Part shown: piece after piece, positions 1-64,000 of the stretch
Layout of the letters: each line of letters opens with the position of its first letter
How positions within the stretch are numbered: position 1 is the stretch's first letter
Assembly (NCBI RefSeq): GCF_009208105.1
Contig: NZ_WFKL01000001.1
Span: 3,038,001 to 3,102,000 of the forward strand
Length of the DNA stretch: 64,000 nucleotides
From: Rouxiella sp. S1S-2
Lineage (GTDB): Bacteria > Pseudomonadota > Gammaproteobacteria > Enterobacterales > Enterobacteriaceae
Direction: 5' to 3'
Position numbers and translations under genes: made by a program
Notes under the pieces: model-generated
Seen by the model: the letters and a program-made list of their open reading frames with translations, nothing else
What the model was told of the DNA's origin: nothing
Database searches by the model: none

Positions 1-36
1 GCGGCGTCTTCTCGAAATGATTAACGGAGGTCACCG

Positions 37-2088
37 ATGAAAATGATCCAAAAATGGCTGATTATTATTGCCTCGCGTCAGGACATTATGCTGGCAGCGA
101 TGTTGCTGCTTGCCGTATTCATGATGATTATCCCACTGCCAACCTGGCTGGTGGATTTCATGATTGCTATCAACCTGACTATATCCGTGATTCTACTGAT
201 GATGGCACTGTACATCAGAAACCCGCTGGAATTTGCAACATTTCCCTCAGTTTTGCTGATTACCACCCTGTACAGACTGGCTCTGACCATCAGTACCACC
301 CGTTTGATCCTGCTACAGGCGGACGCCGGGCAGATTGTTTACACCTTTGGTCAGTTTGCGGTCGGCGGCAATCTGGGCGTCGGACTTATCGTGTTCATGA
401 TCATCACTATCGTTCAGTTTATCGTTATCACTAAAGGTTCAGAACGTGTGGCCGAAGTGGGTGCGCGCTTCTCGCTCGATGCGATGCCCGGTAAACAGAT
501 GAGTATAGATGGTGACATGCGCGCCGGTACCATTGATGCCGAGGAAGCCCGCCGCCTGCGTGGTCTGGTACAGAAAGAGAGTCAACTGTACGGGGCGATG
601 GACGGCGCGATGAAGTTCGTTAAAGGTGATTCAATCGCCGGTATTATCATCATTTTGGTGAATATATTCGGCGGTACGGCCATCGGGATTCTGTCGCACG
701 GCATGAGCGCCAGCGAGGCGATGTCAACCTACGCGATTCTGTCGATCGGTGACGGTCTGGTTAGCCAGATCCCTGCCCTGCTTATCTCCATCACCGCCGG
801 GATTATCGTTACTCGCGTTTCCGGCGAGGAAAAACTCAATTTGGCCGGTGACCTGGCCCATCAGATTGGCTCGCAGTCTCAGGCGCTGACGGTTTCGTGC
901 GCAGTTCTGCTGGTATTTGCGATGATCCCCGGCTTCCCGGCTATTTACTTCATAGGGTTGGCCGCCGGGCTGTTTGGTTGCACTATCTTGGTTAAAAGAC
1001 GCAAAAAGAATGGGGCCAATGGCGCGAGCGGTCAGGGTGCTGACGCAAGTGGCGAAAACGGCGCTGCCGGGGGTGCCGCCATGACGCCGGGCGCGACGCC
1101 GTTAATGATCCGTTTATCGCCCGACCTGATGCGTTCCGGCAAATTTGCGACCAAAGTCGAGGCTTACCGCCATAACAAATTTGAAAAACTCGGCGTTCCT
1201 CTTCCCGATATTCAACTCTTCCAGGACACCACGCTGAGCGCTGGCAGCATGCAGATCATGCTGTATCAGGAAGCGGTAATGGTGGTCGATGTTCCCGATG
1301 GCCTGCTGCTGGCCGACATAGCCTCACAGACCCTGCCTCAGGCGGAAAAAAACGTGCGTCTGCCGTTCAGCCTGCAAAATTTGCAGTGGATTTCTCCGGT
1401 TCATCAGGAAGCGCTTTCGGTGCTCGGCGTTACGCTGCATAAGAATGAAGACCGCCTGATCCACTGCCTGTCGATTCTGGTTGACCGTTACGCCGGGGAA
1501 TTTATCGGCGTACAGGAAACCCGTTTCCTGATGGACGCAATGGAAGGAAGATACTCTGATCTTATTAAAGAGGTACAGCGACAACTGCCAATAGGCCGTA
1601 TCGCCGATGTTCTCCAGCGTCTGGTGACGGAGGGCGTCTCTATTCGCGACTTGCGCAGCATATTCGAGGCATTAATCGAATGGGCACCGCGGGAAAAAGA
1701 CCCCATCATGCTTGTCGAATATGTCCGTATCGGCCTGAGACGTCATCTTGTGACGCGATTTAAAGCCGGTAATCCGTGGATTAACTGCTGGATGATTGGC
1801 GACGTTATCGAAGGCATGATCCGTGAAGCAATTCGGCAGACTTCATCTGGCTCCTATTCGGCACTCGATTCCGAGCTTAATCAGGCCATTATCGACCGCA
1901 TCCGCGACCAAACTAATGAACACGAGCGCAGTACCCACGTGCTGATGACCGCCATCGACGTGCGACGCTTCCTGCGTAAAGTGATCGAACGTGAGTTTTA
2001 TAACCTTCAGGTTCTCTCCTTCCAGGAAATTGGCGATGAAACCGAACTGCACGTCGCCGGCAACATTGACCTTATAGGAGAAGAATAA
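37..2088 (+). CDS. sctV: T3SS export gate protein SctV (SsaV/FlhA family)
   Basis: Inner-membrane export gate of the type III secretion system; its C-terminal domain forms the cytosolic ring that receives chaperone-substrate complexes. The 683 residues match the length of Salmonella SsaV (681). The first about 320 residues are hydrophobic with several membrane spans and contain the family motifs TTLYRLALTISTTR and PGKQMSIDGDMRAG. A Gly/Ala-rich linker near residues 325-350 leads to the cytosolic domain, which keeps GEFIGVQETRFLM and RQLPIGRIADVLQRLV. The start at 37 has GGAGGT just upstream; an ATG two codons later is less well spaced. It is the first complete gene of the export-apparatus operon and ends next to sctN. 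The similarity to SsaV (recalled, not searched) is the main reason for calling the system SPI-2-like. Confidence 0.97.
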   Translation: MKMIQKWLIIIASRQDIMLAAMLLLAVFMMIIPLPTWLVDFMIAINLTISVILLMMALYIRNPLEFATFPSVLLITTLYRLALTISTTRLILLQADAGQIVYTFGQFAVGGNLGVGLIVFMIITIVQFIVITKGSERVAEVGARFSLDAMPGKQMSIDGDMRAGTIDAEEARRLRGLVQKESQLYGAMDGAMKFVKGDSIAGIIIILVNIFGGTAIGILSHGMSASEAMSTYAILSIGDGLVSQIPALLISITAGIIVTRVSGEEKLNLAGDLAHQIGSQSQALTVSCAVLLVFAMIPGFPAIYFIGLAAGLFGCTILVKRRKKNGANGASGQGADASGENGAAGGAAMTPGATPLMIRLSPDLMRSGKFATKVEAYRHNKFEKLGVPLPDIQLFQDTTLSAGSMQIMLYQEAVMVVDVPDGLLLADIASQTLPQAEKNVRLPFSLQNLQWISPVHQEALSVLGVTLHKNEDRLIHCLSILVDRYAGEFIGVQETRFLMDAMEGRYSDLIKEVQRQLPIGRIADVLQRLVTEGVSIRDLRSIFEALIEWAPREKDPIMLVEYVRIGLRRHLVTRFKAGNPWINCWMIGDVIEGMIREAIRQTSSGSYSALDSELNQAIIDRIRDQTNEHERSTHVLMTAIDVRRFLRKVIEREFYNLQVLSFQEIGDETELHVAGNIDLIGEE

Positions 2089-3417
2089 ATGCGCCTCCCC
2101 GACGGCGAAAATATCCTTGCACAGCTTACCGACCGGCTAACACTGCCCGTTGCCGCTCCAAATGCCGGGAGCCTGCTTGCGGGTAAGATTGTTGAAATTG
2201 GTCCGACGCTGCTTAAAGCCTCACTCCCCGGTGTCAGCCTGGCTGAAATTTGCCGTCTTGAACCTTCGGGTATTAAAGCCGAAGTAGTGGCAATTAACGG
2301 CAATTACGCCATGCTCTCTCCGTTTGCCGAACCGCTGGGCGTGACGAATGGCAGCATGGTGGTGCCGACCGGCAGCGTTCACCAGATTGCCCTAGGCGAC
2401 TTTCTTCTTGGCCGCGTTCTTGACGGTATGGGCCAGCCACTTGACGGCCATCCCCTGCCAGAAGGCGGTGAATTGCGATCCCTGGAAGGCGCAGCTCCCA
2501 ATCCCTTAACCCGCCAGCTTATTGATACCCCGTTACCGCTGGGGGTGCGCGCCATTGACGGTATTCTCACCTGTGGCATGGGCCAGCGTATCGGCATTTT
2601 CGCCGCAGCAGGCGGCGGGAAAAGTACCCTTTTAGGCATGATCTGCGACGGCAGCCAGGCAGACGTTATTGTGCTGGCGCTTATCGGTGAACGTGGCCGT
2701 GAGGTCCGCGAATTTCTCGAACATACCCTGACCGAAGAGGCGCGAGCGCGCTGCATTATGGTGGTTTCAACCTCTGATCGCCCGGCTCTGGAGCGCCTCA
2801 AAGCCGCTTACACCGCCACCGCCATTGCCGAATACTTCCGCGACCGCGGCGGCAACGTGCTGCTGATGATGGACTCCCTCACCCGCTTTGCCCGCGCCTC
2901 GCGAGAGATTGGCCTTGCGGCGGGGGAACCGTCGGCGGCAGGTGGTTATCCGCCAAGCTTCTTTGCGCGCCTTCCGCGACTGCTCGAACGCGCAGGTCCG
3001 GCAGAATTTGGCAGCATTACCGCCATTTATACCGTGCTTGTTGAGGGTGACAATCTGAACGAACCGGTTTCCGATGAGGTGCGTTCAATCCTCGATGGGC
3101 ACATTGTCCTCTCTCGCAAGCTGGCACAGGCCAACCACTATCCGGCGATTGATATCGCCGCCAGTGTTAGCCGAATCATGGGTCAGGTGACGGAAAAAGA
3201 CCACCGTGACAACGCGGGTAAACTCCGCCGTCTGATGTCTGCCTGGCAGGAGATCGAACTCTTGGTCCGGGTCGGAGAATATCAGGAAGGACAAGATGAA
3301 CAGGCCGACGAGGCGATGCAACGCAAAGATGCGATCCGCGAATTTCTCTGCCAATCAGTAACTGAAAAGAATCGCTATGAGGACACGCTGGAACTTTTAT
3401 GCCAGACACTCAACTGA
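2089..3417 (+). CDS. sctN: T3SS ATPase SctN (SsaN)
   Basis: Hexameric cytoplasmic ATPase that strips chaperones and unfolds substrates at the base of the injectisome. It has 442 residues (SsaN 433). The P-loop AAAGGGKST lies near residues 172-180, the catalytic glutamate is in GERGREV near 201, and Walker B is VLLMMDS near 257-263, followed by the family stretch [18 protein letters not shown]. The ATG follows the sctV stop directly, so the two are translationally close. It partners with SctL and SctO encoded in this window. No deviation from the catalytic family pattern is seen. Confidence 0.97.
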
Positions 3418-3779
3418 CTCTGAAATCCCTGTTGTCCCTTAAGGTCCGGCGCGAACGCGGGATCAGAAGTGCTATCGCACGTCTCGAAAAACAGTATCAG
3501 GAAATCGAAACGCGAAAGGCAACGCTTTTGCAGAACCGTCGCATGCTGTGGAACGAATGGCGACAGTGCAGCAGCAGCGAACAGACGCTAGGACCGCTCG
3601 AGATGCGCGCCTACCGTGCCCAGCTTGGTAAATATTATCAGCAAGACCACGATCTGCTGGCTGAGGTAGAAAGCGCAGACAACGAATTAAGTCAACTGCA
3701 GGTTGAACAGGACAAGCAACAACATTTACTGCGGCAGATTCTTCTGCAGCAGGAAAAATTGAAAATATTGATGGAGTAA
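3399..3779 (+). CDS. sctO: T3SS stalk protein SctO (SsaO)
   Basis: Small, strongly charged and helical protein of 126 residues (SsaO 125), expected to be the coiled-coil central stalk that connects the SctN ATPase to SctV. The sequence is almost entirely heptad-like, with abundant Arg, Glu and Gln (for example [19 protein letters not shown]), as in the SctO/FliJ family. The start overlaps the end of sctN by 19 bases, indicating translational coupling. Identity rests on position between sctN and sctP, length and coiled-coil character, because this family is poorly conserved in sequence. Confidence 0.85.
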
Positions 3780-3781
3780 GA

Positions 3782-4255
3782 GTGCATATATCATCACAGA
3801 TACAACGCAGAACCGTATCGTTACAGGAAAATGAAGGCGACAACCATGCCTCCGACGATGAAGATAAACGCCGCTTTGCCTTACTGCTCTCGGCCATCTC
3901 ACCGCGCTCGGCACCGTCCAGCCTGACCAGCAGACTCTGCGACCCGTCAGGACCAAGCGGCGGTTTAAAATTCACCAGAGGCCCGAGCACACTCCTGCTT
4001 GAGCAACTGAAGATGCCTAAATACGCCTCGCGCGACGCCTGGCTCAGTTGGCGATTGACCAATGGTCCGCTGGCAGGATTGGAGATTGAGGCCCGATCGA
4101 GTGAAACCGAGCTGTTTATTCGCCTCGAGGCCGTTGACCACGAGAAGCTCAGAAAGATTTTAGGCTCGGCCAAACGGCTACAACAAACACTTATCCGCCA
4201 GTTTGATCGGGACGTGGTCGTAGAGGTTAAAGATGAAAATCCCGCAGTTAAGTAA
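3782..4255 (+). CDS. sctP: T3SS needle-length regulator SctP (SsaP-like)
   Basis: Predicted needle-length ruler/substrate-switch protein of 157 residues, somewhat longer than SsaP (124). It starts at GTG with GAG upstream, two bases after the sctO stop; no in-frame ATG lies near the 5' end. The N-terminal half is polar and low in predicted structure (HASDDEDKRR, many Ser/Pro). The C-terminal part (about residues 75-150) looks like a folded switch domain, with DAWLSWRLTNGPLAGLEIEARSS-like composition. Assignment is by position between sctO and sctQ and by general character; sequence conservation in the family is low. The 3' end overlaps sctQ by 23 bases. Confidence 0.75.
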   Translation: MHISSQIQRRTVSLQENEGDNHASDDEDKRRFALLLSAISPRSAPSSLTSRLCDPSGPSGGLKFTRGPSTLLLEQLKMPKYASRDAWLSWRLTNGPLAGLEIEARSSETELFIRLEAVDHEKLRKILGSAKRLQQTLIRQFDRDVVVEVKDENPAVK

Positions 4256-5204
4256 AGAGACCGGCAGTCTGGTGGCCAAAGTGGGCAGCGGGCTGCAATG
4301 GCTCAACGACAGTGGCGAACTGGTTATCTCTTATCGCCAGCGACCCGCATCACAAGGGCTTATTCTTCACGCCACGTTCGAGGGTGAGCCTCTCACGTTA
4401 TTGCTCGACGAACAACAATGGTGTCAATGGGTTGCGTCGATGCTTACCGTTCCCTCGTTCGAAATGACGCCCGATGAGTTCAAAGAGTTGCTGAGCATTT
4501 GGACACTGGCAGACGCCGGTGAATGCCGAGAAGAAAGCAGTGTTAAATGGCCTCACGGCCTGCGGCTCACACCGGGTAACGCTAGCGCGGAATACGGCTG
4601 GCACGTTTACATCCGCCGTGAGCAGCGCGAGCTAGGCTGTTATCTGCTTTCGGGCGGTGAAAAATGGGTCTCGGCGCTGTCTGAAGAGGCCTTTCCGGTC
4701 TCAGGTAGTGACACCGTCACTGATATCACACTTTGTATCTCGCTGCTGGCGGGCTGGAGCAGAGTAGACAGTGCCGTGCTTGATATTTTAGGCCCCGGTG
4801 ACGCCCTCATCTTGCAGCACAGCTGGCAAATTGCCGATGACCAGTTTGGGCTGTTTATCGACAGACCCATCGCGACAGTCCGCCAGGACGACGAACACAA
4901 CACTTTTATAATTGAGGAAATAATGAGCGACTTTGATGACTGGATGGATGTCACCCCCTCACCTTCGGTTATCTCTTCACAGAGGGATATGCTGGCCAAT
5001 ACTTCTGTTGCCGTTACGGTTGAGGTAAGCAAACTCGAGGTTTCGCTGCAGGCGCTAAGCCAGCTCGAGGTCGGTGGGCAGCTCATGGGTGCCACGCAAT
5101 ACGACGGAATGGTGACGCTAATGGTTGGCGGAAGGCCGATCGCCAGAGGCACTTTACTGCAGATTGACACTCAGCTGGCCGTCAAAATCGAGAGCCTTTG
5201 TTAA
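4233..5204 (+). CDS. sctQ: T3SS cytoplasmic sorting-platform (C-ring) protein SctQ (SsaQ)
   Basis: Sorting-platform protein of 323 residues (SsaQ 322) that links SctK and SctL at the cytoplasmic face and helps rank substrates. The C-terminal about 75 residues form the SpoA/surface-presentation domain seen in FliN, with LEVSLQALSQLEVGGQLM and GGRPIARGTLLQID. The ATG lies inside the 3' end of sctP. An internal start within the gene (separate entry) probably yields a short C-terminal product. It is followed by an 83-base gap before sctR, unusually long for this tightly packed operon. Confidence 0.93.
   Translation: MKIPQLSKETGSLVAKVGSGLQWLNDSGELVISYRQRPASQGLILHATFEGEPLTLLLDEQQWCQWVASMLTVPSFEMTPDEFKELLSIWTLADAGECREESSVKWPHGLRLTPGNASAEYGWHVYIRREQRELGCYLLSGGEKWVSALSEEAFPVSGSDTVTDITLCISLLAGWSRVDSAVLDILGPGDALILQHSWQIADDQFGLFIDRPIATVRQDDEHNTFIIEEIMSDFDDWMDVTPSPSVISSQRDMLANTSVAVTVEVSKLEVSLQALSQLEVGGQLMGATQYDGMVTLMVGGRPIARGTLLQIDTQLAVKIESLC
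4923..5204 (+). CDS. Internal translation product of sctQ (SctQ-C)
   Basis: An in-frame ATG at 4923 is preceded by GAGGAAA with good spacing. It would give a 93-residue protein (MSDFDDWMDV onwards) holding only the C-terminal SpoA domain. Salmonella SsaQ and Yersinia YscQ are known to make such a short form by internal initiation, and it forms a complex with the full-length protein. The sequence shows the start and ribosome site; actual production is inferred from the family. Confidence 0.7.
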   Translation: MSDFDDWMDVTPSPSVISSQRDMLANTSVAVTVEVSKLEVSLQALSQLEVGGQLMGATQYDGMVTLMVGGRPIARGTLLQIDTQLAVKIESLC

Positions 5205-5220
5205 GTGAAGTTAGGGTCTG

Positions 5221-5263
5221 CACCTGATGGGACGAGGTGGGATAGTGCGGGATAATATCCGCA
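5221..5263 (+). other. Paired hairpins in the sctQ-sctR gap
   Basis: The gap carries two short inverted repeats: CACCT/AGGTG at 5221-5239, and TGCGG-GATAATAT-CCGCA at about 5246-5263. Neither has a U tract, so they are not obvious terminators. They might mark an mRNA processing or stability site that splits the operon into sctV-Q and sctR-U; this is inference. Confidence 0.35.
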
Positions 5264-5287
5264 ACATCCCTTCTTCAGGACCCGAAA

Positions 5288-5938
5288 ATGTCTATATTAG
5301 ACCAACCTTTGCAGCTGATTGTTCTACTCTTCGCCCTGTCGATCATGCCTCTGCTCATCGTACTCGGCACCTCATTTCTTAAAATTTCGATTGTTTTTTC
5401 CCTGCTGCGAAATGCACTGGGTATTCAGCAAATCCCGCCCAACATTGCGCTGTATGGCTTAGCCATGATCCTCAGCATGTTCATCATGGCGCCGGTCGGT
5501 CTGGCTATTCAAGACAACATCGCCGTTAACCCGATAAAAATTGAGTCAACGACGTTTATCGACCAAATGGAATCGGAGGTTTTTGCGCCTTACAAAGAGT
5601 TCCTCGAACGCAACACCGCACCGCACCAAGTGCACTTCTTCTCTGATATCGGCCATAAAATCTGGCCAGAAAAATATCAAAAACGCATTCCCGACAACTC
5701 CCTGCTGGTGATGATCCCGGCATTTACCGTCAGTCAGCTTATTGAAGCCTTCAAAATTGGCCTGCTGCTGTTCCTGCCGTTTATTGCCATAGACCTGATC
5801 GTTTCCAACGTGCTGCTGGCGATGGGGATGATGATGGTCTCACCAATGACTATCTCCATGCCGCTCAAGCTGCTGGTGTTTGTCCTAATGGGAGGCTGGG
5901 AGAAATTGCTTGGCCAACTTGTTCTGTCATTTTCGTAA
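5288..5938 (+). CDS. sctR: T3SS export apparatus protein SctR (SsaR)
   Basis: Core export-gate membrane protein of 216 residues (SsaR 215), which forms the helical pore with SctS and SctT. It opens with a hydrophobic helix and the family segment PLLIVLGTSFLKISIVFSLLRNALG, and ends with the conserved span GMMMVSPMTISMPLKLLVF. A soluble insert lies between about residues 85 and 145. Start at ATG 5288 after a short, weak Shine-Dalgarno (AGGA). It is followed 9 bases later by sctS. Confidence 0.97.
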   Translation: MSILDQPLQLIVLLFALSIMPLLIVLGTSFLKISIVFSLLRNALGIQQIPPNIALYGLAMILSMFIMAPVGLAIQDNIAVNPIKIESTTFIDQMESEVFAPYKEFLERNTAPHQVHFFSDIGHKIWPEKYQKRIPDNSLLVMIPAFTVSQLIEAFKIGLLLFLPFIAIDLIVSNVLLAMGMMMVSPMTISMPLKLLVFVLMGGWEKLLGQLVLSFS

Positions 5939-5947
5939 ACGGAGAAC

Positions 5948-6220
5948 GTGATGAGTGAAGCAATGATAACCCAGCTGGCCACGCAGATGATGTGGCTTAT
6001 CCTGCTGCTGTCTCTGCCCGTCGTGGTAGTGGCCTCAACGGTAGGTGTTATGGTCAGCCTGATACAGGCACTGACCCAGGTGCAGGAACAGACTATTCAG
6101 TTTCTGGTGAAGCTGGTTGCGGTCTCCATCACGCTGGCGGTCACTTATCACTGGATGGGCGACATATTGCTCAACTATGCCGGCCTGGCTTTCGATCAAA
6201 TAACCCAGATGCGTGAATGA
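5948..6220 (+). CDS. sctS: T3SS export apparatus protein SctS (SsaS)
   Basis: Small inner-membrane export-gate protein of 90 residues (SsaS 88) with two membrane spans, at about residues 15-40 and 50-75. The link between them keeps the diagnostic SLIQALTQVQEQTIQF motif. GGAGAACGTG precedes the start. It is tightly packed between sctR and sctT, as in all injectisome operons. Confidence 0.96.
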   Translation: MMSEAMITQLATQMMWLILLLSLPVVVVASTVGVMVSLIQALTQVQEQTIQFLVKLVAVSITLAVTYHWMGDILLNYAGLAFDQITQMRE

Positions 6221-6221
6221 C

Positions 6222-6995
6222 ATGGCGGGCCTCTGGACTCATTGGATGCCAATTATTGGCATGTGCATGCTGCGCCCGATGGGCGTGTTTCTGCTGATGC
6301 CATTGTTTAGCAGCGCCAACCTCGGCGGCACGCTCAATCGCAACGCCCTGCTGCTGGTCATAGCCCTGCCGATGCTGCCGGTGTATGCCGACTGGCAGTC
6401 ACCAACCAGCACGATGAGCTACGTCATGTTGGCCGTTGGCGAGCTGTGTATCGGATTGGTTATTGGCTTCTGTGCCGCTATTCCGTTTTGGGCACTGGAC
6501 ATGGCCGGTTTTTTGATTGATACCATGCGTGGTTCCTCAATGGCCAGCGTTCTGAACCCAATGCTCGGCCAGCAGTCCTCCCTATTTGGCATCTTCTTTA
6601 CCCAGTTGTTCAGCGTGCTGTTTTTGATGAGCGGAAGTTTTAACGAGCTGATCAGCGCCATTTACCAGTCTTACGTCACCCTGCCGCCCGGCGGAACACT
6701 CAGTTTCGGCCCCGACGGCCTGGCCTTCATTGGCTGCCAGTGGCATCTGATGTACGAGCTATGTCTGCGCTTCTCGATGCCCGCCATCGTGGTGATCATG
6801 CTGGTGGATATGTCTATGGGGTTAATAAACCGCTCGGCCCAGCAGCTCAACGTCTTCTTCCTCGCGATGCCTATCAAGAGCGCCTTTGCGCTGTTGATGC
6901 TGGTTATCAGCTGCAACTTTGCCTTTGGTGACCTTCGCGCTTACAGCATGCATTTTTCCGAAGTCACCGAGACCATGCTGGACATCTTCCGATGA
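6222..6995 (+). CDS. sctT: T3SS export apparatus protein SctT (SsaT)
   Basis: Multi-span export-gate protein of about 257 residues (SsaT 259). Family segments include RPMGVFLLMPLFSSANLGG, IGFCAAIPFWALDMAGFLID and a C-terminal LINRSAQQLNVFFLAMPIK. I chose the ATG at 6222 because the product then begins MAGLWTHW, like SsaT; a GTG at 6213 overlapping the sctS stop is the alternative and would add three residues. The 3' end overlaps sctU by four bases (ATGA). Confidence 0.96.
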   Translation: MAGLWTHWMPIIGMCMLRPMGVFLLMPLFSSANLGGTLNRNALLLVIALPMLPVYADWQSPTSTMSYVMLAVGELCIGLVIGFCAAIPFWALDMAGFLIDTMRGSSMASVLNPMLGQQSSLFGIFFTQLFSVLFLMSGSFNELISAIYQSYVTLPPGGTLSFGPDGLAFIGCQWHLMYELCLRFSMPAIVVIMLVDMSMGLINRSAQQLNVFFLAMPIKSAFALLMLVISCNFAFGDLRAYSMHFSEVTETMLDIFR

Positions 6996-8047
6996 GCGAA
7001 AAAACAGAGAAGCCCACGCACAAAAAGATCCGTGACTCACGCAAGAAAGGCCAGGTTGCCAAGAGTACAGAAATTACCAGCGGTATGCAGCTGGTGGCCG
7101 TGCTGGGCTATTTCGGTACCGAGGGAAAAGAGCTTTGGCGGGCGTTACAGGAACTACACGAATTAGCGATCAGCGCAGTCAATCAGCCACTGACCTTTGG
7201 GTTAGGCCAGCTTACCGCCGCGTTTACCTCGTTGGCGATACGATTTATCGGCGGTCTGGGCATGCTGCTGCTGTTCATCACTATTTTCACCATCATGGCA
7301 CAGATTGGGCCGCTGCTGGCGACAGAGGCGCTCAAGCCTTCCTTCAAAAAACTCAACGTTCTCGCCAATTTAAAAAACATGTTTTCGGCAAAGAACCTGT
7401 TTGAGTTCTGCAAATCTCTGCTGAAGGTGCTGTTGCTGTCACTTATTTTCTTTTATTTGCTGCGCCAAAACACCCCGTCGATTCAGTTTCTGCCGCTGCA
7501 TCCAGTCACGACCGGACTGGAGGTCTGTGTTCGCCTGCTGTTTTGGATGCTGCTGTCACTTATCTGTTTTTATGTGGTTATTGGCATCGCCGATATTGCT
7601 TTTCAAAAGTATGACAACAATAAAAAAATGATGATGTCTCTTGAGGACATAAAACAAGAGCACAAAAACTCTGAAGGTAATCAGGAGATTAAGCAGAAAC
7701 GCAAAGAAGTACACCGCGAAATTCAAAGCGGAAGCCTGGCCTCGAACGTGGCCAAGTCTACCGCAGTAGTCAAAAACCCCACCCACGTTGCCGTGTGTAT
7801 TTTTTACCATCCGGAAACCTCGCCGCTTCCCAAAGTGATTGAAATGGGACGTGACAAACGTGCATTGCATATCATTCATCTTGCTGAAAAAGCAGGTATT
7901 CCCGTTGTAGAAAACATTCAAGTTGCACGCAGCCTGGCCGCAGGAACACCGGTGGGTGGCTATATCCCCGCCGAACTGTTTGAACCCGTAGCGCAAATTC
8001 TGCGCCTTGCCATGAAACTGGATTATGAAGACGACGACGATGATTAA
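6992..8047 (+). CDS. sctU: T3SS switch protein SctU (SsaU/FlhB family)
   Basis: Inner-membrane substrate-specificity switch of 351 residues (SsaU 352). It starts SEKTEKPTHKKIRDSRKKGQ, the family N-terminus, followed by four membrane spans up to about residue 205. The cytosolic domain has the self-cleavage site NPTH at about 262-265, within KNPTHVAVCIFY. The C-terminus ends in a short run of aspartates (DDDDD). The lipoprotein transglycosylase gene begins inside its last codons. Confidence 0.97.
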   Translation: MSEKTEKPTHKKIRDSRKKGQVAKSTEITSGMQLVAVLGYFGTEGKELWRALQELHELAISAVNQPLTFGLGQLTAAFTSLAIRFIGGLGMLLLFITIFTIMAQIGPLLATEALKPSFKKLNVLANLKNMFSAKNLFEFCKSLLKVLLLSLIFFYLLRQNTPSIQFLPLHPVTTGLEVCVRLLFWMLLSLICFYVVIGIADIAFQKYDNNKKMMMSLEDIKQEHKNSEGNQEIKQKRKEVHREIQSGSLASNVAKSTAVVKNPTHVAVCIFYHPETSPLPKVIEMGRDKRALHIIHLAEKAGIPVVENIQVARSLAAGTPVGGYIPAELFEPVAQILRLAMKLDYEDDDDD

Positions 8048-8996
8048 AAAAAGAACTGCCCTGTTGATTTCCCTTGCCTGCTGCTTGCTTGCTGCAGGTT
8101 GTAGCAATCCACTCAGTTGGTTTGACACCCAACCGACAGCGAAAAAATTGTCACCGGTGGTGTTTAGCGCCACCGACGCAAGCGCGACGTCGGTGGCGGC
8201 GCTGAACAACTTTCCAAGTGTGCCCAACGGTTTCAGTGATATAAACAACTTCCCCGTTGTGCCGTTAAACTGGACCACGGATCAAGATGTCAAGATACCG
8301 GAAACGTTAGCGAATGAAGACGTGCCCGTTACCCAGTTGGCTCAGTCTCAGTCTTCATCGCCAGGCACTGCGCAACTGACGCGTAACACCCAGTATCATC
8401 CGATGATTGAGCGAGTGTCAGACGAAGTGGGTATTGACGCCGATTTGCTGCATGCGATGATTAAAGTGGAGTCCAACTACAAACCACAGGCGGTCTCTCA
8501 CAAAGGCGCGCGCGGATTACTGCAGGTGATGCCCGCGACGGGCAAACGATTCGGCTATACCAACCTGATGGATCCCGAGCATAACCTGCGTGCAGGTGCA
8601 ACCTATATGAAATGGCTGATTGGACATTTTGATAATGATTTAACGCTGGCGTTGGCTGGCTATAATGCGGGAGAAGGCGCAGTTAAAAAGTATGGCCGCA
8701 CAGTACCTCCTTATAAAGAAACCCGCCATTACGTTAAAAAAGTCATGGAACACTACAATCACCTGCAAAACAGCAGACCTGATGAGCATGAGATTCAGCT
8801 GAGCAACGTTAGTCCGACAACTGAAAGGGTCGTCGGCAAAAAGGTTGAAGCCGTGAGGAGTAAAAAGAGCGCCAAAAAGACGGATAACGGCGACGTGGAG
8901 ATAACCGATAAACTGCTGGGCCTGCTGCTATCACAACCGAAAACGACGGCCAATAAAAAACACGGCAGTTCAGTCAATGAACACGCCGTGCTGTGA
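8040..8996 (+). CDS. Lipoprotein lytic transglycosylase (SLT family) attached to the T3SS operon
   Basis: Predicted peptidoglycan-cleaving lytic transglycosylase that would open the cell wall for injectisome assembly. A lipoprotein signal (LLAAGC, lipobox cysteine near residue 21) is followed by a low-complexity linker. The SLT domain lies at about residues 120-245: catalytic glutamate in MIKVESNYKPQAVS, then GARGLLQVMPAT and LAGYNAGEGAVKKYG. The C-terminal about 70 residues are Lys/Ser-rich without a clear domain. I prefer the ATG at 8040, overlapping the sctU stop; an ATG at 8025 is possible. T3SS loci often encode such an enzyme (IagB, EtgA type), but those are usually smaller, with an ordinary signal peptide; an outer-membrane-anchored 318-residue form is less usual. 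Confidence 0.88.
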   Translation: MIKKRTALLISLACCLLAAGCSNPLSWFDTQPTAKKLSPVVFSATDASATSVAALNNFPSVPNGFSDINNFPVVPLNWTTDQDVKIPETLANEDVPVTQLAQSQSSSPGTAQLTRNTQYHPMIERVSDEVGIDADLLHAMIKVESNYKPQAVSHKGARGLLQVMPATGKRFGYTNLMDPEHNLRAGATYMKWLIGHFDNDLTLALAGYNAGEGAVKKYGRTVPPYKETRHYVKKVMEHYNHLQNSRPDEHEIQLSNVSPTTERVVGKKVEAVRSKKSAKKTDNGDVEITDKLLGLLLSQPKTTANKKHGSSVNEHAVL

Positions 8997-9015
8997 ACCT
9001 TTAATTGACGCCCGA

Positions 9016-9468
9016 TCACAGAGACTGTGGCAGCTTCTTGCTACAGTTTTTATTCGGGTAAACCAGCCAGGAGTCGCCTTCAATTAGCTGCCAATTCGCT
9101 CCTTGAGCAATCAGAACTTTGGCTAAACGCTCCCGCAACGTCGTAACCTCGTCATACAGGCTTTGCAACAGCATGCCTTTCACCAAACGTATCTGCGGCA
9201 ACGCGCGCTCCAGTTGATGGATAATCTTGATAAAACCCGCCACTGCGCGGTTGTTCTGATTCTCTTTGCTGCAGTTGACAAAATCACAGACGATCAGCTC
9301 TTCGTTTTCAAAACGATACACCAGCTCAAAATCTGCATGTTTGATGCGAAAGCCGATAATTAAATCACTGTTGCCAAAACGTTCGACCTGCGGCGCAAAG
9401 CCGTTGGCCGCCAGATAGCGGGTGACGATATCAGTTTTTGGGGATGTTGTTGATGTTGTTGTTTGCAT
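9016..9468 (-). CDS. SseE-like T3SS translocon-operon protein
   Basis: A 150-residue protein resembling Salmonella SseE (about 137 residues) in its central and C-terminal part: ELIVCDFVN, a run of about 40 residues rich in Leu/Ile, then LAKVLIAQGANWQLIEGDSWLV, which parallels SseE in spacing and key residues. It probably acts as a small accessory or chaperone protein for the translocator operon; Edwardsiella EseE occupies the same slot. AAGGAAAG precedes its start. It is the last gene of the reverse operon and converges on the transglycosylase gene with about 20 bases between. Confidence 0.72.
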   Translation of the reverse strand: MQTTTSTTSPKTDIVTRYLAANGFAPQVERFGNSDLIIGFRIKHADFELVYRFENEELIVCDFVNCSKENQNNRAVAGFIKIIHQLERALPQIRLVKGMLLQSLYDEVTTLRERLAKVLIAQGANWQLIEGDSWLVYPNKNCSKKLPQSL

Positions 9469-9538
9469 TTACTTTCCTTAAAAAGAATACGGCCGAAGCC
9501 GCATTCTTTGATGTTGTTGCGAAGAGGGAAATTCCGGA

Positions 9539-10150
9539 TTACATACGGACTTTGTCCAGAATAGCCGCCTGCAGGCGGGTCAATTCGCCGGTCATTTCCA
9601 GCATACGGCGTGAAGCTTCAACGGCTTTATCGGCCGCGGCGCTGATGGTCTGGCGGATCTGGTTCGCGTGAGTCTGCTGATAATCAGCCTTTAGCTCGAT
9701 TTTCTGCGCGTCGCGGGAAATACCCGCGCTCGCCACGCCAATGCTGCCTTCGGCGATTTTACCGTAGGCATTCATGCCATCGCTGACCGCTTTCGTCGCT
9801 TCCATAAATTTACCGCCGGCCACATTTGGGCTCACGCCGATTGCGGTAGCGCCCACCAGAGAAACAGCACCCGTCGCGATTTTCACACCCGCATTCATTA
9901 CGGCTGCTTTGTAGTTGGTTTCGATTGCTTCACTTTTGAGATCAAGCGAGGCAATTTCTTTATCAAAGGCGTTCTTAAACGATGCGCTAACGAAATCGCG
10001 TTGGATATCGCGGATTTCACCGTTCATTTTTTGCAGCATCATCATCACTTCATTCAGGGTGCCGATCACGCCTTGGCCATTTACTGCGTCCATTGCGCTG
10101 GATGGGGAAGAGATTACCGGTGCTGCATTTACTTGATTAATCGTTGTCAT
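9539..10150 (-). CDS. sctB: T3SS minor translocator SctB (SseD/EseD/EspB-like)
   Basis: Predicted minor pore protein of 203 residues (SseD 195) inserted with the SseC-like protein in the host membrane. A central hydrophobic Gly/Ala/Val-rich segment lies at about residues 88-115 (NAGVKIATGAVSLVGATAI). The flanking parts are helical and polar, with a C-terminal coiled-coil-like tail ending MTGELTRLQAAILDKVRM. Length, hydrophobic pattern and position downstream of the SseC-like gene support the call. No signal peptide is present, as expected for T3SS substrates. Confidence 0.8.
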   Translation of the reverse strand: MTTINQVNAAPVISSPSSAMDAVNGQGVIGTLNEVMMMLQKMNGEIRDIQRDFVSASFKNAFDKEIASLDLKSEAIETNYKAAVMNAGVKIATGAVSLVGATAIGVSPNVAGGKFMEATKAVSDGMNAYGKIAEGSIGVASAGISRDAQKIELKADYQQTHANQIRQTISAAADKAVEASRRMLEMTGELTRLQAAILDKVRM

Positions 10151-10239
10151 TTTATTGTTTCCATTTAAGTTGGATTTGCCCGCAATCCTGCAGACATTAT
10201 TTAAGCTTTCGTTAAGTTAATTTTTTAAACAATCTGCCG

Positions 10240-11019
10240 TCAGGACAGCGAGCCGGTTAGACTGGCTATGTTGTGTCCCGCTTGTTCCATCGTTCTGTCG
10301 GAATTAATGTCCGACCCCAGTTGATTCTGGGTCATTTGTTCAATTTTCTTCGCGACCTGATCAGCCAGTTTGCCGAGCGTATCGTCAAGATATCCTTCGT
10401 CTTTATCGTCCACCGCGTTCGCCGAGAGGACTTCACCCAGCTGATTTGCCGCCTCGTGGGCTATGTGCTGGGTATCCTTATTGTTTATCAAGGCCAGCGC
10501 AGCCAGGTTTTCTGCGACGGTACTTACCGCCTCCAGAAGCTCACGCTGATAGCTGATATCAATCCCCTGATTGCGAATTTCATACGCCACCAGCGCGATG
10601 ACCGTAATCAGCGGCAACAGCTCCGCCCGCAGATTCCTTTCGCGTTCACGCTGCTCCACAAACAGCGTGTTGATCAAGTCCATAACCTCTGCGCGGCTCA
10701 TGGGGGCAGTTGACACCGAGTTCGAACCTTCGAGCTCAGTTGCCATCTTGCCGAGTAACTCCGTGGCCACCTCTTTCTCGTGTCCACTGAGCGACGGCGA
10801 AAAGACCTTGTCAAACCCCGCGCTTAATTTATCGGTGTTGCCACTGTCGCCCAGCTCATGCAGTACCCCCACCAGTTGCCCTTTATCCAGCATAGGCAGC
10901 GTGTCGGTATGAACATCAGATAAACGTGCTTTACCGATGGGCATTGGGCTACTTATTTGTGCCATGGCGGATGACACAGAATCATTCAAACGCGGGCTCA
11001 TTGCCCCTATGCCAGCCAT
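10240..11019 (-). CDS. Unrecognised T3SS operon protein with one hydrophobic segment
   Basis: A 259-residue protein I do not recognise, between the major and minor translocator genes. The N-terminal about 30 residues are Ser/Met-rich, like T3SS secretion signals. One hydrophobic helix lies near residues 143-160 (LLPLITVIALVAYEIR) within an otherwise charged, helical sequence. GGGAGA precedes the ATG, and only 13 bases separate it from the SseC-like gene. No counterpart sits at this point in Salmonella SPI-2 (sseC-sseD are adjacent there). It may be an additional translocon component, a chaperone or an effector; the sequence does not decide. Confidence 0.75.
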   Translation of the reverse strand: MAGIGAMSPRLNDSVSSAMAQISSPMPIGKARLSDVHTDTLPMLDKGQLVGVLHELGDSGNTDKLSAGFDKVFSPSLSGHEKEVATELLGKMATELEGSNSVSTAPMSRAEVMDLINTLFVEQRERERNLRAELLPLITVIALVAYEIRNQGIDISYQRELLEAVSTVAENLAALALINNKDTQHIAHEAANQLGEVLSANAVDDKDEGYLDDTLGKLADQVAKKIEQMTQNQLGSDINSDRTMEQAGHNIASLTGSLS

Positions 11020-11032
11020 ATAATCTCCCGAG

Positions 11033-12574
11033 TTACACCATAGATGAAGCTAACTGCGCGTGCGTAATACCCACAGTGTTCAACGTCTGAACCCCTTCTT
11101 CAATGATAGAGGACTGGCCTTGCTGAAGTTCGCGCACTCTGTCGATAGCCTTTTTCTTGGCGTCGTCATATAGATCGAAGATCATCTGGTTCCACTGCTG
11201 GTCAACGATAAGCGTGTCAATCCTCTTCTGAATCTTGGCGCGCTGAACGTCGATGATGCCGGTGCCCAGGGACTGTGCACCCTTAGTCATCCCCAGAGCA
11301 GTTTTCACTACACCGCTGATGGCAGGTGCGCACTTAAAGGCCTCTTTCTGCACCGTGTTACGCAGAGTAGCCAGCACTTGGTCAGTGACTTTTTGGGTCG
11401 CCGCATCTTTGCCTTCTTTAAGCGCTTTTTTACCGACACTTTCCAGGCTTTCTTTGACCATTTTTTCTACACCTTCTTCACTGAAGGTTTTCACCATCTT
11501 GCTGGTACAGATTTTCTTAATAAAACTTCCACCGGCTTTCTGTCCAACATTGAAGGTCTGTTTAGCCAGCTGGGTGGTGATCAGCTGAGCACTTTCTGCG
11601 GCGACCTTTTTGGCAATCTCTGTCGCGGCAGCGGCTATAATCTCCTGACCTCCGGCTTTAGTGGCCGACTTGGCGCCTTCTTTGATAGCGGTGTTCATGA
11701 TGGCCTCACCGCCCTCTTGCATGACTTTTTTGGTGACGTTTGGCATGATTTTGGCGACGATCGCATTTTTAACCGCGCTGGTGATATCGACCATTGCACC
11801 GGCAATTTCAAAGCCCATCTGCACATGACCGGCTTTTGCAGCCATATCGTGATATTTTTCGGCATTATCCGGGTCGACCAGCGCCAGCGTATTGGCAACC
11901 GCTTTAACCACCCCGGCACAGCCTGCAAGCAGGTCCATCGCGCCGCCCGCAACCATCATCGGATTGCCGCTCATCGCACCACCCACGATTTTAACCACGC
12001 CGGTAACCACTTCTACCGCCGCCACAACCCAGTCCATGACCACGCTGATAATGCCGGCTTTCTTGGCCTTATCCTGCTGTTCAAGATTAGCGGCCATCTG
12101 CGCCTTGCGGTCTTCGAGCTGTTCAGCACGCACTCTTTCCTGCTTGTCGGTGAGGATCTTCATCACTTCGCATTTTGAGGTCACCGTATTGCCCAAAATT
12201 TCATTCGACAGCAGCGTAGAAGCCATAAACATCGAGTCCATCGGCATCTTGGTGATGGTATCGAGTTTAAGATTTAGCCCTACTTTTTCAGGGTCAGCGC
12301 TGGCTTTTTCCGGGTCATTACTGGCCTGTGCCAAAGCGCCCATGACTCTTTCCAAAGCGTCTTCGGCGGCCTTGCGTGGAACAATGCTGCCCGCTAGCCG
12401 CGGTGTTGCCAGCGCAGAAATTGCGGCGCTGGTCGCCGCAGAAAACACGGCTGACACGTTTGACGTGGTTTGAGTGATTTTTGTCAGCTGCTGCAGCGAA
12501 ACCTCAGCAGCGGAGTGAATGCTGTCTTCAGCAACAGCGGTGTTGCCAAAGGAACGATCGAGGGTAATTGTCAT
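11033..12574 (-). CDS. sctE: T3SS major translocator SctE (SseC/EseC/EspD-like)
   Basis: Predicted pore-forming translocator of 513 residues (SseC 484). Two hydrophobic segments lie close together: about residues 185-205 (MDWVVAAVEVVTGVVKIVGG) and about 210-235 (MVAGGAMDLLAGCAGVVKAV). Long amphipathic helices and a Lys/Glu-rich C-terminal coiled-coil region flank them. The start codon overlaps the stop of the chaperone gene upstream by four bases and is preceded by AGGAAGAAA. It should act with the SseD-like protein and be delivered through the SseB-like filament. Confidence 0.88.
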   Translation of the reverse strand: MTITLDRSFGNTAVAEDSIHSAAEVSLQQLTKITQTTSNVSAVFSAATSAAISALATPRLAGSIVPRKAAEDALERVMGALAQASNDPEKASADPEKVGLNLKLDTITKMPMDSMFMASTLLSNEILGNTVTSKCEVMKILTDKQERVRAEQLEDRKAQMAANLEQQDKAKKAGIISVVMDWVVAAVEVVTGVVKIVGGAMSGNPMMVAGGAMDLLAGCAGVVKAVANTLALVDPDNAEKYHDMAAKAGHVQMGFEIAGAMVDITSAVKNAIVAKIMPNVTKKVMQEGGEAIMNTAIKEGAKSATKAGGQEIIAAAATEIAKKVAAESAQLITTQLAKQTFNVGQKAGGSFIKKICTSKMVKTFSEEGVEKMVKESLESVGKKALKEGKDAATQKVTDQVLATLRNTVQKEAFKCAPAISGVVKTALGMTKGAQSLGTGIIDVQRAKIQKRIDTLIVDQQWNQMIFDLYDDAKKKAIDRVRELQQGQSSIIEEGVQTLNTVGITHAQLASSMV

Positions 12575-13056
12575 GATATTTCTTCCTTGTTAGGGGTCAG
12601 CATCCTTTTTGCGCTGTCCTTAATTGCCTGATATTGAGTTTGTTCGCCGCACCACATAATGGAGGCGTTTAGTGCCTTAACTGACTGTTCTTCACATCCC
12701 ATATACTGCAGGCTGAGCGCCGTAAAAAATGCGCTACGGGGATCGTCTATTTTTAGCGTCGCGACGCGAGTAAAACAGCTAATCGCCTCGCCGTGGTCTT
12801 TAAGGCGTTGATGGCATAGTCCTAATGCCAGCAGGTATTCGATATTCCAATGATCCAGCGTGCTGAGCAGCAGATAAATATTGCGCGCTGCGCCAAAGTT
12901 ACTGGAGCTAAACAACTGACTTGCATAAGCCTCGAGACTTTGAAGATCCTCATCAGCCACGTCTGAAATCATGCGCAGTGAACCCCCGCGCGTAAAGAAG
13001 TGCTGGAGAACGTCGCTGTCGCTGGCGTTCTGCAAATCAAAACTATTTTCTAACAT
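12571..13056 (-). CDS. Class II T3SS chaperone (SscA/SycD/EscA-like)
   Basis: A 161-residue TPR-type chaperone (SscA is about 157). Repeats such as AYASQLFSSSNFGAARNIYLLL, YLLALGLCHQRLKDHGEAI and AFFTALSLQYMGCEEQSVKAL follow the helix-turn-helix TPR pattern of SycD proteins. It lies directly upstream of, and overlaps, the SseC-like gene, the normal position for the dedicated chaperone of the major translocator. Confidence 0.9.
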   Translation of the reverse strand: MLENSFDLQNASDSDVLQHFFTRGGSLRMISDVADEDLQSLEAYASQLFSSSNFGAARNIYLLLSTLDHWNIEYLLALGLCHQRLKDHGEAISCFTRVATLKIDDPRSAFFTALSLQYMGCEEQSVKALNASIMWCGEQTQYQAIKDSAKRMLTPNKEEIS

Positions 13057-13136
13057 CTATAACTCCCTGTGATGGAAGGCTAATCCGGCAGGCTTCTTGC
13101 CTGCGCGTACGCGATTAGTCCAAAATTTGTTGACTG

Positions 13137-13547
13137 TCAGGCAAATGAGCGGCGGTGCTTCTTGGCAATAGCCGTGCGTACTGGCTTCTCGGCTTCTGCA
13201 ACGGTGGCCTTCTCGGCAACACTCGCCTGGCTTGCCTTTTTGACGCCTACTTTCTCGTCGGGGATCAGCTGTTTCAGTTGCCTTCCCAACTCGTCAAAGG
13301 TTTTTCTAACGACGGCGACTTTATCAACGACCGGCTGATGAAGCGGTTTCTCACCTTTAGTCATCACTTCGCTCAACTTTTGCAACTTATTCATTGCAAT
13401 AGGACAGCGGTCAGCATTGTCATAAATCTTGCCAATTTCGCCCTGAAGCGACTTAAACTCTTCAATTTGCTTTTTAAAGCCGAGACGACGTCTTTGCAGC
13501 GCATCGATCATGCTTTTCAGTTCTTCCATTTGCTTCGATTCATTCAT
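13137..13547 (-). CDS. SseA/EscC-like chaperone for filament subunits
   Basis: A 136-residue coiled-coil protein resembling the SPI-2 chaperone SseA (about 108 residues), which binds SseB and SseD. Shared features are the heptad-rich N-terminal half (ALQRRRLGFKKQIEEF) and the later VRKTFDELGRQLKQLIPDEK, close to SseA's ending. It has an extra Ala/Lys-rich tail of about 30 residues, ending AIAKKHRRSFA. The ATG at 13547 has GAGGAGAG upstream; a TTG five codons earlier is unlikely. In Salmonella sseA precedes sseB; here it follows the six sseB-like genes in the direction of transcription. Confidence 0.75.
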   Translation of the reverse strand: MNESKQMEELKSMIDALQRRRLGFKKQIEEFKSLQGEIGKIYDNADRCPIAMNKLQKLSEVMTKGEKPLHQPVVDKVAVVRKTFDELGRQLKQLIPDEKVGVKKASQASVAEKATVAEAEKPVRTAIAKKHRRSFA

Positions 13548-13621
13548 TTCTTCTCTCCTCAATATTGAAATTTGCCGGAATGTGCGAACCGAAGGTACGG
13601 CATCCCATCACAGGTCATTCA

Positions 13622-14500
13622 TTAGCGAATTGACTGAGCAATCGACTTGGTCGATTCACCGTTCATACTCTGTACGGCGTTGGCCATCGCCACGGCGGTA
13701 TTAAAACTCTGCATTAGCTGCTGTAATTTTAATTGGCTGCTTTGCACAAAGTCAGTAGCACGCGTAGCGGTGGATTCGAGTGCGCCTTTAATTTCTTCTA
13801 GCTGGAACTTATCTAACTTAACCTCTTTGAAGGCAAGTTTTGGTGTAAAATTATCATTAACACAAGCTTTAATTTTATTAATATTTGCAACGGATATGTC
13901 ATAACCTTTACCGATACCATTATTAACCAAGATCGACGAAAAAAAATCTAAGGATTTCTTTCCATCAATAAGAATACCTGCCTTTTCTAAATTCGTTAAA
14001 AGATTTAAAACGTTTGTTACGTGTCCAACGGTTACTGTTCCACCTTTAGCCCCACTTAAAAGCTCATTTAAATAATCAATTCCCTGCTGAATTTTTTCAG
14101 ATTCAGGCGTCATTACAGGTTCATGACCATTTGCCTTCAAATACTCTTTAATCGATACGCCACCGATCTGAACGTTGTTTTTGTCCATATACTCGATAAC
14201 GTCCGGCGGCAATTCGCCGACGTCTTTACCGCTTGCCAGCTTAGCAATAATACCTTCAACGCGGTTAGCCATATCGGTAGCGTCGCGGCCTACGCTGGTT
14301 TTATCCTGCATCTGCTTAAATTTGCCCTGGGCCAGTTCGGTAAACATCAGCATCATCTCTTCCATGGTGACCATCGCGCCGCCCATCATCGAGTGATTTT
14401 GAATTGCTTTAAGATAATCGAGATCGTTTTTAGAAATATCCGTTTCTGCGACTGCACCGGCGTTCAATACATTAACGCTTTCATTAATAGCGGTAGCCAT
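13622..14500 (-). CDS. sctA: SseB/EspA-family filament protein, copy F (292 aa)
   Basis: Last of six tandem filament-subunit paralogues. Residues 1 to about 121 are shared with copies C-E (NHSMMGGAMVTMEEMM, then DVIEYMDKNNVQIGG), and the last about 63 are shared with all (RATDFVQSSQLKLQQLMQSF). The conserved parts align with Salmonella SseB around VIxYMxxNxxxIxG and the C-terminal amphipathic helix. The central segment (about 122-229) is long and carries its own sequence (ELLSGAKGGTVTVGHVTN). The stretch KANGHEPVMTPES is shared only with copy E, so E and F look like a recent duplicate pair. Predicted to be secreted and to polymerise on the needle. Confidence 0.9.
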   Translation of the reverse strand: MATAINESVNVLNAGAVAETDISKNDLDYLKAIQNHSMMGGAMVTMEEMMLMFTELAQGKFKQMQDKTSVGRDATDMANRVEGIIAKLASGKDVGELPPDVIEYMDKNNVQIGGVSIKEYLKANGHEPVMTPESEKIQQGIDYLNELLSGAKGGTVTVGHVTNVLNLLTNLEKAGILIDGKKSLDFFSSILVNNGIGKGYDISVANINKIKACVNDNFTPKLAFKEVKLDKFQLEEIKGALESTATRATDFVQSSQLKLQQLMQSFNTAVAMANAVQSMNGESTKSIAQSIR

Positions 14501-14521
14501 GGTGTTAATTCCTTTTTAAAT

Positions 14522-14549
14522 AATCGGAGAATAATCCCTTCCCCCGATT
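14522..14549 (-). repeat. Spacer hairpin between copies E and F
   Basis: Inverted repeat AATCGG/CCGATT with a 16-base interior. The spacer is 67 bases, shorter than the others because one AT-rich block is missing. No long U tract follows in the direction of transcription. Confidence 0.6.
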
Positions 14550-14567
14550 TTATATTTAGCTTATTAC

Positions 14568-15437
14568 TTAACGAATTGACTGAGCAATCGACTTGGTCGA
14601 TTCACCGTTCATACTCTGTACGGCGTTGGCCATCGCCACGGCGGTGTTAAAACTCTGCATCAGCTGCTGTAATTTTAATTGGCTGCTTTGCACAAAGTCA
14701 GTGGCACGCGTAGCGGTTGATTCGAGTGCGCCTTTAACTTCTTCTAGCTGGAACTTATCTAACTTAACCTCTTTATAGGCAAGTTTTGGTGGAATATTAT
14801 CTTTTACAAGAGTTTTAATTTCCTCGATACGACCGGCTGTAGCAGTATATCCTTTTGCATCATCACCCTTTAAAATACCAGTGATAGATGAATAGATATT
14901 ATTACCATTGACAATGATATTTTTATTTTCAAGGGCCTCAAGGGCCTTGAACAGTTCTAAAGTCAATTTGCCGTCTTTTTTACTCACGGCTTCTAATTGT
15001 TTAATTATGTTATTAATTTCATCCTGAATTTTTTTAGATTCAGGTGTCATTACAGGTTCATGACCATTGGCCTTCAAATACTCTTTAATTGATACGCCAC
15101 CGATCTGAACGTTGTTTTTGTCCATATACTCGATAACGTCCGGCGGCAATTCACCGACGTCTTTACCGCTTGCCAGCTTGGCAATAATACCTTCAACGCG
15201 GTTAGCCATATCGGTGGCGTCGCGGCCTACGCTGGTTTTATCCTGCATCTGCTTAAATTTGCCCTGCGCCAACTCGGTAAACATCAGCATCATCTCTTCC
15301 ATGGTGACCATCGCGCCGCCCATCATCGAGTGATTTTGAATTGCTTTAAGATAATCGAGATCGTTTTTGGAAATATCCGTTTCCGGGACTTCGCCGGCGT
15401 TCAATACATTAACGCTTTCATTAATAGCGGTAGCCAT
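14568..15437 (-). CDS. sctA: SseB/EspA-family filament protein, copy E (289 aa)
   Basis: Tandem filament-subunit paralogue closest to copy F. It shares the N-terminal about 130 residues and the C-terminal 63-75 residues, including LAYKEVKLDKFQLEE against LAFKEVKLDKFQLEE in F. The middle (about residues 137-212) is distinct: Lys/Leu/Ile-rich and helical (EINNIIKQLEAVSKKDGKL), then NGNNIYSSITG. The start follows the repeated ribosome-site sequence AAAAGGAATTAACACC, common to most copies. Its AT content rises sharply in the variable part. Confidence 0.9.
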   Translation of the reverse strand: MATAINESVNVLNAGEVPETDISKNDLDYLKAIQNHSMMGGAMVTMEEMMLMFTELAQGKFKQMQDKTSVGRDATDMANRVEGIIAKLASGKDVGELPPDVIEYMDKNNVQIGGVSIKEYLKANGHEPVMTPESKKIQDEINNIIKQLEAVSKKDGKLTLELFKALEALENKNIIVNGNNIYSSITGILKGDDAKGYTATAGRIEEIKTLVKDNIPPKLAYKEVKLDKFQLEEVKGALESTATRATDFVQSSQLKLQQLMQSFNTAVAMANAVQSMNGESTKSIAQSIR

Positions 15438-15480
15438 GGTGTTAATTCCTTTTAAAATAATTGATGAATGTTTTTTAAAT

Positions 15481-15508
15481 AATCGGAGAAAAATCCTTTT
15501 CGCCGATT
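15481..15508 (-). repeat. Spacer hairpin between copies D and E
   Basis: AATCGG paired with CCGATT, extended inside by GAAAA/TTTTC around a four-base loop. Read on the transcribed strand it is followed by ATTATTTAAAAA, a weak terminator-like or processing signal. Confidence 0.6.
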
Positions 15509-15526
15509 TTATCTTTAGTTTATTAA

Positions 15527-16261
15527 TTAGCGAATTGACTGGGCAATCGATTTAGTCGATTCACCGTTCATACTCTGCACGGCGTTGGCCATCGCTACCG
15601 CGGTGTTAAAACTCTGCATCAGCTGTTGTAATTTTAATTGGCTGCTTTGCACAAAGTCAGTGGCACGCGTCGCGGTTGATTCGAGTGCGCCTTTAACTTC
15701 TTCGAGTTCGTGTTTATCTAACTTAACGCTACTATATTTGTCATCACGTTTATTCTTCCATCCTTCTAAGTCTTTCTTATATTCTTCAATTTTTTCTGGT
15801 GAATGTGTATTTTCACGTATCAAAGTATCATAATATCTAACACACGCCTCTATATTACTGAGATCAAATATAAAATTTTTGTCCCCGCTTACTCCCATTA
15901 AATAATCGTCAACAGATTTACCACCAATCAGAATATTATTATTTTTCATGTGCTTGATCACGTCCGGCGGCAATTCGCCGACGTCTTTACCGCTTGCTAG
16001 CTTAGCAATAATGCCTTCAACGCGGTTAGCCATATCGGTGGCGTCACGGCCTACGCTGGTTTTATCCTGCATCTGCTTAAATTTACCCTGCGCCAACTCG
16101 GTAAACATCAGCATCATCTCTTCCATGGTGACCATCGCGCCGCCCATCATCGAGTGATTTTGCATTGCTTTAAGATAATCGAGATCGTTTTTGGAAATAT
16201 CCGTTTCCGGGACTTCGCCAGCGTTCAATACATTAACGCTTTCATTAATAGCGGTAGCCAT
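15527..16261 (-). CDS. sctA: SseB/EspA-family filament protein, copy D (244 aa)
   Basis: Tandem filament-subunit paralogue with the common N-terminal block (to about residue 121, ending GGKSVDDYL) and C-terminal block (from about 182, LDKHELEEVKGALES). Its short middle (about 122-181) is unlike the other copies and highly charged, with aromatic residues (IRENTHSPEKIEEYKKDLEG). The variable DNA is AT-rich: 37 G or C in the 120 bases at 15781-15900, against 33 in the 60 bases at 16021-16080 of the conserved part. Confidence 0.9.
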   Translation of the reverse strand: MATAINESVNVLNAGEVPETDISKNDLDYLKAMQNHSMMGGAMVTMEEMMLMFTELAQGKFKQMQDKTSVGRDATDMANRVEGIIAKLASGKDVGELPPDVIKHMKNNNILIGGKSVDDYLMGVSGDKNFIFDLSNIEACVRYYDTLIRENTHSPEKIEEYKKDLEGWKNKRDDKYSSVKLDKHELEEVKGALESTATRATDFVQSSQLKLQQLMQSFNTAVAMANAVQSMNGESTKSIAQSIR

Positions 16262-16304
16262 GGTGTTAATTCCTTTTAAAATAATTGATGAATGTTTTTT
16301 AAAT

Positions 16305-16332
16305 AATCGGAGAAAAATCCTTTTCGCCGATT
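16305..16332 (-). repeat. Spacer hairpin between copies C and D
   Basis: Same hairpin sequence as the D-E spacer (AATCGG/CCGATT with inner GAAAA/TTTTC), within an almost identical 89-base spacer. Confidence 0.6.
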
Positions 16333-16350
16333 TTATATTTAGCTTATTAC

Positions 16351-17088
16351 TTAGCGAATTGACTGGGCAATCGATTTAGTCGATTCACCATTCATACTCT
16401 GCACGGCGTTGGCCATCGCCACCGCGGTGTTAAAACTCTGCATCAGCTGTTGTAATTTTAATTGGCTGCTTTGCACAAAGTCGGTGGCGCGAGTGGCGGT
16501 TGATTCAAGTGCGCCTTTAACTTCTTCGAGTTCGGCTTTTGACAGGTTAACACCATTTTTTTTATATAAACTCTCAGGATCACCGCCTTCATCTTTAACT
16601 GCTTTTGTATATGCGGCTATTTCCCTATTTACTCTCTCAGAATCATTTCGGTGTTCAGGAGCCAGACGCTCTGTATCATTCCAATACAACAGGTTCCATT
16701 CAGCATCAGTATGTCCATGAGACTTAAGGTACTCTTCAATGGACTTCCCACCGACCAGAACGTTATTATCTTTCATGTACTTGATCACGTCCTGCGGCAA
16801 TTCGCCGACGTCTTTACCGCTTGCCAGCTTGGCAATAATGCCTTCAACGCGGTTGGCCAAATCGGTGGCGTCACGGCCTACCGAGGTTTTATCCTGCATC
16901 TGCTTAAATTTGCCCTGGGCCAGTTCGGTAAACATCAGCATCATCTCTTCCATGGTGACCATCGCGCCGCCCATCATCGAGTGATTTTGAATTGCTTTAA
17001 GATAATCGAGATCGTTTTTGGAAATATCCGTTTCTGCGACTTCGCCAGCGTTCAATACATTAACGCTTTCATTAATAGCGGTAGACAT
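16351..17088 (-). CDS. sctA: SseB/EspA-family filament protein, copy C (245 aa)
   Basis: Tandem filament-subunit paralogue. The conserved N-terminal block runs to about residue 121 (GGKSIEEYLKSHG) and the C-terminal block from about 183 (SKAELEEVKGALES). The middle is hydrophilic and unique, with Trp, Tyr, Arg and Asp (WNLLYWNDTERLAPEHRND). Its last about 185 coding bases are identical to those of copy B. Identity stops abruptly inside the codon run before the variable part, the pattern left by gene conversion or cassette exchange. Confidence 0.9.
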   Translation of the reverse strand: MSTAINESVNVLNAGEVAETDISKNDLDYLKAIQNHSMMGGAMVTMEEMMLMFTELAQGKFKQMQDKTSVGRDATDLANRVEGIIAKLASGKDVGELPQDVIKYMKDNNVLVGGKSIEEYLKSHGHTDAEWNLLYWNDTERLAPEHRNDSERVNREIAAYTKAVKDEGGDPESLYKKNGVNLSKAELEEVKGALESTATRATDFVQSSQLKLQQLMQSFNTAVAMANAVQSMNGESTKSIAQSIR

Positions 17089-17130
17089 GGTGTTAATTCC
17101 TTTTAAAATAATTTATAAATGTTTTTAAAT

Positions 17131-17158
17131 AATCGGAGAAAAATCCTTTCCGCCGATT
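17131..17158 (-). repeat. Spacer hairpin between copies B and C
   Basis: Same outer stem AATCGG/CCGATT as the other spacers, with one change in the inner stem. The A-B spacer (17909-18050) is unrelated and lacks it. Confidence 0.6.
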
Positions 17159-17176
17159 TTATATTTAGCTTATTAA

Positions 17177-17908
17177 TTAGCGAATTGACTGGGCAATCGA
17201 TTTAGTCGATTCACCATTCATACTCTGCACGGCGTTGGCCATCGCCACCGCGGTGTTAAAACTCTGCATCAGCTGTTGTAATTTTAATTGGCTGCTTTGC
17301 ACAAAGTCGGTGGCGCGAGTGGCGGTTGATTCAAGTGCGCCTTTAACTTCTTCGAGTTCGGCTTTGTTAAAATTCACCTTACTCAACGCAGAAATAAGAC
17401 CAGCTTCAGCGGCTTTCAACCCTGTTTTTGCATTAGCAATATCTTCTGGTGTCTTAGCGTTTTCGAGCTTAGCAACGGCTGACTTAACTGCATTCTGAGC
17501 AACAATAATATTAATTTTCGTACTACCTACAGTGGTCGCGTTATACAAATAATCGTCAACAGATTTTCCGCCGATCTGAATATTATTCTTTTTCATATAC
17601 GCGATAACGTCTGACGGTAATTGCACAACCGCATCACCGTTTTTTAGCTTAGCAATAATGCCTTCAACGCGGTTAGCCATATCGGTGGCGTCACGGCCTA
17701 CCGAGGTTTTGTCCTGCATCTGCTTAAATTTGCCCTGGGCCAGTTCGGTAAACATCAGCATCATCTCTTCCATGGTGACCATCGCGCCGCCCATCATCGA
17801 GTGATTTTGTATTGCTTTAAGATAATCGAGATCGTTTTTGGAAATATCCGTTTCCGCGACTGCTACATCGGCGAGTACACTTACATTTTCGTTGTTGATA
17901 TTTGACAT
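17177..17908 (-). CDS. sctA: SseB/EspA-family filament protein, copy B (243 aa)
   Basis: Second filament-subunit paralogue in transcription order. Its first about 17 residues (MSNINNENVSVLADVAV) differ from copies C-F; from AETDISKNDLDYLK onward it joins the common N-terminal block. The centre (about 121-180) is a helical Ala/Lys-rich insert (VAQNAVKSAVAKLENAKT), unlike every other copy. The C-terminal 63 residues are identical in sequence to copies C-F. It also differs from its neighbours at residues 89-97 (KNGDAVVQL instead of ASGKDVGEL). Confidence 0.9.
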   Translation of the reverse strand: MSNINNENVSVLADVAVAETDISKNDLDYLKAIQNHSMMGGAMVTMEEMMLMFTELAQGKFKQMQDKTSVGRDATDMANRVEGIIAKLKNGDAVVQLPSDVIAYMKKNNIQIGGKSVDDYLYNATTVGSTKINIIVAQNAVKSAVAKLENAKTPEDIANAKTGLKAAEAGLISALSKVNFNKAELEEVKGALESTATRATDFVQSSQLKLQQLMQSFNTAVAMANAVQSMNGESTKSIAQSIR

Positions 17909-18050
17909 GATTGGTAATTCCTTTTATTTACTTTCCGTTTTATGTCGCCGACAGAGAATTCCCTGCCGACGGTTGACCGCTTTATTCTTTTACTTTTTTC
18001 ATTTACTGCTAAATAACTTTTTACTCATAATCGTCGATTAAGAAAAATTA

Positions 18051-18788
18051 TTAACGAATTGACTGAGCGATAGCTTTAGTCGATTCTGCGTTCATGCTCT
18101 GTACGGCGTTAGCCATTGCTACCGCGGTGTTAAAGCTCTGCATAAGCTGTTGCAGTTTCAACTGGTCTTGCTGTACGAAGTCAGTAGCACGAGTTGATGC
18201 TGATTCCAGGGTGCTCTGAATGGATTTCAGTGCTTTTTTATCTAAACCGCCAGCAGCACCGCCTTCGACTTCAGAATCGCCATCGGCTGATGGCGCTGCA
18301 GGGGACGGACGGGTAGTATTGCCTGCTGCTGCAACTTCTTCTGCATTCTCACCGGCAGCACCACTTACTGGGGAAGATTTGGTCGCCATAGCGAATTTGC
18401 CGGCGTCTTTATCTTTTTTAGCACCGCCGAGGAAATCTTCCAGCGGTTTATTGTTCACCAGGATGTTATTTTCTTTAATATATTCAAGAATATCTTTATC
18501 AAGGGTCGCGGTACCGTCTGCCGTTGCAATACCCGCCAGTGCTGATTCAACCCTTGAGGCCATTTCGGAAGCGTCACGACCAACGTTGGTTTTTTCTCTC
18601 ATCTGCTCAAACTTCTTAGCAGCCAATTCGGTAAACATCAGCATCATCTCTTCCATGGTGACCATTGCGTCGCCCATGATTGAGTGGTTTTTCATTGCCA
18701 TCAGATAATCGTTCTTCTGAACGCCAGTCTTCTCTGTAGCTGAAGTAGTTTGTGCTGTGTTTACACGACCTGTATCAATGTGGCTCAT
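18051..18788 (-). CDS. sctA: SseB/EspA-family filament protein, copy A (245 aa, most divergent)
   Basis: First gene of the translocon operon and the most divergent of the six. N-terminal block: NHSIMGDAMVTMEEMMLMFTE, then ILEYIKENNILVNNKPLEDFL. C-terminal block: STRATDFVQQDQLKLQQLMQSF, ending KAIAQSIR. The centre (about 125-185) is Ala/Gly/Ser/Pro/Glu-rich and probably disordered (SGAAGENAEEVAAAGNTTRP). The ATG at 18788 has AGGAAA eight bases upstream; an earlier in-frame start at 18824 would add 12 residues but lacks a ribosome site. It could be the founding or default subunit. Confidence 0.9.
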   Translation of the reverse strand: MSHIDTGRVNTAQTTSATEKTGVQKNDYLMAMKNHSIMGDAMVTMEEMMLMFTELAAKKFEQMREKTNVGRDASEMASRVESALAGIATADGTATLDKDILEYIKENNILVNNKPLEDFLGGAKKDKDAGKFAMATKSSPVSGAAGENAEEVAAAGNTTRPSPAAPSADGDSEVEGGAAGGLDKKALKSIQSTLESASTRATDFVQQDQLKLQQLMQSFNTAVAMANAVQSMNAESTKAIAQSIR

Positions 18789-18984
18789 TACATATTTCCT
18801 GTTAATTGATAGATACTCTTTCACAACGCTTTCCTAAGTAATTTCGCTCCCTGCTGCGCTGTTAGTGGGGCCATACTAGCGGTTCAATAAAAGTAAACTT
18901 CCGGTTTTGTGCAAAAACTTCTGTTTTTTTTCACCCTGCTTTTTTATTACCCAATTCAACTCCCCCTCTCTCCAACCGCCAATG

Positions 18985-19000
18985 TCAGGTCAATACCTGA
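18985..19000. promoter_or_regulatory. Perfect palindrome between the translocon and needle operons
   Basis: TCAGGTCAATACCTGA, a six-base inverted repeat around CAAT, in the 276-base gap between divergent copy A and the araC-like gene. Its place suggests an operator for a T3SS regulator acting on both operons. No regulator can be named from the sequence; the local AraC-type protein is one candidate, although such proteins usually bind direct repeats. Confidence 0.5.
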
Positions 19001-19064
19001 TGTGTTCTAAATCGCATATAGAAGAAAATAAATACGTATTAAAAATTAACTAACGGAAAATACG

Positions 19065-19793
19065 ATGCCAGCAATAAGATTTATCGTAACGAAAAGCGCG
19101 ATATCTTTTTCGCATAAAGGGGAGTTGCATGATTTTCCGGCTAACAGCCTGATAATTACTGACAATCACGCTAAAATGGTCCGTAAAATCGAAAGTTCCA
19201 ATACAATTATTATCGATTTTTTTTGTGCTGACCTGCAGCAACTTTATTCATCAGTAACAGAATTGCTTGATTCAAACGTACAACAAACACTGAGTCAGGA
19301 ACTCATTAAAACGGTGGGTGCGGAACGCGTTGTTATAGAGGTGCTCTATTCGCTCGCGACTTTATCCGCAGACAGTTTTCTTCAATTTTGTTACACCTAT
19401 TGCCTGACCCGCGAAAGAGCCTATTTCTCAGCGCTATTACGCCAGCGAATTTCAGGTAATAAAGAGTTTTGTCATTTTATTGAAGAAAACTTTCTTCAGC
19501 AGTGGACCATTTCGCAAATAGCCGAAAACTTAGATTTACCTTTACGTAAATTCAACCAGCTATTTCAGGACACCTACGGTAAACCAGCCAAACGCTGGCT
19601 ATTAGAGCGCAGGCTCGAACATGCCAAAAATCTGCTGATTACCACCCCGCTACGCGTTATTGATATCGCGCTGGAGTGCGGTTTTTCGAATCATGCCCAT
19701 TTTACCGATACGTTTCGTCGCCACTACAGCTGTAATCCGAAACAGGTGCGGGAATATAAACGTCAAGACAGTGTTAACGAATTAAGAATGTGA
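19065..19793 (+). CDS. AraC-family T3SS regulator (EsrC/InvF-like)
   Basis: A 242-residue transcription regulator. The N-terminal about 130 residues match no common sensor domain I can name. The C-terminal about 100 residues carry the double helix-turn-helix of AraC/XylS proteins: WTISQIAENLDLPLRKFNQL, then the second, more conserved motif IDIALECGFSNHAHFTDTF followed by RRHYSCNPKQVREYK. Only nine bases separate its stop from the needle gene, so it probably heads the needle operon and may activate its own transcription. Edwardsiella EsrC and Salmonella InvF are comparable T3SS activators; orthology is inferred from context. Confidence 0.85.
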   Translation: MPAIRFIVTKSAISFSHKGELHDFPANSLIITDNHAKMVRKIESSNTIIIDFFCADLQQLYSSVTELLDSNVQQTLSQELIKTVGAERVVIEVLYSLATLSADSFLQFCYTYCLTRERAYFSALLRQRISGNKEFCHFIEENFLQQWTISQIAENLDLPLRKFNQLFQDTYGKPAKRWLLERRLEHAKNLLITTPLRVIDIALECGFSNHAHFTDTFRRHYSCNPKQVREYKRQDSVNELRM

Positions 19794-19802
19794 GGAACAA
19801 CA

Positions 19803-20018
19803 ATGGATATTGAAGCAGTAACTAATCAGCTTTCGCAACTGGTAGAAAGTGCAGGTAATGAAGTTCAGTCGAAAGTGACTGCCACCGACATGAATGATCC
19901 CGCCCAAATGCTGAAAGCACAGTTTGCGATTCAGCAATACTCGATTTTCGTCAGCTATGAGAGTGCCGTTATGAAGGCTGTCAAAGATATGCTTTCGGGG
20001 ATAATTCAAAAAATATGA
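19803..20018 (+). CDS. sctF: T3SS needle protein SctF (SsaG)
   Basis: Needle subunit of 71 residues, the same length as SsaG. The C-terminal half (MLKAQFAIQQYSIFVSYES, then VKDMLSGIIQKI) is nearly SsaG residue for residue, with the conserved polymerisation helix. GAGGAACAAC precedes the ATG. The stop overlaps the next start (ATGA). Confidence 0.96.
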   Translation: MDIEAVTNQLSQLVESAGNEVQSKVTATDMNDPAQMLKAQFAIQQYSIFVSYESAVMKAVKDMLSGIIQKI

Positions 20019-20281
20019 TCCCGCTTGATGCATCACTCCGCCGACTGATGGTTGAAACCAGCCTGATGGCGGTCAATCACGGCTTTCATACGCAGGCGCG
20101 TACCCTTTTGGCCGCACTGCCGCAGCTTAGCGAAAATCATGAGGCAGTGAAAATTATTAAAGCGACGCTGCTGATTGGACTTGGAGAAAGCCAGGCCGCC
20201 GCGTTGACTTTGAAAGGCAATGCCTCGCCGGATGCCGAAATATTGCGCCGCCTGATAACCAGCGGTGCACTCACGCACTGA
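20015..20281 (+). CDS. Needle chaperone-like protein (SsaH/YscG-type)
   Basis: An 88-residue, Ala/Leu-rich helical protein with one TPR-like pair (LMAVNHGFHTQARTLLAALP, ATLLIGLGESQAAALTLKG). Position directly after the needle gene, overlapping it by four bases, and size match the SsaH/YscG needle cochaperones, which keep the needle subunit from polymerising in the cytosol. Sequence conservation in this family is low, so the call is positional. Confidence 0.7.
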   Translation: MIPLDASLRRLMVETSLMAVNHGFHTQARTLLAALPQLSENHEAVKIIKATLLIGLGESQAAALTLKGNASPDAEILRRLITSGALTH

Positions 20282-20321
20282 CCCTTCACTTATTCGTATG
20301 CCACCTAAAGAGAGTTTATTT

Positions 20322-20669
20322 ATGGAAATCACCGCCGCCACACTCAATACCGTAAACACCAGCCTTGATGCCACACAACCCGTGTCTGCCGTGCCAGAAG
20401 CCGCAGATATCGAAGCATTTACTCGCGCGCTGTTTGGCAAGGAAAATTCAACGCCGGAAGAAATGGCCGCGAGCGCATTACAGGATAAAAGTGCCACCTT
20501 TGCTCAGGCAAAGTCGAACTCACGTGCAACCAGTGAAGTGATTGATAGTCCCGAATTGATGATGAAAGTTCAGTCGACCATGTCCAGGCAAATCCTCGAG
20601 GTGGACCTGCTTGCGAAAGTTACAGGCTCACTTTCACAGGGTATTAACAAGCTGACGAGCATGCAATGA
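20322..20669 (+). CDS. sctI: T3SS inner rod protein SctI (SsaI)
   Basis: Inner rod or adapter protein of 115 residues, longer than SsaI (82). The conserved C-terminal part is present: LMMKVQSTMSRQILEVDLLA, then GSLSQGINKLTSMQ. The ATG at 20322 is preceded by AAAGAGAG; an upstream in-frame start at 20265 would overlap the previous gene and lacks a ribosome site. The stop overlaps the sctJ start. Confidence 0.88.
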   Translation: MEITAATLNTVNTSLDATQPVSAVPEAADIEAFTRALFGKENSTPEEMAASALQDKSATFAQAKSNSRATSEVIDSPELMMKVQSTMSRQILEVDLLAKVTGSLSQGINKLTSMQ

Positions 20670-21382
20670 AAGGTTATTTCGGCCGCTATGTCCTGCTCTC
20701 TCTCCTGGCGCTGTGCCTGACCGGCTGTAAGGTCGATCTCTACAGTGGTCTGACAGAAGCCGATGCGAATCAGATGCTGGCCCTGCTGATGCTGCGTAAT
20801 ATTGACAGTGAAAAGCAGGTGGTAAAAGAAAATAACGTGACGGTTAGAGTCGAACAATCGCAGTTCGTTGACGCCGTAGAGGTATTGCGCCAGCACGGGT
20901 TGCCCGCTAAACCGACCGACAGTATGAATGAGATATTCCCGGCGGGCCAGCTCGTTACCTCACCCGTTCAGGAGCAGGCGAAGATAAACTATCTCAAAGA
21001 ACAGCTGCTGGAGAAAATGCTGCGGGCAATGGACGGCGTCGTGAGTGCTCAGGTGTCGATAGCGGAAAGTATTTCCAGTAATCGTCGTGATGTACCTATT
21101 CCCTCTGCCTCAGTGTTTATAAAATTTTCGCCCGGGATCAATATGTTCAGTCGCGAAGGCGATATCAGAAACCTGATATTTAAGGGCGTGCCCAACATGC
21201 GGGCCGAAAACATCTCCGTGGTCCTGCAGTCCACCGATTATCGCTATCAGCGTCCGCCAGCGGTTGTTGAAAAGTCCACGCTGCGTAAATGGGCGCCGTG
21301 GATTGGGGTGATATTTACACTGTTGGCCGCAGCGGGTGCCTTCATTTGGCTGGCATACCGTCGCCGGATGAAAACAGCATGA
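20666..21382 (+). CDS. sctJ: T3SS inner-membrane ring lipoprotein SctJ (SsaJ)
   Basis: Ring lipoprotein of 238 residues (SsaJ 249). The signal peptide ends in lipobox LTGC (cysteine near residue 21), followed by the family opening KVDLYSGLTEADANQMLALL. Ring-building motif domains occupy about residues 22-185, including VRVEQSQFVDAVEVLRQHGLP. A single C-terminal membrane anchor lies at about 207-230 (WIGVIFTLLAAAGAFIWLAY) with a positive RRRMK end. It forms the inner ring together with SctD, which is not in this window. Confidence 0.96.
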   Translation: MKGYFGRYVLLSLLALCLTGCKVDLYSGLTEADANQMLALLMLRNIDSEKQVVKENNVTVRVEQSQFVDAVEVLRQHGLPAKPTDSMNEIFPAGQLVTSPVQEQAKINYLKEQLLEKMLRAMDGVVSAQVSIAESISSNRRDVPIPSASVFIKFSPGINMFSREGDIRNLIFKGVPNMRAENISVVLQSTDYRYQRPPAVVEKSTLRKWAPWIGVIFTLLAAAGAFIWLAYRRRMKTA

Positions 21383-21966
21383 GCAATACTCTCTCCGAGC
21401 CGCTAAAACGCCTGCATCAGCTCGCCTGGCAAGGGGGGAAATGGATGGACGACGGCTGGTGGACTTCTCTGTCGCTGGCCGCCTGGCAAAATAGTTACCA
21501 GCAGCATCCACGTATTCGCCCGCTGCTTGACCGGCTTATTGCCGCACGTCGGGGGTTTCCGCTAAGCCAACTTCCTGCGGCTCTGACCCTCGAGCAGCAA
21601 AAATTACTCCAGCTGACTGACCGCCTCCCCCGCCTTTGCACCGCGCTGGGATTGCTGGCGATATCCTGTCCAGACTATTTGATGATGGGCAGTTATCGAC
21701 GTGTACTCTCAGAGACGCTGGGCGCACGCGGCTGCGATCAGCTGTTGGCGCTGGGAGCGTTTACTTCGCCACAGCCCGCCAGCCTGAGTCCAGAAGACTT
21801 GGTTGATCATGCGCAGGAAACAGGCAGCGCGTGGTTGCGCACGGCGGCAGACCACTGTGAGGTCTGTAATGCCCTGCAATTTCTCCTCACACCGGGTTCC
21901 TGCGAAACCGTGCCGACATTAGGCTCGCCGGTGCCCTGGTTACTGCGTATAGGACGTTTCATATGA
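21379..21966 (+). CDS. sctK: T3SS sorting-platform adapter SctK
   Basis: A 195-residue protein in the fixed position between sctJ and sctL, where SctK (YscK/OrgA type) is encoded. SctK links the membrane ring to SctQ pods. The sequence is Leu/Trp/Arg-rich with few landmarks, consistent with this poorly conserved family. The start ATGA overlaps the sctJ stop; a start at 21289 would overlap sctJ by more than 90 bases and is unlikely. The stop overlaps the next start in the same way. Confidence 0.78.
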   Translation: MSNTLSEPLKRLHQLAWQGGKWMDDGWWTSLSLAAWQNSYQQHPRIRPLLDRLIAARRGFPLSQLPAALTLEQQKLLQLTDRLPRLCTALGLLAISCPDYLMMGSYRRVLSETLGARGCDQLLALGAFTSPQPASLSPEDLVDHAQETGSAWLRTAADHCEVCNALQFLLTPGSCETVPTLGSPVPWLLRIGRFI

Positions 21967-22628
21967 GCCGACTTAATGTTGTCGTCAAACAGCTGTCAGG
22001 CAGTTTTTACGACGGGCCGATAATATCGGCCAGCACTCTCGCTGATTACACTCAGGCCGCCGATATTATCGACCGCGCTGAGCATGACGCGTTGGCGCTG
22101 CGCAGCAGTGCACAGGAATATCTAGAGGATATAGAGCAACACTGTGCCGAAGCACGCGAAGCCGCCAGGCAGGAGGGTGAGGTTTGGGCGGCAGAAGATG
22201 CCCCTTTACACCGTCGTGAGGCCGTCGCTGACGCCGTAGAGTGGCTAATTTCAGAACATCAGTTGGAAAGCGATATTATCCGACGTCTAGAGCCGAAAAT
22301 GCGCACTATTTTGGCACAGGTGTTCAAAGAATTTTATGTGCAGCAAGATAACTGCCGCCTGCTGCTTGACCGATTGCGAGATACGCTGGATAAATTACTG
22401 CAGGAAGAAGCAGGCACCCTTTTTGTCTGCCCGGAACAGTGGGAAGAACTGCGGCTGTCGTTTGCCTCTTATCCCGCTTTGCAGGTCAAAATGAATGAAC
22501 ATCTGGGTCTGGGTGAGGCAAGGCTAGTAACGCCACTGGTGTCTCTGTCTATCAATCTCGAAGATCAGTTGGAATCCATACTCGCTCGCCTGCTTAAAAT
22601 GAGTGAGGACAATTACTATGCAGATTAA
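21963..22628 (+). CDS. sctL: T3SS stator protein SctL (SsaK)
   Basis: ATPase stator of 221 residues (Salmonella SsaK about 224). An N-terminal part with GPIISASTLADYTQAADII is followed by a long Glu/Ala-rich helix (about 35-75, EDIEQHCAEAREAARQEGE), as in SctL/FliH, and by a C-terminal ATPase-binding domain. It should form a dimer that holds SctN at the sorting platform. It overlaps sctW by 11 bases. Confidence 0.9.
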   Translation: MSRLNVVVKQLSGSFYDGPIISASTLADYTQAADIIDRAEHDALALRSSAQEYLEDIEQHCAEAREAARQEGEVWAAEDAPLHRREAVADAVEWLISEHQLESDIIRRLEPKMRTILAQVFKEFYVQQDNCRLLLDRLRDTLDKLLQEEAGTLFVCPEQWEELRLSFASYPALQVKMNEHLGLGEARLVTPLVSLSINLEDQLESILARLLKMSEDNYYAD

Positions 22629-23748
22629 GATTGACTCTTCCGCTGTCCGTTCACCGGTTCACACCCCGCCAAACGCGACTGCACATGCCATTAATCATTC
22701 CCCGTTAAGAGCCGCCAACATCAAGGCGACGCAAATCTCTCCGGCAAATTCAGCACTGGAGCTGGCGAAATACGCGCTTGAGCCGGAATTTATGGAAATG
22801 GAAGGCGCGTTTCCTACCGATGAAGCCATGTACGAGACACAGGAAAACATCGGTTTCACCATCGGCTCATCACCGGGCAGAGGACGCGGCGGTTCAAGCG
22901 GGCCGGGAGGTTCCGACCGTTCGAGACCGCGCAGCATGGTACAAAGACTCGCTAAACAAGCCGGCGATGTTAGCGATGACCAGATTAAAGACTTACGCAG
23001 TCGTATTGGCAGCGTTGAAGAATCGGACGAAGTTGATGACCTCCTCAACTCAATGAAGCGCAACGATCTCGACGCGGGTGAAATAGCCTTGATGCTTGGC
23101 AGCATGCTCAATGAGGAAAATATTTCTCCTGCGCGACGTAAAAAACTGCAACAGGCCTTGAATAAGGCGATGGAAGACGAAGACTGGCTGCTGCAACTGT
23201 TCGGCAGTCTTGAATTTGGCAACCTTAACCGTGCTGCACTGGGTGAACTGCGCCGTCTTTATCAGAAGGCCGCCGACCGTCAGTCTGGTCTCAATTACTG
23301 GTTCTCTCAGTTTAGCAAGTTGAAGGATCGTAAGCGTAAAATGAAGACGCTAATCCGCGCCCTCGCCTTCGAGCTTTCAGCCGAGAGCGGCGTAAGCGAT
23401 ATTCGCCTTGCCGCCGTCGTCACCGACCTAAAGCGCATTTTACAGTTCATGACCATCGAGGATCACAGCCAGAGAATGGCCAACGAATTGAAATATCCTG
23501 AGGTCACCGGCGATCGCATTACCGAAGAACTGCTGGAGATTGTTGAGCAATCTTGGGTTTACAGCGACTGGCTGTACGACAGAGCCAGTAAACTGTTACC
23601 CGATGGGCAATGCCAGCATGGCTATGCACGACGCATGGTTGGACTGGTCAAAATGCTGCCAGAGTTATGTTTCGAAGACTTAGAGCAACGCGAAACCGTG
23701 CTTCAGGCATTTAGTGAATATCAGGAACGCCTGGCGGACGAAGAATAA
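22618..23748 (+). CDS. sctW: T3SS gatekeeper SctW (SsaL/SepL-like)
   Basis: Gatekeeper that controls the order of translocator and effector export. 376 residues from the ATG at 22618, longer than SsaL (338). The N-terminal about 60 residues are polar and probably carry the secretion/chaperone-binding part. A Gly/Arg/Ser-rich stretch lies near 90-105 (SSPGRGRGGSSGPGG). From about 110 on it is helical with the YopN/SepL pattern (DDLLNSMKRNDLDAGEIALM, ALNKAMEDEDWLLQLFGS). It is the last gene of the needle operon. In Salmonella ssaL is followed by ssaM and ssaV; that continuity is broken here. Confidence 0.85.
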   Translation: MQIKIDSSAVRSPVHTPPNATAHAINHSPLRAANIKATQISPANSALELAKYALEPEFMEMEGAFPTDEAMYETQENIGFTIGSSPGRGRGGSSGPGGSDRSRPRSMVQRLAKQAGDVSDDQIKDLRSRIGSVEESDEVDDLLNSMKRNDLDAGEIALMLGSMLNEENISPARRKKLQQALNKAMEDEDWLLQLFGSLEFGNLNRAALGELRRLYQKAADRQSGLNYWFSQFSKLKDRKRKMKTLIRALAFELSAESGVSDIRLAAVVTDLKRILQFMTIEDHSQRMANELKYPEVTGDRITEELLEIVEQSWVYSDWLYDRASKLLPDGQCQHGYARRMVGLVKMLPELCFEDLEQRETVLQAFSEYQERLADEE

Positions 23749-23850
23749 TAGCGGGGAGTATTGTTGTACAGGCCCTTACAGGGCCAAATTATTCATCATC
23801 GTTATTATACTTCGCGGTTGAGCGACACATCACGCCATAAGTACATCCAC

Positions 23851-24489
23851 TTATTTGAGCACGGGTACCCATGGTTCGCCACAATCCCACGGGCGGGGCT
23901 TACCGTGAAAGCAAACTATCTCTGCCCCGAGGGGTATTTCTCCGTTGCCCGTCGCATGTTCAAGTTTCCTATGCTTCTTAACCACATGTTTTTTATAACT
24001 GACTATTGAGCGCGGAAACAGCGTTTGCCAGTCAACAGCTTGAGGCAGTAAGGCGGTAATAAAGGTTTGATCGCCTCCCCCAGCGTGAGACTTCATAAAC
24101 ATCTCGGGGTAGCGTAAAAAGGTATCCCACACTGTTGACTTCATTTCTTTGGGAATATACATGATGGAGGAGTTTTTAGTTTCTGCGGGAAAAAAGAAAT
24201 CAGCAAGCATAGCCATTTTCTTATTGGCGAGTAGTTTTGTTATATCGCCGACAATAACCGTGTCCAGATCAAGATAAAAAATATCATCATCTATTGCTTC
24301 AGGATTAAAAATTTCAATCTTTGACCACCAACCTGGCCAGTTATATTTAAATGGAATCGTATTTACGCCAGGAATTTCAATATCTGAAAAACACACCGCA
24401 TCATAGCCTTTGGGCAATTGGTCATGTATCCATTGTACATGCCTGGCCGTATACTCGCCGCCGGACCGACACACAGTGACTATTTTCAT
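23851..24489 (-). CDS. DxD-motif glycosyltransferase-like protein beside the T3SS
   Basis: A 212-residue protein with the layout of a small retaining GT-A glycosyltransferase: N-terminal MKIVTVCRSGGEYTARHVQW, then VCFSD, then WPGWWSKIEIF before FYLDLDTVIVGDI, which carries a DxD metal-binding motif near residue 93. Later GGGDQTF and FHGKPRPW resemble the GT8-like active-site end. The start at 24489 has GAGG upstream; a start at 24507 lacks one. It converges on the sctW gene and stands alone. It could be a surface-sugar enzyme, a phage-derived gene or a T3SS effector; only the fold is supported. Confidence 0.75.
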   Translation of the reverse strand: MKIVTVCRSGGEYTARHVQWIHDQLPKGYDAVCFSDIEIPGVNTIPFKYNWPGWWSKIEIFNPEAIDDDIFYLDLDTVIVGDITKLLANKKMAMLADFFFPAETKNSSIMYIPKEMKSTVWDTFLRYPEMFMKSHAGGGDQTFITALLPQAVDWQTLFPRSIVSYKKHVVKKHRKLEHATGNGEIPLGAEIVCFHGKPRPWDCGEPWVPVLK

Positions 24490-24752
24490 AATTATAATGG
24501 ACCTCATAATGACACATCACCTCATAAGGAAGTATGAGGTGTAAAACCTAAAATAAACGTCCCTACGCGGCATTTATCACTTAAGTAAAAATATACACTT
24601 TTAACTATCAAATGAGACTATCAGACAAACGACCTTTAGTACGATTAATTTGTGCGATTTATTCATATTCTCGTCAAATAAGATCATGAAAACCCATAAA
24701 TTTAGATCTATTAAACAGTAAGTTACACAAATTACCTTAAAATTACATTATT

Positions 24753-25400
24753 CTAATAATAAGGAGAATGAATCTCTTCAGCCTCAAAAGTACGTAACAC
24801 CGCCGGTCGGCTTGATACCCGCTGTAAATATTCACTAAAGCGAAGCCTTGCACGTGCCGGAGAGGCAAAATCGCGGGTCCAACGGGCAAGCATTAAAATA
24901 AACAGATCCACTGCGCTACATTTTTCCCCCAGTAAATATGGCCCTTTATTTTCTGCGTGATTTGCCACCAGCGCATCCTCGATAATATCGAGCATAGCGG
25001 CAATATTCCTGTAGGCGTTGTGCTTGATGTTGACATCATCAATCAGGCTGTATTTCTGCGGACGGAAATAAATCATCAGCTCGGTTTGCAGTGTATTGGT
25101 GAGATAAATTAGCCATTTATAAAACTCTGCACGCTCAACGGTGCCGACCGTCGGGGCAAGATTTTTCTCAGGGTGTTTATCAATTAGGTAGAGGCAAATA
25201 GCCGCTGTTTCAGAAATAACCACGCCGTTATCGATCAGCAGAGGAATTTTCCCCGCAGGGTTAAGCGTTAAATACGCCGGACTTTTATGCTGGTTGTTGT
25301 TTACGTCTACAGGCACCAACGCATAGGGAACGTTAAGTTCTTCAAGCAGCATATGCGGCGTCAGGCTGGCTTTTCCACGGCAATAATAGAGTTGATACAT
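24753..25400 (-). CDS. Glutathione S-transferase family protein
   Basis: A 215-residue GST. The N-terminal thioredoxin-like domain has YYCRGKASLTPHMLLEELNVPY, the cis-proline in GKIPLL and the glutathione-binding ISETAAICLYLID. The C-terminal helical domain includes PYLLGEKCSAVDLFILMLAR, with the N-capping box. The ATG at 25400 gives the usual GST N-terminus; an earlier in-frame start would add nine residues. It is probably a cytosolic detoxification enzyme; substrate unknown. Confidence 0.92.
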   Translation of the reverse strand: MYQLYYCRGKASLTPHMLLEELNVPYALVPVDVNNNQHKSPAYLTLNPAGKIPLLIDNGVVISETAAICLYLIDKHPEKNLAPTVGTVERAEFYKWLIYLTNTLQTELMIYFRPQKYSLIDDVNIKHNAYRNIAAMLDIIEDALVANHAENKGPYLLGEKCSAVDLFILMLARWTRDFASPARARLRFSEYLQRVSSRPAVLRTFEAEEIHSPYY

Positions 25401-25448
25401 GTGTCCGATGTTCCCTATAAAATTCACTTGTTGATAATAAATCGTAAC

Positions 25449-26036
25449 TCAATCTTTTCTGACCACAATGCGGCGAATGATTTTCCCTGAAGATTCGCTC
25501 ACCACTTTCTCATCCATCAACAGCTGTGCGCCGACCAGTCCGTTGATCACCACTCTTTCATCAAAAGACGCATACAGCCGGCCTTTCTCGTCGCGCCTAT
25601 CTTGGTGTTCGGTCACCCGCCAGCTTAAATAGAGTATGCCCTGACGCTTGAGCAGCATCAGCAGTTTTTGCACAGAAGACTCAATAAGATCAACCGGCAA
25701 GTGCATAATCACCGTTTCACACAGCACATTTTCATAGCATTGCTCTTCAATACCCGGTAACGCCGGCAGTGCCGAATGAACAAGGATAAGCTCCGGATGC
25801 AGTGCGTGGGCCTGATTTAATAAACCTGTAGAGGCGTCAACGCCAAGGGTGGGGTAGCCATTAGCGCAAAGCCAGGCGGCGTCTCGGCCACTGCCACAGC
25901 CAACGTCGATGGTTGGCCCTTGAGTGAAGAATTTTTTAACCGTTTCCCTCAGGTCATTGCCTGCGGGTTGAGACTCCCATTCCTGCGCATAGTGTTCGGC
26001 GTTCTGGTCGTAAGTAGTAAGCGTTTTTAAATCCAT
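25449..26036 (-). CDS. Class I SAM-dependent methyltransferase
   Basis: A 195-residue methyltransferase with the glycine-rich SAM-binding motif TIDVGCGSGRDAAWL (about residues 43-57) and the acidic loop residue in LGVDAS after the second strand. No substrate-specific motif is recognised. It shares orientation with the GST gene downstream (48-base gap), so the two may be cotranscribed. I prefer the ATG at 26036 over an upstream TTG at 26054. Confidence 0.88.
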   Translation of the reverse strand: MDLKTLTTYDQNAEHYAQEWESQPAGNDLRETVKKFFTQGPTIDVGCGSGRDAAWLCANGYPTLGVDASTGLLNQAHALHPELILVHSALPALPGIEEQCYENVLCETVIMHLPVDLIESSVQKLLMLLKRQGILYLSWRVTEHQDRRDEKGRLYASFDERVVINGLVGAQLLMDEKVVSESSGKIIRRIVVRKD

Positions 26037-26276
26037 TGAATACTCGCTGTTCAAAGATGATCGCCAACGATGGCGTGTGATGCAATGCAGGCACTAAAAT
26101 CGGTGCCTTAAGTAAACTGCCATTTTGTCGAAATTCACGCTCTAATTCTCCATTCGACCTCAACAAACCGATTTTCACCGGCGGATAACGTTAAGAAAAT
26201 GTTTCCTAATATAAGTTTACTGACGAACTTGACGAACCAAACTGCCAGTGACATATTCAAAGAATGAATACTTATC

Positions 26277-26340
26277 GCGCTAACAAGTTCACCACTACGA
26301 CAACAACGCCCCTCACTGGTGGGTCGTAGGTTGTTGCGCG
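26277..26340 (+). ncRNA. Structured RNA element before a terminator
   Basis: A 64-base stretch able to form an outer stem, CGCGC(T)AACAA with TTGTTGCGCG, around an inner stem, CTACGAC with GTCGTAG. CAACAAC at 26301-26307 can also pair with GTTGTTG at 26330-26336, and CACCA at 26292-26296 can pair with TGGTG, giving alternative or pseudoknotted folds. A strong terminator follows 20 bases later. It may be a small RNA or a regulated leader of the hydrolase gene downstream. No known riboswitch class was recognised. Confidence 0.45.
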
Positions 26341-26360
26341 CTGTATAAATGACAACTGAA

Positions 26361-26390
26361 GCCCCGCCGAAAACGGCAGGGCTTTTTTTT
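26361..26390 (+). terminator. Intrinsic terminator upstream of the isochorismatase-family gene
   Basis: Stem AGCCC-GCCG with CGGC-GGGCT around an AAAA loop, followed by eight Ts. It lies only about 35 bases before the start of the hydrolase gene, so it ends an upstream transcript (the structured RNA) or acts as an attenuator. Confidence 0.85.
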
Positions 26391-26425
26391 ATCCTGACGT
26401 GGCCGGCTTAAACAAGGAGAAAACC

Positions 26426-26977
26426 ATGCAGGAAAATACTTCGTCAAATCAGGCATTGCTGGTCATCGATATGCAAATCGGTCAATGTTCGCTGGAGCCA
26501 CTGCCCTTTGGCCGCGAGGCACTGCTGAGCAACATTAATCAGCTCATTGATCATTTTCATCAGCACCGTCGCCCGGTGTTTTTTGTGCGCCATGCCGGTC
26601 CCCCAGGCTCGCCTTACGCGGCCGGGGAGGCTGTCTGGAATGTGGTTCCCGAGTTGAACAGGGATGCCGAGCGCGATATTTTCATTGATAAAAGCCGCGC
26701 CAGCTGCTTTGACGGCACACCTCTGGCAGAGTTACTTCACCAACAGCAGATTGACCAGGCAGTGATTGTTGGCCTCAAAACCCAATACTGCGTTGACACT
26801 GCCTGTCGCTCAGCGTTGGCTTTGGGGATTAAGCCTATTTTAATCGCCGATGCGCACAGCTGTATTAATACTCCCCAGCTTTCTGCTGCCGATATTATTG
26901 CCCACCACAATGCCTGTCTAAATGGCCCGATAGCGCGTGTAATGAACACTGCCGAGTTTTGTCAATCTGAACGTTAA
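26426..26977 (+). CDS. Isochorismatase-family cysteine hydrolase
   Basis: A 183-residue hydrolase with the family's Asp-Lys-Cys triad: aspartate in LLVIDMQIGQ, lysine in FIDKSRASCF and the nucleophilic cysteine in GLKTQYCVDTACRSAL. Members hydrolyse amide or vinyl-ether bonds (nicotinamidase, isochorismatase, ureidoacrylate hydrolase); the exact substrate is not evident. The ATG follows AAGGAGAAAACC. It is monocistronic, with terminators on both sides. Confidence 0.92.
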   Translation: MQENTSSNQALLVIDMQIGQCSLEPLPFGREALLSNINQLIDHFHQHRRPVFFVRHAGPPGSPYAAGEAVWNVVPELNRDAERDIFIDKSRASCFDGTPLAELLHQQQIDQAVIVGLKTQYCVDTACRSALALGIKPILIADAHSCINTPQLSAADIIAHHNACLNGPIARVMNTAEFCQSER

Positions 26978-27010
26978 TTATTGACCGAGGCTTACTGCGC
27001 AAACCTATAA

Positions 27011-27039
27011 ACGGACAAATTTAACGTTGTCCGTTTTTT
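27011..27039 (+). terminator. Intrinsic terminator after the hydrolase gene
   Basis: Perfect eight-base stem ACGGACAA/TTGTCCGT with an eight-base loop, followed by TTTTT. The remaining about 300 bases up to ybjG are AT-rich and hold no gene that I can support. Confidence 0.9.
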
Positions 27040-27343
27040 ATTCGATCATCTATATGCATCAACATTAAGATTATTCTTTAAACGTGCACGAAAAATAGCC
27101 ACCCCACCCCTCTCCTTAAGTATTCCTTAATTTAAATCGAGTAATATCAATGCGATTCATAACCTATACAGAGCTTAAATAAGGTGCATTTATATTTTGT
27201 CACACTCTTTACCCTCTGTATCTTAGGCTTTAACGTTGAACTGAATTTGATTTACAAGGTCATTATGTCAGTCAATTTGCAGTAAAATTTTTGCAGTAAA
27301 CAATTTTCGGCGCCTATTTGCCGACCAAAAGATGAGGGTATAA

Positions 27344-27949
27344 ATGGAACAGCTTAACCACATGCTGTTTACCTGGATTAATGCGACGCCAGATTCGCCA
27401 AAGTGGCTGCTGGACATTGCGTTATTCCTGGCAAACGACATGATTTTTATCGTACCAGTGTTAATTATTGGGCTTTGGCTTTGGGGCCGTCATCATCACA
27501 TTGCTTTTCAACGTGAGCTGGTCAGCAAAACGGCGATAGCGCTGATTTTTGCCATGACTTGCGCCAAGACATTATCCGAGCTATTCCCCCACGCCCGCCC
27601 GTTCGTAGAAGGTTTTGGCTTTAATTTCCTGCATCACAGTCCGGACAGCTCCTTTCCGAGCGACCACGGCACGGCGATTTTCACCTTTGCCCTCGCCTTC
27701 CTGTTTTGGCATCGTCTGTGGTCAGGTTTAGTGCTGCTGGTTATCGGCATTGGCATTGCGTGGTCACGCGTTTATGTGGGCGTTCACTGGCCAATGGATA
27801 TGCTGGGTGGTTTTCTGGTGGGTATGCTCGGCTGCCTTTTCTCGCAACTGGTCTGGAACCTGTTTGGTGCGCAAATCGGCTCCGTGCTCGAAAAAATTTA
27901 TCGCTTTAGTTTTGCTCTGCCCATTCGCAAAGGCTGGGTTCAGGAATAA
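27344..27949 (+). CDS. ybjG: Undecaprenyl-diphosphatase YbjG (PAP2 family)
   Basis: Inner-membrane PAP2-type phosphatase that recycles undecaprenyl pyrophosphate to the monophosphate carrier for cell-wall synthesis. 201 residues against 198 in E. coli YbjG, and very similar: INATPDS near the N-terminus, the PAP2 motifs KTLSELFPHARPF, PSDHGTAIFTFALAFL and SRVYVGVHWPMDMLGG, and the identical ending FALPIRKGWV. Several membrane spans. Known YbjG homologues also give bacitracin tolerance. Confidence 0.95.
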   Translation: MEQLNHMLFTWINATPDSPKWLLDIALFLANDMIFIVPVLIIGLWLWGRHHHIAFQRELVSKTAIALIFAMTCAKTLSELFPHARPFVEGFGFNFLHHSPDSSFPSDHGTAIFTFALAFLFWHRLWSGLVLLVIGIGIAWSRVYVGVHWPMDMLGGFLVGMLGCLFSQLVWNLFGAQIGSVLEKIYRFSFALPIRKGWVQE

Positions 27950-27952
27950 TTA

Positions 27953-27986
27953 AAAAAAGGCGAGGAATGATTCCTCGCCTTTTTAT
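27953..27986. terminator. Bidirectional terminator between ybjG and dacC
   Basis: A-rich run, stem AGGCGAGGAA/TTCCTCGCCT with a TGA loop, then a T-rich run. Symmetric, and suited to both converging genes. Confidence 0.93.
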
Positions 27987-28004
27987 TTAAGACTGTCGAA
28001 ACCG

Positions 28005-29273
28005 TTAGCCTGATTTGCCAAAGAAACTGCCAAACAGACCGCTTATTTTCATCATCACGAAGTCCCAAATGCGGCTAAAGAACCCCCCCTCAGGGACATC
28101 GGCTTTCGCCACCAGCGGACGGCTGTCGATCACTTTGCCATCCAGCGAGAAGTTTATCGCGCCGACCACCTGATTCTTGGTAATAGGTGCCTCAAGCTGC
28201 GGCTTGGTCAGCGTAAAGCTCGCCTTCAGGTTTTTAAGCTGGCCTTTCGGGAAGGTCAATGAGGCGTCTTCGGCTACACCAAGCGGGACTGTTTTATCCG
28301 CTCCAAACCAAACGCGCTGCGTGGTAAAGGCATCGGCGGCCTTAATGGGAGTAATGGTTTCATAGAAACGGAAACCCCAAGTCAGCAGCGATTCACTTTC
28401 GCTAAAACGAACACGGTCACTCGGTGCGCCCATTACTACAGCAATCAACCGCATACCGGTGGAGTCCACTGCCGACGACACCAGGTTGTAGCCTGCGCCA
28501 GACGTGTAGCCGGTCTTGATACCGTCAACGTTTAGATTAGTGCTCCACAGCAGGCGATTGCGGTTAACCTGACGAATGCGATTAAAAGTGAACTCTTTTT
28601 CCTTGTTCATCGCATATTCATCAGGAGTATCGTGGATAAGCGCTCTTGAAAGCAGTGCCATATCTCGCGCTGAGGTGTACTGACCGTCTGAGTCGAGGCC
28701 GTGAACGGTTTTAAACTGGGTATTGGTCAGGTTCAACTGCGAAGAGTAGCGATTCATCAGGCCAACAAAGGCATCCTGGCTGCCGGCCACGTAGTCGGCA
28801 AGCGCGATACTGGCGTCATTGCCTGACTGAATAACCACGCCTTTGTTCAACTCTGATACCGGAACCTGATCGCCCGGCTTGAGGAACATCAACGATGAGC
28901 CACGAAGCACCGGATTGCCGGTCGCCCACGCGTCTTTACCGACGGTGACAATATCGCTTTCGTGAATTTTTCCTGATTTTAACGCTTGGCCAACCACGTA
29001 GCTGACCATGATTTTTGACAGGCTGGCAGGGTCAAGTCGCGCATCAGGCTGTGACTCGGCAATAATTTTCCCACTGCCGTAGTCCATCAGCACCCAAGAT
29101 TTTGCGTTAATTTGCGGGGCAGCTGGCGCGCCCGGAGTCGTAGTTGAAGGGGCTGCCAGCTCGACCGCTTTTGCCGGAGCGGTATCAGCGTGCGCAGCAG
29201 GAAACGTCAGCAGTAAAACGGTGCCGCTGAACGTACAAAGAAGGTTCCGTTTGGATAAGAAAGAGATTGTCAT
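28005..29273 (-). CDS. dacC: D-alanyl-D-alanine carboxypeptidase DacC (penicillin-binding protein 6)
   Basis: Periplasmic class C low-mass PBP that trims pentapeptides. 422 residues from the ATG at 29273 (E. coli DacC 400), with a signal peptide ending PAAHA. Active-site motifs: SLSK in [13 protein letters not shown] in [14 protein letters not shown] and KTG in [11 protein letters not shown]. The C-terminal beta domain and the amphipathic membrane anchor ([17 protein letters not shown]) match DacC better than DacA. In E. coli dacC also lies near ybjG, here with deoR missing. A TTG at 29324 is an unlikely start. Confidence 0.93.
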
Positions 29274-29685
29274 AGGTTTATTAGCGCTTCTGTCCGGGTA
29301 ACTGAAATTTATCTTATCTTTCAATCAGGTTTGAACTCTATCGGTATAAAAAGTACCGTTTTATTCGTCGATAAGAAACCTCTGTAATGTAAAGTTTCTT
29401 TGAATAGTAGTCATAATTGCGTTTTTGTGGGCTTTGGATAACGCAATTGTGTGATTTCTGCCAAATTCTCCCTGTTTTCCTGACGATCTGCCATAGGGTA
29501 ACGGGTGAGAAGCCGGTAGATCTAAATGATTTATCAACATAATCGATTAATCATGTAAAAATCAGTTTAGGCAGCTCGCCCATTCTGCGGCAAGGTTTAA
29601 CAAAAACTTTCTAAATCTGTATTACGCTTCACAGAAATTTCCGCTAACCTGAAAATAGGTCGTCATTAAACGCGGGAACTCGGTT
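29274..29685. other. Divergent intergenic region between dacC and the HAD phosphatase gene
   Basis: 412 bases without a gene. It must hold the promoters of two divergent genes. Visible are a weak inverted repeat CGGTA/TACCG at about 29342-29358 followed by TTTTATT, and AGAAAC/GTTTCT at about 29373-29399. No recognised operator or RNA was found. Confidence 0.6.
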
Positions 29686-30393
29686 ATGAATTTAGCGCTG
29701 TTCGATCTCGATAAAACGCTGATTAGCGATGATAGCGCCAGTCTATGGCTGCACTGGCTGGTTTCTCAAGGCTACACGCCACGCGACAGTTTGCATACTC
29801 ACCTTAAACATATGCACGCTGTCAGCCACGATGGCGACTCCCCGCCCGACCCTGCCATTATCTCTTCTTACCTTGCACTGACATTGGCCCCCATGAGCGG
29901 TTATCACTGTTCTACCGTGTCTGGCTGGGTCGAGCGCTTTGTTCATCGCGATATTTTACCCCGTCTTTATCCGCAGGCCAGACAGCAAATCGCCTGGCAT
30001 AAAGAGCGCGGCGACTGTATCGCGCTGGTGTCAGCGTCGGGAGAGCATCTGGTGAAAACCGTGGCCCGCCGGCTCGGTGTTGAACACGTTTTTGCGCTGC
30101 AGCCAGAAGTTAATGAGGGCGCCCTGTGTTTTACCGGTAATACCCTCGGAGAGTTGACCTTTCATCAGGGCAGTGTACGGCGCATAGAGAGCTGGCTCGC
30201 GCAGCCTTCCACCCCGTCTTTTAAACAAACGTATGCCTATAGCGACTCTATTTATGACCTGCCACTGCTGGAGTTTGTTGATAAACCGAGCGTAGTCAAC
30301 GGCTGTCGCGCACTGCGTGAGGTTGCCGCACACAGAGGCTGGCCTGACCTAAGTTGGTCACGACACCCGGCGAGAGCGGCGGTGGCCTCTTAA
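29686..30393 (+). CDS. HAD-superfamily phosphatase (HAD-IB, SerB-like)
   Basis: A 235-residue phosphohydrolase with motif I FDLDKTLISDD at the N-terminus, motif II serine in ALVSASGEHLVK and motif III/IV in YAYSDSIYDLPLLE. The helical cap inserted after motif I fits the IB subclass that includes phosphoserine phosphatase and CicA-like proteins. The substrate is not evident. Single gene, with the LysR gene converging from downstream. Confidence 0.88.
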   Translation: MNLALFDLDKTLISDDSASLWLHWLVSQGYTPRDSLHTHLKHMHAVSHDGDSPPDPAIISSYLALTLAPMSGYHCSTVSGWVERFVHRDILPRLYPQARQQIAWHKERGDCIALVSASGEHLVKTVARRLGVEHVFALQPEVNEGALCFTGNTLGELTFHQGSVRRIESWLAQPSTPSFKQTYAYSDSIYDLPLLEFVDKPSVVNGCRALREVAAHRGWPDLSWSRHPARAAVAS

Positions 30394-30420
30394 TGCGTAT
30401 TACCTCGTTTAAGCCGCCCC

Positions 30421-31344
30421 TCACAGGTAAAAGTCGCGTTCAAACGCGGCACTCTCTCGGTTAAGTAATTCGCATCCGAACTCAATAAACTGGCTGAGTG
30501 CCGCAGAACGGTGCTTGCCAGCCTGAGTTTGCAGCTGCAGAGTGCGCTGACTCAATTGCTCAATGTTAATCGACTTCATCACTAATCCGTCTCGGCGTGC
30601 CTTAAACAGCACCGAAAAATGGCTGCAGGCCACAATGGCACCCGGCGTGCTCAGCATAAAATCGTACAGCGTACTAAAGCGATTACAACTCATTGCGGGC
30701 TCAAGAAAAATTCCGCTCATCCGACAAGATAAATCCAATAGCTGGCGTATGGTACTGCTGGGTTCGTTAAGCGCCAGCGGATACGCATGCAGGTCGCTGA
30801 GCTTAAGATTTTGATACGCAAGCGGATGATCGGGTCGCATTATCATACGCACGGTGGCCGGATAAGACGCCAATACGTCAACGCCGCGCTCGGGCGACAG
30901 GCTAAATTGCAGAGCCAAATCATATTCGCCACTGCGGATATTTTCAGAAACCTGCATTGCCGTGCCAACGTTCAGGTAAAACATCACACCAGGATTAATG
31001 GCCCTGAACCGGGCAAACATCTCCGGGAGCAAATCAAATGCCGGACCGTCGGTGCAGGCAATGCGGATTACTGTACGGCGAACCGCTTTCAGACCCTGGA
31101 TTTCGGCAATCGCAAACTCCATATCCATCATGCTCTTACGCACGTGGTTCTCTAGAATCTGCCCCGCATCGTTGAGCACCATGCCGCGTGCATGACGTTC
31201 AAACAGCGTGGCGCCAATGCGTGCCTCAAGCTGCTGAATCTGTCTGCTGATAGCTGAAACTGCGACAAACAGCTGCTTGCTGGCGGCACTGAGCGAGCCG
31301 GTATTGGCCACCGCCAAAAAATATCGAATTTCTGTGCTGTGCAT
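30421..31344 (-). CDS. LysR-family transcriptional regulator
   Basis: A 307-residue LysR regulator. The N-terminal helix-turn-helix is in MHSTEIRYFLAVANTGSLSA followed by SKQLFVAVSAISRQI; the effector domain runs from about residue 95. I take the ATG at 31344, which gives the standard N-terminus; longer in-frame starts add a hydrophobic non-family extension. It is divergent from the peptidase/transporter pair, which it probably regulates in response to their substrate. Confidence 0.93.
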   Translation of the reverse strand: MHSTEIRYFLAVANTGSLSAASKQLFVAVSAISRQIQQLEARIGATLFERHARGMVLNDAGQILENHVRKSMMDMEFAIAEIQGLKAVRRTVIRIACTDGPAFDLLPEMFARFRAINPGVMFYLNVGTAMQVSENIRSGEYDLALQFSLSPERGVDVLASYPATVRMIMRPDHPLAYQNLKLSDLHAYPLALNEPSSTIRQLLDLSCRMSGIFLEPAMSCNRFSTLYDFMLSTPGAIVACSHFSVLFKARRDGLVMKSINIEQLSQRTLQLQTQAGKHRSAALSQFIEFGCELLNRESAAFERDFYL

Positions 31345-31509
31345 ATTTTGCCCTAAAACCGTGCATGCCTCTATTTTGTGCATGTCAGCGTTATAATTAA
31401 AGCAAAGCTTCATTGCAATTATTATTATTGTGGCAAAGGTAAGTTTTCTATTAGATAGCCAGAGGGTAAAACCCATAAAAAAATAACTAACACAACATCG
31501 AGACACTTT

Positions 31510-32949
31510 ATGACAGTTGAAAAAGCAGTGAACCAGGCACTGGGCTGGTTTGACCGCGGCGAATTCAAAGCCGTATTAGCAAGACGCGTTGCGCTGGCGA
31601 CCGAGAGTCAATCGACGCAGCGTGATGCGCTATTACAGCGCTATTTTGACCAGGAAATAAGTCCTTCACTGCTCGCCATGGGCTTTGAGCTGCAGCTTCT
31701 CGATAATCCTCACGCAGCCAACCGCCCTTTCCTTATTGCCACCCTGATTGAAGACCCGGCTTTGCCGACAGTGCTGAGCTATGGCCACGGCGACGTGGTG
31801 TTTGGCGACGACGAAAACTGGAGTGAGGGTCTCGACCCGTGGGTGCTGTTTGAAGACGGCGACCGTTGGTATGGCCGCGGCAGTGCCGATAACAAAGGGC
31901 AGCACAGCGTTAATCTTGCCGCGCTGGAACAGGTTTTTGCGGCACGAGACGGAAAACTTGGCTTTAACTGCAAGCTGCTGTTCGAAATGGGCGAAGAGAT
32001 AAGCTCCCCTGGGCTGGCCGACATTTGCCATACTTACAAAGAAGCGTTACGTGCAGACATATTTTTGGCCTCCGACGGACCGCGCCTGAGTGCCGAGCGC
32101 CCAACGCTGTTTCTTGGCTCACGCGGTGCGGTTAACTTTCGCCTCACGGTCAATGCACGCGATAAAGACTACCACTCGGGCAACTGGGGCGGGCTACTGC
32201 CTAACCCGGGCACGCTGCTGGCCAACGCAGTGTCTTGCCTGATTAATCCACAGGGACAAATGCAAGTTGCAGCTCTTAAACCCCCTGCGGTCAGCGCGGC
32301 AATTCGTGAAATTCTTGCCGACGTTGAGGTTGCCTCTACGCCCGGCGACCCTGAAATTGACGTCAACTGGGGTGAGGCGGGTCTGAGTCCGGCAGAACGC
32401 CTTTTTGCCTGGAACCAGATGGAAGTGCTGTCATTTTTAACCGGCAACCCGGCTCGGCCGATGAACGCCATTCCGGCGAGTGCCACTGCGGTATGCCAGC
32501 TGCGTTTCGTGGTAGGAACCGATTGGAAAAATCTGCAGCAGCACGTGCGTAATCACCTTGATCAACATGGATTCCCGCAGGTTGAGGTTGAATTCCTGCG
32601 GGGGTCACCGGCTACCCGATTCGACCCTACCGATCCCTTGGTCGATTGGGTGCTGGACGTGATGCAGCAAAGCAGCGATAAAAAACCAGCGCTGTTACCT
32701 AACCTCGGTGGTTCGCTGCCCAATGAAGTGTTTGCCGATATTTTGGGCCTGCCGACGCTGTGGGTTCCGCACTCATACCCGGCCTGCGGACAGCACGCGG
32801 TGGATGAGCACATGCTGATTTCGATTGCCCGCGAAGGGCTGGAAATCATGACACGTCTGTTCTGGGATCTGGGCAGTCGCGGTAACTGCCTGCTTGCGGC
32901 ACACCATCAACACGCGGCCAAAAGTGCTGTTCAGGACGGTGTAAAATGA
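31510..32949 (+). CDS. M20-family metallopeptidase
   Basis: A 479-residue zinc hydrolase of the ArgE/DapE/carboxypeptidase group. First metal ligand in LSYGHGDVV, bridging aspartate in WYGRGSADNKGQ, catalytic Glu-Glu in EMGEEISSPG, last ligand histidine near the C-terminus in PACGQHAVDEHM. Cytoplasmic, no signal peptide. It overlaps the following MFS gene by four bases, so the pair probably imports and cleaves a peptide or N-acyl amino acid. Confidence 0.9.
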   Translation: MTVEKAVNQALGWFDRGEFKAVLARRVALATESQSTQRDALLQRYFDQEISPSLLAMGFELQLLDNPHAANRPFLIATLIEDPALPTVLSYGHGDVVFGDDENWSEGLDPWVLFEDGDRWYGRGSADNKGQHSVNLAALEQVFAARDGKLGFNCKLLFEMGEEISSPGLADICHTYKEALRADIFLASDGPRLSAERPTLFLGSRGAVNFRLTVNARDKDYHSGNWGGLLPNPGTLLANAVSCLINPQGQMQVAALKPPAVSAAIREILADVEVASTPGDPEIDVNWGEAGLSPAERLFAWNQMEVLSFLTGNPARPMNAIPASATAVCQLRFVVGTDWKNLQQHVRNHLDQHGFPQVEVEFLRGSPATRFDPTDPLVDWVLDVMQQSSDKKPALLPNLGGSLPNEVFADILGLPTLWVPHSYPACGQHAVDEHMLISIAREGLEIMTRLFWDLGSRGNCLLAAHHQHAAKSAVQDGVK

Positions 32950-34223
32950 GCCACATCTCCTCAGCAACCCCTGCCAGCACGGCGGTGAAACCTAGCCTGA
33001 CCAAAACGCTGTTTGTTACCTGTGTTGGCAACGCATTGGAGTGGTTTGACATCGCGGTCTATGCCTTTTTTGCGGCGTATATCGCCCGAGCCTATTTCCC
33101 CACCACCGACCCAACCGTTTCGCTGCTGTTGACGTTCGGCAGTTTTGGCGTCTCATTCCTTATTCGCCCGCTTGGCGCGGTCGTTTTAGGGGCCTTTGCC
33201 GATCGCGCAGGTCGTAAAGCCTCCCTTCTGGCCTCCATCGGATTAATGACTCTCGGCAGCCTGATTATCGTGGTGACCCCGTCCTACGCCACGATAGGCA
33301 TGGCCGCGCCGCTGCTTATTCTGCTGGCGCGCCTGATTCAGGGCTTTTCGGCGGGCGGTGAGTTTGGTAGCTCTACGGCCTTTCTGGTTGAGCATTTCCC
33401 AGAGCGCAAGGCATATATCGCCAGTTGGCAGTTCGCCACCCAGGGTGCCAGCACGCTGTTGGCGTCGGCTTTCGGGCTGGGTCTGTCGCAGTGGATGTCC
33501 GAGTCTCAGATTCAGGATTGGGGGTGGCGTCTGCCGTTTGCCTTTGGCCTGCTGATTGGCCCGGTGGGTTTATACATCCGCCGCAATATTGATGAGGCCG
33601 AGAGTTTTGTTAAATCTGACAAAACGGCATCGCCACTTAAAACGCTGTTTGGCAATCAAAAGTCTCTGCTGTGCATGGCGGTGGGTCTGATGGTGGTGTC
33701 AACGGCGGTCAACTATATGCTGAACTACGTGCCAACCTACGCGACCAAGACGCTGCATTTTTCGGGGCAAATTGCCTTCACCGCTACGCTGCTGGCAGGG
33801 GTGATTCTCACCGTGGCTACGCCGATAATGGGCCTGTGGGCTGAAAAAGTGGGGCGTTTACCGTTGATGTGGGGCTCGCTTATCTTGCTGCTGGTTACCA
33901 TTTATCCTGGCTTCTGGCTGATGACCCACTACACCAGCGCGTTCTCGCTGATTGCATTAGTGTGCTGGATGGCGCTGCTAAAATCGGTCTACTTCTCGGC
34001 GGTGCCATCAATGATGGCCGACCTGTTCCCGGTTAGCACCCGCGCAAGCGGCATGGCTATTGGCTATAACATTGCAGTGACCGTTTTTGGCGGCTTTGCG
34101 CCGTTCATCTGCACCTTGCTCATTACCGCCACCGGAACTAGCCTGGCGCCGAGCTACTACCTGATGATTGTTGCTCTGCTCAGCCTGTGGGCGTTAATCA
34201 AATCACAGCAAAACAATCGTTAA
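32946..34223 (+). CDS. MFS transporter, metabolite:H+ symporter type
   Basis: A 425-residue 12-span permease of the MHS branch (ProP, citrate and dicarboxylate carriers). Motifs: NALEWFDIAVYAFFA in the first span, FADRAGRKASL in loop 2-3, LIQGFSAGGEFGSS in span 4-5. The substrate is probably an organic acid or modified amino acid handled by the coupled M20 peptidase; the sequence does not define it. Confidence 0.9.
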   Translation: MSHISSATPASTAVKPSLTKTLFVTCVGNALEWFDIAVYAFFAAYIARAYFPTTDPTVSLLLTFGSFGVSFLIRPLGAVVLGAFADRAGRKASLLASIGLMTLGSLIIVVTPSYATIGMAAPLLILLARLIQGFSAGGEFGSSTAFLVEHFPERKAYIASWQFATQGASTLLASAFGLGLSQWMSESQIQDWGWRLPFAFGLLIGPVGLYIRRNIDEAESFVKSDKTASPLKTLFGNQKSLLCMAVGLMVVSTAVNYMLNYVPTYATKTLHFSGQIAFTATLLAGVILTVATPIMGLWAEKVGRLPLMWGSLILLLVTIYPGFWLMTHYTSAFSLIALVCWMALLKSVYFSAVPSMMADLFPVSTRASGMAIGYNIAVTVFGGFAPFICTLLITATGTSLAPSYYLMIVALLSLWALIKSQQNNR

Positions 34224-34231
34224 CCTTCCCT

Positions 34232-34258
34232 GCCTCGCCGAATCGTCTTCGGCGAGGC
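34232..34258. terminator. Hairpin between convergent MFS and yliI genes
   Basis: Perfect 11-base stem GCCTCGCCGAA/TTCGGCGAGGC with a TCGTC loop. The U tract is weak (CCCTTT), so termination strength is uncertain. Confidence 0.7.
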
Positions 34259-34271
34259 CCTTTGAGCCACG

Positions 34272-35447
34272 TTATTTAGGCGAAATTTTCAGTAATTTAC
34301 CGGCGCTTTCGTCCGTCAGTACATACACGTAGCCGTCCGGCCCTACCTGCACTTCACGAATGCGCTGCCCCAAATCGGTCAGTATACGCTTCTCGCCCAG
34401 CACCCTTTTATTACTGACCTTGAGTTGAATCAGCGTGGTTTCTTTTAACGCGCCCACCAGCAGGGTATTTTTCCACGCTGGGAATTTGGCGTTGTTATAA
34501 AACGCCATGCCGCTGACACCAGGAGAAATACGCCAGTAATAGAGCGGGTCCTCCATGCCGTCAATATGGGTGCCTTTGGCTTCTGGAATTGGCATACCAG
34601 AATAGTTAATACCGTAGGTTGCCAGCGGCCAGCCGTAGTTGTTCCCCGGCTTGAGAATATTCACCTCATCGCCGCCACGAGGGCCATGTTCGGTTTCCCA
34701 AAGATCGCCGCTCCACGGATTAAACGCCAGCGCCTGAGGATTTCGGTTGCCATAGGTATAGATTTCAGGACGTGCACCCAATTGTTTAATGAACGGATTA
34801 TCTTGTGGGATGCCGCCCTCCGCAGTCAGACGAATGACCTTGCCGCGCAGCGAATTGATATTTTGCGCCTCGATGCGCTGATTGTTATCCCCCAGCGACA
34901 TCAGAATATTGCCCTGTGGGTCGAAGACTAATTTACCGCCGAGGTTAATTCCGCTCTCAAGGGGCGGTGTTTCAACAAAGATAGTTTTAAAGTTTTCAAG
35001 ATTAAGCCCATCGGCCGACAGCGTTCCATACCCTAGCTCGGCGTGCGGCTGTCCCTTGTCGTCTTTTTTGGCATAGCTCAGGTAAACCCGCCGTGTTTTG
35101 TCAAAATCAGGGGCGATACGCACGTCCCACAGCCCGGCCTGTCCTTCAACCCAAACACTCGGCACGCCGGTAATGGGCGCAGAGATCGGTTTACCCGGCT
35201 GCCACAGGCGCAGATTGCCGCCGCGCTCGGTGATAAGCGCACCCTGATTATCGGGTAAAAATGCCAAAGACCACGGATGATTAAGCCCGGTAAGTTCAGT
35301 CTGCACTTTTACCGCAACAGTAGGCACCGGTTTGCCTGCGGCCTGCGCGAAAACCAATGCGGGAAGTGAAACCGCGCCCACGGCCAGCATCAGACGCCAA
35401 GCGTTTTTTTTATTGATAGCGGAAAGGTTATTGAGTGAAAGCGGCAT
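34272..35447 (-). CDS. yliI: PQQ-dependent aldose sugar dehydrogenase YliI
   Basis: Periplasmic soluble aldose dehydrogenase with a six-bladed propeller (E. coli YliI/Asd 371 residues; here 391). The signal peptide ends ALVFAQA. Family motifs: LNHPWSLAFLPDNQGALITER, YGNRNPQALAFNPWSGDLWETEHGPRGGDE and NYGWPLATYGINYSG, containing the PQQ- and calcium-binding positions, and GVSGMAFYNNAKFPAWKN. Oxidises aldoses at C1, feeding the respiratory chain; needs PQQ, whose synthesis genes are not in this window. Confidence 0.92.
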   Translation of the reverse strand: MPLSLNNLSAINKKNAWRLMLAVGAVSLPALVFAQAAGKPVPTVAVKVQTELTGLNHPWSLAFLPDNQGALITERGGNLRLWQPGKPISAPITGVPSVWVEGQAGLWDVRIAPDFDKTRRVYLSYAKKDDKGQPHAELGYGTLSADGLNLENFKTIFVETPPLESGINLGGKLVFDPQGNILMSLGDNNQRIEAQNINSLRGKVIRLTAEGGIPQDNPFIKQLGARPEIYTYGNRNPQALAFNPWSGDLWETEHGPRGGDEVNILKPGNNYGWPLATYGINYSGMPIPEAKGTHIDGMEDPLYYWRISPGVSGMAFYNNAKFPAWKNTLLVGALKETTLIQLKVSNKRVLGEKRILTDLGQRIREVQVGPDGYVYVLTDESAGKLLKISPK

Positions 35448-35796
35448 AGCAGTATCCCTTCTTAAAAAGACTAAACACTAATTTTAGACCAGTAATCTCG
35501 ACTCTCGTGCGGCGTATTGTATAGGTACTGTAAATTTTAGCTTAGCTAAATCACTGAAAAATCTGGATCTACAAGGCTCAGCACCCCGTCGCACAGGCGG
35601 ATGACTTATAACCAAAATGAATAATGAATGCGCTAAAAATAATAAATGCAGCCCATTCCTATATTTTACACAAGCGGTTACACTGCTTGCTAAGCCGGAC
35701 ACCTAGCCTTATAGATGTCTAAAAAATACAATTCAGCACTTACACTTTGTGTCGTACTTATTTCTCGATCTCAGCCAACGCCTGACGGAGTCTATA
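35448..35796. other. Divergent intergenic region upstream of yliI and the sugar-binding protein gene
   Basis: 349 bases without a supportable gene; AT-rich towards the right end. It should contain two divergent promoters. No operator palindrome or RNA structure stands out. Confidence 0.55.
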
Positions 35797-36873
35797 ATGA
35801 AAAAAATGTCCGCCTCACTGCTCGCTTTGAGCCTGTTTGCCGCCGTTCCCGCCTTTGCGGCTGAGCAGTCGGTGTTGGCCGCCGTACCTGCTGCCATCGC
35901 CCAGCACAGTGGCCCGGTGCGTATTGCCGTTATCCGCAATCTGGGTTCTGACGACAATACCACTCAGTTTTTGGCCGGTGCTATCAAACAGGGTCGTGCG
36001 CTTGGCTTCAAGGTTGATACCTTTCTGAGCAATGGTGACGACGCTAAATTTCAGGACTTTGTGAATCAGGCTATCAGTCAAAAATACGACGGCATTATTC
36101 TTTCTCAGGGCCGCGGTCCTTACTCCAATAACCTGGTCAAGCGAATCACCGCTGCCGGTATTGCGGTATCGGTATTTGATACCGAAGTGACTGAAGGCAC
36201 GCCGGGCGTGACGGTTACGCGTCAGGATGACACCTCGTTAACCAAGGCATCAGTGGGCGAATTGGTTAAAGATTTCAAGGGTAAAGCCAACATTGTGCGT
36301 CTGTGGGTTGCCGGATTCCCACCGATGGAACGCCGCAACGTGACCTATCAGCAGATCCTCAAAGATAACCCGGGCATCCATCAGCTCGAGTCCATCGGCG
36401 CGGTTTCTTCCGACGTGCAGGGTGACACCGCCAATCAGGTGGGCGCAATTTTGGCCAAATATCCAAAAGGTAAAATCGATGCTATCTGGGGCGCATGGGA
36501 CGCCTTTAGCCAGGGTGCCTATAAAGCGCTCAAAGAAAATGGTCGTACAGAAATCAAGCTCTACAGCATTGACGCCTCCAATCAGGACTTGCAGTTGATG
36601 CGTGAGAAAGACAGCCCGTGGAAATTCACCGCCGCCGTTGATACCCAACTGATTGGTGCAGTAAACCTGCGTCTGGTGGCGTTGAAAATTGCCGGTGAAA
36701 AAACGCCGGACACCTATGAATTCCCTGCACAGGTTATTCCACAGGCTCTGCTAGTGAGCCAGCCGGGCGCAGTTAACGTTAATGCGTTGGGTAAAATCAT
36801 TCCAGGCTGGGGCAAGTCAGAAGACTTTACCGCGCCGTGGTTTGCTACGCTGGAAGCCAAATACAAGAAGTAA
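35797..36873 (+). CDS. Periplasmic sugar-type substrate-binding protein (orphan)
   Basis: A 358-residue type I periplasmic binding protein of the RbsB/LacI-like fold. The signal peptide MKKMSASLLALSLFAAVPAFA is clear. First lobe: RIAVIRNLGSDDNTTQFLAG, DGIILSQGRG and SVFDTEV; second lobe: IDAIWGAWDAFSQGAYKAL and LYSIDASNQDL, the hinge pattern of sugar binders. No ABC permease or ATPase is adjacent, and a terminator follows at once. It may serve a transporter encoded elsewhere or act as a sensor. Confidence 0.9.
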   Translation: MKKMSASLLALSLFAAVPAFAAEQSVLAAVPAAIAQHSGPVRIAVIRNLGSDDNTTQFLAGAIKQGRALGFKVDTFLSNGDDAKFQDFVNQAISQKYDGIILSQGRGPYSNNLVKRITAAGIAVSVFDTEVTEGTPGVTVTRQDDTSLTKASVGELVKDFKGKANIVRLWVAGFPPMERRNVTYQQILKDNPGIHQLESIGAVSSDVQGDTANQVGAILAKYPKGKIDAIWGAWDAFSQGAYKALKENGRTEIKLYSIDASNQDLQLMREKDSPWKFTAAVDTQLIGAVNLRLVALKIAGEKTPDTYEFPAQVIPQALLVSQPGAVNVNALGKIIPGWGKSEDFTAPWFATLEAKYKK

Positions 36874-36903
36874 TTCCCGCCTTCAATAGCCTGCATCATT
36901 GTT

Positions 36904-36946
36904 AAAAAGCCCGCCTCACCGTTATCACGGCCTTGGCGGGCTTTTT
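36904..36946 (+). terminator. Intrinsic terminator after the orphan binding-protein gene
   Basis: Stem AAAGCCCGCC/GGCGGGCTTT with a long loop, followed by TTT. The leading A run makes it potentially bidirectional. Confidence 0.9.
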
Positions 36947-37077
36947 TCTGTTGTGGGTGTTCAACCAATATGTCATAACTTTTATTCATAAGGCCCAACA
37001 TAACGTGACATAGATCACGCTAGCATCATCGATAATTTAATTGTATGATGAATCAAGTTTTCGACTGGGATAAGGCT

Positions 37078-37476
37078 ATGCGATCCATACTGTCACTACC
37101 TATTCAATATATTCGGGCATTTATCCTGATTTATGCCTGTTTATACGCAGGCAACGCGATTTCCGCCCTGCTTCCTATCACCATTCCGGGCAGTATTCTC
37201 GGCATGCTGATCCTCTTTACGCTGCTCTCGACGCAAGTCTTGCCTTATAAGTGGGTGAAACCCGGGTGCAGCGTATTAATTCGCTACATGGCGCTGCTGT
37301 TTGTGCCCATCGGCGTTGGGGTGATGAACTATTACACTGAGTTGCGCACCCAGTTTGGACCGTTAGTGGTTTCCTGCGTGGTCAGCACGCTGATTGTGCT
37401 GCTGATTGTTGCCTTCTCCTCACACTATATGCACCGCGAACGTCCCGTTATTGGCAAACCGGAGAATGAGCAATGA
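37078..37476 (+). CDS. yohJ: CidA/LrgA-family membrane protein YohJ
   Basis: A holin-like inner-membrane protein of 132 residues, the same length as E. coli YohJ, and close to it: [37 protein letters not shown] and [20 protein letters not shown]. Four membrane spans. I chose the ATG at 37078 because it matches the E. coli start; two ATGs further upstream would add about 11 residues. It overlaps yohK by four bases. In E. coli the pair helps import 3-hydroxypropionate-like substrates or modulates murein hydrolase export; the role is not settled. Confidence 0.94.
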
Positions 37477-38165
37477 GCGAAATCTGGTGGTCTTTACCCC
37501 TGACGCTGCTGGTCTATTTCGCGACCCGCAGGTTGGCAATTAAACTGCGCATGCCGCTGCTTAATCCGTTACTGATGTCGATGGTGGTGATTATTCCGCT
37601 GTTACTCATCACACACATTCCCTATGCGCGCTATTTTGCTGGCAGCAAAATTCTCAATGACCTGCTGCAGCCTGCCGTAGTGGCGCTGGCTTTCCCGCTG
37701 TATGAGCAGTTGCATCAAATTCGTGCACGCTGGAAATCTATTATCAGTATCTGCTTTATCGGTAGCGTGGTGGCGATGACCACCGGCACGGCCATTGCTC
37801 TATGGATGGGTGCCACGCCGGAAATTGCCGCCTCCGTACTGCCAAAATCGGTTACCACGCCGATTGCTATGGCCGCCGCCCAGTCAATTAACGGCATTCC
37901 GGCCATCAGTGCGGTGTGCGTGATTTTTGTCGGCATTTTAGGCGCCGTTTTTGGTCACGCCATTTTGAACATTTTCAAAATTACCACTAAAGCCTCGCGC
38001 GGGCTGGCAATGGGTAATGCCTCACACGCACTGGGCACCGCCCGCTGTGCGGAAGTTGACTATCAGGAAGGCGCGTTCAGCTCGTTGGCGCTGGTTATCT
38101 GCGGCATTATCACCTCTTTACTGGCACCGTTTCTATTCCCGATTCTGTTAAAACTGTTCGGCTAA
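37473..38165 (+). CDS. yohK: CidB/LrgB-family membrane protein YohK
   Basis: Partner of YohJ, 230 residues (E. coli 231), with multiple spans. LrgB motifs: [40 protein letters not shown] and [18 protein letters not shown]. The cdd gene that follows yohK in E. coli is absent here. A hairpin GGTGCG/CGCACC at 38190-38212 lies 25 bases after the stop, without a T run. Confidence 0.95.
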
Positions 38166-38411
38166 TTCCGCCCCGTAAGGTCATCTTTAGGTGCGGCCTC
38201 TTGGGTCGCACCATCGTCTGACACTCGTGCGGTCAAAGGGATCATTTTGGCTCACGCCTCTGCAGGGCCGCTTGTGCATTAAGCCCCTTTTGGCCTGTCA
38301 CTGCCTCCTTTCTCTCTAAATTTAACTGTGTTGAATTATTGGCCCCCTTATTGCTTGGCAAATAGACATGTATAGATGAGTAGACCCTCTACGCCAATAA
38401 GGACTATTGCC

Positions 38412-39872
38412 ATGCAGCCGACACCCAAGACAGAATCTTCATCGTCAACCGACAGTGAATTGCTCAAACACGTCTGGTCGTTAATCGATGAGAAAAAGGG
38501 CATCTTTTGGGACCTCAGTGACCGTATCTGGGCCACGCCCGAGGTCAATTACACCGAATTCAAATCCTCTAAAGAACACCTCGAACTGTTGAAAAATCAG
38601 GGATTTCGCGTGACCGAAGGCGTAGCCGGTTTACCCACCGCCATGATGGGCGAAGCCGGTGAAGGCGGTCCGATTATCGCCATTCTGGGTGAATATGACG
38701 CGCTGCCGGGTCTCAGTCAGCAGGCTGATGTGGCCGAACCCGTCGCACTGGAAGAGGGAGCTAACGGGCACGGCTGCGGTCACAACATGTTGGGTTCATC
38801 GGCGCTGCTGGCGGCAACGGCGGTGAAAGATTACCTCGCAGCCAGCGGGCTGCCTGGTCGCGTGCGTTATTATGGATGCCCGGCAGAAGAAGGCGGTTCA
38901 GCCAAAGGTTTTATGGTGCGTGCTGGACTGTTTGACGACGTCGATGTTGCTATCTGCTGGCACCCCGGCGCGTTTAACTGCGTGATGGACGCCAACTCCC
39001 TCGCCTGTAACGAGCTTAACTACACCTTCTATGGTCGCGCCGCTCACGCCTCCTCGACACCACATTTAGGCCGCAGCGCGCTTGACGCGGTTGAGCTAAT
39101 GAACGTGGGCATTAACTACCTGCGCGAACACATGCCGAGCAGTGCACGTATTCACTATGCCATTACCGACAGCGGCGGCTTTTCCCCCAACGTGGTACAG
39201 GCCAAGGCCACCGTACGCTATCTGGTGCGCACCCGCACCCTGCCGGAACTCACCGAACTGCTTAAACGGGTCGATAAAGTCGCCGAGGGTGCGGCGCTGA
39301 TGACCGAAACTCGCATGAAACGCAATATTCTCAGCGGTGACGCCAATCTGGTTGGCAATCGCGTACTCGAGGAACTGATGCAATCACATCTTGAGCGGCT
39401 CGGCGGACCGGGCTTTAACGACGCAGACTATGCCTATGCGGCACGTTTTCAGCAATCAATGAATCAGGAAGAAATTCGCAGCGCCTATCAGCGTACCGGC
39501 TCCGTCTATCGCGCGGGAGAAACGCTGTGTGACTACGTACTGCCGCTCGACCGACCTGAAAGCTCGATGATTGGCTCAACAGACGTCGGTTCAGTGAGCT
39601 GGGTGGTGCCGACGGTGCAGTGCCGCAGCGCAACCTACACCATCGGCACGCCGGGGCATTCCTGGCAGTTGGTGGCACAGGGCAAATCGGCGCTGGCGCA
39701 CAAGGGGTTAACCCACGCCGCCAAGCTGATGGCAAGCACGGCAATCGGCCTTCTGATTGAGCCGCAGCGGATCACCGATGCCAAAGCCGAACACGCCAGC
39801 AGACTCGTAGGCACGCCGTTTGTTAACCCGATCCCCAACGACGTGCAGCCGCCGTTTCCCGGTAGTCATTAA
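38412..39872 (+). CDS. AbgB-like M20 amidohydrolase
   Basis: A 486-residue metallo-amidohydrolase resembling AbgB (p-aminobenzoyl-glutamate hydrolase B subunit, 481 residues). Metal-site motifs: ILGEYDALPG, GHGCGHNMLGSSA, GCPAEEGGSAKG and CWHPGAFN; dimerisation domain FYGRAAHASSTPHLGRSALD. The ATG at 38412 follows AAGGACTATTGCC. It heads a unit with two permeases and a binding protein, suggesting uptake and cleavage of an N-acylated amino acid or dipeptide. No AbgA partner is present. Confidence 0.88.
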   Translation: MQPTPKTESSSSTDSELLKHVWSLIDEKKGIFWDLSDRIWATPEVNYTEFKSSKEHLELLKNQGFRVTEGVAGLPTAMMGEAGEGGPIIAILGEYDALPGLSQQADVAEPVALEEGANGHGCGHNMLGSSALLAATAVKDYLAASGLPGRVRYYGCPAEEGGSAKGFMVRAGLFDDVDVAICWHPGAFNCVMDANSLACNELNYTFYGRAAHASSTPHLGRSALDAVELMNVGINYLREHMPSSARIHYAITDSGGFSPNVVQAKATVRYLVRTRTLPELTELLKRVDKVAEGAALMTETRMKRNILSGDANLVGNRVLEELMQSHLERLGGPGFNDADYAYAARFQQSMNQEEIRSAYQRTGSVYRAGETLCDYVLPLDRPESSMIGSTDVGSVSWVVPTVQCRSATYTIGTPGHSWQLVAQGKSALAHKGLTHAAKLMASTAIGLLIEPQRITDAKAEHASRLVGTPFVNPIPNDVQPPFPGSH

Positions 39873-39907
39873 GCTCGACCAAACCGGCTAACGACAAGGA
39901 CAGAGAA

Positions 39908-40624
39908 ATGGGCAATCTGGGATTTTTAGAAACACTGAGTTTCGGCCCCGGCGGATGGGGTCCGATGCTGCTATCGGGGGCATTGATGACAATAGCCCTG
40001 TCGCTTTGCGGCTTTTTACTGGCCGGTGTGATAGGCGGCCTGTTCTCGTGGGCAAAAATCTGCGGCAATCGTCCGATTAGGTATCTGGCCGACGCTTACA
40101 CCACCGTGGTGCGCGGCATCCCTGACCTACTGATCATTTACCTGCTTTATTTTGGCGGCAGTCAGTTACTGACCCACCTCGGCAAGCTGTTCGGTGAAGG
40201 GCAATTTATCAGCTTCCCCGGTTTCCTTGCCGGGATGCTGGCGGTTGGGATTGCTGCGGGCGCTCAGCAAACCGAGGTATTTCGCGGCGCGTTTTATGCT
40301 ATTTCGCCAGGCGAGCTGGAGGCGGCGAAAGCCTTTGGCATGAGCACGCCGGTGCGCATTCGGCGCATTATTATTCCGCTTCTGCTGCGCCATGCGCTGC
40401 CGGGAATGGGCAACGTTTGGCAGGTGGTTTTAAAGGCAGCGGCGCTGGTGTCGGTGACCGGTTTGGCCGAGCTGATGAACAAGGCACAAACTGGCGCAGG
40501 TTCAACCGGTAAACCTTTTGACTTTTACTGTGCCGCGGCGCTGCTTTACCTGCTGATTTCGGCCTGTTCGGGCTGGTCGCTGCGTAAAGCAGAAGCGCAC
40601 TATTCACGCGGAGTGAAACGCTAA
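39908..40624 (+). CDS. Polar amino acid ABC transporter permease (HisQ-like)
   Basis: A 238-residue inner-membrane permease of the HisMQ type. It has about five spans, the DAYTTVVRGIPDLLIIYLLYFGG segment and the EAA coupling loop ELEAAKAFGMSTPVRIRRI. Starts 35 bases after the amidohydrolase and abuts the second permease (TAATG). Confidence 0.93.
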   Translation: MGNLGFLETLSFGPGGWGPMLLSGALMTIALSLCGFLLAGVIGGLFSWAKICGNRPIRYLADAYTTVVRGIPDLLIIYLLYFGGSQLLTHLGKLFGEGQFISFPGFLAGMLAVGIAAGAQQTEVFRGAFYAISPGELEAAKAFGMSTPVRIRRIIIPLLLRHALPGMGNVWQVVLKAAALVSVTGLAELMNKAQTGAGSTGKPFDFYCAAALLYLLISACSGWSLRKAEAHYSRGVKR

Positions 40625-41346
40625 TGGACGTCGAATTTTTGTGGGACACACTCCTGCAGCTGCTGCCGGGCATTCCGCTCACGCTGCAACTGAGCTTTTA
40701 TTCGGTGGCAATCGGCTTTTGCCTTGCCCTGCTGCTGGCCTTTGCCCGCCTTTCACCCTACCGCTGGCTTAGCGAACCGGCGAGAATTTACGTTTTCTGT
40801 TTTCGCGGCACTCCGCTGCTGGTGCAGCTGTTTCTGATTTACTACGGACTGGGTCAGTTCGAAAGCGTGCGCCACAGCTTTTTATGGCCGATGCTGCGCG
40901 AACCTTACGGCTGCGCGTTGCTAACACTTTCGCTGTGTACGGCGGCCTACGGCAGCGAAATTTTGCGTGGTGGACTGCTTTCAGTCCCTCATGGTGCTCT
41001 TGAAGCCGCCCGTGCCTGCGGAATGTCACGCCTGCTGATGGTGAGGCGGATAATTCTGCCCATCGCGATTCGCCAGGCCCTACCGGCCTATGGCAACGAG
41101 CTGATTTCCATGGTGCAGTCCACCTCGCTATGTTCAATCATCACGCTAATGGATATTACCGGCATCGCCGCACAAATTATTTCCGACACTTATCGTGCGC
41201 TGGAAGTGTTTATGGTGACCGGCGTGATTTATCTGCTGATCAATTTGGTCATTAGCCGCATCGTGATGCTGCTTGAGTATCGTTTGACGCCACACCTACG
41301 CGCCACCATGACGTTAGCCGTTAAAAAACAGCGTGTTATTCAATAA
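40624..41346 (+). CDS. Polar amino acid ABC transporter permease (HisM-like)
   Basis: A 240-residue partner permease with about five spans, the RIYVFCFRGTPLLVQLFLIYYG segment and the EAA loop ALEAARACGMSRLLMVRRI. It forms the heterodimeric channel with the preceding gene. No ATPase gene follows in this operon. Confidence 0.93.
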   Translation: MDVEFLWDTLLQLLPGIPLTLQLSFYSVAIGFCLALLLAFARLSPYRWLSEPARIYVFCFRGTPLLVQLFLIYYGLGQFESVRHSFLWPMLREPYGCALLTLSLCTAAYGSEILRGGLLSVPHGALEAARACGMSRLLMVRRIILPIAIRQALPAYGNELISMVQSTSLCSIITLMDITGIAAQIISDTYRALEVFMVTGVIYLLINLVISRIVMLLEYRLTPHLRATMTLAVKKQRVIQ

Positions 41347-41373
41347 CTATCAATACTAAAGGGGTTGTAGAAG

Positions 41374-42231
41374 ATGAAATTGGCAAGCTTGGTTAGTGCT
41401 TTATGCTTAACAGCAACGTTAGTCACCAGCTTCAATGGTCACACCGAAGAGGGAAAAAAATGGACCGTAGTGAAAATTGCTACGGAAGGGGCATTCCGTC
41501 CATTCAATTTTACTAAACCTGATGGCACGCTCGACGGATTTGAAATCGATCTTTATAAAGTGTTATGCCAGAAAATGAACGTCAAATGCGAAATCGTGGT
41601 CCAGCCTTTTGCCGGCGTTATCCCCGCACTCAACGCCGGTAAGTTCGACGCGATTATGGACGGACTTTCTGCCACCGATGCCCGCAGGAAAATTATTGAT
41701 TTCTCCATTCCTTACAGTAATACCGGGCAAACCTTTGCCGTATTAAAAGACAGCCCGCTGGCCAAGCTCCCTGATTTAGGCAAGCGTTTCTCCTTAACCA
41801 CCGACGAAGCCGGGGCGCAGGCGGAGGTGGCGAAAATCGCCCCACTGCTGAAAGGCAAAGTGATCGGCGTGCAGGGTTCGTCGATTGGCGAGCAGTTTTT
41901 GCAGAAATACATGAAAGACATCGTCACTATTCGTCAGTATAAAACCACTGAAGAGCACGATCTCGACCTGAAGTCCGGCCGCGTTGATATGGTGTTTGCT
42001 TCAACCACCTATCTGAACGGCGCCAAGGCTAAAGCAGGCAATGAGAATATACAGCTGGCGGGTCCGCTTTTCATCGGCGGTCTGCTCGGCTCGGGTTCCG
42101 CGGTGGGGATTCGTAAAAGCGACCCTGAGCTGAAAAAGATGTTTGACGAGGCGATTACTCAGGTGAAGCAGGACGGCACGCTGAAAACGCTGGCAATCAA
42201 ATGGTTTGGTATGGATACCGTGCCGCAATAA
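41374..42231 (+). CDS. Amino acid ABC transporter substrate-binding protein (ArgT/HisJ-like)
   Basis: A 285-residue periplasmic type II binding protein with a signal peptide of about 25 residues. Ligand-site motifs of the Lys/Arg/Orn/His group: EGAFRPFNFTKPDGTLDGFEI, FDAIMDGLSATDARRKIIDFS and VIGVQGSSIGEQFL. The ligand is probably a basic amino acid or derivative; residues alone do not settle it. It closes the unit that starts with the AbgB-like hydrolase. Confidence 0.92.
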   Translation: MKLASLVSALCLTATLVTSFNGHTEEGKKWTVVKIATEGAFRPFNFTKPDGTLDGFEIDLYKVLCQKMNVKCEIVVQPFAGVIPALNAGKFDAIMDGLSATDARRKIIDFSIPYSNTGQTFAVLKDSPLAKLPDLGKRFSLTTDEAGAQAEVAKIAPLLKGKVIGVQGSSIGEQFLQKYMKDIVTIRQYKTTEEHDLDLKSGRVDMVFASTTYLNGAKAKAGNENIQLAGPLFIGGLLGSGSAVGIRKSDPELKKMFDEAITQVKQDGTLKTLAIKWFGMDTVPQ

Positions 42232-42260
42232 TATGGCGAACGCTTTCAAATACCCTGATT

Positions 42261-42292
42261 ACTTACCCCCGCTCTTTTCGGCGGGGGTAAGT
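42261..42292. terminator. Hairpin between the binding protein and lacI-type genes
   Basis: Perfect 12-base stem ACTTACCCCCGC/GCGGGGGTAAGT with loop TCTTTTCG. Convergent genes on both sides; the U tract is short (TTT). Confidence 0.8.
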
Positions 42293-42321
42293 TTGGAAGG
42301 GAGGAACAGTGACTCAATGCG

Positions 42322-43386
42322 TTAAATACGCCCTATCGATAGCCGCTGAATAAACTGTGCCGAAAAATCAGGCATGGGTCCCGCTTCCTCCTCGCGCAGT
42401 TCGCAAATGATTCTTCGCGCCGCCTCGCGGCCCATTTCATACACCGGCTGGGCAATTACCGACAGCGGAGGGGAAACAATTTCGGTCCACGGGAAATTAT
42501 CGAACATCACAAAAGAGAGACTCTCGGGCACGCGCAGACCGCGATGACCCACTTCGCGCAGGACACTCATCGCAATCAGACTGTCAGAGGCGATAAGGGC
42601 AGTTGGCGAAGTTTGAGAATTAAACAATGCGTCAATGATGGCGCAAATCGCCGCCTCGCTGCTGGCGTTCCCTTTGATCATCAACGGGTCAAAAGGCACG
42701 TTTCTCTGTGCAAACGCCTGCTCCATACCCGCCACGCGCTGCGCCACCGGCGTGACGCCTAACCCCTTGGTCGAGTTGTAAATCCCTTCAAGAGGCATAC
42801 TGGTGATATAGCTTATCCGCCGATGTCCCGCATCAAGCAGCGCCAGCGTCGCCTCACGGGAAGACGGAGTGAAATCGATGCCGATAGTTTCAACGCCAAG
42901 ATCAGGTATCGCGCGGTCGAACAGCTTTAGCACCCTGCCGTCAGCCACAATTTGCTGCAGATGTAGATTGTCCTCCACCCGTGATGAACAAGGGGCGATA
43001 ATGACGCCATCAACCTGTTTTTCAAGCATGACCCGAACGGCATCTTGCTCTACCCGCAGCGTCTCATCACTGTTGCTGAGCAGCACGTGATACCCCGCCT
43101 GACGTGCCACGTCTGAGATACCGCGCAGCGCCAAACCAAAGTGCGGATTTTCTATATCGCCGACGATCACCCCCAGCGTATTGGAGCGGCCGGTATTCAT
43201 GCTGCGTGCCAGCTCGTTCGGCCGATAGGCCAGGCTCTGCGCTGCTGCCATCACTCGGGTCAATACGTCTTCGCTTACCGAGCCATAGCCACCCAGCGCG
43301 CGCGCTGCCTGTGCCTTGGAGACCTTCGCCTGACGCGCCACGTCGGCAACCGTAGGGGCTTTGATTCGTGATGAGTTTATGGTCAT
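42322..43386 (-). CDS. LacI-family transcriptional regulator
   Basis: A 354-residue LacI-type repressor. N-terminal helix-turn-helix [20 protein letters not shown], hinge helix [20 protein letters not shown] and the periplasmic-binding-like effector domain. It is divergent from the ABC importer that it most likely controls through two palindromes in the shared 202-base gap. The inducer is unknown; an imported amino acid is likely from context, which is unusual for this mainly sugar-responsive family. Confidence 0.94.
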
Positions 43387-43464
43387 AAGTTATTCGTATC
43401 ACAGCTTCCGTTAAGGGTGATTGACGATTCGATAATCCCGTTGCTAGTATCATTGTAACTGATT

Positions 43465-43478
43465 TGAGACCGGTCTCA
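43465..43478. promoter_or_regulatory. Operator 1 for the LacI-type regulator
   Basis: Perfect 14-base palindrome TGAGACCGGTCTCA with the central CG typical of LacI-family sites, in the divergent gap. Confidence 0.85.
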
Positions 43479-43510
43479 CAATGACCTCGCTCAATATTCA
43501 GAACCTGCAT

Positions 43511-43524
43511 TGAGACCGGTCTCT
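43511..43524. promoter_or_regulatory. Operator 2 for the LacI-type regulator
   Basis: TGAGACCGGTCTCT, the same palindrome with one outer mismatch. Its centre lies 46 bases from operator 1 and about 70 bases before the binding-protein start. Paired sites suggest cooperative binding or looping. Confidence 0.85.
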
Positions 43525-43588
43525 AAAAAACATAATAGGCCAAAGCTCAATAGTCGTTGATGTTAACTACAACAAAAACGGACTCAAT

Positions 43589-44416
43589 ATGAAATCGCAA
43601 AAAACCCTGTTCAAACTGGCCAACACTCTGCTTGCTTGCGTGTCACTGTTTTCTATTTTAACCCCGTCGGCAAATGCTGCAGGCGCTCAGGACAACCCTT
43701 ACGGACTGATCGAACCCGGTGAACTGCGCGTCGCCAGCCTGGGTGACGCCAAGCCTTACACCTTCACCGATGCCTCCGGTAATTTCACCGGTTTTGACGT
43801 GGAGTTTTTTACCGACGTGGCGCACCGCATCGGCATTAAAAAGGTGGTGTTTATCGGCCAGGACTTCGCCGGTATTCTGCCCTCCGTCGCCAACGGCCGC
43901 TATGACGCAGGCGTTGCCGCTATCGGTATCACCCCCGCGCGTGAAAAAACGGTCGATTTCTCTACCGGATATCTTGCCGGTTATTTGACGGTATTAACGC
44001 GCAAAGACTCCGGCGTCAGCGACGTGAATTCTCTCGCCAAGCATCGTTTGGCGGTAGTGCAAGGCACGTTGCAGGAGAATTATGCCCTGCAGCATTTTAC
44101 GCAAACTGATCTGGTACGTTTTCCAGACAACAATGCCGCTATTTCAGCGTTAAACAACGGGACGGTTGATGCCGACTTCCTCGATTACGAGGCGGCGAAA
44201 GACTATGCCACCCGCTTTAACCTGATTCATGCGGCAGATATTCCGTCGTTCGATGCGCCGGCAGGCGTGGCCATTGCCAAGGGCAAGCCGGCGTTTAAAG
44301 CCGCGTTGGACAAAGCCATACAGGCCTCAATGCAGGACGGCACCTGGAAAAAGCTGTACGAAAAGTGGTTCCCGGGTTCACCTATGCCGAAACAGTATCT
44401 GCCCCACGCGAGTTAA
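43589..44416 (+). CDS. Amino acid ABC transporter substrate-binding protein
   Basis: A 275-residue periplasmic type II binding protein with a signal peptide ending PSANA. Motifs: [41 protein letters not shown] and [14 protein letters not shown], the polar amino acid family pattern. First gene of the LacI-regulated importer. Confidence 0.93.
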
Positions 44417-44448
44417 GCGCGCGCGCAATGACACACTGTTCACCCTGC

Positions 44449-44466
44449 GGTGGGGGCAACCCCACC
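44449..44466 (+). other. Intra-operon hairpin after the binding-protein gene
   Basis: Perfect stem GGTGGGG/CCCCACC with a GCAA loop and no T run. Such hairpins between binding-protein and permease genes commonly protect the upstream mRNA so that more binding protein is made; that role is inferred. Confidence 0.65.
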
Positions 44467-44488
44467 CTGCTAAAGAGCGAGGCCCACT

Positions 44489-45277
44489 ATGAGTCTGTTC
44501 GACATGCTTTCCCGGACTTTCTTCGACTTTCATTCGATGGCCGAGGTGCTGCCCCAACTGTTAAAAGTCGGGCTGATGAATACGCTGATTATCTCGATTG
44601 CCGCTACCGTACTCGGGACGACTATCGGGCTGATTCTGGCACTGATGGGCATCTCCCCTTCACGCTGGCTGCGCGCACCGGCACGCATTTATACCGATCT
44701 ATTTCGCGGGCTGCCGTCAATTTTAACCATTTTACTGATTGGGCAAGGCCTCGCCCGCTACAGCTATGAGCTGTTTGGCCCGTCGCCCTACCCGCTGGGC
44801 ATTTTTGCCCTCAGCCTGATTGCCAGTGCCTACATGGGTGAAATATTTCGCGCAGGAATTCAAAGCGTTGAAAAGGGTCAGCTTGAGGCCTGCCGCGCAC
44901 TGGGCATGAGCTACGGTCGCGCCATGCGGTTGGTTATCATCCCACAAGGTATCCGTCGCGTATTACCCGCACTGGTCAATCAGTTTATTGCCATTATCAA
45001 AGATTCGTCGCTGGTGTATTTGCTCGGACTGATGGTCAACGAGCGCGAGCTTTTTCGCGTCGGTCAGGACGCCGCCGTACTCACGGGCAACCTCTCGCCA
45101 CTGATGCTGGCTGGCCTGTTCTATTTAATGATTACCGTGCCAATGACCCATTTGGTGAACTACGTTGACGACAGGTTCCGCACCGGACGCCGCAAAATGA
45201 CCCGCCCAGTCAGCAGTCTGAAAGAGGTAGATGAAATGCAGCAGATTGCGCCATTAACCAGCGGACGGGGACAATAA
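44489..45277 (+). CDS. Amino acid ABC transporter permease
   Basis: A 262-residue HisMQ-type permease with [22 protein letters not shown] and the EAA loop [18 protein letters not shown]. Only one permease gene is present, so the channel is probably a homodimer. It is two bases from the ATPase gene. Confidence 0.93.
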
Positions 45278-45278
45278 T

Positions 45279-46055
45279 ATGACGACTTCATCAGTACCCA
45301 CCCTCAGCGCTGACGAAAACCTGGCCTTTCACGGCGCCAGCGTAGAAATTCGCGACCTGACGCTGGCGTTTGGCGAAATTCAGGTTCTTCGCAAGGTTTC
45401 TCTCAAGGTCGCGCCAGGCACCACCACCTGCATTATCGGGCCTTCAGGGTCGGGTAAATCGACCCTGCTGCGCGGCATCAACCGCCTGCATGAACCGCAG
45501 TCGGGGGATGTGATTGTTTCGGGGCGCTCGGTATTAAAGGACAAACCCGATGCCCTTCGTTTGCGCATTGGCATGGTGTTTCAACATTTTAATCTGTTCC
45601 CTGACCACACCGCATTGGAAAACGTGGCGATGGCACCGTGGAAAATCAAAAAATTGTCCAAAGCGCAGGCTTACCAGTTAGCGGCCGAACGCTTGAAAGA
45701 GGTCGGCCTTGAGCAGCGTGCCGATCATCGGCCTCGCTATCTTTCTGGCGGTCAGCAGCAGCGCGTCGCGATTGCCCGTGCGCTGGCCATGGACCCCGAG
45801 GTGATGCTGTTTGATGAGGCCACGTCGGCGCTGGATCCCGAGCTGGTCAAGGGCGTGTTGAATCTGATGGCTGACCTGTGTCGGCGCGGCATGACCATGA
45901 TTGTGGTGACCCACGAGATGGGTTTCGCCCGCAAGGTAGCCGATCAGGTGGTGTTTATGGATGAAGGGGAAATCGTGGAATCCGGCACACCGGGGGAAAT
46001 TTTTGATAATCCTCAGTCGGCGCGATTACGGCGATTTCTCTCCGAGGTGCTGTAG
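45279..46055 (+). CDS. Amino acid ABC transporter ATP-binding protein
   Basis: A 258-residue ATPase of the GlnQ/HisP group. Walker [11 protein letters not shown]-loop [17 protein letters not shown], signature LSGGQQQR, Walker [13 protein letters not shown] and H-loop [13 protein letters not shown]. It completes the importer with the preceding permease and binding protein. Confidence 0.95.
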
Positions 46056-46160
46056 CTTCTCTCAATTGTTCACGGGATCAATCCAGGCAGAATCAGGTGA
46101 ATTTCCCCTTTGGCCTGAAGAATTTATTTCTCATTTAACACGCAAAATAAGGCACAACAT

Positions 46161-47291
46161 ATGTCAGCAGAAAATAGGCAAAAGGAAATCGCCGTGATGG
46201 GCGGTGGGATTATTGGCATCTCCAGCGCGGTACACCTGCTTAGACGCGGACTGGCGGTGACGCTCATTACTGAGGCCGAGAGGGTCTCCGGCGCGTCGGG
46301 GCGATCGCTGTCATGGCTAAACTCTGCCGCCGATCGGACGCTGGAATATCATGCGCTGAGAATGGCCGGCATTGATCGCTATCGTACACTTTACGCCCAA
46401 AATGAAGCATCGCACGCATGGCTGCGCTTTGACGGCGGACTGTTTTGGGGAGATGAGCAGGCAAAACCGGCCACCCTCGCCCGCCACGCCTATGAGTGCG
46501 CCCACGGCTATGCGTCCCAGCTTACCGGCCGCGCAACGGTCAACGCCGTTGATGAACAGGTCGCCAGAGGGGCCGTTTCTGAAACAGCTCTGTATAACCC
46601 CGGCGAGGGCTGGGTCAGTCTGCCGCATTTGGCCGATTACCTGCTGGGGGAGTTTCATCGTCTCGGCGGTAAATTGATTGAACATGCAGGAAAATCCGCA
46701 GTGATCACTGATAGCGCGGGCAAGACTGCGGGCGTAAAAATGGCTAACGGGGAAACACTCAGCGCCAATGTGGTACTGGTCGCCTGTGGACCACAAACGC
46801 CCGACGTGGTTGCTCCGCTGGGCGTGACTATTCCCAACGGATCGCCGCTCTCGATGCTGGTGATTACTGAACCGGTGGAGAAAAGTGTAAAGATAGTCAT
46901 GAATACGCCGAGAGTGGCGCTACGCCCTAATCCGGGTAACACGCTGGCTCTAGATCACGACTGGTATGAGGCGGCAATCACCCTTGATGATAACGGTCAC
47001 TATGCTATTGATGAAACCGTGGTCAACGAGTTGGTCGCCGAAGCGGCGAACGTGCTGGCAGGTGAACCGCCGTTAAAGGCGGCGAGCTGGAAAATGGGCC
47101 TAAAGCCGGTGCCGGGCGATGGTGAACCCGTGCTGGGTGAACTGCAAAGCGTGCCCGGCTGCTTCGTGGCCTTTACCCATTCGGGGGCAACGCTGGCGCT
47201 GATCGTCGGTGAGCTGTTGGCCAGTGAAATCGCCAGCGGTGAAAGACATCCGCTGCTGGCCACTTTCCGTCCTGAACGCTTTAGTGCTTGA
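46161..47291 (+). CDS. FAD-dependent amino acid oxidase/dehydrogenase (DadA-like)
   Basis: A 376-residue flavoprotein of the D-amino acid dehydrogenase/glycine oxidase family. N-terminal dinucleotide-binding motif VMGGGIIGISSAVHLLRRG and acidic position in LITEAERVSGASGRSLSWLN; C-terminal FAD segment FVAFTHSGATLALIVGELLA. It lies 105 bases after the importer and in the same direction, so it probably oxidises the imported amino acid. Substrate unknown; probably a D-amino acid, glycine derivative or opine. Confidence 0.88.
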   Translation: MSAENRQKEIAVMGGGIIGISSAVHLLRRGLAVTLITEAERVSGASGRSLSWLNSAADRTLEYHALRMAGIDRYRTLYAQNEASHAWLRFDGGLFWGDEQAKPATLARHAYECAHGYASQLTGRATVNAVDEQVARGAVSETALYNPGEGWVSLPHLADYLLGEFHRLGGKLIEHAGKSAVITDSAGKTAGVKMANGETLSANVVLVACGPQTPDVVAPLGVTIPNGSPLSMLVITEPVEKSVKIVMNTPRVALRPNPGNTLALDHDWYEAAITLDDNGHYAIDETVVNELVAEAANVLAGEPPLKAASWKMGLKPVPGDGEPVLGELQSVPGCFVAFTHSGATLALIVGELLASEIASGERHPLLATFRPERFSA

Positions 47292-47296
47292 AAATA

Positions 47297-47320
47297 GCAG
47301 CCTGAGTCTAAGCAGGCTGC
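47297..47320. terminator. Hairpin between the convergent oxidase and ATPase genes
   Basis: Perfect stem GCAGCCTG/CAGGCTGC with an eight-base loop, overlapping the 3' end of the ATPase gene. No long T run, so it is a modest terminator. Confidence 0.55.
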
Positions 47321-48087
47321 ATGTGACTTGAAATAAACTGCTGAAAACGCAGGGAACCCTGAGAGCCGAACAGCTCTTGAGGGGTTCCCTTGCAGTCAAT
47401 CTCTCCTTGATGCAAAAACACCACCTGATTCGAGACATTGCGCGCAAAGCCCATCTCGTGAGTGACCACCAGCATAGTACGGCCCTCTTCGGCCAGACTG
47501 CGCATGACCTTCAATACTTCGCCCACCAGCTCGGGGTCGAGTGCCGAGGTCGGCTCATCAAACAGCATCACATCCGGGTCCATCGCCAATGCACGAGCTA
47601 TCGCCACACGCTGCTTTTGCCCGCCGGAGAGCTGTGACGGATAAAAATTTTTACGCTCATAAAGCCCCACCCGTTCGAGCAGTGTTTCGGCTTTTTCAAC
47701 GCACTCTTTGCGGCTTTTCTTCTGCACAAAACGCGGCCCTTCCATGACGTTTTCAAGCACCGTCATGTGCGACCACAGGTTAAAATCTTGAAACACCATG
47801 CCGAGGCGCGCGCGAATACTTTCAACCTGTTTACGACTGGCAGCGAGCTGATTCCCCTGTCCGTCGCGCCGCATGTGAATAGTTTCACCGCCGACCGCGA
47901 CCGTGCCAGAGTCTGGCGTTTCAAGCAGGTTGATACAGCGTAAAAAGGTGCTTTTCCCCGAGCCGCTGGCGCCTAGAATCGAGATAACGTCGCCTTTGCG
48001 CGCATCCAGAGAAATGCCTTTTAAAACCTGATGTTCGCCAAAGGATTTGCAGATGTCGATCATTGACAGTGTGATGGGCTGGATCAT
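47308..48087 (-). CDS. Amino acid ABC transporter ATP-binding protein (HisP-like), without adjacent permease
   Basis: A 259-residue ATPase very similar to HisP. Walker [31 protein letters not shown] (the HisP-type Q-loop), signature LSGGQKQR and Walker [13 protein letters not shown]. It has no permease neighbour. The HisQ/HisM-like permeases about 6 kb away lack an ATPase, so it could complete that importer; this is inference from the shared family and locus. Confidence 0.93.
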
Positions 48088-48198
48088 GGTCGCGTTGCTC
48101 CTGTTTATGACTCCGTTTCGTTACAGAGTAAAGCAAGATCAAGGCCAACATCCCGCCGGAGAGTCATTACGCGGCGAGACGCTAGGCTGCAAGCGGGG

Positions 48199-49032
48199 TT
48201 AGTTAATCGGCATGCGAACGGGGTCGGGATAGAGGTAATCAAAGCCTAACTCTTTAACAATGCGGCTGCCGTCAACCAGTTTGCCGCTCGAGTCCTGCGG
48301 TTCTGGCGCAAAGGTAGGCTCAGTCAGGCCCAACTTTCTGGCCAGCATGGGATAAAACTGCTGTTTCGCCGGATGAGCCGGTGCGCAAAGATTAAAGGTG
48401 TGACCGCCGCGCGGCAGGCTTAGCAACAGTACAATTGCAGCGATAACGTCGTCCTGATGCACCAGATTGACGCCGTGGTTTGCACCTTTGACGTCAGTTT
48501 TACCGGCAAGGAAACGTCCGGGATGACGGTCTGCACCTACCAGTCCGGCCAAACGCAGCACGTCAACCGAGGTGTTCGGCAGGCGGTGGAACCACTCCTC
48601 AAGCTCTTTCAGCACTCTGCCGCTCGGTGTTACCGGCTGTAGCGGAGAATCTTCCCGCACGGTGCCCATTCCTTCGCCGTAAACCGAGGTGGAGCTGGTA
48701 AAAATAATGCGCCCAACCCCGTGTGCCAGCGCGCTGTCGACCAGCATCTGCACCGCCTGAAAATAGAGTTCACTGCCCTCAACGGTTCTTCTGGCGGGCA
48801 GCGTAATAATGAGTGCATCAACGTTGAGCAATACGTCGAGGTCGTCAGCGTCACACTCCATCGCCATTTCTGGGGTAAAGTTGAGCTGATAACACTCGAC
48901 GCCGCTCATTCTGGCGGCTTCTACGCCGTCCAAGGTAGTTTTGCTGCCGACAACCTGGTATCCCCTGGCGTTCAGCGCCATGGCCAGCGGCATTCCGAGC
49001 CAGCCTAAACCCATTATCGATACCTTTTTCAT
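48199..49032 (-). CDS. yeeZ: NAD(P)-dependent epimerase/oxidoreductase YeeZ
   Basis: A short-chain epimerase-like protein of 277 residues (E. coli YeeZ 274). Nucleotide-binding motif VSIMGLGWLGMPLAMALNARG, catalytic-type residues in FTSSTSVYGEG. The gene sits beside and divergent from the his operon, as in E. coli. The ATG at 49032 begins MKKVSIMG; a start four codons earlier is possible. Its biochemical role is not established. Confidence 0.92.
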   Translation of the reverse strand: MKKVSIMGLGWLGMPLAMALNARGYQVVGSKTTLDGVEAARMSGVECYQLNFTPEMAMECDADDLDVLLNVDALIITLPARRTVEGSELYFQAVQMLVDSALAHGVGRIIFTSSTSVYGEGMGTVREDSPLQPVTPSGRVLKELEEWFHRLPNTSVDVLRLAGLVGADRHPGRFLAGKTDVKGANHGVNLVHQDDVIAAIVLLLSLPRGGHTFNLCAPAHPAKQQFYPMLARKLGLTEPTFAPEPQDSSGKLVDGSRIVKELGFDYLYPDPVRMPIN

Positions 49033-49274
49033 GATGCTCTCCAATACTTGCGAACTTTTCTTGCGGTAAGTTTAGCAGGCTACCCCTGCTGAAGGTCTGA
49101 AACAACAGCTTAATATGTAATGATTTTTAAGTCATTGTCAGCAATCACATCACCCACAAGTGACTCGGTCTTCTATACAATCCATTCGCACTTATCATTA
49201 AATGATGATTAATATTAATAATATTCATCAAATCAGAAAAAGGTTGCACACCTCGGCGCGGTGGTTTAGCTTAA

Positions 49275-49280
49275 TTGACA
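49275..49280 (+). promoter_or_regulatory. Possible -35 element of the his promoter
   Basis: TTGACA about 70 bases before hisL. A clear -10 box at 17-18 bases is not seen; TATGGC and TGATAC lie in the right area but match poorly. This is the only recognisable promoter element in the 314 bases between yeeZ and hisL. Confidence 0.35.
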
Positions 49281-49346
49281 ATTGAATACCAACCTATGGC
49301 TGATACAGCGGTAGGTAAATAAAATACTCACACAGAGAAACACACA

Positions 49347-49394
49347 ATGCTCAACATTCTGATTAACCACCATCATCACCATCACCCTGACTAG
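49347..49394 (+). CDS. hisL: his operon leader peptide HisL
   Basis: A 15-residue leader, MLNILINHHHHHHPD, with six consecutive histidine codons (E. coli has seven). Ribosome stalling there when His-tRNA is scarce prevents formation of the terminator that follows. The first residues differ from the E. coli leader, but the HHHHHHPD end is the same. Confidence 0.95.
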   Translation: MLNILINHHHHHHPD

Positions 49395-49460
49395 TCTTTC
49401 AGGCAGATTGGTGCTGGGAGACTTTTAAGATCTTCCAGTGGCGCAGAATGCAGCAGAGAG

Positions 49461-49493
49461 CCCTCGGAAGATTTCTTCCGGGGGTTTTTTTTT
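49461..49493 (+). terminator. his operon attenuator terminator
   Basis: Stem CCC-CGGAAG/CTTCCG-GGG with an ATTT loop and nine Ts, 66 bases after hisL and about 80 before hisG. The intervening sequence (49395-49460) should contain the alternative antiterminator arms. Confidence 0.93.
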
Positions 49494-49574
49494 ACCTGAA
49501 TTATTTGCTGAATTGTTTGCAGAATTACTTAAATATTAAATTAAATCATAAATATAGAAAGGACAGAGGTCATT

Positions 49575-50474
49575 ATGTTGGACAAAAACCGTTTACGTAT
49601 CGCCATGCAAAAATCCGGTCGCCTGAGCGACGATTCTCGTGAACTGCTGGCGCGCTGCGGGATCAAAATCAACCTACAGGAGCAGCGTTTGATTGCCTTC
49701 GCCGAGAATATGGAAATCGACATTTTGCGCGTTCGCGATGACGATATTCCGGGACTGGTGATGGACGGCGTGGTGGACTTGGGTATTATCGGCGAAAACG
49801 TACTGGAAGAAGAGCTGCTGGCGCGCCGCGCCCAAGGCGAAGACCCACGCTACTTCACGCTGCGCCGTCTCGACTTCGGTGGTTGTCGCCTGTCGCTGGC
49901 AACGCCGCTGGACTTTGATTATGCCGGTCCTGAGAGCCTGAGTAATAAACGTATCGCCACCTCTTATCCGCACATCCTCAAGCAGTATTTCGATAAAAAG
50001 AATCTCGATTTCAAATCCTGCTTACTGAATGGTTCGGTTGAAGTGGCACCGCGCGCAGGTCTGGCCGATGCAATCTGTGACCTGGTATCTACCGGCGCAA
50101 CGCTTGAAGCCAACGGTCTGAAAGAAGATGAAGTCATTTATCGCTCTAAAGCCTGTTTGATTCAGCGCGACGGCGAAATGCCACAGTCAAAACAGCTGCT
50201 GATCGACAAGCTGATGACCCGCATTCAGGGCGTTATTCAGGCACGAGAATCCAAGTACATCATGCTGCACGCGCCCACCGAGCGTCTGGACGAAATCATC
50301 GCCCTGCTGCCGGGTGCCGAGCGTCCAACCATTCTGCCGCTGGCCAACGACAAACAGCGCGTCGCTATGCACATGGTCAGCAGCGAGACGCTGTTCTGGG
50401 AAACCATGGAAAAACTGAAAGCCTTGGGTGCCAGCTCTATTTTGGTGCTACCAATTGAAAAAATGATGGAGTAA
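49575..50474 (+). CDS. hisG: ATP phosphoribosyltransferase HisG
   Basis: First enzyme of histidine biosynthesis, joining ATP and PRPP; feedback-inhibited by histidine. 299 residues, the same as E. coli. Begins [23 protein letters not shown]-site segment [16 protein letters not shown]; the C-terminal regulatory domain shows it is the long, non-HisZ form. Confidence 0.97.
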
Positions 50475-50478
50475 GAAG

Positions 50479-56106
<5,628 letters not shown>

Positions 56107-56110
<4 letters not shown>

Positions 56111-56769
56111 GTAATTCAGCAGTCAATGAAGTTAAACCTGTTAAAGATCCGGTTATGCTAAGTACAGAACAGCTGGCACAGCTTGACTGGGAAAAAACCG
56201 ACAACATGATGCCCGCCATCGTGCAACATGCGGTTTCCGGCGAAGTGCTGATGATGGGCTACATGAATCAGGAAGCCCTCGACGTCACTCAGGCAACCGC
56301 CAAAGTCACCTTTTTCTCACGCACCAAGCAGCGTCTGTGGACTAAAGGTGAAAGCTCTGGCAACTTCCTTAACGTTGTCAGCATCACGCCGGACTGCGAT
56401 AACGATACACTGCTGATTCTGGTTAACCCGATTGGCCCAACCTGCCATAAAGGTAACGACAGCTGCTTCCACCCTGCCAGCTCCGACTGGGGTTTCCTCT
56501 ACCAACTGGAACAGCTGCTGGCATCACGTAAAACAGCAAGCCCGGACAGCTCTTACACCGCCAGTCTTTACGCCAGCGGCACTAAGCGTATTGCGCAGAA
56601 AGTTGGTGAAGAAGGCGTGGAAACTGCGCTAGCCGCCACCGTCAACGACCGCTTTGAGCTGAAAAATGAAGCTTCGGATCTGGTGTATCACCTGCTGGTG
56701 CTGCTGCAAGATCAGGACCTCGATTTCAGCACGGTGATTGAGAATCTGCGTCAACGTCACACCAAGTAA
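56107..56769 (+). CDS. hisI: Bifunctional PRA-CH/PRA-PH HisI
   Basis: Phosphoribosyl-AMP cyclohydrolase (N-terminal, with [26 protein letters not shown] and GPTCHKG zinc-site residues) fused to phosphoribosyl-ATP pyrophosphatase (C-terminal, [20 protein letters not shown]). 220 residues from GTG 56107, about 17 longer than E. coli at the N-terminus. An ATG at 56155 gives the E. coli-like start but lacks a ribosome site, while the GTG has GGAG upstream and overlaps the hisF stop. Confidence 0.96.
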
Positions 56770-56781
56770 CCTTTTGATAAC

Positions 56782-56818
56782 AACACCACGTAAATCCAAG
56801 CTTTACGTGGTGTTTTTT
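56782..56818 (+). terminator. Terminator of the his operon
   Basis: Stem ACACCACGTAAA/TTTACGTGGTGT with a short loop, followed by six Ts, 13 bases after the hisI stop. Confidence 0.95.
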
Positions 56819-57482
56819 ATGACATTATCGAGTACATCCTTTATTCATCCTCTTTTCATATAACCTGAACTCAGGCCACAAAGCTTAGTAAAAAATGATA
56901 TCACCTTAAAAAGTGATAATTAGCCTTATTTTTCCCGCTAATATTCTTAATTTTAAAAAATCATAACAAACACGCTTAACTTCAAGCCAAACTTTTCTGA
57001 AAATGTATTCACGCCAAGATTTGGTCAAAAAATTAGACAGTAAAATTAATCAAATTAATGAATAATTTAATATTCTTTAAAAAGAATGGACTTGCTTCTA
57101 TTACTTGACAGCATAATGCACTTTTAAATAAAGTACTCCAACTTATGCTAGTACGACCTACAGCCTTTGATGTTTGCACACCATTAGCTAACCAAAGACC
57201 GCCGTTTGAAATCATGAAAAGTTAATATTATTTATTTTAAAAATAACTATAACGAACACGCCACTTGTTTTATCCATGAAAAAGCAAAGTCATTGCATAT
57301 AAAAAGGAGTGTTAATTAAAAATATAAAACTCCAGCCCTATTTAAGAATGGGTAAGAACATTATTTGCCCAACATTTATATTCAACACTTGGCTTCATCA
57401 ACAGTCTGTGACCCCAGTTACTGCATTATTTAGTTTCAGAGTTAAAGCGCATGTACATTTTTAAAGGCGAGAAGATATCACC
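56819..57482. other. AT-rich gap between the his operon and LPS genes
   Basis: About 660 bases of strongly AT-rich sequence without a supportable gene, RNA or repeat. No ops/JUMPstart sequence (GGCGGTAG-type) was seen, although such elements often precede long polysaccharide operons. It probably holds the promoter of the LPS genes. A 60-codon reverse reading frame inside it has no coding character. Confidence 0.6.
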
Positions 57483-58634
57483 ATGACGACTTTTTCAGTC
57501 GCATCATCCTGTGAAATGCAGAGCGGCTCACCTGACGGTTGCCTGCCTGAAGGGCTACGGCACCGCGAACAGGTACAGCACATTCTTGTTATCAAGCTGC
57601 GCCATTATGGCGACGTGCTGCTCACGACGCCGCTGCTAAGTACTCTGCAAATCAATTACCCTAATGCATTGATTGAGCTACTTGTTTACGGCGATACACA
57701 ATCGATACTGAACGGTTACCCCCATATCGATAAAACGTATTCCGTGGACCGTAGCCTCAAAAACAAAGGAGGTCGAGCACAGTTTCTAGGTGAAAAAGCT
57801 TTGTGGAAAACGTTACGCAGAAGTCACTACGACCTGGTGATAAATCTATCCGAACAGTGGCGCGCGGCGCTGTATGCACGTTTTCTGAAACCAACCTTCA
57901 GCATCGGATTCAATTATCCGAACCGCAATAATCATCTATGGCGCGCCTGCCATTCATTTTTGGTCAATATGGGCGGCCATCAACAGCAACATACGGTACT
58001 TAATAATCTCAGTATCCTTTCCCCTCTAAGATTGCCGGATAAAGTCACGAAAGTGACTCAAAGTTATCAGCAAAGTGATAGAGATAAAGCCAGGCAGTTG
58101 ATTGATTATTATCGACTTAATGACTACGTGCTGGTGCAGCCAACAGCCCGCTGGGCTTTTAAAACCTGGTCAGCAAGCCGTTTCATTCAGGTTATCAATC
58201 ATCTTACCGCTGCGGGTGAAACAGTAGTGCTCAGCGCCGGAAAGTCACAGAGTGAAATCAACATATTACGAGAAATTGAGGCGGGCTGCCTGATGCGGCA
58301 AAGGGTGGTGAACCTGGCGGGCAGCCTAGAGTTGTCCACGCTCGCTGCGCTGATTGACCAGGCAAAACTGTTTATCGGTGTAGATTCAGCACCGATGCAT
58401 ATGGCCGCCGCGTTGAAAACGCCCTGCGTTGTGCTTTTTGGCCCCAGTAATCTTGCTCAGTGGTCACCCTGGCAAGTTGCACACACGATGCTTTGGGCCG
58501 GCAATTATCGCGTACTGCCACAGCCTAATGAGGTCGATACTGATACAGATGAGCGCTATCTCGACGCTATCCCGGTTACAGATGTGATTAACGCCATCGA
58601 CAACAGGCTCAAGCTCTTATCGTCGGCGGCGTAG
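57483..58634 (+). CDS. waaQ: Lipopolysaccharide heptosyltransferase (WaaQ-like, GT9)
   Basis: A 383-residue glycosyltransferase of family 9, probably adding a core heptose. N-terminal ILVIKLRHYGDVLLTTPLLS, mid-region VQPTARWAFKTWSASRFIQV (close to WaaQ), sugar-nucleotide segment FIGVDSAPMHMAAALKTPCV. The first about 25 residues are a polar extension before the domain. Start ATG 57483. It precedes the ligase gene by 49 bases. Confidence 0.85.
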   Translation: MTTFSVASSCEMQSGSPDGCLPEGLRHREQVQHILVIKLRHYGDVLLTTPLLSTLQINYPNALIELLVYGDTQSILNGYPHIDKTYSVDRSLKNKGGRAQFLGEKALWKTLRRSHYDLVINLSEQWRAALYARFLKPTFSIGFNYPNRNNHLWRACHSFLVNMGGHQQQHTVLNNLSILSPLRLPDKVTKVTQSYQQSDRDKARQLIDYYRLNDYVLVQPTARWAFKTWSASRFIQVINHLTAAGETVVLSAGKSQSEINILREIEAGCLMRQRVVNLAGSLELSTLAALIDQAKLFIGVDSAPMHMAAALKTPCVVLFGPSNLAQWSPWQVAHTMLWAGNYRVLPQPNEVDTDTDERYLDAIPVTDVINAIDNRLKLLSSAA

Positions 58635-58683
58635 GTTTTTTACTGCGATCCTTTCACCCTTTCCAATAATTAGGTCAAAAGTT

Positions 58684-59898
58684 ATGCAAACGTACGCCAA
58701 TTCACAGCCGTTTAGACTGGCTCCGTTAAAGTATCGACTTTATAGCCTGACCGCTTGTTTGCTCGGCATTGCACTGCCCACGTCAACGGCGCTGATGAAT
58801 GCCGCGCTGGGCCTGGTCGTTGTTTGCCTGCTGTGGCAAAGAGACTTTCGACTACTAGTATCACTTGTTAAAAAACCTATTGTATGGCTGCCCGCGCTGA
58901 TGTTTGTTTTGCTAGCCGTCTCGCTTTTTTCAAAGCACCCAGATTATGGCCCCAAAATGCTCGGAAAGTATGGCAAGCTACTGTATATATTACCCTTGGC
59001 ACTTTTTTTTAACGCCGATGCCAAACTAAAGAGCCGGTTTATCAATGGTTTTTTACTGGCCAACATGCTGATTCTGGCAATCAGTCTGGCAGTCGGGTTG
59101 GGGCATATCCCGCTTGGGCATATTGACCCACAAAATCCAACAGTTTTTAAGCTACAAATAACGCAGAACGTTTTCCTGGCCTTTGCCACACTCTTTTGGC
59201 TGGCAAAAGCCGTCGCCAGAAATGGCACACGGCGAGCGTGCTACGCAACACTTGCCGTATTGGCCTGCGCCAACATCATACTGATGGTACAGGGGCGAAC
59301 GGGTTATGTGGCATTGCTGGCCGGCTCGTTAATCTGGATGTTTCTAACCTTTCGCACACGTCACCGACTCGCTATTTTGAGCTGTGGATTGCTAATTGCC
59401 ACACTGTTGGTAGTCGTGCCCAATCGTGCCGCACAGCGACTCAGTCAGGGCGTTGAGGAAGTACAACAGTGTTTACTGGCTTCTGCGCAGCAGGCAGAAC
59501 AGGCCTGTAACAACTCAATGGGGCAGCGAACGTCGTTTATTCGGGAATCACTGCATCGAATAAAACAGGCACCGTGGCGAGGAAATGGCGCGGGTGGCTT
59601 CTTTTACTCCAATACAAAAACGGGCTACAGCATCAACAATCCGCATAACCAGTACTTATTGGAAACGGTTCAAAATGGCCTGTTAGGTTTGGTAATTTTT
59701 TTGACATGGATGATGTTTTGCATGCGCGCGGCGTGGTATCAACCGCTAGCCTGGCGTAATCAGCTGGTGGCGTTGGTCGGCAGTTATCTGGCCTGCGACG
59801 TGTTCAACTCATTTTTGCTGGATTCAGCGGAGGGGCATTTATTTATCGTGCTGGCGGCGATACTGGCGGTGGGAGTGAAAATTGATAAAAAAACCTAA
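58684..59898 (+). CDS. waaL: O-antigen ligase (WaaL-like)
   Basis: A 404-residue inner-membrane protein with about ten to twelve hydrophobic spans and a large periplasmic loop. Wzy_C-type motif near residue 320: GYSINNPHNQYLLETVQNG, with the conserved histidine; an arginine-containing segment QRTSFIRESLHRI precedes it. Family members transfer O-antigen from undecaprenyl diphosphate to lipid A-core. The neighbour waaQ supports a WaaL call over a Wzy polymerase. Confidence 0.85.
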   Translation: MQTYANSQPFRLAPLKYRLYSLTACLLGIALPTSTALMNAALGLVVVCLLWQRDFRLLVSLVKKPIVWLPALMFVLLAVSLFSKHPDYGPKMLGKYGKLLYILPLALFFNADAKLKSRFINGFLLANMLILAISLAVGLGHIPLGHIDPQNPTVFKLQITQNVFLAFATLFWLAKAVARNGTRRACYATLAVLACANIILMVQGRTGYVALLAGSLIWMFLTFRTRHRLAILSCGLLIATLLVVVPNRAAQRLSQGVEEVQQCLLASAQQAEQACNNSMGQRTSFIRESLHRIKQAPWRGNGAGGFFYSNTKTGYSINNPHNQYLLETVQNGLLGLVIFLTWMMFCMRAAWYQPLAWRNQLVALVGSYLACDVFNSFLLDSAEGHLFIVLAAILAVGVKIDKKT

Positions 59899-60050
59899 TT
59901 AAGTAATCTTCGTCGGCTCATGCTGAAAGGGATGAAGTCTTGGGTAGGCGGTTAAGTTTAAATCGTTTAATATCATCGCGCACAGCGAGCAACTGATTGT
60001 TTACAATCTCAAAGTCCTTATTGACTCATACTATCCCAGGCATCATCCGA

Positions 60051-61958
60051 ATGAAAAATAAAGAGTTAATCTTAACTGTTATCTACCTGCTCATCGGCAT
60101 GGCTGCCAGTATCTGGGTGGTCAATCTCAATTTCCTTGTCGATTCGGATGTGGCTAACTCGCCGACAGTCTGGCATGAGATAACTCTGCACGGCTGGTCA
60201 GTCATGAGAAATTGGCGGCCAACGATAGATAACTGGTATTTCTCTGCCTATCCGATTCATTTTTTGCTGTTTGAAGTCACCGGGGGCACTTCTCCAGAAA
60301 TATTACGTTGGCTTTCCATTGCGCAGCTGTTCCTTTGCGCCCTGCTGGCAGCGATGATTTGTTATGAACGTAGCAAAAATAGTCTGAGCTTTTTACTGGT
60401 GCCATTTTTTTGCGGATTAAGTCATTATGCCCAAGTTTCAGGTTATGTAGCCCACCCTTTCTCCCATAATTTGACCAATCTCTATGGCTTGCTGTGCGTT
60501 TATCTTTATCTGGTTAACCTTCGGCATCGCAGCCTAATAATTGATGTTGTGCTCTACCTGCTGGTGATCGTTGCTTCCGTTTCCGACCCATGGCTTCTTG
60601 CCGCTTTTTATTTACCACTGCTACTGGTGAATTTCTATGAAATATTTTTCTTAAAGATACGCCATTTCAAGACATTGCTCGTCCCTGCTTTGACCGGCAT
60701 GGTACTTTTTACCCACACCGTTGAACGTATTTTTCATTTACCCGTTGCTCACTTTAGCTTGGGTTCTCCCCAACAAATGATCGACAATGCGGGCTGGTTT
60801 TTGTATGGCCTAGGCGGCATGTTGAATCTGTTCGTCGCGGAACGTGAAAGCCTTTTCAAGATTTCTGCCGTAATAGTGCTGGTACTCTATCTGTTCTCCA
60901 TAAATAAATCCCCACGCATAAGTAATGTAGATTTCCTGATCCTGATGTCAGTACTTGGCATCTCTTCTGCCTTCATACTTAGCAGCACACCGGGTGCCTA
61001 TGTAAGCGCACGATTCTTCGTAAACATTGTCTATCTGACCATTGGCGTTATTTTCCTGCAGGCGATCAGCCGTCGAAAAATTATGCTTGTGCCGTTGTTA
61101 ATCTTGATGATTTCAGGCTACGCTTCCAATTTCATTCAGACGCCGCTTAGGGAGCGCCCTTCTACCTCCAGCGATATCATCGCCTTTATGCAGGCTCACA
61201 ATCTGCACTATGGGTATGGTCCTTACTGGGGAACCGATTCATTGGCCACCGGTTGGCGCTCGAATTGGCATCAAATCATCAGGCCTGTCACCTTTGATAC
61301 TTCTACTGGTTTTATTAACTTCGCTGGGCGGCCGCAGACCTTCGATAATTGGTACCAATTTGAGGCAGACAATGCCTGGAAGCGTCAGTTTGTTGCTATT
61401 TACAACGACGGAGAACAGTGTCGAGATATCAGGATTTGTTTAGCTGGTCTGAAAAAACAGTTCGGTGTACCCGACGAGACCTTGCAGTTTAGGGATACCA
61501 CTTTCTATATATACAATAAAAGTCTGATTGGTGCGTTGAGTGCTATTAATTTGCAAAAACAAGGTTCGCTAGCGTTTGGCAGCGAAAACCTTGCTTATTT
61601 ATGGCCAGAATGGAGTTATAACGAGGATGGCTTTCGCTGGACCGATGGCCTTGAGCCAACGATGCTACTGAATCAGCAATCTGAATGGAAAACAGCTCGA
61701 TTTACATTACACGCTTCGAATTTTCAACCCATCAAGGGGACCTTAAGTTTTAATGGTGTTGAAATTACAAAGTTTGACCTTGCCCCAGGCAATCATGCCA
61801 TTGATTTTACTGTGAGGAAGATCAATCCCAGACAATCATCAATTGCATTGGCGTTTCATTTCGAGGTGGTTAAAAGTCCAAAAGACCTGAAAATGAGCGG
61901 TGATAAGCGGAGGTTAGGTCTGCAAGCAAGGTCATTAGATTACAGTTTTACAAACTGA
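60051..61958 (+). CDS. Large multi-pass membrane protein, GT-C glycosyltransferase-like
   Basis: A 635-residue protein not recognised by name. It has about ten hydrophobic spans in residues 1-375 and a C-terminal soluble region of about 260 residues. The first periplasmic loop has acidic residues after span 1 (FLVDSDVANS), as in GT-C enzymes that use polyprenyl-phosphate sugars; the soluble end has a beta-sandwich-like pattern. The ATG at 60051 is preferred over a TTG at 59997. Next to waaL it may modify LPS or O-antigen; this is inferred from context. Confidence 0.75.
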   Translation: MKNKELILTVIYLLIGMAASIWVVNLNFLVDSDVANSPTVWHEITLHGWSVMRNWRPTIDNWYFSAYPIHFLLFEVTGGTSPEILRWLSIAQLFLCALLAAMICYERSKNSLSFLLVPFFCGLSHYAQVSGYVAHPFSHNLTNLYGLLCVYLYLVNLRHRSLIIDVVLYLLVIVASVSDPWLLAAFYLPLLLVNFYEIFFLKIRHFKTLLVPALTGMVLFTHTVERIFHLPVAHFSLGSPQQMIDNAGWFLYGLGGMLNLFVAERESLFKISAVIVLVLYLFSINKSPRISNVDFLILMSVLGISSAFILSSTPGAYVSARFFVNIVYLTIGVIFLQAISRRKIMLVPLLILMISGYASNFIQTPLRERPSTSSDIIAFMQAHNLHYGYGPYWGTDSLATGWRSNWHQIIRPVTFDTSTGFINFAGRPQTFDNWYQFEADNAWKRQFVAIYNDGEQCRDIRICLAGLKKQFGVPDETLQFRDTTFYIYNKSLIGALSAINLQKQGSLAFGSENLAYLWPEWSYNEDGFRWTDGLEPTMLLNQQSEWKTARFTLHASNFQPIKGTLSFNGVEITKFDLAPGNHAIDFTVRKINPRQSSIALAFHFEVVKSPKDLKMSGDKRRLGLQARSLDYSFTN

Positions 61959-62049
61959 ATCATATAAATGACGGGTTAGATTGGAAAAGACCTAAAGTTT
62001 CCTCGCTCTCGTTAAATTTGGGTACTGCTTGCGATATGTAGCATCAGTG

Positions 62050-62083
62050 AAGCCACTGAAAAACTGATCCCAGTGGCTTTTTT
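62050..62083. terminator. Terminator between the membrane protein and acyltransferase genes
   Basis: Perfect nine-base stem AAGCCACTG/CAGTGGCTT with a 12-base loop, followed by TTTT; an A run is weak on the other strand. Confidence 0.88.
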
Positions 62084-62091
62084 GCAGAAAA

Positions 62092-63999
62092 TCAGTCTGT
62101 AATAATTTTAACTGATATCAGCCCGACCCCCAGTTTTCTATTATCGCCATTAATGCCAAGTTCTAATGGACTCCTGGGATAAGGAGGAACAATGACAATT
62201 TTGTTCGCGTTCTCCAAATTAGAAAAATGAATTTTAACGACTGTAGGCTGATCACTAACGACAATACTTTGTTGCTCATTGCCAACAATAACACTGATTG
62301 GTTTACCGATATTGGGAGTAAAAGCCTGGGCGGTGATTTCCAGGGTAAAGCCTGTAGGCAATGGCTGAACGTAGGCGAGTGTCACAGCTGGTGCTAAATT
62401 AGCATCGCTCCAACGTCCCCAGGATTCCCGATGTGATAAACCAGCAACGCTATCAAAAAAGTTAGGTAGCGCGTCTTGTTTAAAATTGTAGACTGACTCG
62501 GCCATCGCCGCTGGTATTTGTTTCGCCATCCTAGGTAGCATAAAAGCACTAAAGTCAGGCAGCAGTTTCATGTTGCCAAACGCACTCAAATGATCGCCAT
62601 CAAAGAACATAGAGTGCCCTTCGCTCCAAACACTGCAGATCTTACCCGGACACAACACAGGGAACGGATCCCAAATTGTAACAGTGGGCAAAGCACGTAT
62701 CACCTGTTCATAACTCGCCAGTACGGGTGCACGGTAGGTTTGAAGCAAGTCACGGTCCATTGTCATTCCGTGAGAACAGATAGGGTTATCGCGGTTAAAC
62801 CAGTCAGAACAGCGATAGGGGGGTAATTTAAAAATAGGTTTAGGTGCATCAAATACGACCTGAACGCCTTTAGAAGTGAAGCTCCGCAGAGTACTGATCG
62901 CATATTTTATTGAACGCTCTCGGTTTGACTGCGCCTGTGCACTAAAGAAGGTCTTCTGATGGGATTCCGTGCCGAAGTACACCCACTGGTCCGAGAATCT
63001 AGGTAAACGTAAAGAGGCCAGAAGAAGAACATCTCCTGGCTTGACACGCTTATGCAATGCCCGCAGAGAGTCTTGCGTATTTTGCATACACATAGGATTA
63101 TCAAGGTCGCGTTCAGGCTGGAAGCTAATAAATGGGCACCCACCGTTACTGTAAACATCGATTTCTAGATTATTTTTGATGGCAAACTGTTTATACAAGG
63201 CCTCATAAGCCAAAGTATGTGAATCACCAATTACATGCAGCACGTTGTATCGTGAGGGCTTTTCTAACAGGCACCTTTCAGGCTTGAAAACGAGGACCTT
63301 AACGCCTTCATCCACTATTGCCTGAGGATTAGCCGTACAGCCGGGATAATCTTCACTCGCTGCAACTCGGTCTGGATACCACAGGTTTGCATCTTTAGTG
63401 ACTACGCTTGCAGAAATTTTATCAAACTGTGCATCAATGACTAAAGCAGCTTTGTAAGCCAATCCGATAATGCATAAACCCGCAATGATAATAGCCGGAT
63501 TGTTAAGTTTTTTGCCTGTCCTAATGCGACGAGTCGATTTTTCAACCAGAAAATACGAGAGTGTGGCCAGCAAGAAAGTAATAGCAAGGGCAGCTAATCG
63601 CGTTACCCAAGTATCAAGTCCACAGGTCCAGCGGAACAGAACAAACGTTGGCCAATGCCATAGGTAAAGAGAATAGGAACTCTTGCCAAAAAAAAGAATA
63701 TAGCGGTTGCCGAGCAAAGCCTGCAACCAGGGCAGACAACTCTTTTTATATAAGCTAAATATTATGCCAAGAGTTGATATAACGGCAAGTATTGCGCCAG
63801 GCATCGGAAAATTGTTTGGGGTGGAAATGGCGAATGAAATGAGCAATCCAACGAATGCCGATGTACCGATAAAACCGGACAGACTGTCTTGACTACGCCG
63901 CCCATCTTTTGAAAATAAGGTGATAATCTGGTACAGCAAAACGCCTGCACCTAATTCCCAAAAACGACCGGGGCTCAAAAAATAAGCATTGGTTGGCTC
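62092..63999 (-). CDS. Acyltransferase-3/SGNH O-antigen acetylase-like protein (5' end outside window)
   Basis: C-terminal part of an OafA/YrhL-type membrane acetyltransferase with a periplasmic SGNH domain. The open frame runs to the window edge; the visible N-terminal stretch (YFLSPGRFWELGAG) is a mid-protein family motif, so the true start lies beyond 64000. Further spans follow to about visible residue 190, with SYSLYLWHWP. The SGNH domain begins with HVIGDSHTLAYE (nucleophile serine), and the Asp-His pair is probably in FFDGDHLSAFG. Likely acetylates O-antigen or core sugar in the periplasm. Confidence 0.87.
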   Translation of the reverse strand, partial: EPTNAYFLSPGRFWELGAGVLLYQIITLFSKDGRRSQDSLSGFIGTSAFVGLLISFAISTPNNFPMPGAILAVISTLGIIFSLYKKSCLPWLQALLGNRYILFFGKSSYSLYLWHWPTFVLFRWTCGLDTWVTRLAALAITFLLATLSYFLVEKSTRRIRTGKKLNNPAIIIAGLCIIGLAYKAALVIDAQFDKISASVVTKDANLWYPDRVAASEDYPGCTANPQAIVDEGVKVLVFKPERCLLEKPSRYNVLHVIGDSHTLAYEALYKQFAIKNNLEIDVYSNGGCPFISFQPERDLDNPMCMQNTQDSLRALHKRVKPGDVLLLASLRLPRFSDQWVYFGTESHQKTFFSAQAQSNRERSIKYAISTLRSFTSKGVQVVFDAPKPIFKLPPYRCSDWFNRDNPICSHGMTMDRDLLQTYRAPVLASYEQVIRALPTVTIWDPFPVLCPGKICSVWSEGHSMFFDGDHLSAFGNMKLLPDFSAFMLPRMAKQIPAAMAESVYNFKQDALPNFFDSVAGLSHRESWGRWSDANLAPAVTLAYVQPLPTGFTLEITAQAFTPNIGKPISVIVGNEQQSIVVSDQPTVVKIHFSNLENANKIVIVPPYPRSPLELGINGDNRKLGVGLISVKIITD

Positions 64000-64000
64000 A

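Follow-up and report, generated by a model that had tools for sequence, protein, structure and literature searches.

Tip filaments of the EspA type are described as polymers of a single protein: EspA is encoded by one gene per genome, with variation occurring between strains and not within a genome, and SseB is present in one copy in Salmonella SPI-2. EspA is reported to be polymorphic in its central region (PMC4250835; PMC12607632) and to have a hypervariable loop that tolerates insertions (PMC12607632). The Cpi-2 system of Chromobacterium violaceum encodes four EspA homologues, CseB1–CseB4, in two short/long pairs that have been in print since 2005 (Pallen, 2005; PMC1084347), and the EspA section of that paper, which also cites Betts 2004, proposes that the central insertion of the long CseB forms is surface-exposed and D3-like and that the filament is a heterodimeric (i.e., mixed) one. 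Among flagella, the filament of Bdellovibrio is reported to contain six flagellins, five of which have known places along it (PMC2791853). Our literature search, from which subscription journals were largely absent, turned up no report of more than four EspA-type genes in one array.

Results

Six tandem filament genes in an SPI-2-like locus

Six intact tandem genes of the EspA/SseB type (PF03433) occupy positions 13622–18788 of the minus strand in an SPI-2-like secretion locus of Rouxiella sp. S1S-2, bearing out an original prediction made from the DNA alone (positions refer to the window, i.e., the whole 64,000-nt stretch that was analysed). The first gene, c6, begins in the list of open reading frames at a GTG at 18824 and was taken as 18051–18788 (245 aa); it is followed by c5 (17177–17908, 243 aa), c4 (16351–17088, 245 aa), c3 (15527–16261, 244 aa), c2 (14568–15437, 289 aa) and c1 (13622–14500, 292 aa), and all six reading frames are complete, each with a ribosome site. 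A PF03433 search of the organism's own genome returned eight matches, all over the cut-off of 23.4 bits (c1, 167 bits; c6, 154 bits) and all within these six genes, c3 and c4 being matched in two pieces each. For both copies scanned, the best NCBIfam model was translocon_SseB (NF052422), with scores (c4, 138.6 bits; c6, 117.1 bits) below its 155-bit equivalog cut-off. The array proteins matched EspA at 5e-5 by phmmer and 9e-9 by profile, the C-block piece alone reaching no significance (i-E 1.2 and 4.8), and their family predicts that they form an extracellular hollow filament.

At the DNA level, two blocks recur in six copies each, one 5' (300 nt) and one 3' (264 nt), with the other five copies 60–97% and 61–93% identical to the reference copy, respectively. 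Amino-acid identities among c1–c5 are 79–98% in the N block (121 aa) and 95–100% in the C block (61 aa), as compared to only 44–48% and 77–79% for c6: c6 is a more diverged lineage than c1–c5, whose ends are near-identical. Between these blocks lie the centres, of 61–64 aa in c3–c6 (c6, 18237–18428, A/P/G-rich and, judged by eye, probably disordered; c5, 17363–17545, A/K-rich and, again by eye, probably helical; c4, 16537–16725; c3, 15713–15898), 107 aa in c2 (14754–15074) and 110 aa in c1 (13808–14137). Forced alignment of the centres yields 3–18% identity in 14 of the 15 pairs, the exception being c1/c2 (47/104). The expected pattern of shared ends and unrelated centres thus describes c1–c5, but the ends of c6 have diverged and the centres of c1 and c2 are related.

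The centre insertion aligns to EspA residues 124–131, close to the loop of EspA that is permissive and antigenically variable, and the profile search agrees. Because of this alignment and the published work on EspA, the centres probably face outward, and the surface exposure originally proposed for them is supported as probable, by homology.

The setting of the array is that of a type III secretion system, with profile matches to SseC, SctB2/SseD, an SscA-type chaperone, SseE, SctF, SctI, SctV, SctN, SctR, SctT and SctU around it. Directly after the last copy, on the same strand, lies a small protein (13137–13544) that has a homologue at the equivalent place in three other arrays; it has no significant family match and is a candidate subunit chaperone. 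The minus strand continues with a SycD/LcrH/SscA-type translocator chaperone (12571–13056), an SseC-like translocon protein (11033–12574), a protein without a family match over the cut-off (10240–11019; a homologue occurs in the R. badensis stretch, and none was found in those of R. aceris or Winslowiella), an SctB2/SseD-like translocon protein (9539–10150) and SseE (9016–9468). On the plus strand, divergent from the array, are an AraC-family regulator (19065–19793) and the needle subunit SctF (19803–20018).

Each gap between the six genes contains a predicted stem-loop: c6–c5 (17909–18050, 142 nt, also with a ribosome site), c5–c4 (17089–17176, 88 nt, z -0.9), c4–c3 (16262–16350, 89 nt), c3–c2 (15438–15526, 89 nt) and c2–c1 (14501–14567, 67 nt, z -1.9), the c5–c4 gap closely resembling the next three. 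A palindrome, TCAGGTATTGACCTGA (18985–19000), between the array and the AraC-type gene is probably an operator. As for other sites of this palindrome, two of four in the genome fall within coding frames and probably arose by chance.

Ends evolve in concert within genomes

Comparable arrays comprise six copies in R. badensis (Rba_1–Rba_6), five in R. aceris (Rac_1–Rac_5) and seven in Winslowiella (Win_1–Win_7). A tree of the end blocks groups copies by genome, with support of 96 for R. badensis 2–6, 100 for R. aceris 1–5 and 100 for Winslowiella 1–7; the clade of c1–c5 from the window had a support of 70 on the joined ends and 74 on the N block, and was not recovered on the C block. Constraint trees in which the ends were forced to follow centre type, for window/R. 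badensis pairs and then for a wider grouping, were rejected on the joined ends (AU p 2.7e-6 and 5.3e-6) as well as on single blocks (8.4e-5 and 1.6e-36 for N; 0.013 and 1.3e-9 for C). Values of dS among the ends of c1–c5 were 0.15–0.45 (N) and 0–0.69 (C), versus 0.76–0.96 (N) and 0.69–1.07 (C) between c1, c4 and c5 and their centre-matched R. badensis genes, although the C-block ranges overlap: c4/c1 reaches 0.69 inside the window, and c4/Rba_6 and c5/Rba_6 are at 0.42 across species. In c1/c2, silent differences affect 34 of 64 sites in the centre and 14 of 102 in the ends (Fisher p 8e-8 with a boundary chosen post hoc from the profile; 4e-9 with a second boundary), and this deficit in the ends therefore reflects recombination, not protein constraint. 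Within each genome, the ends have been homogenised by gene conversion or unequal exchange among neighbouring copies, with c6 and R. badensis copy 1 not homogenised with the others.

Centres are inherited as types across species

The centres have a history of their own. Four types (c6, c5, c4 and c1/c2) recur in R. badensis in identical order, with matches of 46/110 (z 42.7) for c1–Rba_6, 27/53 (z 24.2) for c4–Rba_4, 26/59 (z 13.8) for c5–Rba_2 and 26/63 (z 11.9) for c6–Rba_1; the lineage of c6 includes the first R. badensis copy. Further matches link c1 to Rac_5 (28/86, z 12.5), c4 to P0010 of Leaf50, Rac_4 to Win_5 (26/66, z 12.0) and Chromobacterium P0042 to Win_5 (45/81, z 31.8). For the c3 centre, no R. 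badensis copy is a clear match (z 3.5), and a search with this centre alone found four proteins, the window's own among them; Rba_3 is almost without a centre (12 aa), and Rac_1, Rac_2, Win_2 and Win_7 are likewise near-core-only copies. Each gene thus has two histories: its ends evolve in concert within a genome and its centre is orthologous across species.

Five R. badensis copies have database relatives (three entries named R. badensis, two from JGI) whose centres are nearly unchanged (103/105, 57/58, 48/48, 56/56 and 51/51 aligned residues, the fifth pair differing in length by 4 residues). For the clustering of centres, 5 of the 100 proteins resisted splitting and were set aside, and P0001 and P0003 were omitted as identical to c1 and c2; because several database entries repeat proteins already in the arrays, cluster sizes cannot be read as independent counts. 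A plasmid origin was rejected: tblastn with c5 gave four plasmid records, all from Arsenophonus, covering 77% at 34%.

The centre of several long relatives appears to have originated when the motif at the end of the N block was duplicated internally: among 23 proteins tested, this motif is repeated internally at z 7.3–10.4 in Win_3, P0025, P0026, P0029 and P0057, and more weakly (z 6.0–6.7) in P0039 and P0042. No such repeat was detectable in some other long forms, e.g., Rac_5 (1.4) and Win_6 (1.2), and the same origin was rejected for the centres of c1 (z -1.2), c2 (0.7), c3, c4 and c5, where no repeat could be detected.

In a draw of 392 genomes from the family, the organism's own included, 38 contain PF03433; among these, four have arrays of five to seven copies and a fifth (G732) appears to carry two copies side by side, so that the prediction of one or a few such genes in known systems was roughly right. 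A class-wide draw yielded, besides the organism's own genome, a single match, under the cut-off.

Discussion

We cautiously favor the interpretation that the six genes form a single operon encoding a composite (i.e., heteropolymeric) tip filament, whose subunits have a common polymerisation core and differing outward domains; mixed filaments, as first suggested for this locus, are thus supported as a possibility. Each gene has, by homology, the two-block core of the EspA-type N and C regions, along with a different domain whose place of insertion, given by alignment to EspA, is a loop that would face outward. From the anatomy of the array, one upstream promoter would drive all six genes together, shared chaperones would handle all six subunits, and these would co-assemble in a single filament, the core being kept constant among copies because of this proposed co-assembly. 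The centres escape conversion, and their persistence as separate types across species is consistent with distinct jobs, which might be to occupy particular places along the filament, to engage the needle or the pore, or to adhere to various surfaces.

Several observations weigh against a composite filament: the fast divergence of the c3 and c5 centres between close relatives, the support of only 70 for the window clade, the overlapping C-block dS values, the C-block piece that alone aligns to EspA without significance, the ends of c6 and R. badensis copy 1 that escaped homogenisation, the near-absence of a centre from Rba_3, and the want of a clear R. badensis partner for c3.

Composite assembly could also be ordered: six types of subunit, expressed together, would be put in place in a fixed sequence, with gene and export order setting the outward domains at different levels of the conduit. 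This elaboration, which we consider doubtful, would have end conversion keep the subunits compatible with one lattice, in a modular filament akin to flagella built of several flagellins.

Concerted evolution of the ends equally fits separate homopolymers with common chaperones. Each subunit, or a short/long pair, might build its own filament, with conditions, the order of secretion or the preference of a chaperone deciding which one, and the filaments of one cell would then differ across times or hosts. The anatomy of the array is identical under either reading, and in Winslowiella the last copy is preceded by a 544-nt gap holding a second palindrome, and outside the window one copy or more may thus be under independent control. 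The window, however, has a single palindrome, upstream only, and gaps of 67–142 nt without one; a single candidate chaperone follows its last gene, and its end blocks are constant. We therefore regard separate homopolymers as unlikely.

It appears quite improbable that the locus stores surface variants that arise as its constant ends recombine, under pressure from host immunity, from phages or from protists. Centre dN/dS in orthologous pairs is 0.29–0.68, exceeding that of the ends of c1/Rba_6 (about 0.12 for N, 0.03 for C); the centres of c3 (38/59) and c5 (20/46) differ strongly from those of Leaf50, unlike c4 (54/60) and c6 (58/61); and the central region of EspA is itself polymorphic in the accounts cited above. 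Yet centre types and their order are kept between species, and a comparison of five database sequences shows almost no change in R. badensis-type centres. Positive selection on the centres was rejected, as no dN/dS exceeded 1 (the highest, 0.99, is for c5 versus the non-orthologous Rba_5; dS was saturated in 5 of 13 pairs). Nor did the four arrays (one genome per species and few allele proteins) show a shuffled centre or a clear chimeric one: after c1/c2 (score 91), within-genome nucleotide matches between centres peak at a score of 30, in short stretches (c6/c4, z 8.6; Win_3/Win_6, z 6.1). The search for simple repeats found only three weak tandem repeats and none suited to phase variation, and a recombinase family matched none of the 31 neighbouring proteins scanned, several of which matched no family. 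Where antigenic-variation cassettes consist of silent or partial copies by one expressed gene, the array has six complete reading frames, and the ORFs of the window include no silent or partial cassette beside it. With its one operator-like site upstream, the locus does not support the switching, antigenic store that had been envisaged. The original prediction took the same six centres, if fixed in all relatives under purifying selection, to speak against its reading, and the observations approach this: four types recur in R. badensis in unchanged order, but not all six are shared, and c3 and c5 differ strongly in a close relative. Its observation is confirmed, and its interpretation partly supported.

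We find it very improbable that tandem duplication merely increased subunit supply while an unconstrained surface loop diverged neutrally: tandem duplicates do carry homogenised ends, EPEC filament length tracks EspA supply in the account of PMC5073101, and the loop accepts insertions according to PMC12607632, but some centre types have been kept for long, such as that of Chromobacterium P0042 and Win_5, and dN/dS is below 1 in the estimable orthologous pairs.

If the composite reading is true, filament composition would become a variable wherever five to seven such genes combine a homogenised core with unrelated centres that persist, and deletion of single genes could directly probe the role of the filament's outward face. 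The split history of converted ends and orthologous centres is a clear case of bacterial concerted evolution, limited to the probable assembly interface, and the internal motif duplication in long relatives would be an easy way for an outer domain to originate.

The array resembles EspA of EPEC/EHEC (PDB 1xou, 7k7k, 7khw) in family, two-block layout and the approximate place of variation, but EspA is a 192-residue chain without an inserted domain. With SseB of SPI-2-type systems it shares its neighbourhood (SscA-type chaperone, SseC, SseD, SseE and SctF). The multi-flagellin filament of Bdellovibrio, as described for its flagellins, offers by analogy a model for how the array could work, with six paralogous subunits in one filament, although it belongs to a flagellum and not to an injectisome, a likeness that implies no membership. 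The CseB proteins, as presented in the EspA section of PMC1084347, are likewise adjacent EspA homologues with long forms that contain a central insertion; the window differs in its run of six (five to seven in relatives), in its several unrelated centre types, in the concerted evolution of its ends, which does not feature in that section, and in having no core-only copy to form short/long pairs, its smallest centre being 61 aa. The long protein of Chromobacterium sp. ATCC 53434 (P0042) nevertheless shares its centre type with Rac_4 and Win_5.

Results

Six complete EspA-family genes (PF03433; c1 to c6, window 13622-18788) lie in tandem and in one orientation on the minus strand of the window, with c6 as the first gene and c1 as the last, within an SPI-2-like T3SS locus. 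The contig measures 5.18 Mb and the whole Rouxiella genome 5.36 Mb; the nearest named relatives found were R. badensis and 'Serratia sp. Leaf50' (Leaf50). The lower-coordinate side of the array holds an outermost group (SctV, SctN, a FliMN-type protein, SctR, SctT and SctU) and then, between SctU and the array, SseE, SctB2/SseD, a protein without assigned family, SseC, an SscA-type chaperone and a small family-less protein; on the far side are an AraC-type regulator oriented divergently, SctF, SctI and additional components. The 259-aa protein between sseC and sseD (10240-11019) gave no family match over the cut-off and has a 47% identical counterpart in R. badensis; the stretches from R. aceris and Winslowiella yielded none. 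Directly 3' of the last filament gene, a small protein without Pfam match (13137-13544) recurs at the same position in all four arrays read and is a candidate filament chaperone. The main text of a study of R. badensis strains mentions neither EspA, SseB nor a filament (PMC9749400).

Each gene consists of a shared N block and C block flanking a variable centre. Among c1-c5, the C blocks are 95-100% and the N blocks 79-98% identical, and the centres 9-18% by forced alignment, except for those of c1 and c2 (47/104 identical); c6 matches the others at 44-48% (N block) and 77-79% (C block). Four of the five intergenic gaps closely resemble one another.

In maximum-likelihood trees of the end blocks, copies cluster by genome and not by centre, and the AU test rejected groups forced by centre type, both as window/R. 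badensis pairs (p 2.7e-6) and in a wider grouping (p 5.3e-6). The C block alone gave AU p values of 0.013 and 1.3e-9 under the same constraints, and the SH test on it did not reject the window/R. badensis-pair constraint (p 0.078). The window c1-c5 clade has a support of only 70 and is not recovered on the C-block tree, because R. badensis copies nest inside it. The ends of c1, c4 and c5 show lower synonymous divergence to their paralogues than to the centre-matched genes of R. badensis, with C-block ranges that overlap once all pairs are compared. Silent sites differ between c1 and c2 at 34/64 in the centre and at 14/102 in the ends, with p 8e-8 for the contrast. Three further pairs show similar steps at differing positions, and c4 and c5 have zero differences across their last 61 codons. 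The signal is one of gene conversion or unequal exchange confined to the ends.

The window and R. badensis have four centre types in common, in the same order (c6-Rba_1, c5-Rba_2, c4-Rba_4 and c1/c2-Rba_6, Rba_n being the R. badensis copies); the remaining places are taken by a near-core-only copy (Rba_3) and a c5-family copy (Rba_5). Leaf50 has c3-, c4- and c5-like genes at consecutive locus tags (14430, 14435, 14440), ordered as in the window. Single-linkage clustering of 67 proteins with centres of at least 25 aa, among which entries overlap, gave clusters of 32, 12, 5, 5, 3, 3, 2 and 2 plus three singles, beyond which stood 28 near-core-only proteins. The 32-member family comprises long forms of Rouxiella, Winslowiella, Serratia, Aeromonas, Klebsiella and Chromobacterium, c1 and c2 included; the 12-member family contains the c3 and c5 types. 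A Chromobacterium centre matches that of the Winslowiella copy Win_5 (45/81 identical, z 31.8), a subtype found in R. aceris and Winslowiella, to which c1 and c2 are joined only distantly (z 5.9 between c1 and the R. aceris copy Rac_4). A repeat of the N block's terminal motif is present in several long forms (P0025, z 10.4; P0057, z 10.2; Win_3, z 7.3), and the long centre therefore probably arose by internal duplication, although no repeat was seen in c1 or c2.

PF03433 was present in 38 of 392 genomes of a family draw that counts the window's own (25/295 in an earlier, overlapping draw), and among those 38, arrays occurred in the window genome, G001, G002 and G123, with an apparent adjacent pair in G732 judging from the match list alone. 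R. badensis has six copies, R. aceris five and Winslowiella seven. Matches were found in 2/37 genomes of the genus of the Winslowiella array and in 2/369 of a class-wide draw, namely the window's own genome and one below cut-off. Three of six genus genomes, the window's included, match both filament genes and SseC, and the other three neither. In database entries of Serratia proteamaculans, Serratia quinivorans and Aeromonas salmonicida, a short and a long EspA-type protein come from contigs of equal length (P0024/P0052, P0026/P0033, P0029/P0045), and by eye these proteins resemble one another; a short/long pair may have spread horizontally in recent times.

The window has a single copy of the palindrome TCAGGTNNTNACCTGA (18985-19000), which separates the array from the AraC-type gene; genome-wide there are four, versus none for its reversed pattern. 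A second site lies 3 kb before the window (G000:C1:3034999-3035014; about 1999 in L084), by eye between a secretin-operon-like and a response-regulator-like gene; both sites are in divergent promoter regions of the T3SS locus, and the last two are inside coding frames. The arrays of R. badensis and Winslowiella are likewise preceded by the palindrome, with no exact copy in the R. aceris stretch, and it is a probable operator. The last Winslowiella copy, Win_7, follows a 544-nt gap (L050:6942-7485) with its own palindrome, so it may be transcribed separately. Stem-loops, differing in sequence and similar in place, are predicted in 18 of 20 gaps over the four arrays (within 14501-18050 in the window; L048, L049 and L050 elsewhere); the two exceptions are a gap shortened by an over-long ORF start and the 544-nt one. 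In the six gaps folded against shuffles, z was weakest at -0.9, in a window gap, and strongest at -6.2, so significance is uneven; the stem-loops may stabilise or process the message.

The blocks align to EspA (PDB 1xou, 7k7k, 7khw) with both phmmer, which puts the centre between residues 124 and 131, and a profile built from 50 relatives, which puts it around 127-128. Significance comes from the N-block piece, the C-block piece alone being non-significant (i-E 1.2, 4.8). The EspA inter-helix loop is described in a 2025 paper as holding the hypervariable residues and permitting insertions (PMC12607632); the same paper also cites one whose title concerns chimeric EspA-FliC filaments. Monoclonal epitopes are placed at about residues 94-118 (PMC4250835). 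Together with the alignment, these papers make outward exposure of the centre likely.

Discussion

The array thus comprises six intact paralogues whose ends evolve in concert, four centre types in an order shared with R. badensis and, as aligned, centres inserted at the EspA loop. We favour one co-expressed operon for a composite filament: the six subunits would be expressed jointly, served by a shared chaperone, co-assembled and placed in order.

Local diversification of the centres finds its best support in their uneven match to Leaf50 (c4 54/60 and c6 58/61, but c3 38/59 and c5 20/46), a pattern that counts against the composite filament. Searches with the centre alone retrieved only four proteins for c3 and two for c5, the window's own counted, so both types are young or fast-evolving. 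Centre dN/dS is 0.29 (c1/Rba_6), 0.56 (c5/Rba_2), 0.68 (c6/Rba_1) and 0.48 (c1/c2), with dS saturated for c4/Rba_4; the c1/Rba_6 ends give about 0.12 (N) and 0.03 (C). Amino-acid identity to R. badensis is 47-93% for ten neighbouring genes and 43-51% for the four matched centres. The centres are weakly constrained, and positive selection is not demonstrable. An antigenic store, with the array as a reservoir of surface variants, is disfavoured.

For the composite filament there are models elsewhere. Bdellovibrio flagella contain six flagellins, five with determined places along the filament (PMC2791853), and by analogy demonstrate that a multi-subunit design of this kind can function. Short and long EspA pairs of C. 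violaceum, proposed to form mixed filaments (PMC1084347), are the direct precedent. The array is accordingly a striking extension of an arrangement already known but little studied.
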